From assembly GCA_015709675.1 (NCBI GenBank), contig CP054182.1:3761448-3825447 (forward strand): 64,000 nucleotides of DNA, in the 5' to 3' direction. Below, piece after piece: positions 1 through 64,000 of this stretch. Numbering within the stretch: the stretch's first letter is position 1; every line of letters begins with the position of its first letter. The stretch is from Ignavibacteriales bacterium (GTDB taxonomy: Bacteria; Bacteroidota; Ignavibacteria; Ignavibacteriales; Ignavibacteriaceae). The notes beneath the pieces were generated by a model. That model was not told the DNA's origin. It did not search any database and saw nothing but the letters and a program-made list of their open reading frames with translations. A program made the position numbers and the translations under genes.

Positions 1-1615
1 TTACCACCCGGCTTTTTCCCTCACGGGCCCAGTAGTCTGCCTCCCGGGCAAAGTCGGAAAGTATTGAAAACCTGCTGGTCAGCTTTTCTTTTTTGCCTGC
101 GGTCTGCGCGGCAAGTTCAAGCAGATAGGCAATGGCTGATTTGTCAAACTCTAAAAGATTCTCCTCCTTTACCAGCCGCTTGATAACCCGTGCGTATTCT
201 ATCATCACCTCGCCGGTTTTATCCACTTCATAGTCAAACTCGGCTTTCACCTTAAAGGTTTTTTTGAATCCGTCTTCCATCTCGGAAAGCAGGGAGTATA
301 TATACGAACTTCCTATCAGAATCACTTTGGCATCAATATCAATCGGTTCCGGCTTCAGAATGGAAGGGGCAAGCTGAAAATAATTATAGGAATCCTGGAT
401 TTCCATTTTTCTGTACGTCAGAATCCTCTTCAGATTGCGCCATACGCCAGGTTCTTCAAACAGGTGATGGACATTTATGACGATAAATCCTCCGTTTGCT
501 TTAAGCAGCGAACCGGCTTTGATGCGGGTGAAGTCAGCATACCACCCTCCTCTGCCGTCCGGGGTTTTTTCGATGCTTCCAAACAGGTTCGTATAGGTTG
601 GATTAATCTCAACAATAATGGGACTGGTTTTCTGCTGGCTGTTATCAAGAATAATGTTTACCTGATAGTCGCGGAAATAATCTTCTGCCGCTATTTCAGG
701 CTGCTGTTCCTGTTCAGGGCGGTGTCCCTTGAATATATGCAGATTCGCAAGGATGGAATCCTGCACTTCTTCAAGATAACTGAGGAAAACCTGATTGGTA
801 TATTTTTCCTTTAGTGTTCCGATTGCGGCGGTAACAAGGGAACCGATTTCATTGCGCTCCAGTTCGCCCACGGTTTTGCGCAGTTCCTGATTCAGTTTCA
901 TTCCCTTCTTAAAAACTTCAATCAGCTCCTGCTGAAAAACATCATACTTCACCCCTATTTCATTCGCGGCATCACGGGTCATCTTTCCCTCCTGCACCAG
1001 CTGGTCAAGCTGAAAGATGGTAACAGGCTGCTCGTTTATAATCGGCATAATTTCAGGCCGCGGGGTTCCCTCCACCTGTATATGTCCCAGAGTAAAATTA
1101 TCGTTCTTCAGCTTGCCTTCAAACTGATTCACGATATCATTTTCCATCCGTGTATATTTCTGAATCAGTTCATTGCGCTTGGCAGTATATGCCTCACTTT
1201 CAAGTAGCTGCGGAATTCTTTCCTGCAGGAATGCAATCAGCGCTTCCATGTGAGAGCGGAATTCCTTTGCCCTGCCCGGTTCAAATACCAGAAGCCGGGG
1301 GGAGTCGGGATCATTAAAATTATTTACATACGCATAATCTTTTACGCCTGAAGTATCAGGATCCATGGCTTCAAGAATCTTTTTTACCGTGGAAGCCTTG
1401 CCTGTTCCTGATAAGCCGGCTATATAGATATTATAACCGGGGCTTTTCATCTTCACTCCAAGCTGAAGCGCCGCCAGGGCTTTTTCCTGCCCCACTATTC
1501 CTTCTACCGGTTCAAGGTCTGATGTTGTGGTAAAATTAAATATCCTCGGATTGCATTTCCATCTGAGGTGTATATGTTTTAATCCGGCTGGTTTAGCGGC
1601 CTTTACTAATTTCAT
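1..1615 (-). CDS. Lon-like ATP-dependent protease, AAA_32 family (3' end cut by window edge)
   Basis: About 538 N-terminal residues are visible and the frame stays open to the left edge. The N-terminal part has a P-loop GLSGTGKAS near residues 67-75, followed by a long helical insertion and then GGFIVIN and EEPGVWRNLKR, which match the LonB-like AAA_32 proteins that carry an inserted helical region inside the ATPase. The Lon-type serine/lysine protease domain expected at the C-terminus lies outside the window, so catalysis cannot be confirmed. The start ATG at 1615 overlaps the end of rsmI by 23 bases, which suggests translational coupling. The protein is probably a cytosolic protein-quality-control protease. 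The family is clear; its substrate is unknown. Confidence 0.82.
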   Translation of the reverse strand, partial: MKLVKAAKPAGLKHIHLRWKCNPRIFNFTTTSDLEPVEGIVGQEKALAALQLGVKMKSPGYNIYIAGLSGTGKASTVKKILEAMDPDTSGVKDYAYVNNFNDPDSPRLLVFEPGRAKEFRSHMEALIAFLQERIPQLLESEAYTAKRNELIQKYTRMENDIVNQFEGKLKNDNFTLGHIQVEGTPRPEIMPIINEQPVTIFQLDQLVQEGKMTRDAANEIGVKYDVFQQELIEVFKKGMKLNQELRKTVGELERNEIGSLVTAAIGTLKEKYTNQVFLSYLEEVQDSILANLHIFKGHRPEQEQQPEIAAEDYFRDYQVNIILDNSQQKTSPIIVEINPTYTNLFGSIEKTPDGRGGWYADFTRIKAGSLLKANGGFIVINVHHLFEEPGVWRNLKRILTYRKMEIQDSYNYFQLAPSILKPEPIDIDAKVILIGSSYIYSLLSEMEDGFKKTFKVKAEFDYEVDKTGEVMIEYARVIKRLVKEENLLEFDKSAIAYLLELAAQTAGKKEKLTSRFSILSDFAREADYWAREGKSRVV

Positions 1616-2303
1616 ATTCTTCTCTCTGAATTCTTCTGTTATCGATAAGGAGAACAAACTCACCTTTAAGAGCATCCCTCTGCGCGGATGCGGTCATTTC
1701 CTTAAGCGGCATCCGTATATACCGCTCCCCCTGCTTGCTTATTTCATACGCCAGTACTCCGCTGATCTCACCTCCGAAGACCTCACTGCAGTCTCTCAGC
1801 AGACTCTGCAGGCGGTAGGGGGTATCAAGCAGTACAATTACTTCCCTGATTTTTTTGAGCCGGAGGAGTTCATTTTTTCTTATTTCCTTTTTAGGGGAAA
1901 GCCATCCGAAATAATAAAACTTCTCAGCGTGAAGACCGGAGGCAGAAAGCGCCGGCATCAGAGAACTGGCACCGGGGAGCGCGGTTATCTGAATTCCGGC
2001 AGCAAGGGCCTGGGAAAGGAGATGATGCCCCGGGTCAGAGAACAGCGGGGTTCCGCAGTCTGATATCAGCGCTATGTTTTTCCCCTCGCGAAGCAGGGTG
2101 ATAAGATGGGGCGTCTCCTCCCGTTCATTATGTTCATTGATGGAAAGGAGTTCTTTTTTAATTTCGTAATGGGCAAGCAGTCTGACTGCTTCTTTATATT
2201 CTTCACAGACAATTCTGTCCGCGGCCTTTAGTACGGAGAGTGCCCGGAGGGTTATATCCTCATAATTTCCGATTGGTACCGGCACCAGATAAAGTGTTCC
2301 TAT
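1593..2303 (-). CDS. rsmI: 16S rRNA (cytidine-1402-2'-O)-methyltransferase RsmI
   Basis: A tetrapyrrole-methylase-fold protein of about 236 residues that methylates the ribose of C1402 in 16S rRNA with S-adenosylmethionine. Family motifs seen are LVPVPIGNYEDITLRAL at the N-terminus, ALISDCGTPLFSDPG, and TALPGASSLMPALSASG. The conserved N-terminus of the family begins G-x-LYLV. No ATG, GTG or TTG lies upstream that would include it, but an ATA codon at 2303-2301 does, six bases after AGGAGA. I therefore place the start at ATA; the first standard start is GTG at 2285, which would remove the conserved beta strand. It overlaps the downstream Lon-like gene by 23 bases. The function is confident and the start is an inference. 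Confidence 0.9.
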   Translation of the reverse strand: MGTLYLVPVPIGNYEDITLRALSVLKAADRIVCEEYKEAVRLLAHYEIKKELLSINEHNEREETPHLITLLREGKNIALISDCGTPLFSDPGHHLLSQALAAGIQITALPGASSLMPALSASGLHAEKFYYFGWLSPKKEIRKNELLRLKKIREVIVLLDTPYRLQSLLRDCSEVFGGEISGVLAYEISKQGERYIRMPLKEMTASAQRDALKGEFVLLIDNRRIQREEYEISKGR

Positions 2304-2354
2304 GGTTTTTCTCCTATATTTCAGACTGAATTTTCAATTTATTTCCTGATTTAT

Positions 2355-3560
2355 TTGTCTCTTTGTCACTCATATACAAAAGAAGAGCTGAGGGGAAACC
2401 CCGTTCTTTTGCATAATGCATGCTCTGATTCACCGGCGGCAACAGCATCACCGGATTTCAGAAAATTATACGAGCATGCAATTTTTTCAGGAACATCTCA
2501 AATATACCTATTAATTGCTGTCATTGTTCTGCTCTGCACCGGAGAAATTTCATCCCAGAGAAATTATTTTTATACAAATAAACCCTACGGCAGTGAAGCG
2601 CTGTTTAATCCGGTCTCATTCATTTTTAACGGCGGATATGACGTGGCACAGCTGCAGCTTGTCTCAAACCGGATTCAGGACCATAATTACCGGGAGATGT
2701 GGAAGACCGTGATCGGCAATCTTGGCCACCCAATCAAATCGATTGAGGTGTATGGCTGGAACAGGTTTCTGCGCACTGAATTTCTCCCGATCAGTTTTAC
2801 CAAAAACAATATGCAGTGGATTCCCAACTATCAGCAGCACCTGATAGGCGGGGGGATGATGTACACGGCTATGGCAGAATGGTACAGGGAGCAGGGGGTC
2901 CCCTGGCCGAAAACTTTTTCCTTTGTCACGGTTATGTCTCAGCATCTGCTGAATGAAGTGATCGAAACCGGTCCGGCTGAGGGCTACAGTGTGGATGAAG
3001 TTTCTGATATATATATCTTTGATCTTGGCGGTATTCTGCTCTTCAGTTTTGATTCAGTGAATGAATTCTTCGCGGATGAACTGAATCTGTCCGACTGGTC
3101 GCTTCAGGCCTCAGTCACCCTGCCAAACGGACGGGTAAATGCCGGCCAGTATTTTTCCGTGAAGTGGGAGTTTCCCTTCTGGCAGAATCACGCGCTTTTC
3201 TACCGCTATGGCATGGGAGCTCTGTTCGGCATTTCAGAAAAACTGAATGAGGAAGAATGGCTTTCTTATGGAATCGGCTTTAAAACCAAACACCTGGTTG
3301 ATCTGGAAACCGAATTTAAGCAGCGAACAATAGAAACAGGATGGCATGCCGGAATTTTCTGGGACAGAAACAACTCCCTTCTCGCCTCGTTAGTGTTCAG
3401 CGGGGTGAAAGAATATTTCGTAATGGCCGATGTTTATCCTGGCATTCTCAAAACAGGAAACTTTTCCCCCGGTGTCTGGGCAATAGCCGGCCGAGATGGA
3501 ACTTTCCTTTTTGGGCTGACCACAAAATACCTGATAGGCGCAGGGGCAGAGTTCAGATAA
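2355..3560 (+). CDS. Exported protein of unknown function
   Basis: Up to 401 residues from a TTG. A hydrophobic stretch (YLLIAVIVLL) sits near residues 51-60 and is followed by SSQ, like a signal peptide and cleavage site, so the first 45-50 residues are probably not translated. No ATG or GTG lies between; an ATA codon preceded by AGGA nine bases upstream is just before the hydrophobic run. The mature part is rich in aromatic residues and alternating strands (for example AGQYFSVKWEFPFWQNHALFYRYGMG) and ends IGAGAEFR, which suits an outer-membrane or periplasmic beta protein. The GGGMMYTAMAEWYREQG region is helical. I do not recognise the family. It is transcribed divergently from rsmI. Confidence 0.6.
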   Translation: MSLCHSYTKEELRGNPVLLHNACSDSPAATASPDFRKLYEHAIFSGTSQIYLLIAVIVLLCTGEISSQRNYFYTNKPYGSEALFNPVSFIFNGGYDVAQLQLVSNRIQDHNYREMWKTVIGNLGHPIKSIEVYGWNRFLRTEFLPISFTKNNMQWIPNYQQHLIGGGMMYTAMAEWYREQGVPWPKTFSFVTVMSQHLLNEVIETGPAEGYSVDEVSDIYIFDLGGILLFSFDSVNEFFADELNLSDWSLQASVTLPNGRVNAGQYFSVKWEFPFWQNHALFYRYGMGALFGISEKLNEEEWLSYGIGFKTKHLVDLETEFKQRTIETGWHAGIFWDRNNSLLASLVFSGVKEYFVMADVYPGILKTGNFSPGVWAIAGRDGTFLFGLTTKYLIGAGAEFR

Positions 3561-3585
3561 GTTTCAACAGTAACGTAAACCGCAC

Positions 3586-4203
3586 TCACTTCTTTTCATA
3601 TTTCCAGTTGCGCCCTTTCCCCTCGGCAATCCACCCGACTGCTGTTTCAAGACGCTTCAGCCTGGTTGCATCGGTTTTTGCCTCAGTGAGCCACATGATA
3701 TACTCCTTGCGGAAACTGTACGATGCGGCTTCAAATACTTTCCAGGCGGTTTTGTTCTTCATGAGCGCTTTTTCAAACCAGTCCGGGGTTTCAAGTTTCT
3801 TCCTCGGAGCAGCAGGTTTCTTTCTGACAATCTTTACCCCTTCATCATGCAGACGCATAGCTTCATGTATATACCAGGTGAGAACTTTTTCTGACGGCAG
3901 GTCTTTCAAAGTGCGAATCTGACCGAGCAGCCCCATACCTCCGGATTCTTCTTTTTTGAATATCGCGTGTTTGTCATCCATTGAGCCGCCAAGCCGGAAT
4001 CCAAACGAACAGTGTTCTTTAAAAGAAGCCATGTGGCAGAGAATTCCTCCGTTATAATCAAACACCGGGAAACTCCATTTGATGCTTTCAACAGCATCAG
4101 GACATGCCCTGTGTACAATTTTCCTGATCTGTTTCAGTATGGGTTTCGCGAAGGGAGCCGATTTCTCTATATACTCATCAACACGTGTATTTTTTAATGC
4201 CAT
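3586..4203 (-). CDS. YdeI/OmpD-associated family protein with DUF1801 domain
   Basis: A soluble protein of 205 residues. The N-terminal two thirds match the DUF1801 fold (VDEYIEKSAPFAKPILKQIR, then ESIKWSFPVFDYNGGILCHMASFKEH), and the C-terminal third (TPDWFEKALMKNKTAWKVFE, SFRKEYIMWLTEAKTDATRLKRLETAV) is the YdeI/OmdA helical tail. This domain pair is common in bacteria and its biochemical role is not settled. The gene is convergent with the exported protein at 2355-3560, with 25 bases between the ends, and lies in the same direction as the permease gene upstream of it. No signal peptide is seen. Confidence 0.85.
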   Translation of the reverse strand: MALKNTRVDEYIEKSAPFAKPILKQIRKIVHRACPDAVESIKWSFPVFDYNGGILCHMASFKEHCSFGFRLGGSMDDKHAIFKKEESGGMGLLGQIRTLKDLPSEKVLTWYIHEAMRLHDEGVKIVRKKPAAPRKKLETPDWFEKALMKNKTAWKVFEAASYSFRKEYIMWLTEAKTDATRLKRLETAVGWIAEGKGRNWKYEKK

Positions 4204-4248
4204 ATATACCTCAAAGCTTTTTACTAAAAAACATTCCGGACTGGTTTG

Positions 4249-5022
4249 TCAGACGATACCAGCGGCAAGCAGTACTCCAAATACTATAAGCAGAACTGCA
4301 ATAAACTTCTCAAGAGAGCGGATGGTAATTTTTTTCAGAAGTTTATTTCCCGCGAGCGCACCCGCGAACGCGGAGAATACCGCAGCGGTAAGAAGCCCCC
4401 CCTCGCTTCCTGTGAATGACTCTTTCATCATAGGAAAATAAACAGTCAGGCGTGATATATCAACAATGCAGGCAATCATCACACCCGTTGCAATAAACGA
4501 TTCTTTACTCAGTCCCGCGCGGATAAGGAACGTTGTCCTGAGTGCCCCCTGATGACCGGACAAGCCGCCAAAAAACCCGCTTAATACACCGCCGTAAGGG
4601 AGATATTTCGGTTGGATTGCAATTCGCCGGGTACCGGGCATAATGTCAAACAGAGCAAAGAAAATCAGCAGGATGCCGATAATCAATCCGGCTGGAGTAA
4701 CAACAAACATTTCATTCCCGAGCCAGTACTGAAAAAGCGACCCCATTTGGCTCACTGCCGTGAGAAGGATTGCGCCGGCAATAGCCCCTGCAAAAGAGAG
4801 TAACCCGAATTTAATAACAACTTCCCTGTCAGCATCGCGCCAGGTCAGACCAAGTTTGAAGAGATTATTGGCGAAATGGACTATTGCAGTCATCGTAACA
4901 GCCGTTTCGATGGGAAAAAAAAGTCCGAAAACAGGGAGTAAGACCGTTCCAAGTCCGAAACCTGAAAAAAAGGTTAGTGCCGAACCCGCCAGGGCGGTCA
5001 GGCAGATGATGATTATCTCCAT
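4249..5022 (-). CDS. TauE/SafE family sulfite/anion permease
   Basis: A membrane protein of 257 residues with about eight hydrophobic segments. The N-terminal repeat begins with SGFGLGTVLLPVFGLFFPIETAV and the second repeat contains GVLSGFFGGLSGHQGALR, the two glycine-rich signatures of the TauE/SafE family. Members export or import small organic or inorganic sulfur anions; the substrate cannot be told here because no sulfur-metabolism gene is adjacent. AGGAG lies three bases before the ATG, supporting the start. The gene is divergent from the ParA-type ATPase gene, with about 110 AT-rich bases between them holding both promoters. Confidence 0.87.
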   Translation of the reverse strand: MEIIIICLTALAGSALTFFSGFGLGTVLLPVFGLFFPIETAVTMTAIVHFANNLFKLGLTWRDADREVVIKFGLLSFAGAIAGAILLTAVSQMGSLFQYWLGNEMFVVTPAGLIIGILLIFFALFDIMPGTRRIAIQPKYLPYGGVLSGFFGGLSGHQGALRTTFLIRAGLSKESFIATGVMIACIVDISRLTVYFPMMKESFTGSEGGLLTAAVFSAFAGALAGNKLLKKITIRSLEKFIAVLLIVFGVLLAAGIV

Positions 5023-5135
5023 TTTCTCCTGATCTTCATAAATTTTCGATGAAAGAATTTTCTTTCAGAAAAATAAATTTATAGTATTTTATTATAGCAA
5101 ACATCATAAATTAGCCACACACACCTTTCTGTCAG

Positions 5136-5942
5136 ATGAGAAAAGTAATTTCAGTTGCAATACCTAAGGGAGGGGTGGGGAAAACAACCACAGCGGTTAA
5201 CCTGGCTGCATCACTTGCGGTGGCTGAAAAAAAGGTCCTCCTGATTGATGCGGATCCGGCAGGCACCTGTGCACTCAATTTAGGAGTTGACCACAATTCA
5301 CTACCGGCTGATCTGTCGCACGTATTCTCTTACACCAAAAGACTCTCTCAGGTAATATTTAAAACATCACTTTCTCATCTGGATTTTATTCCGAGCGGAT
5401 CTTCATCATATCAGAGTGAAGAACGGCTCACCCGTTTAACCAGCAACCTGCTACTCCTCCGGAATATGCTTAATAACGAATGCAAAGATTATGACTTTAT
5501 CATCTTTGACTGCCCCCCCTATCTCAAAGGCATTACCACTCTTGCACTGGCTGCTTCAGATTCGGTAATCATGCCGGTTAAGTCAGGACAGTTTTCCGTT
5601 GAAGCACTTAAGAGAATGTTTAAGCATCTTTACTGGATAAAATCAAATTATAACCCCGGGCTATCCATTGAAGGAGTTCTTTTCACCATGTATGAAAAAA
5701 ATACCCGTGCCTGGCTGATAACACAAAACGAGCTTTTCCGTACCATCGGGGAGCATATACTGCACACCATCATTCCGAAATCCACTGCCATCACTGAAGC
5801 AGAGTTTTCCGGGATGCCGGCAGTACTTTGTAACGCAAACTCCATCGGCTCAAAAGCATACCTTGAGCTCGCCGGCGAAATTCTGGCCCGTCTTGAGGGA
5901 AAACCCTGGCCCCGGGAACAATCCTCACAGGTTGTGGCGTGA
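5136..5942 (+). CDS. ParA/Soj family ATPase
   Basis: A protein of 268 residues with the deviant Walker A motif KGGVGKTTTAVNLA at residues 11-24, LLIDADPAGTCALNLG as the A' region, and FIIFDCPPYLKG as Walker B. These are the marks of the ParA/MinD ATPases that position DNA or large protein complexes in the cell by ATP-dependent dimerisation. No parB homologue is adjacent and there are no parS-like repeats nearby. It is therefore an orphan ParA, possibly placing something other than the chromosome origin. It is flanked by a permease gene (divergent) and a 300-base intergenic region. Confidence 0.9.
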   Translation: MRKVISVAIPKGGVGKTTTAVNLAASLAVAEKKVLLIDADPAGTCALNLGVDHNSLPADLSHVFSYTKRLSQVIFKTSLSHLDFIPSGSSSYQSEERLTRLTSNLLLLRNMLNNECKDYDFIIFDCPPYLKGITTLALAASDSVIMPVKSGQFSVEALKRMFKHLYWIKSNYNPGLSIEGVLFTMYEKNTRAWLITQNELFRTIGEHILHTIIPKSTAITEAEFSGMPAVLCNANSIGSKAYLELAGEILARLEGKPWPREQSSQVVA

Positions 5943-6242
5943 TGCCCGAATAATTCCTCCGGCAGGTGATAATTAAACGGGATAAACTGTAAGCGGTGAA
6001 ACAAGGGGCAAATTCTGTGCATATTTTTATTTAGATGGATTTATAAGGTTAGTTACATAAGTAATTTAGGCGTTTAACCCTTTCCTTGATAATTTATTAA
6101 GATATTCCTCGCTCTTCTCCTTATTTAATTCAGAATTTACCCTCTTTTCAGACGGTAATCCTGTTTGTCCGTAAACTTTTATTGGTATAGTTTTCGGGTG
6201 AAAGTCATTTTCTTTTCACAAATCTATCGGAGAGGATAGTAT
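5943..6242. other. Intergenic, no gene seen
   Basis: About 300 AT-rich bases between the ParA gene and the outer-membrane protein gene. No convincing reading frame, RNA gene or strong terminator was found. The last 25 bases carry GGAGAGGA six bases before the ATG at 6243, a strong ribosome binding site. Confidence 0.5.
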
Positions 6243-7469
6243 ATGTATAAACTCACTTTCACAGTTCTCTTACTGATCACCGGACTAACCTTCGGACAGG
6301 AAGCTCCAAAGTTTGAGAAAACAGGCGGTTACGCCAGAGTTCTCAGTCTTGGAGATAATCCTTATATACTGGATCTGGAAAATCTGAAAACCAATCCGGC
6401 ATATGCAGGTCATTATGCAAATTTCTTCTATGGTGATTTCGGTTCATCCATTGTTGGTTCGCCAAATGATGGTAACGGTCAGTACGCAGGTTTCAACCTG
6501 AGATTCAACAGCCAGATTACCGTGGGTGCAATCCTTGCAAGAAAGGATTTCATGACCAGTTCAATCGCTCAGCTTGATCCCGGCGGAGTTGTTGGTATTG
6601 TTAACGGTGTTGCAGGCGCAGGTTCTGTTACCCCTTTGGATAATAATTTCCAGATTCTTGGTTCTTATGCTCTTAATAATTCATGGACGCTCGGTCTTGG
6701 TCTTGCTTTTGCTTCAACCAATCAGACTGCAACTCCTGCCGGCGGTGTTAAATCAGAAGGAAGCGCTTCACAGCTCGGCCTTAATCTTGGCGCCATCGGT
6801 AAGCTTGGTTCCGGTCTTGATCTGGATGTGGATTTCTCCTTAATTATGCCTTCAGCTTCATTTGATGCAGGAGGAGGAGCAGCAAAGATTGAAGCATCCA
6901 ATACCATGATGATGATTAATGCCCGTGCATTTTATAAAGCAACCAGCAAATTCACCTACGTTCCGGTTGTCAGTTTTATGACCTCAAGCGGAAGCTCAAC
7001 TAACGCTGCCGGTGTTTCTGCTGACCTTCCTTCAAGCACCAATTTCGCTATTGGCTTCGGACTTCACTATCAGGTTGGTGATGTTATGTTTGCAGGCGGT
7101 CCGGCTCTCGGAATCACCAGCACCACCACCCCTTCAACTGCTGCAGCTCCTGAGCTCTCAAACTCAACTTTCACCTTCCCGGGTTGGAATCTTGGTCTTG
7201 AGTGGACTCTTACTGACTGGTTAGTTGGACGTCTTGGTTATACAGCTAATACCACTTCATGGACCTGGGAAAATGCAGCAACCGCTACAACCAAAGATGA
7301 ACAGACCGGTAATGCTTTCGGAAACGATCTGAGAGCAGGTCTCGGATTCAAGTTTGGCAAATTCCAGCTTCATGCTACCATTGCTGAGCAGGTTCTTTTT
7401 GACGGCCTGAAGAATATCGCTAACGGTTCAGAAACCTTCGGCTATATCTCAGCTCACTACGAATTCTAA
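6243..7469 (+). CDS. Outer-membrane beta-barrel protein of unknown function
   Basis: 408 residues with a signal peptide (MYKLTFTVLLLITGLTFGQ, cleavage near residue 19). The mature part has the alternating-strand, glycine- and aromatic-rich pattern of a barrel and ends in an aromatic residue (GYISAHYEF), as outer-membrane barrels do. Phrases such as GGYARVLSLGDNPYILDLENLKTNPAY are typical of FCB-group outer-membrane proteins. It lacks the charged tail of the T9SS sorting domain, so it is likely inserted by the BAM machinery rather than secreted. A strong ribosome binding site and a strong terminator suggest an abundant monocistronic product. Function unknown. Confidence 0.75.
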   Translation: MYKLTFTVLLLITGLTFGQEAPKFEKTGGYARVLSLGDNPYILDLENLKTNPAYAGHYANFFYGDFGSSIVGSPNDGNGQYAGFNLRFNSQITVGAILARKDFMTSSIAQLDPGGVVGIVNGVAGAGSVTPLDNNFQILGSYALNNSWTLGLGLAFASTNQTATPAGGVKSEGSASQLGLNLGAIGKLGSGLDLDVDFSLIMPSASFDAGGGAAKIEASNTMMMINARAFYKATSKFTYVPVVSFMTSSGSSTNAAGVSADLPSSTNFAIGFGLHYQVGDVMFAGGPALGITSTTTPSTAAAPELSNSTFTFPGWNLGLEWTLTDWLVGRLGYTANTTSWTWENAATATTKDEQTGNAFGNDLRAGLGFKFGKFQLHATIAEQVLFDGLKNIANGSETFGYISAHYEF

Positions 7470-7493
7470 TAGTTAGAATTCTCCCTTTTTAAG

Positions 7494-7524
7494 AAGGACA
7501 CCTCAGAACGAGGTGTCCTTTTTT
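7494..7524 (+). terminator. Rho-independent terminator after the outer-membrane protein gene
   Basis: A perfect 11-bp stem (7494-7504 with 7510-7520) around a five-base loop, followed by a run of T to 7524. It starts 25 bases after the stop codon. Confidence 0.93.
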
Positions 7525-7647
7525 GTTTTATCTGGTATGGGTGACTTGTATGTCTGTGCTTACTGGCATTAAATCTAACAAACGGCAAGAATTAATATTG
7601 ATCACCCGGTTTGTTGGGCTATTGTGTTTGCCTGGCTTTAAGGACTC

Positions 7648-7993
7648 ACCCCTAAATCCCCTCTCTCCCAAAAAACCAACTATTACGTTAATTCTGATTT
7701 ATTGAGAAACAGAGTTAATCCTTCATCAGGCATTGTCTGGGAAAGAGGGGACTTTGAAGAGAGAATGTAACAAATCGAGCGAATTTTTAGTTTGAACGTA
7801 AATTTTAGACGGTTTTGTGACTTGCTCAGTTTTCGGAAATTGTACTGACCTAATGGTTTTTTCCATTCCTTAAACAGGTGATCTTAAAAGCCCCCTGTTT
7901 CCAATCGATTTTTTAACAAGAAAGTATTCAGTCACTCAACAAGTGACTGGTGAGTAAGAATTCTGTTTGTCAGGAGAGAGGGGGTTTGGGGGT
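7648..7993. repeat. Imperfect inverted repeat pair flanking 300 bases
   Basis: The left arm at 7648-7669 (acccctaaatcccctctctc and two more bases) is the near reverse complement of the right arm at 7973-7993 (ggagagagggggtttggggg and one more base). The arms differ at about three positions. The enclosed 300 bases hold no recognisable gene. It could be a degraded mobile element end pair or two copies of a dispersed repeat in opposite orientation. Confidence 0.5.
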
Positions 7994-8004
7994 AAGTTGC
8001 GTTT

Positions 8005-8136
8005 TATCAGGCGCGCTTTAACCGTTATCTGGAAGACCGCGGCCTTAAAGGTGGAGATGTGTCCGCCCGGAGCGGCTTCATCCTTGTTTGCCTTAACCAC
8101 CATTGCCATACCACCCTGAATAGTGTTTACACCCCA
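8005..8136. pseudogene. Two inverted fragments of an aceE-like (pyruvate dehydrogenase E1) gene
   Basis: On the plus strand 8005-8049 reads YQARFNRYLEDRGLK, very close to the E. coli AceE segment YQAKFLKYLEHRGLK. On the minus strand 8136-8047 reads WGVNTIQGGMAMVVK followed by ANKDEAAPGGHISTF, which resembles the AceE segment with LGGHMASF. In intact AceE both segments point the same way, tens of residues apart. Here they point towards each other and meet at 8047-8049, so this is a rearranged, dead fragment. No start, stop or flanking coding sequence is preserved. The match is from memory of the family, so it needs an alignment. Confidence 0.55.
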
Positions 8137-8144
8137 AATTTAAT

Positions 8145-8185
8145 CATGTAAATTTAAAGTTTCACTTTAGATTTACATGGTTATT
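8145..8185. repeat. Palindromic 41-nt repeat, copy A
   Basis: Begins CATGTAAAT and contains ATTTACATG. The arms 8145-8160 and 8164-8179 pair over 16 bases with one wobble and a three-base loop. It is a direct repeat of copy B at 8251-8291, 106 bases away, and lies upstream of the DUF4143 ATPase gene. Confidence 0.8.
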
Positions 8186-8250
8186 CTTTGGGATTATAAC
8201 TTTTCTCAGGATATCTGGGGCAGCCTAACCGTACGAAAAGTCAATTTATC

Positions 8251-8291
8251 CATGTAAATCTAAACTTTGATTTTATATTTACATGGTTATT
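8251..8291. promoter_or_regulatory. Palindromic 41-nt repeat, copy B, next to the ATPase start
   Basis: Same length and same CATGTAAAT/ATTTACATG ends as copy A, and the same trailing GGTTATT, with a more diverged centre. It ends 14 bases before the ATG at 8306, where a regulator or an RNA hairpin could control transcription or ribosome access. An operator role is inferred from position and symmetry only. Confidence 0.6.
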
Positions 8292-8305
8292 TGTTATATT
8301 TAGAC

Positions 8306-9493
8306 ATGATTACCAGAAAATTTCTTCCAATAGTACAAAAATCGCTCAGACACAATCCAGCGTGTGTTCTGATCGGACCTCGCCAGTCAGGAAAAACCAC
8401 ATTAGCCCGGCAAATCCTCTCTTTGCATCCGGAGTCCGTTTACTTTGATTTAGAGGACTCACGAGATTTCAGAAAATTTGAAGACCCGGGTACTCTTTTT
8501 GAAAGATACGAGAATTCTTTGGTTATCATTGACGAGATACAAACAAGACCGGAACTCTTTCGTGAGCTTCGTCCGGCAATTGACCGTAACAGAAAGGATG
8601 GACGGTTCCTGCTTTTGGGCTCTGCCTCCCCCGTCCTCATTACCGGTGTTTCGGAATATCTGACAGGCAGGGTAGAATATCATGAGATTACTCCTCTGAC
8701 ACTGAGTGAGCTTCCTGATATAACATTGAGAGAGCAGCACCTGATGCGCGGAGGGTTTCCCAGTTCATTACTGGCAGAGAATAATCAAAACTCCCGGAAC
8801 TGGAGAAAGTCATATATTCAAAGCTATGCACAGATTGAACTGGCGAACATCTTTGGTGCAGGATTTAATCAGAAAACCGTAAACAATTTATGGAGAATGT
8901 TAGCACACCTTCAGGGCGGACTGCTTAATCAGTCAACTCTGGCATCCTCTCTGGGAGTAACTATCCCGACAGTAAAACGGTATATAGATTACCTTGCGGC
9001 TTCATTTCATCTCCGCCTGCTTGAGCCGTGGCAGATTAACATGAAAAAGAGGATGGTGAAATCTCCGAAAGTATATATACGCGATTCCGGCCTGCTTCAT
9101 ACCCTGCTGGATATTGAGACGTATGATGACCTGCTCGGGCACCCGTCTGCCGGGCAAATATGGGAGGGCTATGTCATTGAACAAATTGCCGGAATACTTG
9201 ATAACCGCTATTCTCTCTATTTTTACCGGACTTCAAATGGTGCAGAGGCAGACCTGGTCATTGCGCGCGGGCTGAAGCCGGTTATTGCTGCTGATATTAA
9301 ATTCTCAAATTCCCCTGTACCCTCACGGGGATTTTATGAGTCTGTAAGGGATTTGTCGCCTGCAAAAGCTTTCATAATAATGCCGGATGGTGATGGTTTC
9401 CCCGGAAAAAATGATGTTACCTATTGCGGCTTAAACAAATTTCTGGCCATTCTTTCGGACTATGTTTCCGGGAACACGGACGCTCTGAAATAA
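8306..9493 (+). CDS. AAA family ATPase with C-terminal DUF4143 domain
   Basis: 395 residues. P-loop GPRQSGKTTLA near residues 23-33, Walker B LVIIDEIQ, and an ATPase core with LLGSASPVLI and LSELP. The C-terminal half has a winged-helix-like part (TLASSLGVTIPTVKRYIDYL) and then the nuclease-like DUF4143 region (VYIRDSGLLHTLL, GQIWEGYVIEQI, FYRTSNGAEADLVI) with the E-x-D-x-V pattern of restriction-endonuclease folds. ATG at 8306 gives the MITRKFLPIV start typical of this family; a TTG 39 bases upstream lies inside the palindrome and is unlikely. The family is abundant, often isolated, and its role is not settled. No antitoxin or partner gene is adjacent. Confidence 0.85.
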   Translation: MITRKFLPIVQKSLRHNPACVLIGPRQSGKTTLARQILSLHPESVYFDLEDSRDFRKFEDPGTLFERYENSLVIIDEIQTRPELFRELRPAIDRNRKDGRFLLLGSASPVLITGVSEYLTGRVEYHEITPLTLSELPDITLREQHLMRGGFPSSLLAENNQNSRNWRKSYIQSYAQIELANIFGAGFNQKTVNNLWRMLAHLQGGLLNQSTLASSLGVTIPTVKRYIDYLAASFHLRLLEPWQINMKKRMVKSPKVYIRDSGLLHTLLDIETYDDLLGHPSAGQIWEGYVIEQIAGILDNRYSLYFYRTSNGAEADLVIARGLKPVIAADIKFSNSPVPSRGFYESVRDLSPAKAFIIMPDGDGFPGKNDVTYCGLNKFLAILSDYVSGNTDALK

Positions 9494-9603
9494 ATTTCAG
9501 CTCAGAATAAGAAAGCATAAATTCATCCCAAACCCCTCATTCCCTCAATTCTGAGGTGATATTTTGGTAAATTTAAGGTTTGTATTCAGATATTTTAAGA
9601 ACC

Positions 9604-10155
9604 ATGGAACAGATTAAAGCCACTACCATCATAGGTGTTGTCCATAACGGACAGGCAGCACTCGGAGGAGACGGACAGGTCACTCTCGGCAATACCGTCA
9701 TGAAGCATAATGCCATGAAAATCAGGAAACTGGCCGGCGGAAAAGTCCTTTGCGGATTTGCCGGTGCGGCTGCTGATGCTTTCACCCTTATGGAGCGTTT
9801 TGAAGATAAACTTCAGCAGTATAAAGGAAATGTTAACCGGGCAGCAGTTGAACTGGCCAAGGACTGGCGCACCGATAAATATCTCCGCCGTCTTGAAGCA
9901 ATGCTTGCCGTAGTAGCTGAAAATAAAGCGCTGATCGTTTCAGGCAACGGAGATGTGATTGAGCCGGATGACGGAATAGTTGCAATCGGCTCCGGCGGTA
10001 TGTATGCACTGGCCGCAGCCAAAATGCTGAAGCAGTACAGCCAGCTCAGCGCTCCGGAAATCTGCCGTGAAGCATTAAAAACCGCGGCTGATATCTGTAT
10101 ATATACAAACGATAAAATTAATGTCGAATCTATTGAAACTAAAGAAACAGCATGA
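9604..10155 (+). CDS. hslV: ATP-dependent protease subunit HslV
   Basis: 183 residues, the peptidase of the HslUV protease, a two-tier ring of subunits with N-terminal threonine active sites. The active threonine lies in [11 protein letters not shown], and [23 protein letters not shown] and [17 protein letters not shown] are standard HslV sequence. ATG at 9604 fits the family length better than an in-frame TTG 24 bases upstream. The last codons overlap the hslU start by four bases (ATGA), so the two are co-translated. The neighbouring genes on either side are not functionally linked. Confidence 0.97.
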
Positions 10156-11531
10156 CCTCAGAGGATTTTAATAAACAGTTAACGCCTTCACAAATCGTAA
10201 ACGAACTGAACAACTATATTATCGGGCAGCATGAAGCCAAGCGCGCTGTTGCCATTGCTCTCCGCAACCGCTGGCGCCGTCAGCAGGTCTCAGGCGCTCT
10301 GCGTGAGGAAATCATGCCGAATAATATCATCCTGATCGGCCCTACCGGTGTGGGCAAAACCGAAATAGCCCGCCGCCTTGCGCGTCTGGCTGGGGCCCCT
10401 TTCATTAAAGTTGAGGCATCAAAATATACCGAAGTCGGTTATGTCGGGCGTGATGTGGAATCCATGATCCGCGATCTTACCGAGATTGCAGTTAACATGG
10501 TGCGCGCTGAAAAAACCGAAGAAGTAAAGCAGAAAGCCATTGATATGGCTGAAGAACGGATTCTTGATATACTGATTCCGCCGGTAGTGATTAACACCCC
10601 TGCGCAGGAACAAAGCGAAGACCCTGAAAATCCGGAGAGTTCAGTCGCCAATAAAAAGACCCGCGAGTGGCTCCGTGAGAAACTTAAACGGGGTGATATG
10701 GATGAAAAGATTATCGAATTTGAAATTACACAACCCGCGGTAGGTATGCAGATTATGGGACCTCTCGGCGGAGATGATATGGGAATCAATCTTCAGGAAA
10801 TCATGAGCAATATGATTCCGAAGAAAAAGAAAAAACGGAAAACAAAGATTGCCGACGCCCGGGAGATTCTCGCAAACGAAGAGGCGCAAAAACTGATTGA
10901 TATGGACAATCTCCATAAAGAAGCAGTCAGTCGTGCTGAAAACAGCGGAATCGTTTTTATCGATGAGATTGACAAAGTTGCCGGCGGAAACAGGGGCGGC
11001 GGCCCGGATGTCTCCCGTGAAGGAGTGCAGAGAGACCTTCTTCCAATAGTGGAAGGTTCAACCGTAAACACTAAATACGGCCCGGTTAAAACCGATCATA
11101 TTCTTTTCATTGCGTCAGGTGCGTTTCATATATCAAAACCATCTGACCTGATCCCGGAACTGCAGGGCAGATTCCCCATTCGTGTGGAACTGAAAAGTCT
11201 GACAGAAGAAGATTTTATCAAAATACTCTCTATCCCGCAGAATGCGCTCCTTAAGCAGTATGCTTCCCTGCTTGAAACAGAGGGAGTAAATGTTATATTC
11301 AAGGAAGATGGCATCGCTGAGATTGCCAAGATTGCTTTCCAGGTGAATGAACAGGTTGAAAACATCGGGGCAAGACGCCTGCACACTATTCTTTCAACTC
11401 TGCTTGATGAAATTCTTTTCGGAGTGCCCGATACCCTGAGTGAAAAAGAATTTGAGATTACCGCTGAACTGGTGCAGAAAAAACTCAGCGTTATCGTTGA
11501 AGACCGCGACCTGAGCAAGTTTATACTCTGA
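10152..11531 (+). CDS. hslU: ATP-dependent protease ATPase subunit HslU
   Basis: 459 residues, the AAA+ unfoldase that feeds HslV. It opens with [25 protein letters not shown], then Walker [10 protein letters not shown], the pore motif region [14 protein letters not shown], a lysine-rich insertion (I domain, roughly residues 110-245), Walker [11 protein letters not shown], and sensor sequence [11 protein letters not shown]. The C-terminal DLSKFIL is the tail that docks into HslV pockets. Its start overlaps hslV by four bases. Length and all motifs are normal, so it should be functional. Confidence 0.98.
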
Positions 11532-11537
11532 GACAGT

Positions 11538-11612
11538 GAGAAGTTCATACTTCATAATTCACACCTCATAATTTAACCAGGTTGTAGATGAATGAGAAGT
11601 TCATACTTCATA
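11538..11612. repeat. Short direct repeat of the TTCATA type
   Basis: The 19-base string gagaagttcatacttcata occurs at 11538-11556 and again at 11594-11612, each followed by a variant of cataattcaca. It belongs to the AT-rich heptamer-like repeats seen at several intergenic sites in this window. Confidence 0.8.
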
Positions 11613-11731
11613 CTTCATAATTCAACCGGAACATTCGTCCGTTTTAATCGTATAACCTGTACCCGTTTTGGTACTTGAAGAGTCAGCCGGAGGGGTTATA
11701 TTCAACCGAGAAAAATAAATCATCTGAAAGA

Positions 11732-12391
11732 TTGAAAACCGTTTCATTTGCCCTGATTTCCTTTTTGCTCCTTTGTGCGGCAGTGTATCCGCAGGGAGCC
11801 GAATTCCGTATTGGCAGAGTAAAATATGCCGGCGGAGGGGACTGGTATAATGACCCATCCGCAGAGGTGAATCTGCTCAAATTCATTCAGCAGAATAGCT
11901 CCATAAAAGTGAAACCTGAGTACTCATTTGTTGAGCTCTCCTCCGATGACATTTTTTATTACCCGTTTCTTTTTCTCACTGGTCACGGCAACATAGTTCT
12001 CACAGAAACCGATGCGAATCGGCTGAGGAAATATCTGGAGTCAGGCGGCTTTCTTTATGTGGATGATGACTACGGTCTTGATAATGCTTTCCGCCGGGAA
12101 CTGAAAAAAGTCTTCCCCGATAAACCGCTGGTTGAACTTCCCTTCAGCCATAAGATATATAACATCATGTATCCTTTCCCTTACGGTCCGCCTAAAACCC
12201 ATAAGCATGATGAGAAGCCCCCTCAGGGATTCGGTATTCTGATCAATGACCGGGTTGCGCTCTTTTATACCGTTGAGGCAAATCCAAGTGACGGCTGGGC
12301 TGATCCTGAGATTCATAAAAATCCGCCTGAAAAGCGTGATGAGGCGCTCAGGTTCGGAGCTAATCTTGTTATTTATGCATTATCACAATAA
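11732..12391 (+). CDS. Exported DUF4159 protein
   Basis: 219 residues from a TTG at 11732, which gives a clean signal peptide (MKTVSFALISFLLLCAAVYPQG). An in-frame TTG at 11675 would add 19 charged residues in front of it and has no ribosome site. The mature part matches DUF4159: FRIGRVKYAGGGDWYNDPSA, FLFLTGHGNIVLTE, LESGGFLYVDDDYG, LPFSHKIYNIMYPF. The fold is related to glutamine-amidotransferase-like domains, but the function is unknown. In FCB-group genomes DUF4159 genes often sit beside MoxR/DUF58/DUF4175 genes; here a DUF4175 gene follows after eight bases, so the pair is probably one operon. Confidence 0.82.
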   Translation: MKTVSFALISFLLLCAAVYPQGAEFRIGRVKYAGGGDWYNDPSAEVNLLKFIQQNSSIKVKPEYSFVELSSDDIFYYPFLFLTGHGNIVLTETDANRLRKYLESGGFLYVDDDYGLDNAFRRELKKVFPDKPLVELPFSHKIYNIMYPFPYGPPKTHKHDEKPPQGFGILINDRVALFYTVEANPSDGWADPEIHKNPPEKRDEALRFGANLVIYALSQ

Positions 12392-12399
12392 GCCAGACT

Positions 12400-15300
12400 A
12401 TGCATTTTAACGAAGAACTGAACCATCTGACTGACCGGCTCAAAAAATTTGAGAAACGCGGAATTTTTATCCGTTCAGCCCGCGGTATTCAGATTACTCT
12501 TATTCTTACTGCAGCACTCTTCCTGATTTTTATTTCAGCAGAAACGCTGTTCCACTTTTCTTCACAGGTGAGAACCGGACTTTTTATGGTCTGGATGCTG
12601 GCCTTTCTTTTTTCGCTGTCGTATCATTTCTTCTTCCCTTTTTCGCGGCTCTTCTTCCCGTTTGATGAGGGGAGATATATATCTGCCGCTGAGGAATCGG
12701 GAAATTATTTCCCTGAGATAAAGGATACTCTGGCCAACAGTCTTCAGATTGTCCTCTTCGGTGATGAACGCTGGTCTGCCTCGCTGGCAGGGGCTGAATT
12801 CAGAAGAGTATATAAAAACACAAAAGATATTCTTTTTCATCAGGCACTTTCGGCTGAACCGGCCAGGAAACTGCTCCTCTATTCTCTGCCGCTGCTGATT
12901 CTTGTTCTTACTTTGGTATCATCAGTACCAGCATTCGGAAATGCAGCCCACCGGTTCTTTAATTATAAGCAGGAGTTTATTCCCCCCGCACCGTTTTCGT
13001 TTGCAGTTTCCCCGGGCGATGCAAAGGTGACCAAAGGGGAAAGCATTACCATAACGATTCGTGTGATTGGTCAGAAAAAATCGTCAATCGAATTTTTCTT
13101 TAAAGATGCAAGCGAAACGGAACTGAATAAGATAACGCTTGATGCAGATTCTGCAGGGTTGTTTACATACCGGTTTGCCTCAGTGAGAAATACCACTATA
13201 TATCTTGCATCCTCCGGCGATGTTAAAAGCGGACAGTTCACTCTTGAGGTGGTTGACTATCCGGTCATCCGCTCTCTTGAGGCCACCGTAAGCCAGCCCG
13301 CCTACTCCGGGCTTCCCCTGCTTGTTCAGCGCGATAACGGCAGTTTTTCTGCCTTGGCGGGAAGCACGCTTAATCTGAAAATTGAAGCTACAAGAAACCT
13401 CCTTTCCGCGTGGATTCTGGTGAATGATTCAACAGTCCACCCGCTTAAAACCGACGGGCAAACCGCATCCGGCTCGCTTCGGTTTAAGGAGAGTTTCTCG
13501 TATAAGATATATATGACGGATACCGACAGCAACCGCAATATTTCTCCGGTTGAATACAGCATAACAGCCCTGCAGGATGGTTTCCCCCTTATCAGCATGA
13601 TACAGCCCTCAAAGGATATTAATTTATCTTCAGATCAGCGGGTGCCGCTTCTGCTCGGGGTGAGTGATGATTACGGATTTTCAAAACTTATTCTTCACTA
13701 CAAACTTGTTTCCTCACGATATGAGCTCCCCTGGCAGGAGTTCCGTCAGATTGAAATTCCCGTTACCAAAGGAATGCGCGAGGGGGATGTTTCATATATA
13801 TGGAATGTATCAGCGCTGAATCTTGCCACAGAGGATGTTATTTCTTTTTACGCTGAGATATATGATAACGATGCAGTCTCCGGTCCGAAATCAGCTAAAT
13901 CCGATATCCGGAATCTTCGGCTCCCCTCATTAGATGAACTTTTTGCACAGTCAGACAAATCTCTTGATACTGTTGAAAAAGAGATGAAAGAACTGATGAA
14001 GGATGCTGAAGAACTCAAGAAAGAACTGGATAAGATTGACCGTAACTTAAAGCAGGACAAAAAAGAACTTTCTTTTGAAGAAAAAGAGCGCATCGAAAAA
14101 GCGGTTGAAAAATTTGAAGAGCTTCAGAAAAGAAGCGAGGAACTGAACCAGAAACTTTCTGAATCAAAAGAAGACCTGCAAAAAAACAATCTCCTCACTC
14201 AGGAAACACTTGAAAAGTATATGGAGCTGCAAAACCTGATGGAGCGGCTCAGCAGTGAAGAAATGAAGCGCGCGATGGAAAAGCTGAATCAGTCGCTGCA
14301 AACCATGGACCGCAAGCAGGTTCAGCAGGCAATGCAGAATATGCAGTTTGATGAAGAGACCTTCAGAAAAAGTCTTGAGCGCACCATTGAACTTTTTAAA
14401 CGGGTTCAGGCAGAACAAAAAACCGATGAACTGCTTAAACGCGCGGAAGAATTAGAAAAACAGCAGAAAGAACTCTCTGAGGAATTGAAGAACAATAAAA
14501 ATCCGCAGAAGAATGATCAGCTTGCCAAAAAGCAGGAAGAAATTTCAAAGCAGTCAGACCAGCTGGAAAAAGAAATGGAAGATCTGCAAAAACTTCTCGA
14601 AGAACTGAGCGACCTGCCAAAGGAAGAACTCGATAAATTAAAAGAAGAGTTTGAACAGCAGGAAAACAGCGAACTTTCTGAGCAGGCGAAGCAGGATATA
14701 CAAAAAAATCAGAACAGCCAGGCGCAGCAGAAGATGCAGCAGCTTTCAAAGAATTTTCAGCAGACAAAAGAAAGTCTGATGAACTTTCAGAACTCTATGC
14801 AGCAGGAGACTCAGATGCAGACCTTTATGGATATGATGAAGCTGCTGAATGATATGATTGACCTTTCAAAAAAGGAAGAAGAACTTAAAAATGATCTGCA
14901 GCAGGGAAGGCAAAATCACGCTGATGCTGCCCGCGAACAGGAGAAAATCCGTAAATCATTAGAGCAGATGCTCTCTGAAATGGCAGAGCTTTCTAAAAAA
15001 ACTTTTGCCATTACCCCGGAGATGGGAAAGTCGCTTGGTGATGCAATGCGAAATATGATGCAGGCAATGGAAGCGCTTCAGAACCGTAACGGTCCGCAGG
15101 CAGCCAACAATGCAGAAAATGCAATGAAATCATTAAACGATGCCGCATCACTGATGAAGGGTTCAATGGAATCAATGATGTCACAGTCCGGCGGACAGGG
15201 TGGCGGAATGATGTCCATGATGCAGCAGCTTGGCCAGATGTCCGGTCAGCAGATGACACTGAACCAGATGACCCAGCAGCTTCAGCAGGGCTCCGGCGGA

Positions 15301-15759
15301 CAGCTAACTCCGCAGCAGCAGGCAGAACTTCAGCGGCTTGCACAGCAGCAGGAGTTGATTCAGAAATCGCTCGAGCAGCTTAATCAGGAAGCAAAAGAGA
15401 CAGGTAAATCAAAAGGGCTCACCTCAAACCTGGATGATCTGGTGCGTAAAATGGAAGAAGTAATTACCGATATGCGTACCGGTTATGCTGATGATGAGTT
15501 AATTCAAAAGCAGGAAAGAATACTTTCAAAACTGCTTGATGCCCAGCGCTCAGCAAATGAAAGAGATTATGAAAAGGAACGGGAGTCGTTCACCGGAACA
15601 AATGTAAGACGGGAGTCCCCTGCCGATCTGATGAAAAATCCCTCAGACCGCAACAGTTTCTTCCAGGAAGAGCTGAACCGCCTCAGCAAAGAAGGATACT
15701 CACGGGACTATGAAGAGCTCATCCGCAAATACTATGAACTGCTGCGAAAATCAAACTGA
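12400..15759 (+). CDS. DUF4175 family membrane protein with long glutamine-rich coiled coil
   Basis: 1119 residues. Hydrophobic segments lie near residues 29-46, 58-80 and 160-175, followed by a periplasmic part with beta-sandwich-like sequence to about residue 500. From about residue 520 to the end it is a charged and then glutamine/methionine-rich coiled coil (for example LKKELDKIDRNLKQDKKELS, QQKMQQLSKNFQQTKESLMN). This is the DUF4175 layout. It starts eight bases after DUF4159. The pair is a conserved FCB-group unit of unknown purpose, perhaps cell-envelope related. The coding sequence is intact. Confidence 0.83.
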   Translation: MHFNEELNHLTDRLKKFEKRGIFIRSARGIQITLILTAALFLIFISAETLFHFSSQVRTGLFMVWMLAFLFSLSYHFFFPFSRLFFPFDEGRYISAAEESGNYFPEIKDTLANSLQIVLFGDERWSASLAGAEFRRVYKNTKDILFHQALSAEPARKLLLYSLPLLILVLTLVSSVPAFGNAAHRFFNYKQEFIPPAPFSFAVSPGDAKVTKGESITITIRVIGQKKSSIEFFFKDASETELNKITLDADSAGLFTYRFASVRNTTIYLASSGDVKSGQFTLEVVDYPVIRSLEATVSQPAYSGLPLLVQRDNGSFSALAGSTLNLKIEATRNLLSAWILVNDSTVHPLKTDGQTASGSLRFKESFSYKIYMTDTDSNRNISPVEYSITALQDGFPLISMIQPSKDINLSSDQRVPLLLGVSDDYGFSKLILHYKLVSSRYELPWQEFRQIEIPVTKGMREGDVSYIWNVSALNLATEDVISFYAEIYDNDAVSGPKSAKSDIRNLRLPSLDELFAQSDKSLDTVEKEMKELMKDAEELKKELDKIDRNLKQDKKELSFEEKERIEKAVEKFEELQKRSEELNQKLSESKEDLQKNNLLTQETLEKYMELQNLMERLSSEEMKRAMEKLNQSLQTMDRKQVQQAMQNMQFDEETFRKSLERTIELFKRVQAEQKTDELLKRAEELEKQQKELSEELKNNKNPQKNDQLAKKQEEISKQSDQLEKEMEDLQKLLEELSDLPKEELDKLKEEFEQQENSELSEQAKQDIQKNQNSQAQQKMQQLSKNFQQTKESLMNFQNSMQQETQMQTFMDMMKLLNDMIDLSKKEEELKNDLQQGRQNHADAAREQEKIRKSLEQMLSEMAELSKKTFAITPEMGKSLGDAMRNMMQAMEALQNRNGPQAANNAENAMKSLNDAASLMKGSMESMMSQSGGQGGGMMSMMQQLGQMSGQQMTLNQMTQQLQQGSGGQLTPQQQAELQRLAQQQELIQKSLEQLNQEAKETGKSKGLTSNLDDLVRKMEEVITDMRTGYADDELIQKQERILSKLLDAQRSANERDYEKERESFTGTNVRRESPADLMKNPSDRNSFFQEELNRLSKEGYSRDYEELIRKYYELLRKSN

Positions 15760-15867
15760 ACCGTCTGCACATTAGGTGTTTTAAAACTCTGCGAAACTTA
15801 GCGTCAAACTTCGTTTTCCGCCGCGGCGGATTGCGTCGAAAAGAAGGGGGCTACAAAGTCTTAAAAC

Positions 15868-15900
15868 AAAAAAGCCCCGGCTGCAAACCAGGGCTTTCTT
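15868..15900. terminator. Bidirectional terminator between DUF4175 and the T9SS gene
   Basis: AAAGCCC at 15871-15877 pairs with GGGCTTT at 15891-15897, with T-rich tracts on both sides. The same hairpin and the following agttaaaagttaagagtgaa string occur again at 51625-51680. Confidence 0.8.
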
Positions 15901-15930
15901 TTAGTTAAAAGTTAAGAGTGAAAAGTGAAA

Positions 15931-15958
15931 ATTCACAATTTACCATTCACAATTCACA
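15931..15958. repeat. ATTCACA heptamer repeats
   Basis: ATTCACA occurs once at 15931-15937 and twice in tandem at 15945-15958, right after the terminator and just outside the 3' end of the next gene. It is the same arrangement as at 51692-51719. Confidence 0.8.
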
Positions 15959-15959
15959 A

Positions 15960-17153
15960 TTATTTTAGGAGTGTCATCTTCCTCGTAATACTCTGCCCCT
16001 TACCATAACTCAGTTTATAAATATATACTCCGCTTGCGTGGCTGGTGCCGTCAAAGGGAACGGTATATCTGCCTGCTGAGTAGCTGCCAGTGGCAAGTGT
16101 TGCAATCTCTTTGCCGAGGATGTCATATACTTTTAAGGTAATATCACTCTGCTCTGGGAGCGCAAATTCAATCTCCGTTATCGGGTTGAAGGGGTTGGGG
16201 TAGTTTTGATTCAGTGAGTAATCAATCTGATCAAGTGTTTCATCATTTTTTAATGAAGTTAAAATTGTATCTCCGTTTTCATCTACCAACAGATAACTTA
16301 TGTAATAACGAAACACACCGTCATAATTTGCCTGGAAAACCATCTTACGCCTGTCTTTGGTCAGATAAGGGTACTTTTCTCTGCGCCCCTGGTACTCCCC
16401 AAGGGTATATAAACTATCTGATATTTTTGAAATGTTTAATTTATACCTCTGTACTCCTACATACGATGTATCCTCAAAATAATCTACATAAAGATCAGCA
16501 TTTGTCGTCCCCATTGTACAATATAACCTCAATGTTGTACTATCCAACCACAGTCCATCTGAAAACAAATAACTATTTCCTTCATACGGAAAGTATTTCG
16601 GATACCAGAGCCCATCACGCAGCCGGGCAAGTTTGGTTTTCTCTTCTCCGACAACAAACATCGTAGTATCATCAGGAAAATTCATGCAGTACCAGCGGGA
16701 GGTTACATTAAATCCGTTATCATAGAACATTTCCGGTACGCCCCACTCCTTTGTTTCTTCATTGTATCTGCATTTATACATCCGGAAGCTCTGCATATCT
16801 GTAAAATACAAAGTCTTTCGGTCGGGTGTTAACACAGCATTTCTAGGTGAAAAACCTGGTATTACGTATAGGGGGCTAAATAAAAAGGGACCCTTCCAGT
16901 GACCAAGTGAATCCTTATACATAAACTTCACATTAGGGTCGCAATACACTAAGGTATCACCGCTATGAGTTAAACTAAAAAACGAATATCCAACAGACAA
17001 ACTGTCAGGCAGAAGTTTTTCCGGCTTGCTCCATATCTCCGGCGCATCAGGAAAAACAAATTGTGCCTGACAACTGAAAGTAACAAGTAACCAGAGGATT
17101 CCGGCATACCGGAATCCTCTGATAAATAATACATTAAAATTACTTCGCTTCAT
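15960..17153 (-). CDS. Exported PD40-like protein with T9SS sorting domain
   Basis: 397 residues. The N-terminus has a signal sequence (GILWLLVTFSCQAQF) after a short charged lead. The body resembles PD40/WD40-like propeller sequence (VLTPDRKTLYFTDMQSFRMYKC and LTKDRRKMVFQANYDG). The last 85 residues form the type A sorting domain of type IX secretion: NQNYPNPFNPITEIEFALP, LKVYDILGKEIATL, GVYIYKL and a final KMTLLK. The protein would cross the inner membrane by Sec and be exported by T9SS, with the tail removed at the surface. Function beyond that is unknown. The T9SS genes themselves are not in this window. Confidence 0.85.
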   Translation of the reverse strand: MKRSNFNVLFIRGFRYAGILWLLVTFSCQAQFVFPDAPEIWSKPEKLLPDSLSVGYSFFSLTHSGDTLVYCDPNVKFMYKDSLGHWKGPFLFSPLYVIPGFSPRNAVLTPDRKTLYFTDMQSFRMYKCRYNEETKEWGVPEMFYDNGFNVTSRWYCMNFPDDTTMFVVGEEKTKLARLRDGLWYPKYFPYEGNSYLFSDGLWLDSTTLRLYCTMGTTNADLYVDYFEDTSYVGVQRYKLNISKISDSLYTLGEYQGRREKYPYLTKDRRKMVFQANYDGVFRYYISYLLVDENGDTILTSLKNDETLDQIDYSLNQNYPNPFNPITEIEFALPEQSDITLKVYDILGKEIATLATGSYSAGRYTVPFDGTSHASGVYIYKLSYGKGQSITRKMTLLK

Positions 17154-17217
17154 AAATGCACTCCTGTAAGTGACGATTTATTTTTTACAATTGTGAGCAA
17201 TTTAAATTTATTCATAC

Positions 17218-17444
17218 TTACTTCAGCAAATTCATTTTTTTAACCATAAAGTAATTACCTGCTTTAAGTTCATAAAAATAAATACCAGAAGCATATCCTG
17301 AGCCGTCAAAATTAACTGTATAACTCCCGGCAGACTGATCACCGTTTTGAAGTTTATCGTTGTACTTTCTCTCGGATATTATGCCTGTAAAATAGCAAAT
17401 TCACCGAAAATAAAAATTGCGAAAAGCAGGACCAGAGATTTCAT
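17218..17444 (-). pseudogene. Collapsed T9SS cargo gene (signal peptide joined to sorting-domain tail)
   Basis: From ATG at 17444, with GGAG a few bases upstream, the frame reads MKSLVLLFAIFIFGEFAILQ and stops two codons later. Two bases out of frame, the sequence continues as GDQSAGSYTVNFDGSGYASG, then IYFYELKAGNYFMVKKMNLLK and a stop at 17218-17220, the end of a T9SS sorting domain. The whole middle of the gene and most of the sorting domain are missing. This is the relic of a second cargo gene beside the intact one at 15960-17153, left by an internal deletion with frame loss. Confidence 0.75.
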
Positions 17445-17668
17445 AGGAGCTCCACTAGTTTTGTTGTTGAATGATATTTGGGGAATAAACGAACAATAGA
17501 CGGGGATTTATGATATTTTCCCCATATTTGAGCAATATTTGAAGTAGAGGCAATTTCCGACTGCCCGTACGGGCTTGCGGGTTCTGAGCAGGAGTATGTG
17601 GAGAAGGCAATAAGCGAGAGTGCCGCCCAAGAGAGTAGTTTGTAAAAGCACCTATTTTTAGTAGCCAT
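17441..17668 (-). CDS. Small putative lipoprotein
   Basis: 75 residues from ATG at 17668. A charged start (MATKNRCFYK) is followed by a hydrophobic stretch and a lipobox-like end, LIAFSTYSC, with the cysteine near residue 27, and then SEPASPYGQSE. It looks like a lipid-anchored exported protein, or the front part of one. Its stop overlaps the ATG of the relic gene by four bases (ATGA), as in coupled operons. The short length and degraded neighbour make it possible that this is also a fragment. Confidence 0.4.
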   Translation of the reverse strand: MATKNRCFYKLLSWAALSLIAFSTYSCSEPASPYGQSEIASTSNIAQIWGKYHKSPSIVRLFPKYHSTTKLVELL

Positions 17669-17901
17669 TCGTCCACACCAGTTTATTTGAACAAGTAAAA
17701 TCAAATACGAACGGGACAGCTTAAATCAAAAATATTGACTAAAACTGTTTCAGAAAACAAAAACAACAGAAATCAATCTAAAAAGCAGGATTGTAATCGG
17801 AGAAAATCTTTCCCTGAAGTACCCAGAATTTACTTCCCAAATGTTCTCTCACCCGGGGAGTTAATTAATTTCTTTAAGAACTCAGGTAAAAATAGCAAAA
17901 A

Positions 17902-17936
17902 AATTGTGAATTATGAAATTTGAATTATGAATTGAT
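17902..17936. repeat. AT-rich heptamer-like repeat
   Basis: Repeats of the GAATTAT type, oriented as at 26372-26405 and 51257-51283. It is followed by aaaattccgtagaaacaatg, which resembles the sequence that follows the repeat at 51257. Confidence 0.7.
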
Positions 17937-18004
17937 ATAAAAATTCCGTAGAAACAATGCAATCACTAAACGGGATTTTTATAAACACGGATTTCATGTT
18001 AATA

Positions 18005-18070
18005 CATCGTCTCATCGTGTATCGGTGTTTTACCCATATCACACCTACTTTTTACCTCTATGAGACGATG
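18005..18070. repeat. Inverted repeat CATCGTCTCAT / ATGAGACGATG
   Basis: Perfect 11-bp arms at 18005-18015 and 18060-18070 around 44 bases. The arms carry the GAGACGATGC string shared with other hairpins in this island and at 51.3-51.6 kb. Confidence 0.8.
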
Positions 18071-18153
18071 CAAATACAGAAAACTTGTCACGGTGCAATT
18101 TCATCCAAGCATTTTCGACTTCTCCACAACAAATTATCTCATTTTTTTGTATA

Positions 18154-18216
18154 GACGTTACAATCGCCGCCACGGATATATATAAGGATGCAAACCATCA
18201 CGGCGATTGCAGCGTC
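18154..18216. repeat. Long-arm hairpin of the GACG..CAATCGCC family
   Basis: Arms gacgttacaatcgccg (18154-18169) and cggcgattgcagcgtc (18201-18216) pair over 16 positions with two wobble pairs. They share CAATCGCC and GACG with the two hairpins at 51300-51358 and 51538-51596. Confidence 0.8.
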
Positions 18217-18689
18217 TCGAACCCATCCAAGGACATGAAGGACGGCAGGGACATAAACGACAATAGGTTCAAGTTGAGACGATGCATAGCAGTGTCCTCG
18301 ACTCCGCTCGGACACCGGGTGACAGCATTTGCATCGCCACAAAACAAAACCGATTCTTCCAAACGCAGAGATGCTGCAATCCCTGCTGATTGATCTCCAA
18401 TAAAAAAAGCCCTCCCTGCGAACCTAATCTTAAAAAATATCCATAAATGTAATATTCCGCAATTCAGCAGATTACCTGACCCCGCTCCCAAATCCGGTAC
18501 ATAAAAGTTATGACATTTTCATATCTTACGGAACTTACACCCTGTTTTTATATGTTTTAAGTTTGTTACAGGATTTATTCAGGAGTGTTGCCCGCAGTTA
18601 CGGCTGTGGCGGTTCGGCCTGAATTACTGCAGTATTTCCGGATACTATTGGCAATTTCCGCATTTTCATCAACTAATTTCACGTATTGA

Positions 18690-19838
18690 ATGGCTTGGTT
18701 TTTTATAATCTTTTTTACATCCTTTGCTCTCACTAACCTTTACCTGTTAAGGAGGGTATGGCAGGGACTTGCTGCAGCACCCAAAGCGCTGCGGATTTTA
18801 GTGATTGTGATTATGTTCCTTTCCGCGGTTTCTTATGTGGCAGCCCGTGCCCTGCTTTCCGGGGTTGACAGCGGTCTCTATACCGTTGTGCTCTGGATGG
18901 GTTCTATCTGGTTTGCTTTCATGCATTACAGCATTCTTTTTGTGCTGCTCGGCGAACTTTTACGGCTTGTGATGAGAAAAAGGATAGCAGACCTTAAAAA
19001 AATTCCCCTTGCTTATGAAAAGATAAAACTCCGGTTTACTCTCCTCTCACTGGTTTTTGTACTGCTTACCGTAAGTTATGGTTACTTCAATGCTCGTGAT
19101 ATACAAGTCCGGGAAATCGAACTTGAAGTTGAAGCCCCGGGCGCTGAACTGGATTCACTTCGCATCGCTTTTTTCGCGGATTCACATCTTACACCGGTTA
19201 ACAACGGCTCAAAAGCCGGAAAAATTGCCGGGATTATTAACAGCCTGAAACCTGATCTGGTACTTGCTGCCGGTGATATCGTAGATGATCAGATATACCG
19301 GCTGCGTTCAAGAAACATTGACCAGCCCCTTAAAAAAATCACATCAACGTACGGCACATTTGTCGCTAACGGAAATCATGAGTATATCGTCGGAGTTGAG
19401 GAGGCGGATGAATTTTTAACTGCTGCGGGTTTCAATGTCCTTCGTGATTCCCTCACTACCATTGCCGGCAGTATTACCATTGCAGGAAGAGAGGACAGCG
19501 CAATATCGCGATTTACCGATGGCAAAAGGAAAGATGTAAAAGAACTTCTTTCGTCTGATTCTGCAGGGCTTCCTATTATTGTTTTGGATCATCAGCCGTT
19601 TGCATTATGGAAAACCGCTCAGGCAGGCGCCGCTATGCAGTTATCCGGGCATACGCATCACGGACAAATATGGCCGTTCAATTTTGTAACGTCCATGATC
19701 TATGAAGTCAGCTGGGGTTATAAAAAAATTGAGAATATGCACGTTTATGTCACGTCGGGTGCCGGAACATGGGGCCCGCCGGTGAGAACCGGAAGCAGTT
19801 CTGAAATTGTGCTTATAAGACTTTCACTAAAAAAATAA
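18690..19838 (+). CDS. Membrane-anchored calcineurin-like metallophosphoesterase
   Basis: 382 residues. Four hydrophobic segments occupy about the first 140 residues. The catalytic domain follows with the metal-binding motifs in order: FADSH, AAGDIVDD, GNHEY and GHTHHGQIWP, as in the YkuE-like family. It is a predicted phosphoesterase anchored at the inner membrane; YkuE-like enzymes can act on lipid-linked substrates, but the substrate here is not known. It is followed by two small RNA genes. It stands alone between the hairpin island and the RNAs. Confidence 0.88.
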   Translation: MAWFFIIFFTSFALTNLYLLRRVWQGLAAAPKALRILVIVIMFLSAVSYVAARALLSGVDSGLYTVVLWMGSIWFAFMHYSILFVLLGELLRLVMRKRIADLKKIPLAYEKIKLRFTLLSLVFVLLTVSYGYFNARDIQVREIELEVEAPGAELDSLRIAFFADSHLTPVNNGSKAGKIAGIINSLKPDLVLAAGDIVDDQIYRLRSRNIDQPLKKITSTYGTFVANGNHEYIVGVEEADEFLTAAGFNVLRDSLTTIAGSITIAGREDSAISRFTDGKRKDVKELLSSDSAGLPIIVLDHQPFALWKTAQAGAAMQLSGHTHHGQIWPFNFVTSMIYEVSWGYKKIENMHVYVTSGAGTWGPPVRTGSSSEIVLIRLSLKK

Positions 19839-19867
19839 AAAAAATTTTCCGTCTGATAGCAAAATTG

Positions 19868-19898
19868 TTTGCCAAAAATTAAAAAATACTTATATTTG
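19868..19898 (+). promoter_or_regulatory. Promoter of small RNA copy 1
   Basis: TTTG at 19868-19871, then 19 bases, then TATATTTG at 19891-19898. This matches the Bacteroidota-type TTTG / TAnnTTTG promoter, and copy 2 has the same spacing. Confidence 0.75.
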
Positions 19899-19899
19899 A

Positions 19900-19984
19900 A
19901 TACCTCGTCTTTAGGTTTCTCCCCTGACCTAAGGACCTTAGTATGAGGTAGCCCGGTGTATCCCCCAGCGCCGGGCTTTTTTTT
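19900..19984 (+). ncRNA. Small RNA, tandem copy 1
   Basis: A predicted transcript of about 80-85 nt between a TAnnTTTG promoter and a Rho-independent terminator. Elements in order: TACCTC (pairs with GAGGTA), a TTAGGT/ACCTAA stem with the loop ttctcccctg, an overlapping CTAAGG-A-CCTTAG alternative pairing, and a terminator stem AGCCCGG/CCGGGCT with the loop containing ATCCCCCA. Two loops are C-rich. It is about 95 percent identical to copy 2, 205 bases downstream, while the sequence between them is unrelated. I do not recognise it as a known RNA family, and no start codon or reading frame is conserved. Confidence 0.72.
19950..19984 (+). terminator. Terminator of small RNA copy 1
   Basis: AGCCCGGTGT pairs with GCGCCGGGCT over ten positions including wobbles, followed by eight T. 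Confidence 0.92.
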
Positions 19985-20073
19985 GCCCTAACCGGTTATT
20001 TAAGTGTTCCTCTGTCAGTTACGTATTTTTTTTCTCCCACAATTGATTTTTTTTAATTTTTTTTATTTACCCA

Positions 20074-20103
20074 TTGACAGAACTCAAAAAACTCTTATAT
20101 TTG
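20074..20103 (+). promoter_or_regulatory. Promoter of small RNA copy 2
   Basis: TTG at 20074-20076, then 19 bases, then TATATTTG at 20096-20103. The spacer sequence differs from that of copy 1, but the two boxes and the spacing are kept. Confidence 0.75.
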
Positions 20104-20104
20104 A

Positions 20105-20191
20105 ACACCTCGTCTTTAGGTTTCTCCCCTGACCTAAGGACCTTAGTAAGAGGCAGCCCGGTGTATCCCCCAGCGCCGGGCTTTTTTTTTT
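20105..20191 (+). ncRNA. Small RNA, tandem copy 2
   Basis: Same layout as copy 1: outer CCTC/GAGG stem, TTAGGT/ACCTAA stem with C-rich loop, CTAAGG/CCTTAG alternative, and the same terminator. Differences from copy 1 lie in the outer stem (CACCTC and GAGGCA instead of TACCTC and GAGGTA), which weakens it by two pairs, and in one base near the end of the middle segment. It ends about 180 bases before pckG and has its own terminator, so it is more likely a separate RNA than a pckG leader, though a tandem attenuator cannot be excluded. Confidence 0.72.
20155..20191 (+). terminator. Terminator of small RNA copy 2
   Basis: Same AGCCCGG/CCGGGCT stem as copy 1, followed by ten T. Confidence 0.92.
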
Positions 20192-20369
20192 GCCCTGCCT
20201 GAAAGATCACCTGAATACTCCGGAACGGTCCGATCTGCGTCAGAGTATTATCTTTTCTATCATAGCCCCTTTTCGTAAGTTTGTGTTAATATATTGTGGA
20301 ATATTCCCGTCTTTCGGCTTGTATTTCACTCCAAACTAACTAACACACATCAGAAATATTAGGATTACA

Positions 20370-22154
20370 ATGACCAACAATAAAAAATTGCTGGCCTGGG
20401 TGGAGGAAATGGCCTCACTCTGTCAGCCCGATTCTGTTTACTGGTGCAACGGAACTGAAGATGAGTTTAATGCTATGGCGGATCTCCTGGTCCGCAAAGG
20501 AGCGTTCATCAGACTTAATGAATCAAAGCGCCCCGATAGTTATTTCTGTACCTCAGACCCCTCGGATGTAGCCAGAGTTGAGGACAGAACGTACATCTGT
20601 TCAGCAAAAAAAGAAGATGCAGGACCCACTAACAATTGGGAAGACCCTGCAGTGATGAAAGAAACACTCAAAGGTCTTTTCACCGGCTGTATGAAAGGAA
20701 GAACCATGTATGTTATTCCCTACAGCATGGGCCCGCTCGGCAGCAATATCTCCCATATCGGAATCGAACTCACCGATTCACCGTACGTTGTGGTAAATAT
20801 GAATCTGATGACCCGTATGGGGCAGAAGGTTTTAGATGTTTTAGGCGACGGAGAATTTGTAAAAGGAATTCACTCAGTAGGAGTGCCCCTCGCTCCAAAT
20901 CAGGCCGACGTTCCCTGGCCCTGCAATAAAACAAAATACATCGTACACTTCCCTGAAGAACGTTCAATCATGTCCTTCGGAAGCGGCTACGGGGGCAATG
21001 CCCTGCTCGGCAAGAAGTGCTTTGCGCTTCGTATCGCTTCGGCAATGGCGCGTGATGAGGGGTGGATGGCTGAGCATATGCTAATCGTTGGTGTAACCAA
21101 TCCCGAGGGTCATAAGAGATATATCGCGGCCGCTTTCCCGAGCGCCTGCGGCAAAACAAATCTTGCCATGCTTACACCTACCATACCCGGCTGGAAGGTT
21201 GAAACGGTGGGTGATGATATCGCCTGGATGAAATTTGGCAAAGATGGCCGCCTTTATGCTATTAACCCCGAGGCAGGATTCTTCGGAGTAGCTCCGGGAA
21301 CTTCGATGAAGACGAATCCAAACGCTTTACTTTCAGCCACAAAGAAATCAATTTTTACTAATGTTGCGCTCACTGAAGATTACGATGTCTGGTGGGAAGG
21401 TCTGACCGAAGACAAACCCGCAAAACTGATTGACTGGCTCAGAAAAGAATGGACTCCGGAATCAGGCAGGGCAGCAGCCCATCCGAACTCCCGGTTTACA
21501 GCGCCAGCGTATCAGTGCCCGGCTATTGACCCTAAGTGGGAAGATCCGGAAGGAGTACCCATTGATGCAATTCTTTTCGGGGGAAGACGAGCATCGGTAA
21601 TTCCGCTTGTTGCTGAGGCGCGCGACTGGCAGCATGGAACCTATATGGGGGCGACCATCTCTTCCGAAATGACTGCTGCTGCGGTCGGCGGTCAGGGGCA
21701 GCTTCGCCATGATCCTTTTGCCATGCTTCCTTTCTGCGGTTACCATATGGGTGATTATTTCCAGCACTGGCTGAATATCGGTAACAACGCGGATGCATCA
21801 AAACTCCCGAAAATCTATTCCGTCAACTGGTTCCGTAAAGATGAAAACGGAAAATTCATCTGGCCGGGTTTTGGTGATAACATCCGTGTGCTGAAATGGA
21901 TCTTCGAACGCCTTGAAGGAGGCGGTGATGCAAAAGACTCCGCAATTGGCATTGTTCCCACCGAAGATGCTATTGATCTGAGCGGTCTTTCCATCACCCG
22001 CGATGATATGAAAAAGCTTTTTGAAGTTGATCTTAATAAAGCTCTTGCGGAGGTTGATGATATCCGCGAATACTTCAAAATCTTTGGTGATAAGCTTCCC
22101 GCGGAAATGGTTACCGAACTGGATGCTTACGAAGAACGGCTGAGAAGCATTTAA
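20370..22154 (+). CDS. pckG: Phosphoenolpyruvate carboxykinase (GTP)
   Basis: 594 residues, the normal size of the GTP-dependent enzyme, which interconverts oxaloacetate and phosphoenolpyruvate with GTP/GDP at the start of gluconeogenesis. The P-loop and reactive cysteine lie in [15 protein letters not shown], and [24 protein letters not shown] and PWPCN are family sequence. The N-terminus ([15 protein letters not shown]) binds substrate. AGGATT precedes the ATG. A TAAGTTTG at 20276-20283 could be the -7 box of its promoter, but no good -33 box was seen. It is monocistronic, with a terminator directly after it. Confidence 0.97.
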
Positions 22155-22162
22155 TGAAATGA

Positions 22163-22194
22163 GCGGGAGGCCGGAAGGTCTCCCGCCTTTCTTT
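22163..22194 (+). terminator. Rho-independent terminator after pckG
   Basis: GCGGGAGGCC pairs with GGTCTCCCGC (one wobble) around a GGAA tetraloop, followed by TTTCTTT. Confidence 0.93.
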
Positions 22195-22234
22195 ATATGC
22201 TCTGATAAAAGTTATCTAAGTTTATTATCTGAAC

Positions 22235-23032
22235 ATGAAATCCACAACCCGCGAATATATTACAACCTTACTTCTGTTTCCATTTGAGGCCGTACGGGCA
22301 TTTTCTCTGTTCGGACTGAAGGGCAAATATCTTGCCGCGGTGGTGTGCATTTTTAAGCGTGTACCTTTTGGTGTATATCTTCCTCCTTTCGGAAGAATAG
22401 AATTATACAATGAATTCCTTAGTATATACGACAATATCATCGGAAAAGAACTGCGGTGCGATGAAATAGAGGAATGCGTAAAGCGCATCCCCCGCCCGGT
22501 TATTGTGGATCTTGGCATTAATCTTGGGATGACGGCACGGTGGTGGTTTTCCCTGAACAAAAATGCTTCCGTTTACGGAATTGATATGATTCCGGAAAGT
22601 CTGGCATTCACTGAAGAAAGACTGCGGACAATACCCGGCACCTTTAACTGGACGGGCATACCATCTGCTATTTCAGACAGCCGTCAGAGTTTTGATATAC
22701 AGTACGATGATCCGCTGGAGGGTTCAAATTCTGTTTTCTCGTCTGAAGGAAAAATCAAAAGAACTGTGCAGGCAGATACTCTTGACAATCTTTTATCGGC
22801 CCATTCACTTGCAGAGATACATCTGATGAAGATTGATATTGAGGGCTACGGAGCGATTGCACTCAGAGGAGCTGACGAAATTCTCTCAAAGTGCAGATAT
22901 ATCATTATGGAAACACACACACCCGAGGAAATCAGTGAGGCAAACCGGATACTCACAGAAAAAGGGTGGCACTTATTTCTGGTAAAAGGGCGCAGTGCCT
23001 TTTACCGCAATCCGGCTCTACTTTCCGAATAA
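22235..23032 (+). CDS. FkbM family methyltransferase
   Basis: 265 residues. The SAM-binding glycine-rich loop is VIVDLGINLGMTARWW near residue 90, followed by VYGIDMIPESLAFTEERL and the FkbM-type motif LMKIDIEGYGAIALRGA. The C-terminus IIMETHTPEE closes the fold. FkbM enzymes methylate sugars or secondary metabolites; the substrate here is unknown and no glycan cluster is adjacent. The 3' end overlaps the 3' end of the convergent esterase gene by 15 bases. No clear ribosome site is seen before the ATG. Confidence 0.88.
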   Translation: MKSTTREYITTLLLFPFEAVRAFSLFGLKGKYLAAVVCIFKRVPFGVYLPPFGRIELYNEFLSIYDNIIGKELRCDEIEECVKRIPRPVIVDLGINLGMTARWWFSLNKNASVYGIDMIPESLAFTEERLRTIPGTFNWTGIPSAISDSRQSFDIQYDDPLEGSNSVFSSEGKIKRTVQADTLDNLLSAHSLAEIHLMKIDIEGYGAIALRGADEILSKCRYIIMETHTPEEISEANRILTEKGWHLFLVKGRSAFYRNPALLSE

Positions 23033-23830
23033 AAAACGGAGCGGCCTTTCAAGCCGGCTTGCCCAAGCGCTCTCTGTATGCTGAGCCCCGGGATCATAAA
23101 AGTAGTCCATATCCTCCCCGATCTGAAATCCTTTCATTCCCAGAAGGCAGAACATCTTCTGAGCATCTCGCCTGCCATCCTCACCGCTGTCTATGTATAT
23201 ACGGATATCCTTCTTATGGCCGAAGTAGTCCTCAATAATCCTGAAAACCCTCTGATGATCAAAATAAAATGAGCTTGAGAGGCAGGCCGCTTTCATAAAA
23301 ATTTCGGAACTCTCCCAAACGGTCAGCAGTGAGCAAAGCCCTCCCATGGATGAGCCCATAATAGCTGTATGTTCGCGGGACGTGAGAGTACGGTACCGGG
23401 CATCAATAAACTGTTTAAGTTCCTGCGTTATAAACTTCCGGTAAGCTTTTCCCTTTTCCCGGTCACTATACTCATCAAGCCGGTCGCTGGTATTGTTAAT
23501 GCCTACTACAATGATTTCCTTCATGAGCCCCTTTTTTATGAGTGAGGTGAGTGTTTCATCAACTCTCCAGTCCACACCAACGTATGCGGTTTTGGGGTCC
23601 ATGATATTCTGTCCGTCATGCATATAAAGCACAGGATAGTATTTCTTGATATCTTTCCGGTAGGATGGGGGCAGCCATACGATAATATCCCGCTTAAGCG
23701 GCAAAAACGCCGAGGGAAAATCGCGGTGGTATTCAACCTCACCGGTTATTTTTTCCTGTCCGGATAATTTGTCTTTTTTTACCCTGACACGCAGGACTGT
23801 ACGTTTATTATCGTTTTTTTTTACTTCCAT
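23018..23830 (-). CDS. Alpha/beta-hydrolase esterase (esterase D-like family)
   Basis: 270 residues. It has the hallmarks of the esterase-D/Fes-like family: VWLPPSYRKDIKKYYPVLYMHDGQN, then a nucleophile elbow GSSMGG around residue 157 with the serine as nucleophile. An acidic residue in YIDSGEDGRRD and a histidine in DPGAQHTESAWASRL can complete the triad. No signal peptide is seen, so it is probably cytosolic. Some relatives hydrolyse iron-siderophore esters or acetyl-xylan; the substrate is not determinable here. It is convergent with the FkbM gene. Confidence 0.85.
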   Translation of the reverse strand: MEVKKNDNKRTVLRVRVKKDKLSGQEKITGEVEYHRDFPSAFLPLKRDIIVWLPPSYRKDIKKYYPVLYMHDGQNIMDPKTAYVGVDWRVDETLTSLIKKGLMKEIIVVGINNTSDRLDEYSDREKGKAYRKFITQELKQFIDARYRTLTSREHTAIMGSSMGGLCSLLTVWESSEIFMKAACLSSSFYFDHQRVFRIIEDYFGHKKDIRIYIDSGEDGRRDAQKMFCLLGMKGFQIGEDMDYFYDPGAQHTESAWASRLERPLRFLFGK

Positions 23831-23947
23831 GCAGTAAAGTGAATTATAAGCAGGATTTTGTTAAATAGTGAAATCCCCTGCTGCAATTTACCGGTATTGC
23901 CGGTTCTGCCAAATACCTGTGTAAAAATAGAACCGCAAAACAGGAAT

Positions 23948-23980
23948 AAAAAACCCGCCGGATGTGATTTCCGGCGGGTT
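23948..23980 (-). terminator. Terminator after the Sua5/YciO gene
   Basis: An 11-bp stem (23952-23962 with 23970-23980) with a T run on the minus strand. It lies 24 bases beyond the stop codon of the gene at 24005-24619. Confidence 0.9.
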
Positions 23981-24004
23981 ATAGCTGAATTATGTAAGAT
24001 TCAG

Positions 24005-24619
24005 TTATGCGACAAACAGACTGACATCTCCCGCCCCGGTCCTGATAATTTCAGGAATATCTGAACTGAGATCAATTACTGACGAAGGGACTCCGGAAAG
24101 ATGACCGGCAGAGAGCATCAGGTCAACCGAACCGCTGAAGAGAGTTTTTATCTCGAGCGGGTCGGTCAGAACTTCGCCTGCCCGGTTGGTTACACTTGAA
24201 CTGATGATAGGATTTCCGAGTTCTTTAACCATGGTTAATGCTATGGCATGATTTGGAACCCTGATTCCGACTGTTTTACGCTTGCTCCAGAGTTTTTTAG
24301 GCACTTCCTTTGAAGCCGGCAGAATGAAGGTGTAGGGTCCGGGAAGCAGCTTTTTCATTGTTTTGTAGGCATAATCTGATACCTTGGCGTAGGATGAAAT
24401 ATCCTTCAGGTCAGGGCAGACAAAACTGAGCAGTTTTGATGATGCATCAGCTTTAAGAGAAAATATCCGGTCAAGCGCCTCCTTGTTAAAAATGTCACAG
24501 CCAATTCCATACACGGTGTCAGTGGGATAAATAATTATCCCGCCGTTTTTGAGCACTTCGATGGCTTTGTTAATAAAACGCAGTTGTGGTGTTTCGGCAT
24601 GCAGTTCGTAGTATTCCAT
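24005..24619 (-). CDS. Sua5/YciO/YrdC family protein (threonylcarbamoyl-AMP synthase-like)
   Basis: 204 residues with the YrdC-fold motifs GGIIIYPTDTVYGIGCD, the lysine/serine-rich region SKLLSFVCPDLKD, LLPGPYTFILPAS and GIRVPNHAIA. It begins like E. coli YciO (residues ...HAETPQLRFINKAIEVLKNGG). True TsaC/Sua5 enzymes make threonylcarbamoyl-adenylate for the t6A modification of tRNA; YciO members are close relatives. Which of the two it is cannot be settled from this sequence alone. The 220-base region upstream has no gene. Confidence 0.87.
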   Translation of the reverse strand: MEYYELHAETPQLRFINKAIEVLKNGGIIIYPTDTVYGIGCDIFNKEALDRIFSLKADASSKLLSFVCPDLKDISSYAKVSDYAYKTMKKLLPGPYTFILPASKEVPKKLWSKRKTVGIRVPNHAIALTMVKELGNPIISSSVTNRAGEVLTDPLEIKTLFSGSVDLMLSAGHLSGVPSSVIDLSSDIPEIIRTGAGDVSLFVA

Positions 24620-24840
24620 TGCGACCTCTGATTAATGTTATGAAACAGGTTACAATTATTTACCGGGTAATTTTGTCAATTCCTGACTAAGAGTCAAGGG
24701 AAAAGCGCAAAGAAAAAAAATAAAATGATAATCGTCATCAGAAAGACTGCATATAGTACGATTCTTGTTTACTTTATCCGAAGTGTTGTTTACTTTTCAG
24801 GTTAAACCAGGATAAAATTCTTAACTGAAAGGGTATTCCT

Positions 24841-26370
24841 GTGATTCTGCGCCTGATTCTTGGTGACCAGCTCAATTATGAGCACCCATGGTTTAATAAA
24901 CCCGACAACAATGTTCTCTATTCCCTGATGGAGATAAGGCAGGAGACTGATTACGTCCGCCACCATGCCCAGAAGATACTTGGTTTTTTTGCTGCGATGC
25001 GTCATTTTGACCGCTGGCTCAGAAAAAAAGGACACCGCACCCACTATATCGCCATTGACGACCCCAATAACACACAGGACTTAAAGAAAAATCTTTTATT
25101 CCTGATCAGGCAGTATAAGATTACTGCTATTGAATATCTGGAACCTGATGAATACCGGCTTGATAAAATGCTTGCCTCTGCTTCAAAAACACTCGGGACT
25201 CCGGTAACCATGTTCACCTCGGAACATTTCTTTACAACAAGAGAAGAAGTGGCAGAGTTTTTTACGGGAAAGAAAACATACCTTATGGAAAGTTTTTACC
25301 GCATGATGCGCAGAAAGCATTATATACTGATGGAAGGAGAAGATCCTTCCGGCGGTGAATGGAATTTTGATAAGGAGAACCGGGCACCGCTGCCAAAAGA
25401 GTATAAAAAAGTTGCACCGCTGGTGTTTGAAAAAGATCTTTCCCGCCTCTGGTCAACCATCAATTATTCCGGCGTTGAGTCAATCGGGAATTCAAATCAT
25501 GAACGGTTTCACTGGCCGGTCTCTAGGGAAGAGTCACTCGCGCTGCTTGACTTTTTTCTTGAATATCTGCTCCCGCACTTCGGACTTTTCCAGGATGCAA
25601 TGTCAGAGAGGGACTGGAGCCTGTTCCACAGCCGGCTTTCTTTCTCCCTTAACACAAAGATGCTCTCGCCTGATGAAGTGGTACATAAAACAGTAAACTA
25701 CTGGAAAGCACACAAGAAGAAAATCCCCCTGCCCGCGGTTGAAGGTTTTATCCGGCAGATTCTGGGGTGGCGCGAATATATGCGCGGTGTTTACTGGGCA
25801 CAAATGCCCAAATACGGCAAAATGAATTTTTTTAATCATACTGAGGTTCTGCCTGCATTTTACTGGACAGGCGAAACAAGAATGAACTGTCTTTCGGTAA
25901 CTATAAAACAGTCTCTTGAACATGCCTATGCTCATCATATACAGCGGCTGATGATAACCGGCAATTTTGCGCTTCTTGCAGGAATTCATCCGGACAAAGT
26001 GGATGAATGGTACCTTGGTATATACATTGACGCGATTGAGTGGGTTGAGATGCCCAACACCCGGGGCATGAGCCAGTTTGCCGATGGCGGACTGGTAGCC
26101 ACTAAGCCGTATGTTTCAAGCGGACAATATATTGGCAGAATGAGCAATTACTGCCAGTCCTGCTTTTACAGCAAAAATATAAAATACGGTGAAAAGGCAT
26201 GTCCGTTTAACTCCCTCTACTGGTATTTTCATGCAAGGAACAGGGTGAAACTTGAAAAGAATCCGAGAATCGGTATGGTATATAAAACGTTTGACAGGAT
26301 GGATAAATCAGAACGGACTTCAATTCTCAGTCACGCAGATAAAATTCTCGGCGGTCTAAATAAACTGTAG
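24841..26370 (+). CDS. Iron-sulfur cryptochrome/photolyase-related protein
   Basis: 509 residues from a GTG at 24841. The start RLILGDQLNYEHPWF is the signature of the deoxyribodipyrimidine photolyase-related (FeS-BCP/PhrB) family, whose members bind FAD and a 4Fe-4S cluster; some repair (6-4) photoproducts. The cluster ligands are visible as YCQSCFYSKNIKYGEKACPF near residues 438-457 plus an earlier cysteine in RMNCLSV. The region MTGNFALLAGI-like (LMITGNFALLAGI) and GWREYMRGVYW are family sequence. The organism is therefore probably exposed to light or has kept light-dependent DNA repair. No regulator or carotenoid gene is adjacent. Confidence 0.9.
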   Translation: MILRLILGDQLNYEHPWFNKPDNNVLYSLMEIRQETDYVRHHAQKILGFFAAMRHFDRWLRKKGHRTHYIAIDDPNNTQDLKKNLLFLIRQYKITAIEYLEPDEYRLDKMLASASKTLGTPVTMFTSEHFFTTREEVAEFFTGKKTYLMESFYRMMRRKHYILMEGEDPSGGEWNFDKENRAPLPKEYKKVAPLVFEKDLSRLWSTINYSGVESIGNSNHERFHWPVSREESLALLDFFLEYLLPHFGLFQDAMSERDWSLFHSRLSFSLNTKMLSPDEVVHKTVNYWKAHKKKIPLPAVEGFIRQILGWREYMRGVYWAQMPKYGKMNFFNHTEVLPAFYWTGETRMNCLSVTIKQSLEHAYAHHIQRLMITGNFALLAGIHPDKVDEWYLGIYIDAIEWVEMPNTRGMSQFADGGLVATKPYVSSGQYIGRMSNYCQSCFYSKNIKYGEKACPFNSLYWYFHARNRVKLEKNPRIGMVYKTFDRMDKSERTSILSHADKILGGLNKL

Positions 26371-26371
26371 T

Positions 26372-26472
26372 ACAATTATGAAGTATGAATTATATAGTAT
26401 GAATTTTCCGATCTTACGACTCCGGAGGAGTCAAAAAGAATTATGAATTGTGAAGTATGAATTATGAATTTT
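26372..26472. repeat. AT-rich heptamer-like repeats with inserted palindromes
   Basis: Strings such as aagtatgaattat and gaattatgaa recur at 26372-26405 and 26437-26472. The palindrome gactccggaggagtc lies between and after them at 26418-26432 and 26484-26498. Confidence 0.75.
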
Positions 26473-26498
26473 TCTTGTCCTCCGACTCCGGAGGAGTC
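26418..26498. repeat. Pair of GACTCC-GGA-GGAGTC palindromes
   Basis: The same 15-base perfect palindrome (6-bp arms, three-base centre) occurs at 26418-26432 and 26484-26498, in the gap before the HEAT-like gene. It is not followed by T runs, so it is not a terminator. Confidence 0.75.
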
Positions 26499-26525
26499 GC
26501 ATGTTGATAAAAAACTATTCTAAAA

Positions 26526-27053
26526 ATGATCTCTGATCTGCGGCAGGTATTGCTCAACTTAAATAAAGGGGGAATGATTTCATATATCAATAGCACCCCT
26601 GCGGTATATCCTGATTTGATCAAACTCGCTCTCACGGATGAACCGCGCTATTCATGGCGGGCTGCATGGCTTCTCTGGAGCGTAATGGAAACAGATGATA
26701 AAAGGTTACGAAAGCATCTTCAAAAAATAGCTGCTATTCTCCCTGAACGGAATGAAAGCCATCAGCGGGAACTGATCATCATCCTGCAAAAGATGAATCT
26801 GCCGGATGACATTACCTCACAGCTTTTTGATTATTGCACTACCTTGTGGAATGATCCATCCCGCACTCTCTCCTTGCGATACAATGCTTTCAAGCTGATG
26901 GCTAAAATTGCTCAGGAGTATCCTGAACTCATACCTGAGCTCAAAATGCTTGCCGTGAATGATAATCAGGCCGGTCTTCCCCGTTCACTCAGGCGATGCG
27001 CTGATAAGATACTCCGGGGTAGTTACAACGCGGGTGACAAACAGTCTCTTTAA
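26526..27053 (+). CDS. HEAT-like helical repeat protein, function unknown
   Basis: 175 residues, all helical, with repeated two-helix units (YPDLIKLALTDEPRYSWRAAW LLWSVME, then KRLRKHLQKIAAILPERN, and SLRYNAFKLMAKIAQEYPEL). This suits HEAT or armadillo-like repeats that mediate protein contacts. No catalytic motif and no signal peptide. Similar small proteins are widespread in Bacteroidota, but no function is known to me. It is convergent with rplI and shares a bidirectional terminator. Confidence 0.65.
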   Translation: MISDLRQVLLNLNKGGMISYINSTPAVYPDLIKLALTDEPRYSWRAAWLLWSVMETDDKRLRKHLQKIAAILPERNESHQRELIIILQKMNLPDDITSQLFDYCTTLWNDPSRTLSLRYNAFKLMAKIAQEYPELIPELKMLAVNDNQAGLPRSLRRCADKILRGSYNAGDKQSL

Positions 27054-27086
27054 AATAAAAAAGCCGGATATTTGCATATCCGGCTT
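27054..27086 (-). terminator. Terminator after rplI (shared hairpin)
   Basis: AAGCCGGATAT at 27061-27071 pairs perfectly with ATATCCGGCTT at 27076-27086; the T run is on the minus strand. It probably also stops plus-strand transcription from the HEAT-like gene. Confidence 0.9.
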
Positions 27087-27108
27087 ATTATAATCACAAA
27101 TCTGGTGA

Positions 27109-27552
27109 TTATTCGCGAACAACCCAGACTTTAATCTTTGCAGATACGTGTGAGTGCAAGCGGACGTTAACATCAAAGATACCGAGTGTCTTAATCGGTT
27201 CATCAAGTTCGATCTTTCTTTTGTCAAGATCATAACCTTTTTCCTTGAGTGCATCGCCGATCATCTGTGAAGTAACTGATCCGAAGATTTTATCTTCTTC
27301 ACCAACCTGAACAGGAATGCTGATCTGAACTTTTTCGAGTTCAGAAGCAATTTTCTGAGCGGCATTTACTTCTTTCTGCAGGCGCTTGTCATAGATTTTC
27401 TTTTCATCAGCCAGTGCCTTCATTTTGCCGGGAAGAGCCGGATATGCATAATTTCTCGGGATGAGATAATTCATTGCATAACCTTCTTTTACCTCAATGG
27501 TTTCACCGATTTTACCGAGTTTTTCAACGTTTGCTCTTAATATAACTTTCAT
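27109..27552 (-). CDS. rplI: 50S ribosomal protein L9
   Basis: 147 residues, the normal length. It begins MKVILRANVEKLGKIGETIEVKEGYAMNYLIPRNYA, the ribosome-binding N-domain, followed by a long central helix and the C-domain (SIPVQVGEEDKIFGSVTSQMIGDAL). It is the last gene of rpsF-ssb-rpsR-rplI and is followed by a terminator. The unit is the standard bacterial ribosomal cluster. Confidence 0.98.
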   Translation of the reverse strand: MKVILRANVEKLGKIGETIEVKEGYAMNYLIPRNYAYPALPGKMKALADEKKIYDKRLQKEVNAAQKIASELEKVQISIPVQVGEEDKIFGSVTSQMIGDALKEKGYDLDKRKIELDEPIKTLGIFDVNVRLHSHVSAKIKVWVVRE

Positions 27553-27564
27553 TGTTTTCCTCGC

Positions 27565-27789
27565 TTATCTTACGGTATCAGCAACAAACGGAAGCAAAGC
27601 CAGGTGGCGTGCGCGTTTGATGGCCGTGGTTAATTCTCTGTGATAGATCGCCTTGGTGCCGGTTATTCTCTTCGGGATGATTTTTCCCTGTTCTCCGACG
27701 AACTTCTGGAGCAGTTTTACATCTTTGTAATCTATATACTGCACCTTCGCTTCGGTAAAGCGGCAGTTTTTCTTTGTTTTCATAATCAT
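27565..27789 (-). CDS. rpsR: 30S ribosomal protein S18
   Basis: 74 residues with the S18 core [20 protein letters not shown] and [32 protein letters not shown] lies eight bases before the first ATG, supporting the start at 27789. It is a primary rRNA-binding partner of S6, encoded two genes upstream, as usual. Confidence 0.97.
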
Positions 27790-27800
27790 GGTTTTTACTC

Positions 27801-28292
27801 CTAAATTTTCTTGTTATTCAATAAAGCTGATTCCTCACTGGTGAGGAATTTATCGAATGAATCTTCGGTGAAATCCTGAACAGCATCTTCATCAATAAAA
27901 ACGCCGCTGTCTTCATCACATACGCAATCACCCTCGCCGTTTTTAACTTTACGGTTAAGGAACTGAATGCGTCGTGCTTTTATTTCTACGATTGATCTGC
28001 TCGAACCGTCATCTGCTTTCCAGGAACGGCTTTGCAGTTCTCCATCAACAAGGATTGCAGAACCCTTTCTCAGACGGTCTCTGCAGCTTTCAGCAAGCTT
28101 ATTCCATGCAACAACCCCTACAAAGCAGACATCTTCCTGCCATTGATTGCCACTATCCTTGAACTTGCGGTTCGAGGCAATGGTAAAATTGACAACGGGA
28201 GTTCCGTTTGTTGTGCTGCGATACATGGGATCCTTAGTAAGGTTGCCTGCCATGATGACGTAGTTGATCTCGGGCATTTTCAGATCAGCCAT
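27801..28292 (-). CDS. ssb: Single-stranded DNA-binding protein
   Basis: 163 residues. The N-terminal OB fold contains [32 protein letters not shown] and the [12 protein letters not shown] strand. The C-terminus is acidic and rich in D and E, but ends LLNNKKI rather than the DDDIPF tip used by many SSBs to bind partner proteins. The place between rpsF and rpsR is typical. The altered tail is seen directly; its effect is unknown. Confidence 0.93.
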
Positions 28293-28332
28293 GGTTCACA
28301 CTCCGTTCATTCGATTCTGAAATGAAATATGC

Positions 28333-28779
28333 TTATTCAGCTGAAGGTTTCTCTTCTGCTGATGCTTCCGGAGCGGATACTTCTTCAACCGCTGTTTCCG
28401 GCTCAGCTACGGCATCTGCCTGGCTTACAGCTGCTGCTGCATCCTGAGCTCTTCTTGTCTGTGCTTCATCAAGATACGCGATAGCGAACTTATCGAGCTT
28501 AACAGTAAGGAAGCGGATGATCTGCTCATCAAGACGATACAGTCTTTCCAGTTGTGAAATCAGCTCTGTCGGAGCGCTGAATCTGTAAACAGCGTAATAA
28601 CCGATTTTGCTTTTGTTGATCTGATAGGCCAGTCTTTTACGGCCCCAGCGGTCCAGATCTACGATTGTTCCGCCGTGATTCTCGATGAAGTCTTTTACTT
28701 TCGTAACAAGAGCTTCAATCTGATCATCTTCAAGAGCAGCATTAACAATAATGGTGCTCTCATACTGATGGATTCTCAT
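28333..28779 (-). CDS. rpsF: 30S ribosomal protein S6
   Basis: 148 residues from ATG at 28779, chosen because AAGGGA lies eight bases upstream; an ATG seven codons earlier has no ribosome site. S6 sequence is clear in YESTIIVNAALEDDQIEAL and GRKRLAYQINKSKIGYYAVYRF. The last 35 residues are rich in A, E and S, an extension longer than in E. coli S6. It is the first gene of the ribosomal set and probably has its own promoter in the 60 bases upstream. Confidence 0.96.
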   Translation of the reverse strand: MRIHQYESTIIVNAALEDDQIEALVTKVKDFIENHGGTIVDLDRWGRKRLAYQINKSKIGYYAVYRFSAPTELISQLERLYRLDEQIIRFLTVKLDKFAIAYLDEAQTRRAQDAAAAVSQADAVAEPETAVEEVSAPEASAEEKPSAE

Positions 28780-28862
28780 GTTTTTTATCCCTTCGGACAT
28801 TTAGGCCCTTCCGGTTACAGAAGAGCAGGGTTTATATATAGTTAGTTAGAAATTTAATCTTC

Positions 28863-31058
28863 TTATCTGATTAGCGGTGCAAGCACAAGCGCTACAACAG
28901 ACATCAGCTTAAGCAGAATGTTCAGTGACGGACCTGATGTATCCTTAAACGGATCACCAACGGTATCGCCGACTACGGCTGCTTTATGTGCATCTGAGCC
29001 TTTGTAATATTTAACGCCGTTCACTTCAACGCCTTCTTCAAACATTTTCTTTGCGTTATCCCATGCTCCGCCGGCATTTGCCTGGAAGATAGCCATGAGA
29101 ACGCCTGATACGGTTACACCCGCGATAAGACCGCCAAGCATTTCCTTGCCGCCGCCAAAACCGACAACAACAGGAGCAACTACTGCAAGAAGTCCCGGAA
29201 CCACCATCTGGCGGATAGCCGAGGTAGTTGAGATTTCCACGCATTCGCCATACTTTGCTTTACCATCGGCTTTATCAAAAGTATCACGGTCTTCCTGTGA
29301 CCACTGATCTTTATCCTTGCCTTCATTTTTTCTCATCACGTCAAGTGCGGCAGCAAGTTCAGGAATGCTCTTGAACTGTCTTCTTACTTCTTCAATCATC
29401 GCCATTGCGGCTTTACCTACTGCCTGCATGGCAAGTGCTGAAAAGAAGAACGGAATCATCGCACCTACGAGCAGTCCGCCCATAACTGTTGCCTTGGAAA
29501 TATCAATTGCCTTAAGGTCGGCAGCATGCATGAATGCTCCAAACAGAGCTAATGCGGTGAGTGCTGCTGAGCCGATTGCAAATCCTTTACCGATTGCAGC
29601 GGTAGTATTTCCCACCGCATCCAATTTATCCGTTCTGTTACGCACTTCTTTTGGAAGTTCTGACATTTCAGCAATACCGCCTGCATTATCTGAAATAGGT
29701 CCGTAAGCATCTACTGCAAGCTGAATACCAAGATTGGACAGCATACCAACTGCTGAAATCGCGATACCATAAAGACCGCCAAAATTAAATGCAACAATAA
29801 TTGCTGCGGCGATGATAAGCACTGGCAGTGCAGTTGAAATCATACCAACGCTGAGCCCTGCAATAATATTTGTTGCGGTACCGGTTACCGACTGAGCGGC
29901 AATCATTTTAACAGGACCTTTGCCTGAACCGGTGTAATGTTCTGTAATAACACCTATGAGAACACCGGCAAGCAGACCCACTGCTGTTGCAATGAAAATT
30001 CCGGTTGCGGTAAACACCTTTGGACCATCTGAAGCATATAATGGATCAACAAATGTCCAGGTTTCAGGAAGAACATTCGTGATAATAAAGTAAAGCGCAC
30101 CGATCATGATTGCTGATGAACCGAACTCACCAATATTCAGCGCAACCTGCGGATTGCCCCCCTCTTTTGTTCTTACAAAGAATGTTCCGATAATAGAAAC
30201 TATGATACCTACAGATGATATAATAATCGGAAGCATAACACCTGAAAGACCGCCGTAGCCGTCTGACTGAAATTCAGGAAGAGACATAAATGCCGCACCG
30301 AGCACCATGGTACCGATGATAGCTCCCACATAAGACTCAAAAAGGTCAGCACCCATACCTGCAACATCACCTACGTTATCACCAACGTTATCAGCAATGG
30401 TAGCGGGGTTAAGAGGATGATCTTCAGGAATGCCGGCTTCAACTTTACCAACAAGGTCAGCGCCCACATCAGCTGCTTTGGTATATATACCGCCGCCCAC
30501 TCTTGCAAACAGTGCAATGGATGAAGCACCGAATGAAAAACCGGTGATGATGGTAAGCACACGATTTACAGTTGCTTCGTCACCAAATCCAAAAACCTGA
30601 GAATAGACAAATAAGAGAGTGCCAAGGCCGAGGATACCAAGACCTACAACACCGAGACCCATAATGGAGCCGCCGGAGAACGCGATATTAAGCGCTTCAG
30701 CCATTCCTTTACGGGCTGCGTTTGTGGTTCTTACATTTGCCTTGGTAGCAGCTTTCATTCCGATAAACCCGGCAAGCGCGGAAGAGAAAGCACCCGTAAC
30801 AAAAGATACAGCAATCAACCAGTGAGAGTTTTCATTGCTTGCGCTAAACCCGAGAAGGAGTGCAACTGCAATAACAAACCATATTAAAACTTTGTATTCT
30901 GCCTTCAGGAAAGCCATTGCCCCCTCGGCGATGTGACCTGCAATTTTCTGCATTCTTTCAGTTCCCGGATCCTGCTTTGACACCCAGTTGAATTTATACC
31001 AGGTATAGAGCAAAGCAAGCAGTCCGAACACCGGATTTAAAAGAAAGCTATTTTCCAT
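28863..31058 (-). CDS. hppA: Membrane-bound proton/sodium-pumping pyrophosphatase
   Basis: 731 residues, about 16 transmembrane helices. It couples pyrophosphate hydrolysis to ion pumping across the membrane. The substrate motif [13 protein letters not shown], and [27 protein letters not shown], are intact. [10 protein letters not shown] has alanine where the potassium-independent enzymes have lysine, which points to the potassium-dependent class. Whether the pumped ion is proton or sodium is not decided here. The ATG overlaps the stop codon of pth by one base (TAATG). Its place between pth and rpsF suggests that pyrophosphate removal is tied to high translation activity. Confidence 0.96.
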
Positions 31059-31702
31059 TAAATGTCTCCTGATTCCTTTTTAGAATCTTGTTTTGTGTTT
31101 GGATTATCCGCCTGAGCGGATAACTTTTTTTGTTGATTATTAAGTTTACTATTAAGATTCAGAGCACCCCGGATCCCATGATCCAGAAATTCCTGAGCTA
31201 ATCCTGAGCAAAAAATAAAAATCCCTTTCAACTTCTCTGATTCCTCAGGAGTGAAAGGAGACAGAACAAAATCGTGAACCTGCTCGCCTGCTGCCGGTTT
31301 ACCAATACCCAGGCGAAGGCGAGGGTAATCTCTGGTTCCAATGCAGGCAGTAATTGATTTAATGCCGTTATGACCGCCGTCCCCTCCGCCGGCTTTTATC
31401 CGGTATTCGCCCGCGGGAAGATCCATGTCATCATAGATGACAAGTAAATCTTCCGGCTGAAGACTGAATTCATCCATCGCACGTATTACTGCGTAACCTG
31501 AATGATTCATATAGGTCTCCGGCCTGATAATCACGAATTCCGATTCAGCCCCCCTGCCGGTGTAGTATGTATATTCTGAGTTTTTGCCGCTGCCGTATTT
31601 TTTTACATCAGAAAGGAAGTGATCAAGAAAAAGAGACCCGGCATTATGCCGGGTCTTCTCATACTTCTTTCCCGGATTCCCTAATCCGACAAGAGCTCTC
31701 AA
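31058..31702 (-). CDS. pth: Peptidyl-tRNA hydrolase
   Basis: 214 residues. It releases peptides from stalled peptidyl-tRNA. The motifs [19 protein letters not shown] (with the catalytic histidine), [16 protein letters not shown] and [26 protein letters not shown] are all present. The C-terminal 30 residues are a lysine/glutamine-rich tail not found in E. coli Pth. It starts three bases after rplY and overlaps hppA by one base, so it is co-transcribed. Confidence 0.97.
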
Positions 31703-31705
31703 AAA

Positions 31706-32332
31706 TTATTCGTCTTTGTCTTTACCTTTGGTAATAACTTCAGGTTCAGTTCTTTCTTCAGTGCCTTCGGCTGCAGTGGCTTCACCGCGAGGAGGGGTAA
31801 CTGCTACAAGAACTGTATCAGCCGGATGATTGAATGTTACACCCTCAATATTCAGATCACGGACATGAATGGAACGGCCCATTTTCAGATCGCTGACATC
31901 TATATTGATGAACTCAGGAATATTGTCTGAGTTTACTGAAATATTGAGTTTGTGAATGAACTCCTGAATAATACCGCCTGCGCGGACACCGGCTGAAGTG
32001 CCGGTAAAGTGTACAGGAACCTCAACGCTTATTTTAGCGCCGGCAACCAGACCGAGAAGATCGAAATGGACAATACGGTCGGTAACGGGATCAAACTGTA
32101 CATCTTTCAGAATGCAGTCATGCTTTGAGCCGCCCTCAATATCAAGCGCAACAACGTGAGCTTCGCCGGTAAATACAAGCGGGGTCAGGTCGTTATTTGC
32201 AACTTCTATTGCAACAGGCGCATCTTTCTTTGAGTAGTAGATGCCCGGAACCTTTCCGAGTCTTCTCAGCTCGTTGTTTGCAGACTTCGCCAGATTTTTG
32301 CGCAGACGTGCATTCAGTGTTACTTTTTCCAT
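31706..32332 (-). CDS. rplY: 50S ribosomal protein L25/general stress protein Ctc
   Basis: 208 residues, the long form with an L25 domain (KSANNELRRLGKVPGIYYSKKDAPVAIEV) and a C-terminal TL5-like beta domain (VEVPVHFTGTSAGVRAGGII, LNISVNSDNIPEFINIDVSD). The acidic, low-complexity last 25 residues are common in this form. It binds 5S rRNA. It follows prs by 18 bases and precedes pth, a frequent arrangement. Confidence 0.95.
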   Translation of the reverse strand: MEKVTLNARLRKNLAKSANNELRRLGKVPGIYYSKKDAPVAIEVANNDLTPLVFTGEAHVVALDIEGGSKHDCILKDVQFDPVTDRIVHFDLLGLVAGAKISVEVPVHFTGTSAGVRAGGIIQEFIHKLNISVNSDNIPEFINIDVSDLKMGRSIHVRDLNIEGVTFNHPADTVLVAVTPPRGEATAAEGTEERTEPEVITKGKDKDE

Positions 32333-32350
32333 CGTTAACTATTTCTCCTT

Positions 32351-33298
32351 TTAACCTTTATCTACATCAAACAGCGAACTGATTGATTCATTTTTATAAG
32401 TTCTGATAATTGCTTCAGCGAATAACTCAGCCGCTGAAACCACCTGGAATCTGTCATCCAGTTCATGTTCTGTATCATGCCGGATAGAATCCGAAATGAA
32501 TAATTTCTTAATCCCGCTGTTTCTTATCCGCTCAATTGCCGGTCCGGATAAAATTGCATGGGTAACTGCTCCGTAAATATCATTGGCTCCCCGGTCTTTA
32601 AGAGCCTGAATAGCCGCAACAAAAGTACCCGCGGTATCTATCAGGTCATCAACAAGAAGAACATCTTTTCCTTCAACATCGCCGATAATGTTAACCACTT
32701 CGGCAACATTCTGAACCGGTCTGCGCTTGTCAATCACCACCAGTCCGGCATTAAGCCGCCGGGCGTAAGATCTGGCAATTTTAATGCCGCCAACATCGGG
32801 TGAAACCACAGCGATATTATCACTTAATTCTTTCAGACGGTTGGCGAAGAACGATGAACCGTACAAATGATCGAACGGAATATCAAAGAAACCCTGAATC
32901 TGCGATGCATGCAAATCCATGGTAACAACCCTGTCAGCACCTGCGGTGGTGATCAGGTTTGCAATAAGTTTGGCCGTAATAGCCACCCTGGGCTGATCTT
33001 TTCTGTCCTGCCGGGCATATCCAAAATAGGGTATTACAGCAGTAATGCGCTTGGCTGATGCACGTTTGGCCGCGTCAATCATAATCAGCAGTTCCAGCAG
33101 GTTTTCTGCCGGAGTATTCGTGGACTGGATAATAAAAATCTCTGATCCGCGAATATTTTCACCGAATTTTACCCATATCTCCTTATCACTGAACCTTTTC
33201 AGTTCAACGGAACCAAGTTCCATTCCTATGGATTCAGCAATTTTCTGGGCTAACTCAGGGTTAGAGGAGCCCGCAAAGACTTTAAAATCATACTTCAT
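32351..33298 (-). CDS. prs: Ribose-phosphate pyrophosphokinase (PRPP synthase)
   Basis: 315 residues from ATG at 33298, the family's usual length; an upstream frame of 18 residues (MPFPYIWSLSFFIGG...) is hydrophobic and does not fit. The enzyme makes phosphoribosyl pyrophosphate from ribose-5-phosphate and ATP. Motifs: FSDKEIWVKFGENIRGSE, RQDRKDQPRVAITAKL, DLHASQIQGFF, and the PRPP-binding loop VLLVDDLIDTAGT. GGAG lies about ten bases before the start. A good promoter is found upstream at 33333-33363. Confidence 0.97.
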   Translation of the reverse strand: MKYDFKVFAGSSNPELAQKIAESIGMELGSVELKRFSDKEIWVKFGENIRGSEIFIIQSTNTPAENLLELLIMIDAAKRASAKRITAVIPYFGYARQDRKDQPRVAITAKLIANLITTAGADRVVTMDLHASQIQGFFDIPFDHLYGSSFFANRLKELSDNIAVVSPDVGGIKIARSYARRLNAGLVVIDKRRPVQNVAEVVNIIGDVEGKDVLLVDDLIDTAGTFVAAIQALKDRGANDIYGAVTHAILSGPAIERIRNSGIKKLFISDSIRHDTEHELDDRFQVVSAAELFAEAIIRTYKNESISSLFDVDKG

Positions 33299-33679
33299 GA
33301 GAGCCACTCCACCAATAAAAAAAGATAGACTCCAAATATAGGGAAAAGGCATCTCTCAGTCAATAAATTTGATTTCAGGAAGGTTTTCCCCGCTCCTTTG
33401 GTCCCGCTTAATTATAGGGTTTATTCCGTGAAAAATTGTTGAATTTCAGGAATCAAACCCCTGACGTAAAATCCCAATAAAAGCTGCTTTTTTTACGACC
33501 TGAGCCGAAAAAACCCTCTAAAAGCAGCATTTTACAGCCGGTTCAGGGCGAAGCGTCCCCTAGAGGAACACTGGAGAACCCCCCGGAATCTTTAACCGGA
33601 ACAACTCAAATTCAGTTACCAACTGTTTTTATCCGGAGAAGGCCGGGATATTAAAAAGAAACGCTCCTACCCGCTGTTT
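33299..33679. other. Intergenic between the kinase operon end and prs
   Basis: About 380 bases. It holds the prs promoter near 33333-33363 and, further left, an 8-base inverted pair gctgctttt / aaaagcagc (33481-33526). No gene is seen. Confidence 0.5.
33333..33363 (-). promoter_or_regulatory. Promoter of the prs operon
   Basis: On the minus strand TTG at 33363-33361, 20 bases of spacer, then TATATTTG at 33340-33333, matching the TTG / TAnnTTTG consensus. It lies 35 bases before the prs ATG. Confidence 0.75.
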
Positions 33680-36487
33680 TCAGAAATTTAGTTCTACTGA
33701 CTCTTTTATCTTAGCGATAAGTTCTTTGCGGCTGAAAGGTTTCGAAATATAATCTGAACAGCCGGCGGCCAGAAATTCTTCTCTGTCACCATGCATTGCA
33801 TAGGCGGTAACAGCTATTACGGGAGTGTTCTTATACTGGGGCAGAGACTTTATGTGAGCAGCAACCAATTTTCCGTTCATCCCCACTCCCAGATTAATAT
33901 CCAGTAAGAAGAGGTCATACTTCTCAGCCTCCAGTTTTGCTATACCTTCTTTTGCATTTACCGCACTGTCAACGTGGCAGATACCTTTCAGAAATTCCGT
34001 GATTACTCTTATTGTTGCACGGTCATCTTCAATGTAAAGCAGTTTTTTGAGTACCGGCTTTTCAGATATATTCTTTTCTCCTTCTCCGCCTGATGAGCCG
34101 GGAATACCGGAAAACACCAGAGTGAATATGGAGCCTTTTTCAAGCTGACTTTCAAGAAAAATTTCACCGCCGAGTATTTTAACAAAACGGTTGGTTATGG
34201 TCAGACCAAGCCCGGTGCCTTCGTAATACCGGCCTAGACCTTCACTGGCCTGTCTGAATTCCTCAAAGATGACGCTTTTGTGTTCATCAGAAATACCAAT
34301 ACCGGTATCAATAATTCTTATAACAATTTTTCCGGACTCTTCAGAGGTTTGAAGTCTTATATAACCATGTTCAGTAAATTTAACCGCGTTAGATATCAGG
34401 TTGCTGAATATTTCCTTTAACAGAACCACATCAAGGTACCCGGTTAAGGTGTCTGGACTGTAATCAGTAATAAGGTCAATACCCTTTTCCGTGCAGTCTT
34501 TTCTGAAGTTTCTTACAGTTTCATCCAGTACAATATTAACATCCACCAGTCCGAGGTTAGGCTTTATATTTTCGCTTTCAATTTTTGAGAAATGAAGCAG
34601 ATTGTTAAACGTTGTAAGAAGACGGTCTCCTCCTTTCTTTATTCCCAATGCCATATCCCTGAGCATCTCATCAATATCTGAATCAATAAGAAGCTCTGAA
34701 TACCCCAATATAGAAATCAGCGGTGTGCGCAATTCATGGCTCATGTTGGCAAGAAAACTGGTCTTAAGATGATTCATCTCCTCTGCTTTTTCTTTTGCGA
34801 TAATAAGTTCCCGCTCATACTCTTTCCTCTTAGATATATCCTCCTTCACTGCAAGGAACTGGATAATTTCTCCATCATCCCCCAGGATAGGAGATATCAC
34901 TGCCGACTCCCAGTAAAGTTCACCATTTTTCTTTTTATTGCAGAATTCACCTTTCCAGGTATTACCCTGTTTTATAGTCTGCCACAGCACTTTATAATTT
35001 TCTGGCTTTGTAAGGCCTGATTTGAGGAAACGTGGATTCCTGCCGATTACATCTTCCTTCGTATATCCGGTTACTTCTTCAAACTTCGGATTAACATATT
35101 GAATAATTCCGTCTGTATCTGTAATCATTACATGCACGGGGCTTTGTTCCACGGCACAATTTAACTGACGAAGTTTTAATTCCGTCTGTTTCAGTTCTGT
35201 TACATCGGTTATCGTGCCTATATATCCGGCAATCCTCCCTTCAATCATTTCAGGTACGGCAAACCCTATCACCCAGACCACGCTTCCGTCCTGACGGACA
35301 AACCGGTACTCAGCCTCAGAATTGGTTTTTATCGTGCTGTCCCGTTTCCACTTTTTCTGAATTCTTTCTCTGTCATCCGGATGTACTGCTGTCAGCCATC
35401 CGTCTCCCATTGCTTCATCCGGTGTAATACCTGCAAGCTCACACCATTTGATGTTAACATACGTAGTAAACCCATCAGGATCAGTTTTGAAGATACCAAC
35501 CGGTGAGGCAAGCGCGAGTGTGTCGAACTGGGTCCTGCTTTCAGTGAGCGCCTGTTCCATTATTTTCCGGTAGGTTATATCCTCTACTATTCCGTCATAA
35601 AAGATTATCTCTCCCTTTTCATTCCTGATTGCCTTGGCGCTTTCTCTTACATGAACTGTCTTCCCCTCCTTTGTTTTCCATTGCGCTTCGAACTCTTTCA
35701 CTTCCCCTTTTTCTTCAATTTCCTTCTTGAAAAATGCCCGCGCTGTCTGATCAGAGAATCCTGAATCCTGCAAATTACGCGAAGCAAGTTCTTCAAACGA
35801 TGTGAAACCCAGCATGGTTACCAGGGTTCTGTTGGCAAGGAGGATATCACCTTTGGGTGAAGTTCTGTACAAACCAACCACAGCGTCGTTATATAAGGAA
35901 CGGAAGCGGTTTTCACTCTCCCGCAGTATTCTTTCTATTCTTTTCCGTTCACTGATTTCATTTTCAAGCGCTTTGGTATACTCCCTTAGTTCTGCTTCGG
36001 CTTTTTCTGCCTGCAGCATTTTTTCTTCGAGCTTTCTGATAAGCGTCTGATTATACTCCTTGAGTACAATTTTTTCGGGGACAACCGGCGCTTCCTGCTG
36101 AACATGTGTTTTATCCTGAACTTCCTTGAGAACCCCCTGAATAATCTCCAGAAAAACATCAGGCTCCTGCGGCTTAAGAACAAAACGGGAAGCACCAAGA
36201 TGAAGCGCAAATTCTTCATCTTTCGGGTCGGTATAGGTAGCAGTGTAAAAAATGAACGGAACTTTTTTTAACGTACTGTCCTTTTTGCACTCAATACAAA
36301 GTGTGTAGCCATCCATAACCGGCATTAATATATCCGAGATTATCAGCTCTGGTGTTACCGACTTTGCCCGTTCGAATGCTTCACGGCCGTTTTTTGCCTG
36401 GTCAATCGTATATAGTTGAGGGTCGAATAATGACTCAAGAAGGTAGAGATTATCCTGGTTATCATCCACAATCAGAATGCGCGTCAT
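33680..36487 (-). CDS. Hybrid sensor histidine kinase, REC-PAS-PAS-PAS-HisKA-HATPase-REC
   Basis: 935 residues, no transmembrane segment. Receiver domain at residues 1-122 with phosphoacceptor D52 (IISDILMPVMDG), a coiled coil to about 185, three PAS domains (about 190-305, 310-430, 435-555), the phosphorylated histidine in LANMSHELRTPLISILGYSE near 585, ATP-binding motifs (NLISNAVKFTEHG, DTGIGISDEHK, GTGLGLTI), and a second receiver from about 810 with FLLDINLGVGMNG. It is a cytosolic phosphorelay kinase and the last gene of the operon. ATGA overlap with the receiver gene upstream shows coupling. Confidence 0.95.
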   Translation of the reverse strand: MTRILIVDDNQDNLYLLESLFDPQLYTIDQAKNGREAFERAKSVTPELIISDILMPVMDGYTLCIECKKDSTLKKVPFIFYTATYTDPKDEEFALHLGASRFVLKPQEPDVFLEIIQGVLKEVQDKTHVQQEAPVVPEKIVLKEYNQTLIRKLEEKMLQAEKAEAELREYTKALENEISERKRIERILRESENRFRSLYNDAVVGLYRTSPKGDILLANRTLVTMLGFTSFEELASRNLQDSGFSDQTARAFFKKEIEEKGEVKEFEAQWKTKEGKTVHVRESAKAIRNEKGEIIFYDGIVEDITYRKIMEQALTESRTQFDTLALASPVGIFKTDPDGFTTYVNIKWCELAGITPDEAMGDGWLTAVHPDDRERIQKKWKRDSTIKTNSEAEYRFVRQDGSVVWVIGFAVPEMIEGRIAGYIGTITDVTELKQTELKLRQLNCAVEQSPVHVMITDTDGIIQYVNPKFEEVTGYTKEDVIGRNPRFLKSGLTKPENYKVLWQTIKQGNTWKGEFCNKKKNGELYWESAVISPILGDDGEIIQFLAVKEDISKRKEYERELIIAKEKAEEMNHLKTSFLANMSHELRTPLISILGYSELLIDSDIDEMLRDMALGIKKGGDRLLTTFNNLLHFSKIESENIKPNLGLVDVNIVLDETVRNFRKDCTEKGIDLITDYSPDTLTGYLDVVLLKEIFSNLISNAVKFTEHGYIRLQTSEESGKIVIRIIDTGIGISDEHKSVIFEEFRQASEGLGRYYEGTGLGLTITNRFVKILGGEIFLESQLEKGSIFTLVFSGIPGSSGGEGEKNISEKPVLKKLLYIEDDRATIRVITEFLKGICHVDSAVNAKEGIAKLEAEKYDLFLLDINLGVGMNGKLVAAHIKSLPQYKNTPVIAVTAYAMHGDREEFLAAGCSDYISKPFSRKELIAKIKESVELNF

Positions 36488-36864
36488 TTTTTTGCTTTCT
36501 CCGAAATAATTGCTTCCATCTGAATTATAAAAGTATCCGGATCAATGGGTTTTTCAATATATCCATCAGCGCCTGATTCCATTACTTTTTCCCTGTCTCC
36601 TACCATAGCATATGAGGTGACCGCGATAATGGGCACCTTATCAAGTTTTGTGTTCTCTCTCAGTTTTCTGGCAACCGCGTGACCATCCATTTCCGGCAAT
36701 TGTATATCCAGTAAAATGGCGGCCGGAATAACTTCTCCCGCGAGGACAATTCCTTCCGCTCCTGAATAACACTGATGCACTTCATAACTGTTGCTTTCAA
36801 GCAGATAGGTGAGCATATACATATTCTGCTCATTATCCTCAATGATGACAATTTTTCTATTCAT
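36484..36864 (-). CDS. Single-domain response regulator
   Basis: 126 residues, one CheY-like receiver with the acidic pocket IVIIEDNEQN, the phosphoacceptor in AILLDIQLPEMDG, IAVTSYAM as the switch threonine region and the lysine in GYIEKPIDPDTF. There is no output domain, so it is probably a phosphate shuttle between the sensor kinase (36868-38763) and the hybrid kinase (33680-36487). It lies three bases after the first and overlaps the second by four. Confidence 0.95.
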   Translation of the reverse strand: MNRKIVIIEDNEQNMYMLTYLLESNSYEVHQCYSGAEGIVLAGEVIPAAILLDIQLPEMDGHAVARKLRENTKLDKVPIIAVTSYAMVGDREKVMESGADGYIEKPIDPDTFIIQMEAIISEKAKK

Positions 36865-36867
36865 TTA

Positions 36868-38763
36868 CTAACCTTCACTAACGGGAATGGTAAAACTAAA
36901 CGTACTGCCCTGACCAAATGAAGACTCAGCAGTGATGGTACCGCCGAGCAATGTCAGGAGTTTGCGGCAGATGGAAAGCCCGAGCCCTGTTCCTTCATGC
37001 TTACGGGTCAGGCCGGTATCTATCTGGATAAATGGTTTAAACAGCTGCCCGATTTTAGATTCTTCAATCCCGATACCGGTATCCTTCACGCTTACGCGCA
37101 CAAATTTTTCATCTTCCCGGGCAGTGATAGTTACACTCCCCTCATCGGTAAATTTAATGGCGTTGCTTACAAGATTAATCAATATCTGCTGAATCCGCAG
37201 TTTATCACTGAAAACACCGTCCAGCCCCTCCTGTATCTCAACGTAAACAGCCAGATTCTTTTTCTGCGCCATAGGCCTGGTATGCTCAACCACTTTCTGA
37301 ATTACTTCAGGCAGTGAGAATTTTTCCGGATGAACATTGAGCTGGCCGGCTTCAATTTTTGATATATCAAGCACATCATTAATCAGTGAAAGAAGGTGCC
37401 GCGCGCTCCCCTGAGCCATGCCAAGCTGCTTCTTCTGCTCGGGGTTAAGAGGACCGGGGCGCTCCTGCATCAGAATTCCGGTAAATCCAATAATTGAGTT
37501 CAAAGGGGTACGAAGTTCATGAGACATGGTGGCTAGAAAAGCTGACTTAAGCCGGTCGGCTGATTCTGCCCGCTCTTTTTCTTTTTCCAGTTCCGCGGTT
37601 CTCTGCTGAACCAAATCCTCAAGATGGTTACGGTAATGCTCCAGCTTCTCCTCACTGATTTTTCTCTCGGTAATATCTTCAAGAATTTCCAGAGTCATTA
37701 TCACCACTCCCCCGGTATCCCGAAGAGGAATAGTTTTAGCATCAAGCCAGATAATGCTGCCGTCTGTATCCACAAATTTCCTCACTTCATGATGACTCGT
37801 CTGTGAGGTAAGTGCAACGGATATATCAGAGTTCAGCAGATCTTTATAACCGTCATTTACCCATGGTATATCGTAGGCGGTTTTACCAATTATGGTATCT
37901 TCTGATTCAATACCCGCAAGTCTGGCAAATGACTTATTGCAGCCGAGATAATATCCTTCTTTATCTTTCCAGAAAATTGCTTGCGGGATGGTATCAAGAA
38001 TCGTATTAATGATTGACTTGCTTTCCTTAAGATCATTAATCAGTTTTCTTCTTTCCTTGTTCTGATTATTTATCACATCCAGCATTTCGTTAAAGGAATG
38101 TACCATTTCCCCTATTTCATCCGTGGATGATTCAACTGCCCTGAGGGAATAGTCCGCTCTTTTGGAAATGTCTTTTGCTGTTTCCGTGAGATTAAGGATA
38201 GGCCCTGTCAGCACATTATGCAGTCTTAGCGCAAGAACAAGCGCGATCAGTGAGGCGAAGAGTATCGAGGCAAGAACAATGATCAGAATATTATACTGCT
38301 GTGCCGCGTACTCTGACAGACTGACAATAATATATACATAACCAATGACGGCATTTTCAAGTTTTACCGGCTTCATCGTGGCAAGCCTCTGCCCTTCCCA
38401 GGTATGCCAGTCTCCGGTTGTAATGCCGGCCAGTTCCTCCTGAGATACCTCACCTTCAGGGTATCCGGCAATCAGATTTCCTTCTTCATCAAGAATACAG
38501 GCACTGATCACGGAGGATTTCATTTTCAGGGCAGCCAGATTCTCAGCAGCCGTTAAAGCATCGTTAAATGATATTGCCGCCGTGCTGCGGTCCGCGATCA
38601 GAAGGGCTGTGGAATTCATCTCATTAATCAGATTTTCCCTGCCAATATACCTGTTATATACCACAAGCGCGGTGCCGGCCAGAAGAAGACTGCTCACGCT
38701 TATCGTCATAATGATGACGATAAGTTTTGTTTTAATCGAAAGATTTCTGAATCGCCTTCTCAT
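36868..38763 (-). CDS. Membrane sensor histidine kinase with CHASE8-like periplasmic domain, HAMP and PAS
   Basis: 631 residues from ATG at 38763, four bases after the stop of the YfiR-like gene; an in-frame codon 36 bases earlier has no ribosome site. TM1 near residues 14-38, a periplasmic domain with TALLIADRSTAAISFNDALTA and VISACILDEEGNLIAGYPEG that resembles CHASE8 (the YfiN sensor domain), TM2 near 160-185, HAMP (LTGPILNLTETAKDISKRAD), a PAS domain, the histidine in LATMSHELRTPLNSIIG, and a complete ATPase domain (NLVSNAIKFTDEG, DTGIGIEES, GTGLGLSICRK). It should sense periplasmic YfiR and phosphorylate the adjacent receiver. Confidence 0.9.
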   Translation of the reverse strand: MRRRFRNLSIKTKLIVIIMTISVSSLLLAGTALVVYNRYIGRENLINEMNSTALLIADRSTAAISFNDALTAAENLAALKMKSSVISACILDEEGNLIAGYPEGEVSQEELAGITTGDWHTWEGQRLATMKPVKLENAVIGYVYIIVSLSEYAAQQYNILIIVLASILFASLIALVLALRLHNVLTGPILNLTETAKDISKRADYSLRAVESSTDEIGEMVHSFNEMLDVINNQNKERRKLINDLKESKSIINTILDTIPQAIFWKDKEGYYLGCNKSFARLAGIESEDTIIGKTAYDIPWVNDGYKDLLNSDISVALTSQTSHHEVRKFVDTDGSIIWLDAKTIPLRDTGGVVIMTLEILEDITERKISEEKLEHYRNHLEDLVQQRTAELEKEKERAESADRLKSAFLATMSHELRTPLNSIIGFTGILMQERPGPLNPEQKKQLGMAQGSARHLLSLINDVLDISKIEAGQLNVHPEKFSLPEVIQKVVEHTRPMAQKKNLAVYVEIQEGLDGVFSDKLRIQQILINLVSNAIKFTDEGSVTITAREDEKFVRVSVKDTGIGIEESKIGQLFKPFIQIDTGLTRKHEGTGLGLSICRKLLTLLGGTITAESSFGQGSTFSFTIPVSEG

Positions 38764-38767
38764 ACGT

Positions 38768-39361
38768 TCATTCACCCGAAACCAGACGGGCAACCTCAAT
38801 CAGCTTTGCGCTAATCTGAAGTTTTTCCTTTTTTGCGAGTTCAAGATTAATTTCAATCTTAATCCTCTTATCTTCTTTCACGAATCCGATGATACCACCC
38901 ATCCTTGCAAAAAGCTCTAAATCACTTACCGTAAGCACCTGATGCCCCCTGGTTTTGGCAAGGATATTTTTCAGTTCTGATTTTTTTGTGTTGTCTATAT
39001 ACAGAATGTCAAAATCACCCGGACTGAAGGAGCTGTTATCAAGACTCTGTACAATTATTTCGTTCTTTTTATTCTGCGCGGCTGCGGCTTCCCTGAGCAG
39101 TTCCGCGATTGATTCCGAGCCGAGAATACCAATTCTGATAGTCTCCTTTTTTTGACCGGATTCAGGAGCTGTCCAGTTTACAAACCGTGTAAAATTATAG
39201 ACATAAGCAGCCTTCACCTTGTTTTCGGTGGAAACCGCGTCGGATTGTGATTCAGTTTTCCAGCCGTAACCGGCAAGGATCACTGCAATAATGAATACAA
39301 GGTGCATCCGGTTCAACAGGGCTGAATCCCTTGATTTTTTAATGAACGTCAATAAATTCAT
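38768..39361 (-). CDS. YfiR/DUF4154 family periplasmic protein
   Basis: 197 residues with a signal peptide after a short charged lead (HLVFIIAVILAGYGW). The DUF4154 core is clear: KVKAAYVYNFTRFVNWTAPESGQ, DILYIDNTKKSELKNIL, HQVLTVSDLELFARMGGIIGFV, KIEINLELAKKEKLQISAKLIEVARLV. YfiR in Pseudomonas is a periplasmic inhibitor of the CHASE8 diguanylate cyclase YfiN. Here it precedes a CHASE8-like histidine kinase and follows a TonB receptor gene by four bases, so it probably carries the signal between them. Confidence 0.9.
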   Translation of the reverse strand: MNLLTFIKKSRDSALLNRMHLVFIIAVILAGYGWKTESQSDAVSTENKVKAAYVYNFTRFVNWTAPESGQKKETIRIGILGSESIAELLREAAAAQNKKNEIIVQSLDNSSFSPGDFDILYIDNTKKSELKNILAKTRGHQVLTVSDLELFARMGGIIGFVKEDKRIKIEINLELAKKEKLQISAKLIEVARLVSGE

Positions 39362-39365
39362 ACCA

Positions 39366-41432
39366 TTACCTGAATGCTGCCTTAACTCCGCCCATCAGCG
39401 AGAAGCCCGTGTTTCTGAACTGCCACGGCATTTCAAAGCGGTTATTGGTGATATTATATAACTGCAGCCACGGCTCAAGACTGATAAAGTTTTCAAGAAT
39501 GAACAATCTGGACAGATGAAGATTAACCATTACTCCCGGCTTATACAATGTTCTGGATTTCTTTGATGTGCCGTCATAAAAACCGTCATTATAACTAATG
39601 TGCCCGATAATCGTATAACCTGAGGGAGAGATAAATGATGCGCCAAGATTTGCGACAAGTGAGGGAGTAAAAGGAATATCAGAATCATCCTGATCAGCAT
39701 CAAACTGGTTGCTGGTGGAAGAATTCATATACGTGATATTTGCAAACCAATTATGATTTTTTGAAAATTTGTATAAAAGTTCCGCTTCACCTCCGGCAGC
39801 AAGAGAATTATCCGTATTCATTGACTGAGTCTGTGAGGGCATTAAACTTACAACATTATCAATAATTGCATCCCTGATGATCGTGTAAAATCCTCTTACC
39901 CCCAGCTTAAATCCGGAGGATATATACATTTCAGCACCGGCATCAAAACTATTACCGCTTTCTGATTTGAGCCCCGGATTAGGAATCTGCCCGTCAACAC
40001 CCAGACTGCCGGACAGTCCCCCGGGAATAGTGCCCGCGATTGATTTTAATGACGGTGCCGCAAAACTGCTTCCGGCGTTTACAAATAATGCATTTTCTCC
40101 TGACAGCCGGTAGCGCACACCTGCACTCCACAAAACTTTTTTCCAGGATTGCTCCACCGGATTAGGTGAGAAACGGTTCATAAGTGCATATTCACTGCTG
40201 ATCTCTGAATACCTGATGCCGCCCCTGAGAGTTAAATCCTCAGATGGATTCCATTCTTCCTGTATATATATTCCCTGCTGAAATGAAGAGGACTTATTGC
40301 CGATAACCCTGTACCCGGACTTTGGATCACTCCACGTAGAGTATCCGGCTGACTGATAATCAAACCCGACGCTCAGAACCGTATTTTTATGATGCTGATA
40401 ACTGATTGATATATCATAAGGAACAATAAGCTGATCAACCCCGTTCTCTGAGTTATACATGTCTACCATGCCGAATACACTCTCCTGCCATGACCGGCTG
40501 TAAGAGCGGACGCCAAGGTGAGACTGCAGCAAAAGATTTTCCGCTAAAGCAACTTCATACTTTGTGTTTACGGTAAGATACCGGTGCGCGAATCCCTGAT
40601 AGATGCGTCCTTTATCACCTGAATCCCAGGTATGATGCAGAAAGAGGGATAGCTTCTGTATTTCATCTTCCCCGAAGAAAAGCGTTGCTCCGCCAAACAG
40701 TTTTTGTTTTGTGTACTCCGGATTCTTTTTCATGTTCAGCCATGAAACCGGCGCGCCGTAGTTTGTATATTGTGAAACTTCATAGGAGGAGCCGGCAAAA
40801 TAATTCAGATTGCCGCTGCTGTTCTGATGATAAAGCTGATTTGAAAGTGTATTATATGAACCGAACGCAGTAGATGCGGTGGTAAGTTCATCCTCAATTT
40901 TTTCCCTGAGAATCAGATTTACCGTGCCTGCAAGCGGACTCTGATTTCCTGCAAAATCCTGAGATAAAAAGTTAGGATACATCACTGATGCAGGCCCCCT
41001 CTGAACCTCAATTCGTTCAAATGCGTTTACGTCAAGAGACATCGGATCAACAAACGCATCAATGGTGAGTCCGTTCAGCATATAGGTGCTGTATTTAGGC
41101 CCGATACCGCCATAGGTGCCCCAGTTTGCATCATTTCGGGAGAGAACCATAACTGCCGCCCCGGGCAGACGGCTTATCAGTTCCGTGAGGTTTCGGTTCC
41201 CCGAAACCGTTGCCTGAATCACCTGACTGCCAAGCACATCCACCTTCTGGGTAACCATACCGATATTCTGCTGAAATTTAGAAGGGGTGATGACGATATT
41301 TCCCAGTTCGGAAAGACTGAGCTGAAAAATATCAGGAATTGTGTCATTCTGCGCAAACAGAAAACTGTGTACTGAAAGGCTTATCCATATCATCAGGATA
41401 AGAGTTGTAACCGAATTTGTATGCTTTGTCAT
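39366..41432 (-). CDS. TonB-dependent receptor-like outer-membrane protein
   Basis: 688 residues from ATG at 41432 with a signal peptide (SVTTLILMIWISLSVHSFLFAQ). The plug starts with LSLSELGNIVITPSKFQQ and continues RNLTELISRLPGAAVMV, YSTYMLNGLTIDAFVDP and FERIEVQRGPASVMY. The barrel ends in an aromatic-containing strand (FSLMGGVKAAFR). This plug type is found with DUF4154 proteins in many FCB genomes. A nutrient-transport role is possible, but the operon suggests signal reception. It is the first gene of the five-gene operon. No riboswitch could be confirmed upstream. Confidence 0.87.
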   Translation of the reverse strand: MTKHTNSVTTLILMIWISLSVHSFLFAQNDTIPDIFQLSLSELGNIVITPSKFQQNIGMVTQKVDVLGSQVIQATVSGNRNLTELISRLPGAAVMVLSRNDANWGTYGGIGPKYSTYMLNGLTIDAFVDPMSLDVNAFERIEVQRGPASVMYPNFLSQDFAGNQSPLAGTVNLILREKIEDELTTASTAFGSYNTLSNQLYHQNSSGNLNYFAGSSYEVSQYTNYGAPVSWLNMKKNPEYTKQKLFGGATLFFGEDEIQKLSLFLHHTWDSGDKGRIYQGFAHRYLTVNTKYEVALAENLLLQSHLGVRSYSRSWQESVFGMVDMYNSENGVDQLIVPYDISISYQHHKNTVLSVGFDYQSAGYSTWSDPKSGYRVIGNKSSSFQQGIYIQEEWNPSEDLTLRGGIRYSEISSEYALMNRFSPNPVEQSWKKVLWSAGVRYRLSGENALFVNAGSSFAAPSLKSIAGTIPGGLSGSLGVDGQIPNPGLKSESGNSFDAGAEMYISSGFKLGVRGFYTIIRDAIIDNVVSLMPSQTQSMNTDNSLAAGGEAELLYKFSKNHNWFANITYMNSSTSNQFDADQDDSDIPFTPSLVANLGASFISPSGYTIIGHISYNDGFYDGTSKKSRTLYKPGVMVNLHLSRLFILENFISLEPWLQLYNITNNRFEMPWQFRNTGFSLMGGVKAAFR

Positions 41433-42175
41433 TGTCGAACCGCTCTGATGAATAATTACCAATTTAAGTCACGGAGATCACTCTCTCCGGACTTACAAGA
41501 ATCATGTTACGCCCGACCTGCACTGCAAATCAATATCTAAACTACTTTACCATCCTCAACGTGACCAATTTGCCGCTGCATTTAAGCCTAAAAGAGTCTT
41601 TTGTTCACATCTTAAAAATTCTAAAGTAAAACATAATAACCTAAGAAACTCCTGTCACAATTGCAAAACTCTATTCCTAAAAAGGCGGAAAAGCCGGTTC
41701 CATCACACATGGGCTGCAGGAGATTTTTACCGTTTTTTGCAAACAGATGTTTTTCAGGGCTGAGTGTTAGACTTTGGCTTTTCCCTGCCGCTATTTTCCG
41801 GAGTTCTGTATCAAATAAACGAGGGTTCATAGTCATGAAACTCTGCCGGTCCGCTGGTTTATTCAGACTGGCCGGAGTGTTTCACCGGGGGACAGCCGGA
41901 AGCAGCCGCTAACCTGAAAACAGCCCCCTTTCCCAAACGATTTCACGGATTTACTTTCCGGTGTTCAAATAATATCATTTTACCCCTTTCAGGGGTTGGT
42001 TTGAACCCCGGAATGCTCAAAGCCAGCGACAAAATGGGGATAAACAGGGTAAAACAGGTAAATAATGGAATTTCAGGCATTTTGCGAAAAGGTTTTCCGA
42101 TTTTTCTCTTTTTATTCTCATCTCTGAATATTAATTTGGGTGTTCTGTAAAAATTAATTCTCAAGGATTGAAACC
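41433..42175. other. Intergenic between the TonB receptor and rpmB
   Basis: About 740 bases with no convincing gene. On the minus strand, upstream of the receptor, there is a stretch (about 41690-41830) with GGGAA, GCCC and CTGT spaced loosely as in cobalamin riboswitches, but without the B12 box. AAGGA lies just before the rpmB ATG on the other side. The small open frames here have no coding character. Confidence 0.5.
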
Positions 42176-42415
42176 ATGGCAAGAAAATGTGATCTGACCG
42201 GAGTAACTCCGATGTACGGAAACCATGTTTCCCACGCACATAATAAGACCAAAAGAAGATTTCTGCCTAATCTCCAGAAGAAAAGAGTCTGGGTTTCTGA
42301 ACTTAACCGTTTCGTAACCGTAAAACTGACAGCAAAAGGCATTAAAACCCTGCAGAAAAACGGTACCGCCGAAATCGCAAAACTCGTTCAGCAGAAGGCT
42401 ATCTCAGCCCGGTAA
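42176..42415 (+). CDS. rpmB: 50S ribosomal protein L28
   Basis: 79 residues, with [33 protein letters not shown] and [22 protein letters not shown], standard L28 sequence. Only one N-terminal cysteine is seen and no CXXC zinc pair, so this is the zinc-free form. AAGGA lies eight bases before the ATG. Terminator directly after it. Confidence 0.97.
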
Positions 42416-42436
42416 AAAGAGTTTTCTTTTAATAAG

Positions 42437-42466
42437 AAAATCGCAGAGTACCCTGCGATTTTTTTA
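42437..42466 (+). terminator. Rho-independent terminator after rpmB
   Basis: AATCGCAG at 42439-42446 pairs with CTGCGATT at 42453-42460, followed by seven T. Confidence 0.9.
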
Positions 42467-42513
42467 TTTTAAACCTGTCTTATTATTAAAATTACTATCC
42501 GGAGAAATCAGAA

Positions 42514-43269
42514 TTGAGAACTAAAGTAATAGCCGGCAACTGGAAAATGCACATGGATGTAACCGGCACCATAGATTTAATTACAGGTATAAAGTCAGGT
42601 CTTGGTGCAAACCATCCGAACTGTACCGTTATTGTGTGCCCTCCTTTTACCTCCCTTGAAACTGCTTCCACTCTTTTAAAAAACAGTCCCGTTAAGCTCG
42701 GAGCGCAGAATATGCATCCTGAGAATTCAGGGGCTTTCACCGGAGAGATTTCAGCCGCGATGCTCAAATCTGTGGGTGCTGAGTTTGTTATACTCGGACA
42801 CAGTGAAAGAAGAACGATTTTCGGAGAGTCTGATCAGTTTATCAACCAGAAAATCAAAAAAGCCCTTGAAGCAGGTCTGCTTCCGATTTTCTGTATTGGT
42901 GAAACCCTGCAGGAACGGGAGTCTGGAGTTACGTTCGATATTATTAAACGCCAGGTCAAAGAGGGATTAGCAGGTATCAGTGAAAAGGATCTCGCCAAGG
43001 TAATTGTTGCTTATGAGCCTGTCTGGGCAATAGGCACCGGTAAAACCGCTTCACCGGAGCAGGCACAGGAAGTGCATGCTTATATTCGCGGACTCGCAGC
43101 CACCCTCTATTCAACAGCGGCTGCCGAAGCACTGATAATTCAGTATGGCGGAAGCGTTAAACCTGATAATGCAAAGGAACTTCTTTCGCAGAAGGATATT
43201 GACGGCGCACTGGTCGGCGGTGCCTGCCTGAAAGCTGATTCGTTCCTCGGCATCATAAACGCCTGCTGA
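42514..43269 (+). CDS. tpiA: Triosephosphate isomerase
   Basis: 251 residues from a TTG at 42514, with CGGAG about nine bases upstream. It interconverts dihydroxyacetone phosphate and glyceraldehyde-3-phosphate in glycolysis. KVIAGNWKMH (lysine of the active site), FVILGHSERRTIF (catalytic histidine), VIVAYEPVWAIGTGKTA (catalytic glutamate and mobile loop) and IIQYGGSVKPDNAKEL are all present, so the enzyme is complete. The TTG start is well placed. Terminator follows. Confidence 0.98.
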   Translation: MRTKVIAGNWKMHMDVTGTIDLITGIKSGLGANHPNCTVIVCPPFTSLETASTLLKNSPVKLGAQNMHPENSGAFTGEISAAMLKSVGAEFVILGHSERRTIFGESDQFINQKIKKALEAGLLPIFCIGETLQERESGVTFDIIKRQVKEGLAGISEKDLAKVIVAYEPVWAIGTGKTASPEQAQEVHAYIRGLAATLYSTAAAEALIIQYGGSVKPDNAKELLSQKDIDGALVGGACLKADSFLGIINAC

Positions 43270-43282
43270 GGCACAACTTCCA

Positions 43283-43317
43283 AAAAAAAGCCCGGCCTTA
43301 ATGACCGGGCTTTTTTG
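43283..43317. terminator. Bidirectional terminator after tpiA
   Basis: AGCCCGG at 43289-43295 pairs with CCGGGCT at 43305-43311, with A and T runs on both sides. Confidence 0.9.
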
Positions 43318-43448
43318 TTAAATGGGGGATTCTTTAGGCAAGTTGTTAAATTTTTTGATCTTTAAAAATTCCCGGTGCGGTTTACCAAGGACAATGGGGA
43401 CGCTGGGGACACTTGACCAATGCTAAAGAAAAAAGTTTATTAGAGAAC

Positions 43449-46091
43449 TCAATAATCCATCCAGTAGGTGAATTTCAGCATGAAGATATTTTCCGGACGG
43501 TCGTTAAAAATACTGCTGATGGAGTGTCCCATGCGGAAGTCAGGGATTTCGGTAAAATCCTGCCGTGACTGGGTCCAGACCAGATACAACACTGATCCGG
43601 GCGAATACTCCCACCGCATAACTGCATTGCCGCGCAGTGATATATAATTAAAATCGTTATTCCAGAGGTTTACTGCCGGAGCCGGTCCGCTGCCGTCGGG
43701 GTCGGCAGTAAAGGAAGCTGGATCAAAGGTTGAACCCTCTTCCCCATACACCATATATTCATTTGTTCCGGAAAGCTGCAGCTCCTTATACTTTGTATAC
43801 TTGCCTGCAGAAGCAAGCGGCTGTATATATGCCTGCAGTGAAAGCTCCGGTGTAAAGGTCCAGTTCACCCTGATGCCCGCGGCGAACGTACGTTGTTCCA
43901 GTTCGGCAAATACGTACCGTTTGCCATAGGTTGCCGATGCAAGCGGATCAGAAACAGCGGTTACATACATATATGGATCATTATTCCATTCCATTTCCGG
44001 GCCGAAGGTCATCGATAGATTAGGAGCCGGTGACCACTGCATCCAGACTGAAGTAAACACACTCCTGCTTTTTGAGGTCATATAGGTACCCGCGCCCGCC
44101 TCAACAACAAAATCTTTTCTGGAATCAGACCAGCCGAACAGATTGGCTGAATACGTTGCTTCATTAAGAGTAAGAGGACCGCCGCGCGTTCTGGTTTTAT
44201 TATACGTTTTCGGGTTATATGAAAGATTCCAGTTGATACCGTAATAGTTTGTAAATGTCATGTTTCCTAAATGAAAAATTCCTTCACTATTCTTCACCCA
44301 GCCGAAATCATGGTTTGAAAAATAGGCAATATTAAGATTGGCATTGCGTATATACTCTCCCGGTTCTGTCCACCGGTAGCCGGCGACAACATGTTTATTA
44401 ATTATATCACCGCGAAACATAAATCCGAGATCGCTCACATCAAATTTCGGGTCAACAAAACCAACCTGGGCATTAAAGGTAAAATTACCTTCCTGCTTAT
44501 TAACCATATATCTGCCGGAAAATCCGCTCAGCGAAGTTGCTGCCGGGTCAACTCCGAGGTGATCAGCATCCGGACGCTGCAGATAGTGGATAAAGTTCCG
44601 CTGCACTGATGCAATCCGTTCCGGATCTCCGCCTATCCGCGAAACACCTGTCCACCCGGTGAATACCCACACTTTGTCAGCATCAAGATAGGTCCAGCCG
44701 TCAATGCCGAATCCCAGTGCACTTTTATTCATCTCTTTCTGCAGCCGCGGTTCATTGAAAGCGCGGTTTGTGTAAGTTGTAATGAAACCGACTGAGGCGG
44801 TACCATCATTAATCTTTCTTTCCATGCGGAGCAGTCCGTAATAAGAGAGCGGTTCAATTTCAGCTTCAGAAGTAATACCGCCTGTATTCAGCCGTGCATA
44901 CTCCCGGTTGGTTAATGCATGGAGCGTTCCAAGTTTCCATTGTTCGCCGAGCTGCCCGGTGAGTTTTGCGGATGCGAGAATTCTTGTTCCTACTGGTGAA
45001 TCATAATGATCCGATGAAGGAACTGAGCCGGCAGGATTTCTTCCGATTCTTCTGCTGTAAAAAAACTCCGGTGGACCGAAATTGAATCCCCAGTAATTGT
45101 TAGAGCCGCCATATCCAAATGAGTAGTATGAGTTTCCTTCCACGAAGAAGGGACGCTTCTCGTTAAAGAATGATTCACCGTCACTCAGATTGATAATCGC
45201 GGGGTCAATTTCCACCTGACCAAAATCGGGATTTACCGAAGCATTCAGGGTAAGATCAGAACCAAGATTCCACTTGATATCAGCGCCGAGATCAGGGGTA
45301 TAGCGTGAACCATCGTTAAACGGGTTGCCCGGTGCCGAAGGTATATACTCTGCCTTGCCGGTTATATACGGAATCACCTCAATCTGCTTTTCTGACCTGA
45401 TGTTTGAAAGCCCGTGAAGTTCATGGAAACGCGATACAAAGCCGCTGCCATTTTTCGGACGGAACACTGCGTAGGAAGATTCATTTTTTCTTGATATTTC
45501 ACGGATGAAGTTTACTCCCCAAATCATCGTTTCTCCTCCCTTAAAGCGGAGTCTTGAGAAAGGAATTTTCATTTCTACCGACCAGCCGCCGTTATTCACC
45601 ACAGCTTTGCCTTCCCATACTGCGTCCCAGCTGCTTTCGTCCCAGTCATCATTATACAAGGTGCCGTCATACAGCGTGCCCGCGGCGTTTACTCCGAAAT
45701 AGTATCCGGTTCGTTTATCACGGAGGGGGTCAAGAAAAATACCAAAACGGTCTGAAGATATATAATTATCCTTGCGTGCCAGACGCTGCACTATTGAGTC
45801 AGGACTGGATTCATGCAGGAGTGCCGCCACATAAAGAGCGTCATCATCGTAAAGAAGATACACTTCTGTTTTCTCTGATACAGGTGCGCCTTCCTGCGGC
45901 TCCCGTTGATAGAATGTTGAATAGGGTTCTGCAGTTTTCCACTCTGCTTCGTCCGGTATGCCGTCAATAACGGGAGCAGCAGAAACACGGACTGCGAATA
46001 ATTTCAACTGTCTGAATACTGATGAGTCAGTAATCTGGGCCTGACTGCACATTGTGGTCAACAATAAGAACAATAGTATCATTAACCTCAT
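43449..46091 (-). CDS. Exported DUF5916 protein with N-terminal CBM9-like domain
   Basis: 880 residues from ATG at 46091, with GAGG eight bases upstream; it starts with a good signal peptide (MRLMILLFLLLTTMCSQAQ). Residues 40-200 match the CBM9-like domain (VIDGIPDEAEWKTAEPY, VYLLYDDDALYVAALLHE, WSVEMKIPFSRLRF). The rest is a large predicted beta barrel of the DUF5916 family (FFVEGNSYYSFG, SRRIGRNPAG) ending in a tyrosine. Such proteins are common in the FCB group. Role unknown; a sugar- or polymer-handling function is only a guess from the CBM9-like part. Confidence 0.87.
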   Translation of the reverse strand: MRLMILLFLLLTTMCSQAQITDSSVFRQLKLFAVRVSAAPVIDGIPDEAEWKTAEPYSTFYQREPQEGAPVSEKTEVYLLYDDDALYVAALLHESSPDSIVQRLARKDNYISSDRFGIFLDPLRDKRTGYYFGVNAAGTLYDGTLYNDDWDESSWDAVWEGKAVVNNGGWSVEMKIPFSRLRFKGGETMIWGVNFIREISRKNESSYAVFRPKNGSGFVSRFHELHGLSNIRSEKQIEVIPYITGKAEYIPSAPGNPFNDGSRYTPDLGADIKWNLGSDLTLNASVNPDFGQVEIDPAIINLSDGESFFNEKRPFFVEGNSYYSFGYGGSNNYWGFNFGPPEFFYSRRIGRNPAGSVPSSDHYDSPVGTRILASAKLTGQLGEQWKLGTLHALTNREYARLNTGGITSEAEIEPLSYYGLLRMERKINDGTASVGFITTYTNRAFNEPRLQKEMNKSALGFGIDGWTYLDADKVWVFTGWTGVSRIGGDPERIASVQRNFIHYLQRPDADHLGVDPAATSLSGFSGRYMVNKQEGNFTFNAQVGFVDPKFDVSDLGFMFRGDIINKHVVAGYRWTEPGEYIRNANLNIAYFSNHDFGWVKNSEGIFHLGNMTFTNYYGINWNLSYNPKTYNKTRTRGGPLTLNEATYSANLFGWSDSRKDFVVEAGAGTYMTSKSRSVFTSVWMQWSPAPNLSMTFGPEMEWNNDPYMYVTAVSDPLASATYGKRYVFAELEQRTFAAGIRVNWTFTPELSLQAYIQPLASAGKYTKYKELQLSGTNEYMVYGEEGSTFDPASFTADPDGSGPAPAVNLWNNDFNYISLRGNAVMRWEYSPGSVLYLVWTQSRQDFTEIPDFRMGHSISSIFNDRPENIFMLKFTYWMDY

Positions 46092-46389
46092 GAGAGATAC
46101 CTCGCAATAGTAAAATGAAAAATAAACCAACGACCCGCGAAGCCAGAACACAACCATCTGAGAAGTTCTGCAGCTCACCCTGTTATCCATCTACTACCGG
46201 AACTGTTAAAAACCATATTACCGGTAAACCTCCCTTTTAACCCGTGCAAAATGAGGGATTCCATTCTGCCGCTGAACGGAATCTACATAAACGGTTCATT
46301 CCGCTTGCCAGCGGAGGAAAGAACGTAAGGGAATTATGACTATTTTTGCCGGAGCAACTTAAACCTAACAACAGAAAACGGACATACTA

Positions 46390-47580
46390 ATGAAATCCCT
46401 CATTAATGAAAAAATAGAGCAGGCAGTTTCCATTCTGAACGAAAAAGACACAGATCTCTGGATGATCTTTGCCCGGGAGAGTTCAGTGAACCACGATCCG
46501 GCGATGGATATCGTTGTCGGGGCAAACTGCACCTGGCAGTCAGCTTTTATGATCAACCGGAATGGTGACACCACGGCCATTGTCGGTTCACTTGAGGTCC
46601 CCAATATGACCACAGTCGGAACCTATAAAAATGTGGAAGGGTATCTTAAGTCGGTAAAAGAACCGCTATTAGAATATCTCCGGAAGCATAATCCTAAAAA
46701 GATCGCCATTAACTTTTCAAAGCACTCCAATCTGGCGGACGGTCTTACTTACGGTCTTTATCTGAATCTGCTTGATCATCTGGCCGGAACAGATTTCCCT
46801 CTGCGGTTTATTTCCTCTGAGGAAATTGTAGCTGCTCTGCGCGGAAGAAAATCCGACTCAGAAGTCAGCAACATTACCGCCGCTATAGAAGTAACCGAAA
46901 AGATTTATAATGAACTGACCGGATTTATGAAACCGGGAATGAGCGAAAAGGATGTGGCCGCTTTTATCCTGAAACGAATTGCTGATCACGGTCTTGAAAC
47001 GGCGTGGGAACAGGATCACTGCCCTGCTGTATATACCGGCCCGGAAACCGCCGGTGCACACTCCGGCCCGACCGACCGGAAAATTGAAAAGGGGCATATC
47101 ATCAATACCGATTTCGGCGTAAAGGTAAACGGCTACTGCTCTGATATGCAAAGAACCTGGTACGTTCTCCGCGATAGTGAGACTACCGCTCCCCCTCAGG
47201 TGCAAAAGGGATTTGATGTTATTAAACAGGCGATCAGAAATGCATTTGCCGGCATGAAGCCTGGAGTACCGGGCTGCGAGATAGATGATCTTGCACGCAA
47301 TCATATCACATCAAACGGATATGCAGAGTATCAGCACGGACTTGGTCATCAGGTGGGCAGGGCTGTACATGACGGAGGAGCCGGACTCTTCCCCCGCTGG
47401 GAGCGTTACGGCAACACACCTTTCCTCCCTCTGGAGCCAGGACATGTTTTCACCATTGAACCCCGCCTCTTTGTTGAAGGGCACGGAGTGGTTACCGTTG
47501 AAGAAATGGTGAATGTAACCGCTGACGGATGCAGATGGCTTTCGCATCCGCAGGAAGAACTCTGGTATATAAAAGGATAA
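46390..47580 (+). CDS. M24 family Xaa-Pro peptidase
   Basis: 396 residues. N-terminal domain about residues 1-150 and a pita-bread catalytic domain. Metal ligands lie in IINTDFGVKVNGYCSDMQRTW (two aspartates), GLGHQVGRAVHDG (histidine), FTIEPRLFVEG and TVEEMVNV (two glutamates). The enzyme removes N-terminal residues before proline or splits X-Pro dipeptides in the cytosol. The 300 bases upstream contain a TATTTTTG at 46341-46348 that could be a -7 box, without a good -33 box. Confidence 0.94.
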   Translation: MKSLINEKIEQAVSILNEKDTDLWMIFARESSVNHDPAMDIVVGANCTWQSAFMINRNGDTTAIVGSLEVPNMTTVGTYKNVEGYLKSVKEPLLEYLRKHNPKKIAINFSKHSNLADGLTYGLYLNLLDHLAGTDFPLRFISSEEIVAALRGRKSDSEVSNITAAIEVTEKIYNELTGFMKPGMSEKDVAAFILKRIADHGLETAWEQDHCPAVYTGPETAGAHSGPTDRKIEKGHIINTDFGVKVNGYCSDMQRTWYVLRDSETTAPPQVQKGFDVIKQAIRNAFAGMKPGVPGCEIDDLARNHITSNGYAEYQHGLGHQVGRAVHDGGAGLFPRWERYGNTPFLPLEPGHVFTIEPRLFVEGHGVVTVEEMVNVTADGCRWLSHPQEELWYIKG

Positions 47581-47633
47581 ATTATCAGAAAGTCAGCGCG
47601 GGTATGCCGGAAGTATATCCGCACTGACTAAAA

Positions 47634-48425
47634 TTATTTACTCAGGGAGATTATTCTGAATGCTCCGCGAAGGACAATCCCGAATACAACTCCGCCGATG
47701 ACCAGATCCGGAATCTGAGAGCCGCTCAAATAGACAATAACCGCAGCAGCTATCACTCCCATATTAATGATAATATCATTCGAAGTAAAAATCATACTCG
47801 CTTTTATATGTGCCTCCTGGCTTTTGGCTTTTTTCAGCAGAACTAATGATGCCCAATTGCCCGCAAGAGCGAATAATGATACAATAATCATAATAACATA
47901 CTCAGGCGCTTCAGAGGGAGCGATAAATCTTCGTACTACTTCAAATGCGCCGATCAAAGCCAGCGAAAGTTGTATATATCCGCTGATGCCTGCCACCCTC
48001 TTCTTGGCAGAGGCTGCATGACCGATTGCATAGAGACTGAGCCCATAAACAAAAGCATCCGCGAGCATATCAAGACTATCCGCCAGCAGCCCCATCGAAC
48101 CGGACAAAAATCCATACAGCGCTTCGGCAACAAAGAGGGAAAAATTGATAATAAGTACCTTTATGAGGATACTCCTCTGAACATCTTCATCAGGAGTTAT
48201 TTCATCCCTCCAGGGTACGCTTTCTTTTACTTCAGCATCAAGATTAAGAGGGGTGAGTTTTGCGGTAATCTCTTTAGCGCTTGTTGTATGATAAAAAGCT
48301 GCCTGCCGGGCTGTGAGATCAAACTCAATTTTCCGGACGCCGGGGTCGCCGTCAAATTTCATCCTGATCATTGCCTCCTCAGAGGGGCAGTCCATTTTGC
48401 TGATTGAGTAGAGTGTTTTGTACAT
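47634..48425 (-). CDS. Cation diffusion facilitator-type transporter with N-terminal HMA-like domain
   Basis: 263 residues from ATG at 48425; a TTG nine codons upstream lies in the repeat and is unlikely. Residues 1-75 resemble an HMA metal-binding fold (SKMDCPSEEAMIRMKFDGDPGVRKIEFD) with one cysteine instead of CXXC. The CDF part has FVAEALYGFLSGSMGLLADSLDMLADAFVYGL (metal-site helices), and further aspartates in FTSNDIIINMGVIAA. It probably exports zinc or a similar divalent metal. A perfect 44-base tandem repeat precedes the start. The gene after its 3' end is convergent (M24 peptidase). Confidence 0.87.
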   Translation of the reverse strand: MYKTLYSISKMDCPSEEAMIRMKFDGDPGVRKIEFDLTARQAAFYHTTSAKEITAKLTPLNLDAEVKESVPWRDEITPDEDVQRSILIKVLIINFSLFVAEALYGFLSGSMGLLADSLDMLADAFVYGLSLYAIGHAASAKKRVAGISGYIQLSLALIGAFEVVRRFIAPSEAPEYVIMIIVSLFALAGNWASLVLLKKAKSQEAHIKASMIFTSNDIIINMGVIAAAVIVYLSGSQIPDLVIGGVVFGIVLRGAFRIISLSK

Positions 48426-48428
48426 AAT

Positions 48429-48517
48429 AAAAAAGCGGTTTATCTGGCACAAAAATACAAATAAACCGCTTCAAAAAAGCGGTTTATCTGGCACAAAAAT
48501 ACAAATAAACCGCTTCA
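48429..48517. promoter_or_regulatory. Two tandem 44-nt copies of an operator-like palindrome before the cation efflux gene
   Basis: The unit at 48429-48472 is repeated exactly at 48473-48516. Each copy has AGCGGTTTAT and ATAAACCGCT arms (10 bp, perfect) around 17 bases. On the minus strand each contains TATTTTTG, a TAnnTTTG -7 box, inside the spacer. Position and symmetry suggest a metal-responsive operator overlapping a promoter, duplicated in tandem. Function is inferred. Confidence 0.6.
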
Positions 48518-48538
48518 GGGAATTGTTTACTCCTCCGG

Positions 48539-50377
48539 TTATTTCACCAGCATCATCCTGCCGGAAGCAGAAAATCTGCCAGCTTTGAGGATATAGATAT
48601 ACACTCCTGCCGCCAGATTTCCGGCACTGAACTCTATTCTGTGGCTTCCCGCAGGCATTTCTTTTTCCGCAAGAACGGCTGCTTCATTCCCAAGAATATT
48701 ATACACCTTCAGTGAAACAAATTCGTCCTCAGGGAGAGAAAAGGATATCATGGTTGACGGATTAAACGGATTCGGGTAATTTCCTTTCAGTTCAAAGCTG
48801 AGAGCAGAATGTACATCTTTTGCGGACGCAGGAGTGCCTATTATAAATTTCCTCTCAGGAGAAAAGGCTGAAGCCAGAAATCCGTTATCCACTGCCTGCA
48901 CACTCCAATAATATTCCCCCGGAGCCAGTCCTTTCACTTTCCATGATGTATTGTGGTTAACATTACCGTAGTGGGGAATGCTTCTTTTGCCCGTAACTGC
49001 CGATGCCATCGGTGTATATATATCAGCAGTGCCGGGAGCCGTGCCGATTCTTATATTGTAGGTTACGGATTGCCCCGCATTCTGCGGATCAGTTGAACTG
49101 TTCCAGGAAAGTGTAACCTCGGAGCCGGTTACAGCTTCTGAAAGACCGGAAGGAACCAGAGGCCTTGCGTTTGTTGAGGCAGTTATGTTTTCATAAAAGA
49201 CCGCGGAATAGGTCAGGTTCTCCTCGTCATAACCAGAGAGGATAAGATCGAGTCTGCCGTTATTATTAAAGTCCCCCAAGGCAGCCACACTCTGGGCAAG
49301 CTGTTTCAGAGAGTCATCCGTGGGTGAAAAACCCCCTGTTCCGTCATTGATAAAAAGCTGTGTGTAGGGTTCTATGCCAAAAACACCTTTTGATCCGGAA
49401 AGCAGGATATCAATATTACCATCGTTATTAATATCTGCCCAGATGCCTGTACTGCTAATCATTCCGGGGAGTGTAATATCTGCTCTCTGAAAAGTCCCGC
49501 CGCCGGTGTTTTTATAAATCTCTGCGATAGCGGCATTCATTCCGAATAATTCAAACTTTCTGTCGCCGGTAATAAGAATATCAAGCAGGCCGTCATTATT
49601 ATAATCACCCCAGCTGACCGAGCCTGTAAATACCCCGGGAACAGATGACTGTACTGAAGTAAATGAACCATCCCCGTTGTTTCTGTAAAGTTTTGTGACC
49701 CCTTTAGACAAATTGTTGTCGATATTATCATTTCCTGAGATAACCAGATCAAGAAAGCCGTCATTATCAAAATCTCCCCAGGCAGAACTTCCCTGCCAGA
49801 CATTTACAAACCCGGTCTGCACCGCTTCAAATGAACCATTCCCGAGGTTCTTATACAGTTTTGTAAGAGGGAGCAGGTCACGGTCAAGTCCTGATATCAC
49901 GAAATCAATAGTTCCGTTATTATCAAAATCGGCGCACGCGATTGAAGAGTAGTATGTCCCTGCAATATCATTTGGCGTTTCAGAAAAAGTTTCGTCACCA
50001 TTATTCAGATAGACCTTCGCCACAGGTCTGCGTAATAACTGGTAGTAGCCGGAAATGATGATATCAAGCAGCCCGTCGTTATTTACATCAACCCAGGCAC
50101 CTGTGGCATTGGAGAGTTTAAGAATGAAAGAACTCTGATTTTCAGAAAAAGTGCCATCCCCGTTATTTTTATAAATCGAAGAGGTTCCCGCCCAGGGGTA
50201 AGGACCGCCCGCGAAGAGTATATCCAGAAAACCGTCATTGTTATAGTCCCCCCAAACAATATTTCCGCTGGTAAACCCGGGAAATGAGAGTCCTGTTTTA
50301 GCAAAATTCTGCGGAAAAATGACGTGGAATGCTAGTAAACTCAGAAAAATACTCTGAAAGAAAAATCGGCTGATCAT
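48539..50377 (-). CDS. Exported FG-GAP/VCBS repeat protein with fibronectin III and T9SS sorting domain
   Basis: 612 residues with a signal peptide (FFQSIFLSLLAFHVIFPQ). Seven FG-GAP repeats with calcium loops can be counted (YNNDGFLDILFAGG, VNNDGLLDIIISG, FDNNGTIDFVISG, FDNDGFLDLVISG, YNNDGLLDILITG, INNDGNIDILLSG, FNNNGRLDLILSG), then a fibronectin type III region near residues 400-495, then the T9SS type A sorting domain (LKGNYPNPFNPSTMISF, KVYNILGNE, AAGVYIYILKAG, MMLVK). It is likely secreted or surface-attached by T9SS. The FG-GAP propeller suggests adhesion, but no partner is known. Confidence 0.9.
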   Translation of the reverse strand: MISRFFFQSIFLSLLAFHVIFPQNFAKTGLSFPGFTSGNIVWGDYNNDGFLDILFAGGPYPWAGTSSIYKNNGDGTFSENQSSFILKLSNATGAWVDVNNDGLLDIIISGYYQLLRRPVAKVYLNNGDETFSETPNDIAGTYYSSIACADFDNNGTIDFVISGLDRDLLPLTKLYKNLGNGSFEAVQTGFVNVWQGSSAWGDFDNDGFLDLVISGNDNIDNNLSKGVTKLYRNNGDGSFTSVQSSVPGVFTGSVSWGDYNNDGLLDILITGDRKFELFGMNAAIAEIYKNTGGGTFQRADITLPGMISSTGIWADINNDGNIDILLSGSKGVFGIEPYTQLFINDGTGGFSPTDDSLKQLAQSVAALGDFNNNGRLDLILSGYDEENLTYSAVFYENITASTNARPLVPSGLSEAVTGSEVTLSWNSSTDPQNAGQSVTYNIRIGTAPGTADIYTPMASAVTGKRSIPHYGNVNHNTSWKVKGLAPGEYYWSVQAVDNGFLASAFSPERKFIIGTPASAKDVHSALSFELKGNYPNPFNPSTMISFSLPEDEFVSLKVYNILGNEAAVLAEKEMPAGSHRIEFSAGNLAAGVYIYILKAGRFSASGRMMLVK

Positions 50378-50608
50378 GACAACTCCTGGAATAATGATAT
50401 TCTAAAAACACCAGCCGGATTAAAAAAGTTCTGCAAGCGAGAATAAGGAACCTGCACTCTCATCCCATTCCGGGGGCTGTAAAGTTGATTTCAACTATGA
50501 GCCGGGAACACCATGCTTCTCTCTGACTTCATTTTAAAGACGCAATAAGAGCAGATAGTTACTGCTCTTAAATTACCTCTCTCCCCTCAGAACAAGGAGC
50601 TGTATTGT

Positions 50609-51208
50609 TTATTTATGAACGGTGTGAACCGGTTTTATTCTGATTCGCAGCCCCGGACTGTTATAGGAGAAAAAGATGAAATAGAAATAAAGGAGTACTG
50701 TAAAGATCCCTGAAGGATAATAATAGACTACTGAAAGATTAACCTTAAACAGTATAAACAGCAGTTTTGTGATTGCATTGACTTCAAAAAGAAGAAAGAG
50801 AATATAGAATAAATTCAATTCTTCCTTCACCAGCATATCCATCAGTGCGTCATAGGATAAAAATAAAAATACCGCAATATGGGCTATGGCCATGATCAGA
50901 AGCTGGGACTCAGGACTTCCCGGCAAAACAAATAATGTCAGAACTGATATAAGCAAGATAAATACCAGATGTTCTTTGGAAAACTTCCTGAAGATAAAGC
51001 CATAGATGACCGGAATCAGCATTACTATATACCACTGATTACCCCGGAGACCAAAAACTGCCAGAAAAATCAGAGCCGACAGCTCCGAAATTCCGTAACA
51101 AACAAATACCCATCCGTACCGCTCACGGTATTGCCGGAATCCGGCCACAACGGCTGCGGCTACGGTAAGTAATCCAATGATTAAAAGTAAGTTGAATTCA
51201 AAGTTCAT
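50609..51208 (-). CDS. Integral membrane protein with about seven helices, function unknown
   Basis: 199 residues. Hydrophobic segments follow one another (FNLLLIIGLLTVAAAVVAG; FVCYGISELSALIFLAVFG; WYIVMLIPVIYGFIF; LVFILLISVLTLFVL; LIMAIAHIAVFLFLSY; LNLFYILFLLFEVNAIT; GIFTVLLYFYFIFFSY). It has almost no soluble part. The short charged tail RIRIKPVHTVHK is at the cytosolic or periplasmic end. I do not recognise the family. It follows an AT-rich island of hairpin repeats and is upstream of the FG-GAP gene in the same direction, with 230 bases between. Confidence 0.6.
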   Translation of the reverse strand: MNFEFNLLLIIGLLTVAAAVVAGFRQYRERYGWVFVCYGISELSALIFLAVFGLRGNQWYIVMLIPVIYGFIFRKFSKEHLVFILLISVLTLFVLPGSPESQLLIMAIAHIAVFLFLSYDALMDMLVKEELNLFYILFLLFEVNAITKLLFILFKVNLSVVYYYPSGIFTVLLYFYFIFFSYNSPGLRIRIKPVHTVHK

Positions 51209-51256
51209 TGTGTTTAATACTTAGTACCGAAATTTAGTAAAGAAACAGCTAAAAGA

Positions 51257-51283
51257 ACTATGAATTATGAAGTATGAATTGAT
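51257..51283. repeat. AT-rich heptamer-like repeat
   Basis: Same tgaattatgaa/agtatgaatt type as at 17902-17936 and 26372-26472, here just upstream of the hairpin island. Confidence 0.7.
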
Positions 51284-51299
51284 TAAGAATTTTCGTAAA

Positions 51300-51358
51300 G
51301 ACGATGCAATCGCCAGGACGGGCCATTATGTACGAACGGTTTCTGCGATTGCGTCGTC
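51300..51358. repeat. Hairpin GACGATGCAATCGC / GCGATTGCGTCGTC, copy 1
   Basis: Arms at 51300-51313 and 51345-51358 pair over 14 bases with one wobble. The 33 bases from 51295 match those from 51533 with one difference. Confidence 0.85.
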
Positions 51359-51450
51359 TCGGCGAGTACCTGTAAAGCACTAGAAAGGCAGATTCTATCA
51401 TTCTTCCCTGAGATGCATCAAAAGCCCCCTTCCGCGCTCTTCCCTCAAAC

Positions 51451-51506
51451 GACGCAAATGCAAAAGTCAGTGAATAATAAAGCATTTGTTTAGCATTTGC
51501 ATCGTC
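51451..51506. repeat. Imperfect hairpin GACGCAAATGC / GCATTTGCATCGTC
   Basis: Arms at 51451-51461 and 51493-51506 pair imperfectly. It is related to the two neighbouring hairpins and to the GCATTTGCATCG part of the 18.3-kb island. Confidence 0.7.
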
Positions 51507-51537
51507 TTTACAGAGTATACTTGCCTGCAAATGTAAA

Positions 51538-51596
51538 GACGATGCAATCGCCAGAACGGGCCATTTTCTGCGAAATGCTTCTGCGATTGCGTCGTC
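51538..51596. repeat. Hairpin GACGATGCAATCGC / GCGATTGCGTCGTC, copy 2
   Basis: Arms at 51538-51551 and 51583-51596, and an internal CCAGAACGGGCCATT shared with copy 1 at one base difference. Both copies point the same way and are 238 bases apart. Confidence 0.85.
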
Positions 51597-51624
51597 TTTG
51601 CGGAGTCCCGGAGATGAAATAAAC

Positions 51625-51657
51625 AAAAAGCCCCGGCAACAAACCAGGGCTTTTTTA
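51625..51657 (-). terminator. Terminator after the Rossmann protein gene
   Basis: AAAAGCCC at 51626-51633 pairs with GGGCTTTT at 51648-51655, with T runs on the minus strand. The same hairpin and the following 22 bases occur at 15868-15920. Confidence 0.88.
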
Positions 51658-51691
51658 GTTAAAAGTTAAGAGTGAAAAATTACAATGTAAA

Positions 51692-51719
51692 ATTCACAAT
51701 TCACAATTCACAATTCACA
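51692..51719. repeat. Four ATTCACA heptamers in tandem
   Basis: ATTCACA repeated four times at 51692-51719, between the terminator and the 3' end of the Rossmann gene. Confidence 0.9.
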
Positions 51720-51728
51720 CTTAAAATT

Positions 51729-53429
51729 TTATCCTTTTATTCTCTTTCCTTTTTCCTCATGGATAAATATCCAGCTGACCACGCGGCCTGGATCAATGGT
51801 TTCGTAATTATTCCAGTAGGATTTGGTGCGGACGTGAAGTGAACTGCTGTCATCATCGCTTATTGCATCAGCTTCTTCCATCAATGCCTTCAGGCGCTTT
51901 TTCCACTGAGACATATTTTCTTTGCGCAGATCAACCCAGCCGTCGTTAGCCCACATATCAATGGTCTTCTGATCCATCGGCAGGAATTCATTGCCGGTCT
52001 GCACCGGTATCTTTACATCATTACCGCGGAGCAGGGTTTTTCCGTCAGGAAACAGCACCGGTATTCCGATTGATACAATCCGGCTCGTTAATTCTTTGTC
52101 TTCAGAGATGAGCTTAAAACATCCGTCAGAAAGTTTTTTTGCATCATAAACAGCTGCTGATTTCATGGAGCCTGCTATTTTTGAAATCAGATATATCTCA
52201 TAAAGCAGTTTGGAAAGACGCGGAGGTCCGAGCATTTCAAATGCAACGGAGTCTATGCCGGATAGTTTTTCAAGCTCCGCCATTTTATTAACCGCAAAGT
52301 GCTGCATATATCCGGCACGGTAGCTCGGATTCAGTGTTGCGTTATCAAGCGCGTTAATAACATCGTGGCCGGTATTGCCTCCTTTTATTTCAAAGATGAT
52401 GTTGTCTGCAATTTCTTCCGGAGTTACAAACTCCATCTGCTTCTGGGCGCTGATTGCTTCAAACTCACCGCGTGAGAAAATCCCGTTTTCACCGGTATCA
52501 ATAAATACGGACTGCAGAGGTTTTCCGGATGAAGGAATTTTATTCTTCAGGGCAAAGCGGTATTCACTGCCGAGCACCTGAGCCATTTCCGGTTCGATAT
52601 CCAGAAGCTCAATTTTTTTTCCGCGTTTTCTGACAGGCCCAAAAGCAATGCGCTTCCATGCAATTGCGGCTGCAGGTTTAATTTCCTTGGTAATTGCAGT
52701 GTCAGGAGTTCTTGCCATCAAGAAGAGCAGCAGTGTATGAGCACCTGCAACGGCTGATTTACTCAGCAGCACGCGGGAGGGTTTTTCTTCACTGTGTGTA
52801 TAGGGGATATTCAGACCCATTCCGCCCGTTCCGCTGGTTCCCACTTTAAAGTAGATCTGCGTTTTGGCTTTGGCCATTGCGTTATAAAAGATCTGAATAT
52901 GACGGATAAGCTGCGGCAGATACATAGTGCAGAAGAGCTTTTCAATTTCCGCGGTAAGCTCCTCAGCTCCCGGTTTGTTTTTCAGCCGGTTTTTAAGAGT
53001 CTTATATGTGGTATATATATCCTGATAAGCAATTCCCGTCGCGGTATTGATGCAGTCAATAATCACATCAGGCTTATATTTTGTAATCAGTTTATAGAGG
53101 GAAGATGCTTCCAGAATTTCAGGAGTCAGTTCCTCCATGGTGTCTTCCATCATGGTTTTCCGCTTTTCCGGGTCCATCAGAATTTCCACCCGGTTCAGCT
53201 CTTTATGCTCTTCCCGCAGGAACACATTTCCCCACCAGGGGGTGAAGAAATTTGCGGGGTACCCCGGGAATTCTTTTTTCAGATGGGCAACAGCTTCCTG
53301 AGCTTCCTCTTTTTTGAGTGATGTTACGATGATCCGTCCCGGTTTTTCAGGGAGCATTTTTCTGATAACGGAATTACCGACCAGTCCCCAGCCGCCAAGC
53401 ACAAGAACGGTTTTATTTTTAATATCCAT
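51729..53429 (-). CDS. Rossmann-fold NAD(P)-binding protein, function unknown
   Basis: 566 residues. Residues 1-25 read NKTVLVLGGWGLVGNSVIRKM, a dinucleotide-binding GGxGLVG motif of the short-chain dehydrogenase/epimerase type, and PDVIIDCINTATGI follows near residue 120. A region with KVGTSGTGGMGLNIPYTHSEEKPSRVLLSKSAVAGAHT is in the middle. The C-terminal 250 residues are not familiar. No signal peptide. It is a cytosolic enzyme with unknown substrate. It faces a family 2 glycosyltransferase gene across an 80-base shared promoter region, so they may belong together. Confidence 0.72.
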   Translation of the reverse strand: MDIKNKTVLVLGGWGLVGNSVIRKMLPEKPGRIIVTSLKKEEAQEAVAHLKKEFPGYPANFFTPWWGNVFLREEHKELNRVEILMDPEKRKTMMEDTMEELTPEILEASSLYKLITKYKPDVIIDCINTATGIAYQDIYTTYKTLKNRLKNKPGAEELTAEIEKLFCTMYLPQLIRHIQIFYNAMAKAKTQIYFKVGTSGTGGMGLNIPYTHSEEKPSRVLLSKSAVAGAHTLLLFLMARTPDTAITKEIKPAAAIAWKRIAFGPVRKRGKKIELLDIEPEMAQVLGSEYRFALKNKIPSSGKPLQSVFIDTGENGIFSRGEFEAISAQKQMEFVTPEEIADNIIFEIKGGNTGHDVINALDNATLNPSYRAGYMQHFAVNKMAELEKLSGIDSVAFEMLGPPRLSKLLYEIYLISKIAGSMKSAAVYDAKKLSDGCFKLISEDKELTSRIVSIGIPVLFPDGKTLLRGNDVKIPVQTGNEFLPMDQKTIDMWANDGWVDLRKENMSQWKKRLKALMEEADAISDDDSSSLHVRTKSYWNNYETIDPGRVVSWIFIHEEKGKRIKG

Positions 53430-53510
53430 AACGAAACCTGTCTTTCCTTACTGTATTCGTATATTTAAATTTAGTTTTCTACATTCAGAGAAATAAATCC
53501 CTGATTCCAT

Positions 53511-54791
53511 ATGCAAAATGAGATTCTCCTGCGGTATCTTCGCAAGTACAGGAAAATTGAGCGCTCATTAAGCACGATAAATGACGTTTGGTTTGATATT
53601 GCAATTATTATACCAATAAAAAATGAGAACCCTGGTTTCAGGGAAACTATCCTTTCGCTACTGGAGGCAGACTCACCGGGGCTGACAAAGATTATCGTCA
53701 TCGGTGTAGTAAACAACTCCCCTGACGATGCGGATGATATTAAGGAAAATAACCGGCAGTCACTCCTCTGGCTTAAAACAGCCGCGGAAAAAACCGCACA
53801 CAGCCGGGTACAGATTGCCTGGATTGATGCGGCGCTGCAAAACCCCCTGGACCCCAAAGATTCCGGAGTCGGGCTTGCCCGCAAGATCGGAATGGATGAG
53901 GCGCTCATCAGACTTGCTGATCCTCTCAAGGGGCTGCTTGTGTGTCTTGATGCAGACTGTACCGTTAACAAAGAGTACCTGACTGCCCTTGAGGAAGAAT
54001 ACCTCTTTGGAAATCTCAGAGCCGGTGTTGCACGATTTGCGCACCGTACCGAAGGACTTAACCAGGAACACCTGAGGGCCATTCTTTCTTACGAACTATA
54101 TATACGGCTTTACGCGGCAGGAGCCCTTCACGCCGGTTCTCATTACTCGTATCTGCCGGTAGGGTCAACCATAGTAACAAGAGGTGCGGTATATATGCAG
54201 GCTGAGGGGATGAATAAAAGAAAAGCCGCGGAGGATTTTTATTTTCTGGAAAAGGTTGCTAAGTTCACTCCCGTCAAAACACTGTATGACGCGGTAGTAT
54301 ATCCTTCAGCGCGAATTTCCCGGCGTGTGCCATTCGGGACAGGACCCGCTGTTGATGATATTTTGAAGGGAGAGCGGAATCCCGATCTGATATATAATCC
54401 GGAAATTTTTAATCATTTGCGGGACTGGCTTTCGGTGTTTATGGCGCCAACGCTTTTATCTAATGAGGAATACCTTGAGGCCGCCAGGGGTATCCATCCC
54501 GGAGTCTATGACTATCTCAGCACCCCGGTCATCACCCGCGAACTGGGGAATTTTCTTGCACACTCAAAACCGGGCGAAGATCTTATCCGAAGAAAGCGAA
54601 GCTGGTTTGATGCACTTAAAACCCTGAGAATGGTGCATACCCTAAGGGATGGCTATATGCCTGATATACCGATTGATGATGCGATAACAAAGTTTGCGGC
54701 AATGATAGGAGCACTTTCCCCTGAATATTCACCTGAGAAATCAGAGAGGCTAAAAAAACAGCTGGAGTGGATAAGAATTTTAAAGCCGTAG
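53511..54791 (+). CDS. Glycosyltransferase family 2
   Basis: 426 residues. The GT-A fold starts with DIAIIIPIKNENPGFRETILSLLEAD and the sugar-nucleotide aspartates lie in LLVCLDADCTVNKEYL. The acceptor helix region contains GSTIVTRGAVYMQAEGMNKRKAAEDFYFLEKVA. The C-terminal 150 residues are helical and include VYPSARISRRVPFGTG. No membrane segment is seen, so it is a soluble or peripheral enzyme. Donor and acceptor are unknown. Divergent from the Rossmann protein gene. Confidence 0.87.
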   Translation: MQNEILLRYLRKYRKIERSLSTINDVWFDIAIIIPIKNENPGFRETILSLLEADSPGLTKIIVIGVVNNSPDDADDIKENNRQSLLWLKTAAEKTAHSRVQIAWIDAALQNPLDPKDSGVGLARKIGMDEALIRLADPLKGLLVCLDADCTVNKEYLTALEEEYLFGNLRAGVARFAHRTEGLNQEHLRAILSYELYIRLYAAGALHAGSHYSYLPVGSTIVTRGAVYMQAEGMNKRKAAEDFYFLEKVAKFTPVKTLYDAVVYPSARISRRVPFGTGPAVDDILKGERNPDLIYNPEIFNHLRDWLSVFMAPTLLSNEEYLEAARGIHPGVYDYLSTPVITRELGNFLAHSKPGEDLIRRKRSWFDALKTLRMVHTLRDGYMPDIPIDDAITKFAAMIGALSPEYSPEKSERLKKQLEWIRILKP

Positions 54792-54810
54792 ATGATTCGG
54801 GGAAAAGAAT

Positions 54811-56559
54811 CTAAAACTCCGACACAATCCCAAAGTGAATTTTCCCCTCCGAAAATGAGTCTCCCTTAGCCAGGCCATATTCTACTCGCAGCATCCCGGC
54901 ACCTGTTTCAAGATACACACCGGCTCCATATCCGGCTTTTACCTGTTCATCCGCTGTAATCCGTGAAACCGGATTTGCATCCCTCTTATAATAGGCAATA
55001 TCAAAAAAAGGATAGATGAACGTTCTTCCGCCGGTAAGAAAACGGTATTCCAGATTCGCCATTAGTATACGCGATGCCAGAAACTGATTTTCCCGGTAGC
55101 CGCGCAGATCGGTATTGCCTCCGAGGCGGTAAAAATCATTGGTCTCCAGATTATCTCCGCTCACTTCCTGATACCTCAGCCGCAGCGCAGCAACCTGACG
55201 GCGGATAATGGTTGAGTAGAACTGAAGCTGTGACACAGTCCTTCTCAGCAAAAACGATACCTGCTGTCCGGGTGATATATACTGCGCGGGACCATTAATT
55301 TTCTTATTTGACAGACTGAACGAAGCTTTCAGATAAACTCCCCGCTCCGGTACCAACGGATCATTCCGCGAGTCAAAAACCGCTTCAGCTCCATTGGTGA
55401 AGTAGGAAGAATTATAAACGGTGAAGCGTGCAATTGAATCATTTACCTGCGGCACGATGCTTTCAAATCCCGCGATCCAGCTCAGTGTTACATTTTCATT
55501 CAGCATATAATCAGCGGAGAAATCATATTTCAGCTGGATATAGGTTGTATCCTGTTTCCGCTGGAATACTCCTCCGCTTACATTAACCGGAAAAGCAAAA
55601 AGCCAGGGTTCGGTATATTTGATTTCCAGTTCCTGGGAATTACGGTCAATCTTCTGCCACCGGAAGCCTGCCATGCGTCCTGACCCTAAAATATTACGCA
55701 GGGAGATTGTCAGCAGCCCGGTTATATATCCGTTTTTTTCATTCTGTCCCGGCGGCATATATCCCACAATACCGTCAAAATTGTTAAACTGACGTTCATT
55801 AACTGAAATGGAAAGCACCCCTTCATCTTTCGAGTTAAAGTAAAAAGATGGGGGCGAAACAGGCTCAAACAACCGGAGACGGTTCAGCCGCGGAGGAATT
55901 TTTGCGGCTAGTTCATCACTATAGGTTTCTCCCTCTTTCAGCCGGAGTTCGCGGATAATCACCTCACGGCTGGTGAGAGCATTACCGGTTATTTCAATCT
56001 GCTGTATCGTTCCTTTGGGGCCGCTGCTTATACCTATATATACCGAAACGGAATCCCCCTTGAGCACTACCTTTTTGATATTCACTGCTGAAAAAGGATA
56101 TCCCCGGTTTTCCTCTCTGAGAAGCAGATTTTTCATCGCCTCTTCAATAAGCAGCCGGTCAAAAGCCATACCTTCAAGTTCTTCCCTGAGCAGCGTCAGA
56201 TCCGGCATTGCCGAATCAGCCGCAATAATTTCCCTGATGATACTCCGCATCCCCGGAACTACATTGAAAGTGAGAACGTAGAAAGCAGAGTCAGACGAAT
56301 ACTCCCTGTTCCTGGTAATGCTCTCAATAGAAAAAAATCCAAAATCTTTCAGCGAGAGAAGCAGGAGTTTTTCTGCCTTTTCTTCGGGAAGCGAGTCTGT
56401 GAGAATCTGTGATGGGGTGATACTGATTAGTTTTTTAACCGGATCGGTCAGGTTATCATCACCGGTAATCCGGATTTCGCTGATCGTCTGGGAATAAATG
56501 GAAAGAGTTAAAAAGGAAAAAAGAAGAGCCGCGTTAATGAAAAGTCGCTGTATCATCAA
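54811..56559 (-). CDS. Omp85/BamA-TamA family outer-membrane protein
   Basis: 582 residues with a signal peptide (LFINAALLFSFLTLSIYSQ). POTRA-like domains occupy about residues 20-245 (EIRITGDDNLTD, IQQIEITGNALTSREVIIRELRLKEGETY), and the barrel follows with the family signature YRLGGNTDLRGYRENQFLAS and an end at IHFGIVSEF. It probably inserts or exports proteins at the outer membrane; two POTRA repeats are fewer than the five of BamA. It overlaps the sugar kinase gene upstream by 26 bases and is the last gene of that operon. Confidence 0.87.
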   Translation of the reverse strand: MMIQRLFINAALLFSFLTLSIYSQTISEIRITGDDNLTDPVKKLISITPSQILTDSLPEEKAEKLLLLSLKDFGFFSIESITRNREYSSDSAFYVLTFNVVPGMRSIIREIIAADSAMPDLTLLREELEGMAFDRLLIEEAMKNLLLREENRGYPFSAVNIKKVVLKGDSVSVYIGISSGPKGTIQQIEITGNALTSREVIIRELRLKEGETYSDELAAKIPPRLNRLRLFEPVSPPSFYFNSKDEGVLSISVNERQFNNFDGIVGYMPPGQNEKNGYITGLLTISLRNILGSGRMAGFRWQKIDRNSQELEIKYTEPWLFAFPVNVSGGVFQRKQDTTYIQLKYDFSADYMLNENVTLSWIAGFESIVPQVNDSIARFTVYNSSYFTNGAEAVFDSRNDPLVPERGVYLKASFSLSNKKINGPAQYISPGQQVSFLLRRTVSQLQFYSTIIRRQVAALRLRYQEVSGDNLETNDFYRLGGNTDLRGYRENQFLASRILMANLEYRFLTGGRTFIYPFFDIAYYKRDANPVSRITADEQVKAGYGAGVYLETGAGMLRVEYGLAKGDSFSEGKIHFGIVSEF

Positions 56560-57499
56560 TCAGCTTTATTTTTTCACCCGCGGGTTCAATGCTCACCTGG
56601 CCGGCAAGCAGATCCGCTTCAGCACGTGTAACCCTGCAGACATCAAATGAACGGGCATTTGCGGCGCCAAGCGATACTGCCAGCCGCAGAAAATCATTAT
56701 ATACCATGTCATGGTACCAGCCATACATGATACCTGCCATAAATGCATCCCCGCTTCCGGTTTCATCCTTTGCCTGAAGCAGAGGAGGTGATACCCTGAA
56801 ATGAAAGTTAAAATTTGACGAGAAAAACAGGAAACCGCCGTTTGTTATAAACGCCTGCTTTATACCGTAACCGTAAAGATCATTCAGAATTTCCCGCATT
56901 TCCTTTTCATCAGTGAATTGTTTGCCGTATAAAGGAAGTATTTCATCCGAATTAACATGCAGTACGGCAGGAGCTTCTTTCAGGCAATCCTGAAGATGCG
57001 GGCCATAGGTATCAAGAAAACAGATTTTGTCATGCTTTTTTGCCAGACGAATTCCCTCAATATATATTTCCGCGGCCTCGGGGCAGGGCACGCTGCCGGA
57101 AAAGGATACCATCTCCACATTAACAATCATCTTACCGAGTTTGTCTATGCATGAGGCAATATCAGAAGAAGAGAGGGGGATATTTGTTCCAAATGCCGTA
57201 GTGATGCGGCCATTTTCCTTTAGGCGTGAAGCAGTTCTCACGGGAGATTTAACTGCGACCGGTGAGAAGGTAAGTTTTTCTTCTTCCAGAACTGAACGGA
57301 GGATTTTTCCTGTCTCGCCCCCAAGAGGCAGAAACGCAACCGATGGGGTGCTGAGTGCGGCAAGCTGCCGGGAGATATTTATTCCCTTGCCTCCTGCATG
57401 CCATGCAAAGGCATCAGCACGGTTATTTTCTCCGGGCTCGAATCTGTCCCGTGTATAGACCAGTTCAAGCAGCGGATTTGCGGTTACCGTAAGAATCAT
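56534..57499 (-). CDS. PfkB family sugar kinase, 1-phosphofructokinase-like
   Basis: 321 residues. The N-terminus MILTVTANPLLELVYTRDRFEPGENNRAD and the motif GGKGINISRQLAAL match 1-phosphofructokinase/tagatose-6-phosphate kinases, and the catalytic aspartate is in ETGSGDAFMAGIMYGW. It phosphorylates a sugar phosphate with ATP in the cytosol. No fructose PTS gene is adjacent, so the substrate is open. It lies 18 bases after the GWxTD gene and overlaps the Omp85 gene. Confidence 0.85.
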   Translation of the reverse strand: MILTVTANPLLELVYTRDRFEPGENNRADAFAWHAGGKGINISRQLAALSTPSVAFLPLGGETGKILRSVLEEEKLTFSPVAVKSPVRTASRLKENGRITTAFGTNIPLSSSDIASCIDKLGKMIVNVEMVSFSGSVPCPEAAEIYIEGIRLAKKHDKICFLDTYGPHLQDCLKEAPAVLHVNSDEILPLYGKQFTDEKEMREILNDLYGYGIKQAFITNGGFLFFSSNFNFHFRVSPPLLQAKDETGSGDAFMAGIMYGWYHDMVYNDFLRLAVSLGAANARSFDVCRVTRAEADLLAGQVSIEPAGEKIKLIDDTATFH

Positions 57500-57517
57500 T
57501 TCAGAGCACCGGGTACT

Positions 57518-58789
57518 TTACTGACGGTAGCGGTAAGTATCACCATACAAAGGCGTGGTCAGGCGGTAGTCGCCAAAACCGGTATTATCAACGAACACAA
57601 ACCTGCGGTTCAGTTCATAATACTCCCAGATTTCATAGGGCTTGCGATCATAGTCAAACGGATGCCGGTCTATGTTGCTGGGTGCTCCCAGGATGATATA
57701 TACCATACCCATATCCGTACGCCACCCTTCGGTATAATGGGTGAAATTCCTGTTGGAGTATTCCACACGGCGGTAGTACTCATTAAAGACTTCATTTTCC
57801 TGAGTGTTATCAGTCGGGTCTTTTTTCTTCCACCAGTTCAGAAAGTTTTCCAGCCGTTCCTGATAGGTTTTCCCTTCTTTTATTACATCAATCTCGCTTG
57901 CCGTAGCGATATAGATCATCTGGTCTATTGCTTTATCAAGATTCTTAATAATAAAAGGAAGCCCGACCAGAAGGGAGGAAAATGATTTGCTAACTGATGC
58001 GGCAAGATTATATTCATCATCATTGATGGTAACCACGGCATTATAGTCTCCGGCAGTAAAAGCCAGCGAATCAAATTCATAATACATCTGGTTTCTGCCT
58101 GCCGGGAGTTCCACTTCAAGTATTCTTGAGTAGACGGCTTTTTCATCCGGCCCGAGGATATTATATCTGACGAACAGCTTTTCCGGTTTCTTCAGATAGA
58201 TTTCATAAAATACCGGAAGGGCTTTAAGATCGGTATCAATAGTCTTTGATATATTAGGAACTATAGTCCTTCCCACATTTCCGGTCTTTGAGGAATTCAC
58301 TATCAGGATATCACTGACAGTGATCGGAGCATCAAACTTTCTGACGGTAAAGAACCGTTCGGCAGCATACTCTTTTCGGGTATCTTTATCTTCGATGACG
58401 ATACGGACAAAAACATTCTGAGGAGCTACAACAAATGATTTCAGACTCACATTGGCATTCTTTGAGGAGATGGTCTGATCGAAATTTTTAGTCTCGATCT
58501 TTTCTGACCAGACCCGTTCGGAGATGAGGGTTTTTTTATCTTCAGCGTACATTGAAGCGGTGACACTGTATTCCGCCTTAAACGATTCCCCGTATTTGAT
58601 AAACTTTACTTTATCAAAAGGCATATTGATAAAAAGATCCACCCGGGCTTTTGCGGTATCCGAAGCGCTGTAGTTCAGCAGTTCAAAATAAAAATCGGGA
58701 TTCCTCTGAAAGGTATCATCAACCGGTTTGTTCTGCTGGGCAGCCAGAGGCAGCGCGAGCAGGAGCGCAAGATATATAAATATTCTCAT
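57518..58789 (-). CDS. GWxTD domain-containing exported protein
   Basis: 423 residues from ATG at 58789, because AAGGA lies eight bases upstream of this ATG; earlier in-frame ATGs do not fit. The signal peptide is RIFIYLALLLALPLAAQ. The C-terminal GWxTD domain has YTEGWRTDMGMVYIILGAP and ends PLYGDTYRYRQ. The domain is known from Bacteroidota, Chlorobi and Acidobacteria but has no assigned function. It follows rimO by 14 bases. Confidence 0.9.
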   Translation of the reverse strand: MRIFIYLALLLALPLAAQQNKPVDDTFQRNPDFYFELLNYSASDTAKARVDLFINMPFDKVKFIKYGESFKAEYSVTASMYAEDKKTLISERVWSEKIETKNFDQTISSKNANVSLKSFVVAPQNVFVRIVIEDKDTRKEYAAERFFTVRKFDAPITVSDILIVNSSKTGNVGRTIVPNISKTIDTDLKALPVFYEIYLKKPEKLFVRYNILGPDEKAVYSRILEVELPAGRNQMYYEFDSLAFTAGDYNAVVTINDDEYNLAASVSKSFSSLLVGLPFIIKNLDKAIDQMIYIATASEIDVIKEGKTYQERLENFLNWWKKKDPTDNTQENEVFNEYYRRVEYSNRNFTHYTEGWRTDMGMVYIILGAPSNIDRHPFDYDRKPYEIWEYYELNRRFVFVDNTGFGDYRLTTPLYGDTYRYRQ

Positions 58790-58802
58790 AATCATCTTCC
58801 TT

Positions 58803-60092
58803 TCAGAGGGATGCAAACAGGTCATGTTCATTGCAGTCGTCTATATGAACATGATAGAATGATCCCGGAATCAGTGTCTGATTCCTGCTTGTTACCAAAA
58901 CTTCTCCGTCAACCTCAGGTGCATCGCGGAAACTTCTTCCGATATAAAAATCGCCTTCTTTACCTTCAATCAGCACTTCCATGGTTTTGCCGATGAAAGC
59001 GGTGTTTTTCTCCTGCGAAATGGCTTCCTGAAGCTTCATGATTTTGCGTTTTCGCTCATTTTTTTCTCTTTTGGAAACCGGATCGCCCAGCGGGAAACCG
59101 GTGGTATTTTCCTCAGGAGAATAACTGAAAACACCTAACCTGTCAAATTTAAACTCTTCTATAAAAGAAATCAATTCATTAAAATCTTCTTTAGTTTCAG
59201 CCGGATAACCGGTAATCATGGTAGTGCGGAGCGTAATTCCGGGTACTTTTTCACGGATTTCATTCAGTACCTCCAGAGTCCGCCTTTTGCTTATCCCGCG
59301 GCGCATAGATTTCAGTACATTATCCGAGATGTGCTGCAGCGGAATATCAATATATTTCACGATTTTCGGATTTGAGGCCATAACCTCAAGAACTTCTGAA
59401 GGGAAATGGGACGGATAAACATACATCAGCCGGATCCAGTGAACGCCTTCAACCTTGCTTAGTTCGGTCAGCAGTTTTGCCAGCACCCGCTCTCCATACA
59501 AATCTTTGCCATAGTCAGAGGTATCCTGACCGATGATTACTATTTCCCTGGCCCCGTTTTTTGCCAGGAATTCCGTTTCTCTGAAAAGCTCTTCAATAGG
59601 TTTTGAACGGTGGCCTCCGCGCATTAGGGGAATTGCACAAAATGAACAGGGGTTGTCACATCCCTCTGAAATCTTTAAGTAAGCAGTATGGCTTGGGAGT
59701 GAGACTGCCCGTTCACCAAGCAGTTCATATTTCAGTTCTCCCCCGAGCTCTTTCATGATTTCAGCATAAGCCTCAGTACCGAAATACTGATCAACTTCAG
59801 GGATATCTTTACGCAGGTCGTCTTTATACCGCTCGGATAAACATCCGGCTACCAGCACTTTTTTTATTTTCCCTTTTTCCTTAAGCTGCACCGCCTGAAG
59901 GATGGTATTTATGGACTCTTCTTTCGCGGCTTCTATAAAACCGCAGGTGTTTATGATAACCGTATCAGCCCTTTCAGGAAGATCGGTAAGAGTAAAGTCG
60001 TTCAGTTTAATCTGATTGATCAGCCGTTCGGAGTCAACCGTATTTTTAGAGCAGCCAAGGGTTATAACATTTATTTTTTCTTTTACATGCAT
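58803..60092 (-). CDS. rimO: Ribosomal protein S12 methylthiotransferase RimO
   Basis: 429 residues. A radical-SAM enzyme that adds a methylthio group to aspartate 89 of ribosomal protein S12. UPF0004 domain with LGCSKNTVDSERL, radical-SAM cluster motif EGCDNPCSFCAIPLMRG, and a C-terminal TRAM domain. The three cysteines of CxxxCxxC are present, and the N-terminal cluster cysteines are in LGCSKN, NTCGF and VAGCLSERY. It is three bases after cdsA, with ordinary length. Operon partner of envelope genes. Confidence 0.97.
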   Translation of the reverse strand: MHVKEKINVITLGCSKNTVDSERLINQIKLNDFTLTDLPERADTVIINTCGFIEAAKEESINTILQAVQLKEKGKIKKVLVAGCLSERYKDDLRKDIPEVDQYFGTEAYAEIMKELGGELKYELLGERAVSLPSHTAYLKISEGCDNPCSFCAIPLMRGGHRSKPIEELFRETEFLAKNGAREIVIIGQDTSDYGKDLYGERVLAKLLTELSKVEGVHWIRLMYVYPSHFPSEVLEVMASNPKIVKYIDIPLQHISDNVLKSMRRGISKRRTLEVLNEIREKVPGITLRTTMITGYPAETKEDFNELISFIEEFKFDRLGVFSYSPEENTTGFPLGDPVSKREKNERKRKIMKLQEAISQEKNTAFIGKTMEVLIEGKEGDFYIGRSFRDAPEVDGEVLVTSRNQTLIPGSFYHVHIDDCNEHDLFASL

Positions 60093-60095
60093 TCG

Positions 60096-60917
60096 TCAGA
60101 TGGTCACAAATAATTTCAGATAGATATATACTACAGGTGATACAAAAAGCATCGAATCAAAACGGTCGAACATGCCGCCATGCCCGGGAATCAGCGCTGA
60201 GGAATCTTTTACTTCAGCATCCCTTTTAATCAGGGATTCAATCAGGTCACCCATCTGGCCAATCGTGCCGGTAATGACTCCCATAACAATCACATCGGTC
60301 ATGGTGAGGAAATCAAGAATCCAGATATGCGCCAGGTAATACGAGAGAATCGCTCCGCCAAAACCAAATATTGCCCCCTCCCAGCTTTTCTTCGGGCTGA
60401 CACGTTCCATAAGGCGGTGCTTCCCCAATGACAGCCCTCCAAAGTAAGCGGCTGAGTCACATATCCATATTGATGCAAACATAGCAAGAATCAGGTAGCC
60501 CCCTTGCTCATAAACAGGGAAATATTCCCGTATCATCAGAAGAGTCAGAGTGAATAACCCTATATAAAAAATACCAAGAATGGTCGTCCCAAGGTTCATA
60601 ATGGCTGAACCTCTGTTTCGGAACAATTCTCTGAGCAGAACCGCCAGTGCGATAATCAGAATCGCGATGCCAAATTCCGTTATATTCCAGTATTCATTCA
60701 CCTGCAGAAAGAGGATAGCAGCCAGTCCCATTAACAATTGCGGATTGGCTTTTTTCTTTTCAGTGATTCTTACAAACTCGTAATAGGCAATCATTCCGAC
60801 TGCCAGGGTAAATACCATAAAGGGAATGTGCCCGTAAAGCACAGCCCAAAGAATTACCGGGATTGCAACAACGGAAACCGCGATACGGACCGCGGTATTT
60901 TTATTAAACGCGCTCAT
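60096..60917 (-). CDS. cdsA: Phosphatidate cytidylyltransferase
   Basis: 273 residues from ATG at 60917, with GGAG four bases upstream; an ATG seven codons earlier has no ribosome site. About eight membrane segments and the CDP-diglyceride synthase signature near the C-terminus: SLIKRDAEVKDSSALIPGHGGMFDRFDSMLF. The enzyme makes CDP-diacylglycerol from phosphatidate and CTP at the inner membrane. It overlaps the DUF2007 gene by 14 bases and lies three bases before rimO. Confidence 0.95.
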   Translation of the reverse strand: MSAFNKNTAVRIAVSVVAIPVILWAVLYGHIPFMVFTLAVGMIAYYEFVRITEKKKANPQLLMGLAAILFLQVNEYWNITEFGIAILIIALAVLLRELFRNRGSAIMNLGTTILGIFYIGLFTLTLLMIREYFPVYEQGGYLILAMFASIWICDSAAYFGGLSLGKHRLMERVSPKKSWEGAIFGFGGAILSYYLAHIWILDFLTMTDVIVMGVITGTIGQMGDLIESLIKRDAEVKDSSALIPGHGGMFDRFDSMLFVSPVVYIYLKLFVTI

Positions 60918-61239
60918 CTGACTCCTCATCACCCTCATAAAAATTACTCAGATATTCCTGAGCATCGGATAACTGCGCACGGCGGACGTAAATCTTTACA
61001 ACCGAGAGGTTCCCCATCACCGGAAAACTTGAATCATTCTGCCGGAGTATATAGGACTCAATTCCCGCTCCTTCAAGATTAGCGGCAATCATATCCGCTT
61101 CAATCTCGTTCGAGCATTTTGTGAGGAGGGCAAAATCATCATCTCCTCCGCCGTTGTTTTCAGGCGGCGCCGGAATTTCAGGAATCTGCTCTTCACCGGT
61201 TATTTCTTCTGTTTTTGTTGTGTTCTGATGCTCACTCAT
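60904..61239 (-). CDS. DUF2007 domain protein
   Basis: 111 residues from ATG at 61239, which overlaps the last codons of the CPBP gene by eight bases. The first 40 residues are acidic and disordered; the DUF2007 domain (FALLTKCSNEIEADMIAANLEGAGIES YIL and VKIYVRRAQLSDAQEYLSNF) fills the rest. It is a small signalling-protein-like fold seen in many bacteria next to membrane genes. Function unknown. It overlaps cdsA by 14 bases. Confidence 0.85.
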   Translation of the reverse strand: MSEHQNTTKTEEITGEEQIPEIPAPPENNGGGDDDFALLTKCSNEIEADMIAANLEGAGIESYILRQNDSSFPVMGNLSVVKIYVRRAQLSDAQEYLSNFYEGDEESDERV

Positions 61240-62266
61240 TGGCGTACTGCTTTTTAGCATGCTTCTTATAGTAAAACTGAATCGCGAAAACTGAGGCAAG
61301 GAACAGCGCACCGGTATAAAAGAAATTCTTCTGCGCGGAAGTAAGCATTTCCGGAGAAAGTATTCCCGCCGGCTGAATCAGCTCTGATTCTCCGTAAATA
61401 AAAACAAACAGCACGGAGATAAAATTATTCAGAAAATGCAGAACAACCGGTGTGAGCATAGAATCCGTTTTATAGGCGGCAAATCCAAGAAAGAGTCCGA
61501 TTGCAAAAAGCCCGATGACGCCCGCGGGATTCACGTGAAAAATACTGAAAAAGAATGCGGTGATAACAGCCGCCCAGAACGGTTTATACCGGAGCTCAAA
61601 ACTTCGCTGTATATATCCCCTGAACATAAGTTCCTCAGCTATTGAAGGAACAACCGCCACGACAAGAATGATTATCAAGTAATCGAGAAATCCTTCCATC
61701 CGGAAAAATACTTTGTACGAACCCTCAATCATCTTATTAAGGCTATCCAGGGCTTCTTTTACGAAAGCAAACTGCTGATTGTTCTGGAAAAATACTTCCG
61801 CGAAATGTCCCTGAATCAGCAGAAAATTCTGCATCGCGATAATCAGCATCAGCATTGCAAGGATGAACAATCCCATCCCTTTGAAATCAGGCATGCGGAT
61901 GCGCAAAAGCTCGGTAACGTTGTCATAAATCATTTTGCTGAGTATGAGTGCGGGGAGCAGCATAAACAGAATCTGTCCGGCTGTCTGCATCAGGCGAAGA
62001 GCATTGGGATCCGCCTGATCAAGATTTGCACCAAATATAACAACGGTAAGAACCGATGAAAATATCTGATAAATAAAAAATCCGGACATCAGGCCGATAA
62101 ACCCAGCCTTTACCGGTGAAATTGTCGGCTTCAGCAGAGGTTCTTCAGCAATCCTGTCATCGTCCTGCCGGAAACCCTGCTCCTGATTTGAATCGTCTTT
62201 TTCTCCGGGAGTGTGGCCGGGCTGATCCGGGCTTTGCCCTTCTTTATTTTCCTTATCTTCTTTCAT
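61232..62266 (-). CDS. CPBP family intramembrane metalloprotease
   Basis: 344 residues. A charged N-terminus of about 45 residues, then about eight transmembrane helices. The catalytic motifs of the CAAX/CPBP family are EELMFRGYIQRSF, then FSIFHVNP and HFLNNF, with the glutamates and histidines that hold the metal. It is an inner-membrane protease or protease-like protein; the substrate is unknown. It heads the long operon with cdsA and rimO. The C-terminus KKHAKKQYANE is cytosolic. Confidence 0.9.
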   Translation of the reverse strand: MKEDKENKEGQSPDQPGHTPGEKDDSNQEQGFRQDDDRIAEEPLLKPTISPVKAGFIGLMSGFFIYQIFSSVLTVVIFGANLDQADPNALRLMQTAGQILFMLLPALILSKMIYDNVTELLRIRMPDFKGMGLFILAMLMLIIAMQNFLLIQGHFAEVFFQNNQQFAFVKEALDSLNKMIEGSYKVFFRMEGFLDYLIIILVVAVVPSIAEELMFRGYIQRSFELRYKPFWAAVITAFFFSIFHVNPAGVIGLFAIGLFLGFAAYKTDSMLTPVVLHFLNNFISVLFVFIYGESELIQPAGILSPEMLTSAQKNFFYTGALFLASVFAIQFYYKKHAKKQYANE

Positions 62267-62314
62267 GCCTAGTCTTCATTCCGGCTCCGATTCATCATCC
62301 GGGACCGGTATATA

Positions 62315-62348
62315 TAAAAAACAGTCATGGAGAAAAATTCTCCATGAC
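62315..62348 (-). terminator. Terminator after the DUF3108 gene
   Basis: GTCATGGAGAA at 62324-62334 pairs perfectly with TTCTCCATGAC at 62338-62348, and the T run is on the minus strand. It separates the heptosyltransferase-DUF3108 operon from the CPBP operon. Confidence 0.9.
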
Positions 62349-62372
62349 CTCAGATATAATTGTTACCGCTTG

Positions 62373-63149
62373 TTATTTTTTTGCTTTAAGAGGACCGGCT
62401 AATCCTTCATAGGCAGTCAGTTCGGCATCAATAGAACCGATCACCACCTTTGTTTTTACTTTCACCGGAACCCGCAAATCATCATCCGTCAGCCAGATAA
62501 TGATGTTCCCCTCGCTTTTGAACAATCCCCCCTCCTGCACAAGAGGTTCAACCATAATGCAGTCAAATGTTCCGGCAGCAACGGTTATCCGTTCCTTGCC
62601 AAGATACACCACATCAAGATCATACACCTTGTCATTATAAAAGTTCTGCAGATTATATCTGTAACCGGGTTTTCTCTTTTCAAAATCAAAGGTCCGTGCC
62701 AGATAAAATGCTGAAACGATATCATTCACATATTTGGGAATATCATATTCCCCCTTGCTGGTTCTTGCCTTATTTTTCCTGTGATCAAAAAAGGCGGAGA
62801 AATCCTTTGAGAAGTTTCCTTCACGGATATGCTGTTCAAATCTCCAGGGGAACAGTCCTGCAGTATCCAGATAGGTTTCATACCGGTCACGGACTTTATA
62901 TATCCAGTCAAAACTGGGGATTGAGTTCACTTCAAAAGTTACATGATACGCGTTTCTTCCTGAGATGCGTTTTATTTTCGGGATCTGCATCACGGCAATG
63001 CCCGCGGTAACAAATCCGAACTTCACATCAAAGGTCAGTTTTTCACCATCCCTGAATGCTTTATTTTCCAGACGGCGGAATTCCTGCCCTGAGGCATCTG
63101 CAAGAAATATAAGCGTAAGCAGATGGATCATCAAGAATTTCATTTTCAT
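62373..63149 (-). CDS. Exported DUF3108 protein
   Basis: 258 residues with a signal peptide (FLMIHLLTLIFLADASGQ). The DUF3108 core is FRDGEKLTFDVKFGFVTAGIAVMQI, DRYETYLDTAGLFPWRFEQHIREGNF and DCIMVEPLVQEGG. Such proteins are periplasmic beta-rich proteins of unknown role. It follows the heptosyltransferase gene by one base, so it is co-transcribed; the pairing suggests a link to the outer-membrane glycolipid, which is not proven. Confidence 0.87.
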   Translation of the reverse strand: MKMKFLMIHLLTLIFLADASGQEFRRLENKAFRDGEKLTFDVKFGFVTAGIAVMQIPKIKRISGRNAYHVTFEVNSIPSFDWIYKVRDRYETYLDTAGLFPWRFEQHIREGNFSKDFSAFFDHRKNKARTSKGEYDIPKYVNDIVSAFYLARTFDFEKRKPGYRYNLQNFYNDKVYDLDVVYLGKERITVAAGTFDCIMVEPLVQEGGLFKSEGNIIIWLTDDDLRVPVKVKTKVVIGSIDAELTAYEGLAGPLKAKK

Positions 63150-63150
63150 T

Positions 63151-64000
63151 TCAGCTCCGGTTTTTCAAAAGTTTTGTCGTTATTTCATTAAAGACATATG
63201 AAATGTCTATAGTATTCATACAATCAAGTTTTTCACATTGTTCCCTGGTGCAGTTACTGCAGTCCAGCTGCGGAGTAAAGACCAGGCTCCCGGCAGAATA
63301 AGGTCTCCATCTGCGGGGAGAACAGACCGTTATCTTCGGATAAAATCCTGCCGTGGGGGTACCCAGCGATGCTGCTATGTGAATCGGTCCGGTGGAATTG
63401 GCAATAAACAGACTGCTTAACGAACTAAGCGCTGTCAGTTCCAGAAGACTCAGCTTCCCGGCAAGACTGCAGGTCCGGCCATGAACTTCCAATTCAGAAC
63501 ATAAATTTACTTCTTTTTCCGAACCTGTTAAAACAATCCCTAAATCAGTTTTTTCCGCAAAAAGCCGCACTAATGACTTCATTTTATCCGCAGGAAGATC
63601 AACCGCCGAACCTCCGCTCCCGGGGTGCACAATAATAAAAGGAGACTTTACTCCGTGATCCTTCAGAAGCCCTGTTACCGCGGATAACGCTTCCTGATCA
63701 ATCTTCACAGAATAATCTGCCGATTCTTCAGTAAGAGGTTCAGTTATTCCGAGCGGTCTTAACAGGCTAAAATTATATTCCGCCTCATGCTTTGCCGCCG
63801 TTTTCCTGTGTTCGAAGATTCTTTCATTAAAAAGGAATGAATACCACCGGTAGCCGGTCCCAATCCTAACGGGAATTCCAGCCCTGAAAAGCATGAGCGC
63901 AACTCTTAAATCAGGGGAAACTGCAATCGCTGTATCAAATTTCCTGCTTCGCAGCGTTTTGCTATTTGACGCGGTATCCGGCCTGCCGTTCTTTTCTGCC
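63151..64000 (-). CDS. Glycosyltransferase family 9 (heptosyltransferase-like), 5' end cut by window edge
   Basis: About 283 residues are visible and the frame is open to the right edge, so the true start lies outside. The C-terminal half of a GT-B fold has PFIIVHPGSGGSAVDLPADKMKSLV and LTGSEKEVNL, and LFIANSTGPIHIAASLGTPTAGFYPKI binds the nucleotide sugar. It ends with a cysteine-rich tail (CSNCTREQCEKLDC). The family transfers heptose to lipid A core oligosaccharide at the inner membrane. Its partner is the DUF3108 gene. No other LPS genes are in view. Confidence 0.88.
   Translation of the reverse strand, partial: AEKNGRPDTASNSKTLRSRKFDTAIAVSPDLRVALMLFRAGIPVRIGTGYRWYSFLFNERIFEHRKTAAKHEAEYNFSLLRPLGITEPLTEESADYSVKIDQEALSAVTGLLKDHGVKSPFIIVHPGSGGSAVDLPADKMKSLVRLFAEKTDLGIVLTGSEKEVNLCSELEVHGRTCSLAGKLSLLELTALSSLSSLFIANSTGPIHIAASLGTPTAGFYPKITVCSPRRWRPYSAGSLVFTPQLDCSNCTREQCEKLDCMNTIDISYVFNEITTKLLKNRS

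Follow-up and report, generated by a model that had tools for sequence, protein, structure and literature searches.

Twin small RNA units of an unnamed structured family

The two near-identical small RNA units located between a metallophosphoesterase gene and pckG of an Ignavibacteriales bacterium belong, according to sequence and covariation evidence, to a previously unnamed family of structured RNAs in the class Ignavibacteria, beyond the reach of the Rfam 15 models. The family is characterized by a covarying two-hairpin structure with constant C-rich loops. Both units lie in the window analysed here, a stretch of 64,000 nt (GCA_015709675.1, contig CP054182.1, positions 3,761,448 to 3,825,447), and all features described for them are located on its plus strand.

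The window contains a direct repeat of 116 nt (92% identity, start-to-start distance 205), which comprises the twin units at positions ~19902-19984 and ~20107-20191, each about 80-85 nt long and consisting of two hairpins. The first-pass annotation had described them as near-identical transcripts separated by unrelated sequence, with promoter boxes and spacing kept, and the comparison of both copies bears this out. Identity amounts to 97.3% over the transcript (19903-19976 versus the same positions +205) and 100% over the terminator stem-loop, but only 74% over the 19-nt promoter spacer, and it is at chance level in the flanks (32% over 60 nt upstream, 28% over 60 nt downstream). We therefore conclude that the promoter boxes and the transcript are what has been kept. 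The predicted promoters (19870-19899 and 20075-20104) share an exact TTG-N19-TATATTTG arrangement, while the full –35 element is TTTGCC in copy 1, the weaker of the two, and TTGACA in copy 2. Their assignment is based on the sequence and on conservation throughout the family: 63 of 93 members match both boxes at 5/6 positions or better, compared with 0.3% of random positions.

For each transcript, folding predicts first a long hairpin that carries an internal bulge on its 3′ side and then an intrinsic terminator. In copy 1, hairpin 1 (19902-19949; fold and covariation) consists of an outer stem, an inner stem, the apical loop CUCCCCUG (~19919-19926) and the bulge, and the terminator (19951-19984; sequence and fold) is formed by GCCCGGUGU and GCGCCGGGC enclosing a CCCCC loop (19962-19966), with eight T residues. 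Copy 2 has the corresponding predicted hairpin at 20107-20154 and the same terminator, here with ten T residues, at 20156-20191. As already noted, the outer stem is weaker in copy 2 (4 bp compared with 6 bp). Folding energies are –38.8 (copy 1) and –37.3 kcal/mol (copy 2), with z-scores of –6.18 and –5.93 that none of 200 shuffled sequences equalled; the opposite strand folds worse (z –1.7). Together with the covariation described below, the conserved promoters support the view that each twin is a small-RNA unit in its own right, equipped with a separate promoter and terminator, transcription being predicted from sequence.

Covariation and distribution

The Rfam covariance search proposed in the first-pass annotation agrees with its remark that it knew of no named family with this structure: no Rfam 15 family reached its gathering score in the window, and a scan of 18 related loci yielded only tRNA and rRNA at the cutoff. 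A BLAST search of 59 relatives provided 23 usable sequences, which were aligned with MAFFT independently of the structure. In this alignment, 14 of the 25 base pairs of the three-helix structure show double-sided changes, and the covariation score is 0.444, compared with 0.215 after shuffling and at most 0.109 after sliding the structure. A larger alignment of 93 sequences gave double-sided changes in 24 of 25 pairs and a score of 0.593 (0.219 shuffled, at most 0.107 slid); it was fitted to the structure and is thus biased towards it, in contrast to the 23-sequence alignment. The terminator helix is paired in 99.1% of the cells (90 distinct sequences).

Of 245 Ignavibacteria genomes searched with a covariance model, in which the twins are seed members scoring 92.2 and 90.4 bits, 66 contain the element, among them 14 of 14 sampled genomes of the family to which the window belongs. 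In a search of the phylum, 34 of 296 genomes were positive, nearly all from the same class. Many genomes have a single copy. The genome of the window (4.21 Mb, one contig) contains four: the twins, C1:3387242 and C1:182066. A candidate for a fifth copy (C1:2071437, 38.7 bits) was rejected as a generic terminator without C-loops, and BLAST matches within M16-peptidase-like genes of two other genomes (G040/G042; L017, L019) were rejected as partial coding matches. Scanning viral contigs with a 20-mer gave no match.

The loops are constant while the stems are exchangeable. Hairpin 1 keeps UUCUCCCCUG in its loop even where the stem has been swapped wholesale between families; for example, loop 1 CUCCCCUG is unchanged across a full stem replacement of UUUAGGU/ACCUAAGG versus ACGACAGU/ACUGUUGU. 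The terminator likewise keeps a loop of C5-6 on GCCC(A/G)G(U/C)GU. The two C-rich loops are probably contact sites for other RNAs (or for a protein). In family f2 (named matches Melioribacter, Melioribacteraceae and Stygiobacter), the terminator loop is kept and the C-loop of hairpin 1 is lost, indicating that two C-loops are not essential everywhere.

The ancestral location precedes a DUF3098-like gene

Scanning the genomes of ~85,000 species for the terminator pattern revealed 70 sites, overwhelmingly in records of Ignavibacteria, Ignavibacteriales, Melioribacteraceae or Bacteroidetes. At 59 of these 70 sites, an ORF for a DUF3098-like protein follows directly downstream, 21-85 nt (median 33) behind the stem. 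Four sites, in three MAGs labelled 'Gammaproteobacteria' and one of Anaerolineales, show no other part of the element and were rejected as unrelated terminators. We refer to the linked gene as DUF3098-like because its Pfam match is weak, with 18.8-20 bits below a cutoff of 25. The protein has ~90 residues, a basic N-terminus and, by eye, two apparent membrane helices.

The operons around the RNA and this gene differ (UP82-RNA-DUF3098-EutN-DprA or LolD-RNA-DUF3098) while the pair is preserved, indicating that both travel together. The ancestral place of the RNA family is thus before the DUF3098-like gene and not before pckG. The gene itself is near-universal in the class (142 of 149), and no C-loop RNA was found upstream of it in the sampled members of families f7, f8, f13, f15, f16, f51, f55 and f58; the RNA is therefore a lineage-restricted companion. 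An octamer resembling a –10 element occurs in 17 of the 59 gaps between terminator and gene, which mostly provide no room for a separate –35 element.

Two further observations concern these loci. UP82 (L003 1193-1447 and its orthologues), a protein of 82-85 amino acids (ISDDIYDLLNSHGLIDEKAVRDY...) without Pfam match, precedes the RNA and the DUF3098-like gene in families f1, f2 and f3 and shows strong conservation there. One locus of family f54 (L296) carries the terminator GCCCAGTTTCATATGCTGGGC without a C-loop before the DUF3098-like gene, possibly a degenerate or precursor form.

Free-standing copies

The twins are free-standing copies specific to their genus. At the same place, the sister species (G001) harbors three tandem copies, and at least nine further genomes contain free-standing copies as well. 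In two genera (G002 and G013; L191, L192), copies without promoter boxes follow the 3′ end of one and the same gene for a small secreted protein, in the same neighborhood between genes named by eye as RNase HII and RsmE-like; they could possibly represent small RNAs derived from a 3′-UTR. The fourth copy in the genome of the window (G000:C1:182066-182152, L199) lies between convergent genes, 3′ of a gene pair encoding an SbtA-like bicarbonate transporter and a P-II-like protein. A common CO2 theme, considered because of the pckG, SbtA/P-II and EutN neighbors, was dropped since it is absent in other genomes.

Four or more C residues are kept in loop 1 of 19 of 20 free-standing copies and in loop 2, the terminator loop, of all 20. 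A strictly cis-acting attenuator does not explain this, whereas a role in trans or in protein binding does.

Proposed mechanism

We propose, with about even confidence, that the family consists of trans-acting, probably Hfq-independent C-loop sRNAs that were ancestrally a leader/attenuator of the DUF3098-like gene. In the ancestral arrangement, the order would be promoter, hairpin 1, terminator, 21-85 nt and the start codon of the DUF3098-like gene, with the RNA forming the start of the transcript. Because a terminator separates promoter and gene, this layout suggests that most transcripts would end as small RNA and that the DUF3098-like gene would be expressed largely by read-through. In some lineages, the RNA has been copied to sites without a downstream gene to attenuate, such as between convergent genes, at gene 3′ ends or, as in the twins, behind its own promoter. 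Since the copies at these sites keep their C-loops, they most likely function in trans. By analogy to sX13, NfeR1 and the CcsR/cuckoo RNAs, the most likely mode of action would be Hfq-free base pairing, in which the C-loops bind short G-rich stretches in a limited number of mRNAs and thereby block translation of these targets or alter their stability. In a broader version, the family would combine two roles, as the attenuating leader of a conserved gene for a small membrane protein and as a C-loop regulator acting in trans, and individual lineages would have released free-standing, tandemly multiplied copies. It would thus be a leader turned small RNA and seen at several stages, in a lineage in which no Hfq was found; we regard this version with somewhat less than even confidence.

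The RNA could also be a cis-acting leader only. In this case, it would attenuate transcription of the DUF3098-like gene by sensing a protein or RNA through its C-loops, and all free copies including the twins would be terminating by-products. The direct linkage at 59 of 70 sites, the persistence of the pair across different operons and the gaps, mostly too short for a full promoter, speak for such a leader. We nevertheless consider it unlikely as the whole explanation: the loop of hairpin 1, unneeded for termination, is kept in free-standing copies, the twins retain their promoters, no alternative antiterminator pairing is apparent by eye, and the DUF3098-like genes of many other families of the class lack the RNA.

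Candidate targets and Hfq

Returning to base pairing in trans as the preferred mode of action, we examined 578 translation starts in a sample of 864 kb, ~20% of the genome. These starts use ordinary GGAG/AGGA sites, and G4 is rare (14 of 578). Complements of the loops are not enriched at the 578 sampled starts, which is still compatible with few targets and indicates either a small regulon or a protein as the partner. The exact complement of loop 1, CAGGGGAGAAA, has 11 non-self sites in the genome, mostly within long open frames and none at a ribosome-binding site or start codon. Genome-wide, GGGGAG..ATG occurs 299 times (186 in the reversed control) and AGGGGA..ATG 270 times (216), but we did not use this excess as evidence because ordinary ribosome-binding sites can explain it. 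A search for Hfq in the genome of the window did not find it, consistent with C-loop sRNAs that act independently of Hfq, for example sX13 and NfeR1/alpha-r14.

If the partner is a protein, the RNA might act as a decoy or docking site for a C-loop-binding protein, following the CsrB-like principle, with titration set by the copy number. Two hairpins with similar C-rich loops, the lack of complement excess in the sampled mRNAs and the extra tandem copies in one genus would suit such a decoy. It seems rather doubtful to us, as no protein partner is known, many genomes have a single copy, and the C-loop sRNAs studied elsewhere act by base pairing (PMC10746234, PMC3771888).

Comparison with known C-loop RNAs

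The best similarity in Rfam is to anti-hemB, Burkholderia RNA 7 (RF02837), which also combines a hairpin with a C-rich loop and a terminator within 81 nt. It differs by an extra middle hairpin and its occurrence in Betaproteobacteria, and its model scores the twins with 32.5 and 29.2 bits at a cutoff of 49.5, so that they are not members. The 6C RNA (RF01066) has two C-rich hairpin loops, as in the family described here, but is Actinobacterial, and the twins gave no Rfam match to it even at E-values up to 10. C-rich loops are also present in the Cuckoo/CcsR RNAs (also PMC10746234). These RNAs of the CIN1 locus, with the DUF1127 protein CcaF1, further resemble the present family in that they occur in repeated copies and, throughout a class, are genetically linked to a gene for a small protein (PMC10253847). 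Here, the linked gene is DUF3098-like instead of DUF1127, and the RNA is located 5′ of it, equipped with a promoter of its own and a complete terminator, whereas the cuckoo RNAs of Rhodobacter are processing products of the DUF1127 transcript, from its 3′ part.

As in our family, the stems of the Hfq-independent alpha-r14/NfeR1 RNAs (RF02344) differ freely while the C-rich loop motif is ultraconserved (PMC10746234). Alpha-r14 is a 123-nt RNA of Alphaproteobacteria with three CCUCCUCCC loops, in contrast to the two hairpins of the twins with the loops CUCCCCUG and CCCCC (C5-6 in the family), and the RF02344 model scores the twins with 30.1 and 24.8 bits, well below its cutoff of 58.8. The sX13 RNA of Xanthomonas has apical loops of 4C, 4C and 5C on stable stems and acts without Hfq on G-rich motifs close to the starts of translation (PMC3771888). 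Stable stems topped by C-rich apical loops are common to both RNAs, but sX13 is a gammaproteobacterial RNA of 115 nt with three hairpins, for which the sections consulted mention no linked small-protein gene, and G-rich motifs are not enriched at our 578 sampled starts.

The RNA represents a new family of a known kind, the C-loop small RNAs, with an unusual leader/free-standing duality; in our best model, it would work like alpha-r14, sX13 and the cuckoo RNAs but belongs to none of their families. The literature searched contained no regulatory small RNA of Ignavibacteria and no relevant paper on this RNA family. With its conservation across much of the class, unambiguous covariation and invariant loop, the family provides a handle on post-transcriptional control in Ignavibacteria and on the unstudied DUF3098-like protein. 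Leader, 3′-end and free-standing copies together make it possible to test how the leader of an mRNA turns into a regulator of its own.

The upstream region of pckG

The twins are flanked by the metallophosphoesterase gene (18690-19838, plus strand; PF00149) and by pckG, encoding a GTP-type PEP carboxykinase (20370-22154, plus strand; PF00821, PF17297). Downstream of copy 2, a conserved block at 20270-20345 (plus strand) contains the palindrome GGAATATTCC and is kept in the sister species G001; it is likely the promoter/operator of pckG itself and not part of the RNA. A tandem attenuator of pckG, which the first-pass annotation had offered as an alternative, would agree with the same strand, the distance of ~180 nt and the upstream position kept in the sister species, but is very improbable given this separate block, the individual promoters of both copies and the fact that outside the genus the family shows no link to pckG, its usual partner being the DUF3098-like gene. 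As a probable promoter/operator, the conserved block would serve a regulator of pckG. Elsewhere in the window, the reading frame at 15960-17153 (minus strand) encodes a protein that terminates with a sorting domain of the type IX secretion-like kind (NYPNPFNP...), as is typical of Ignavibacteria.
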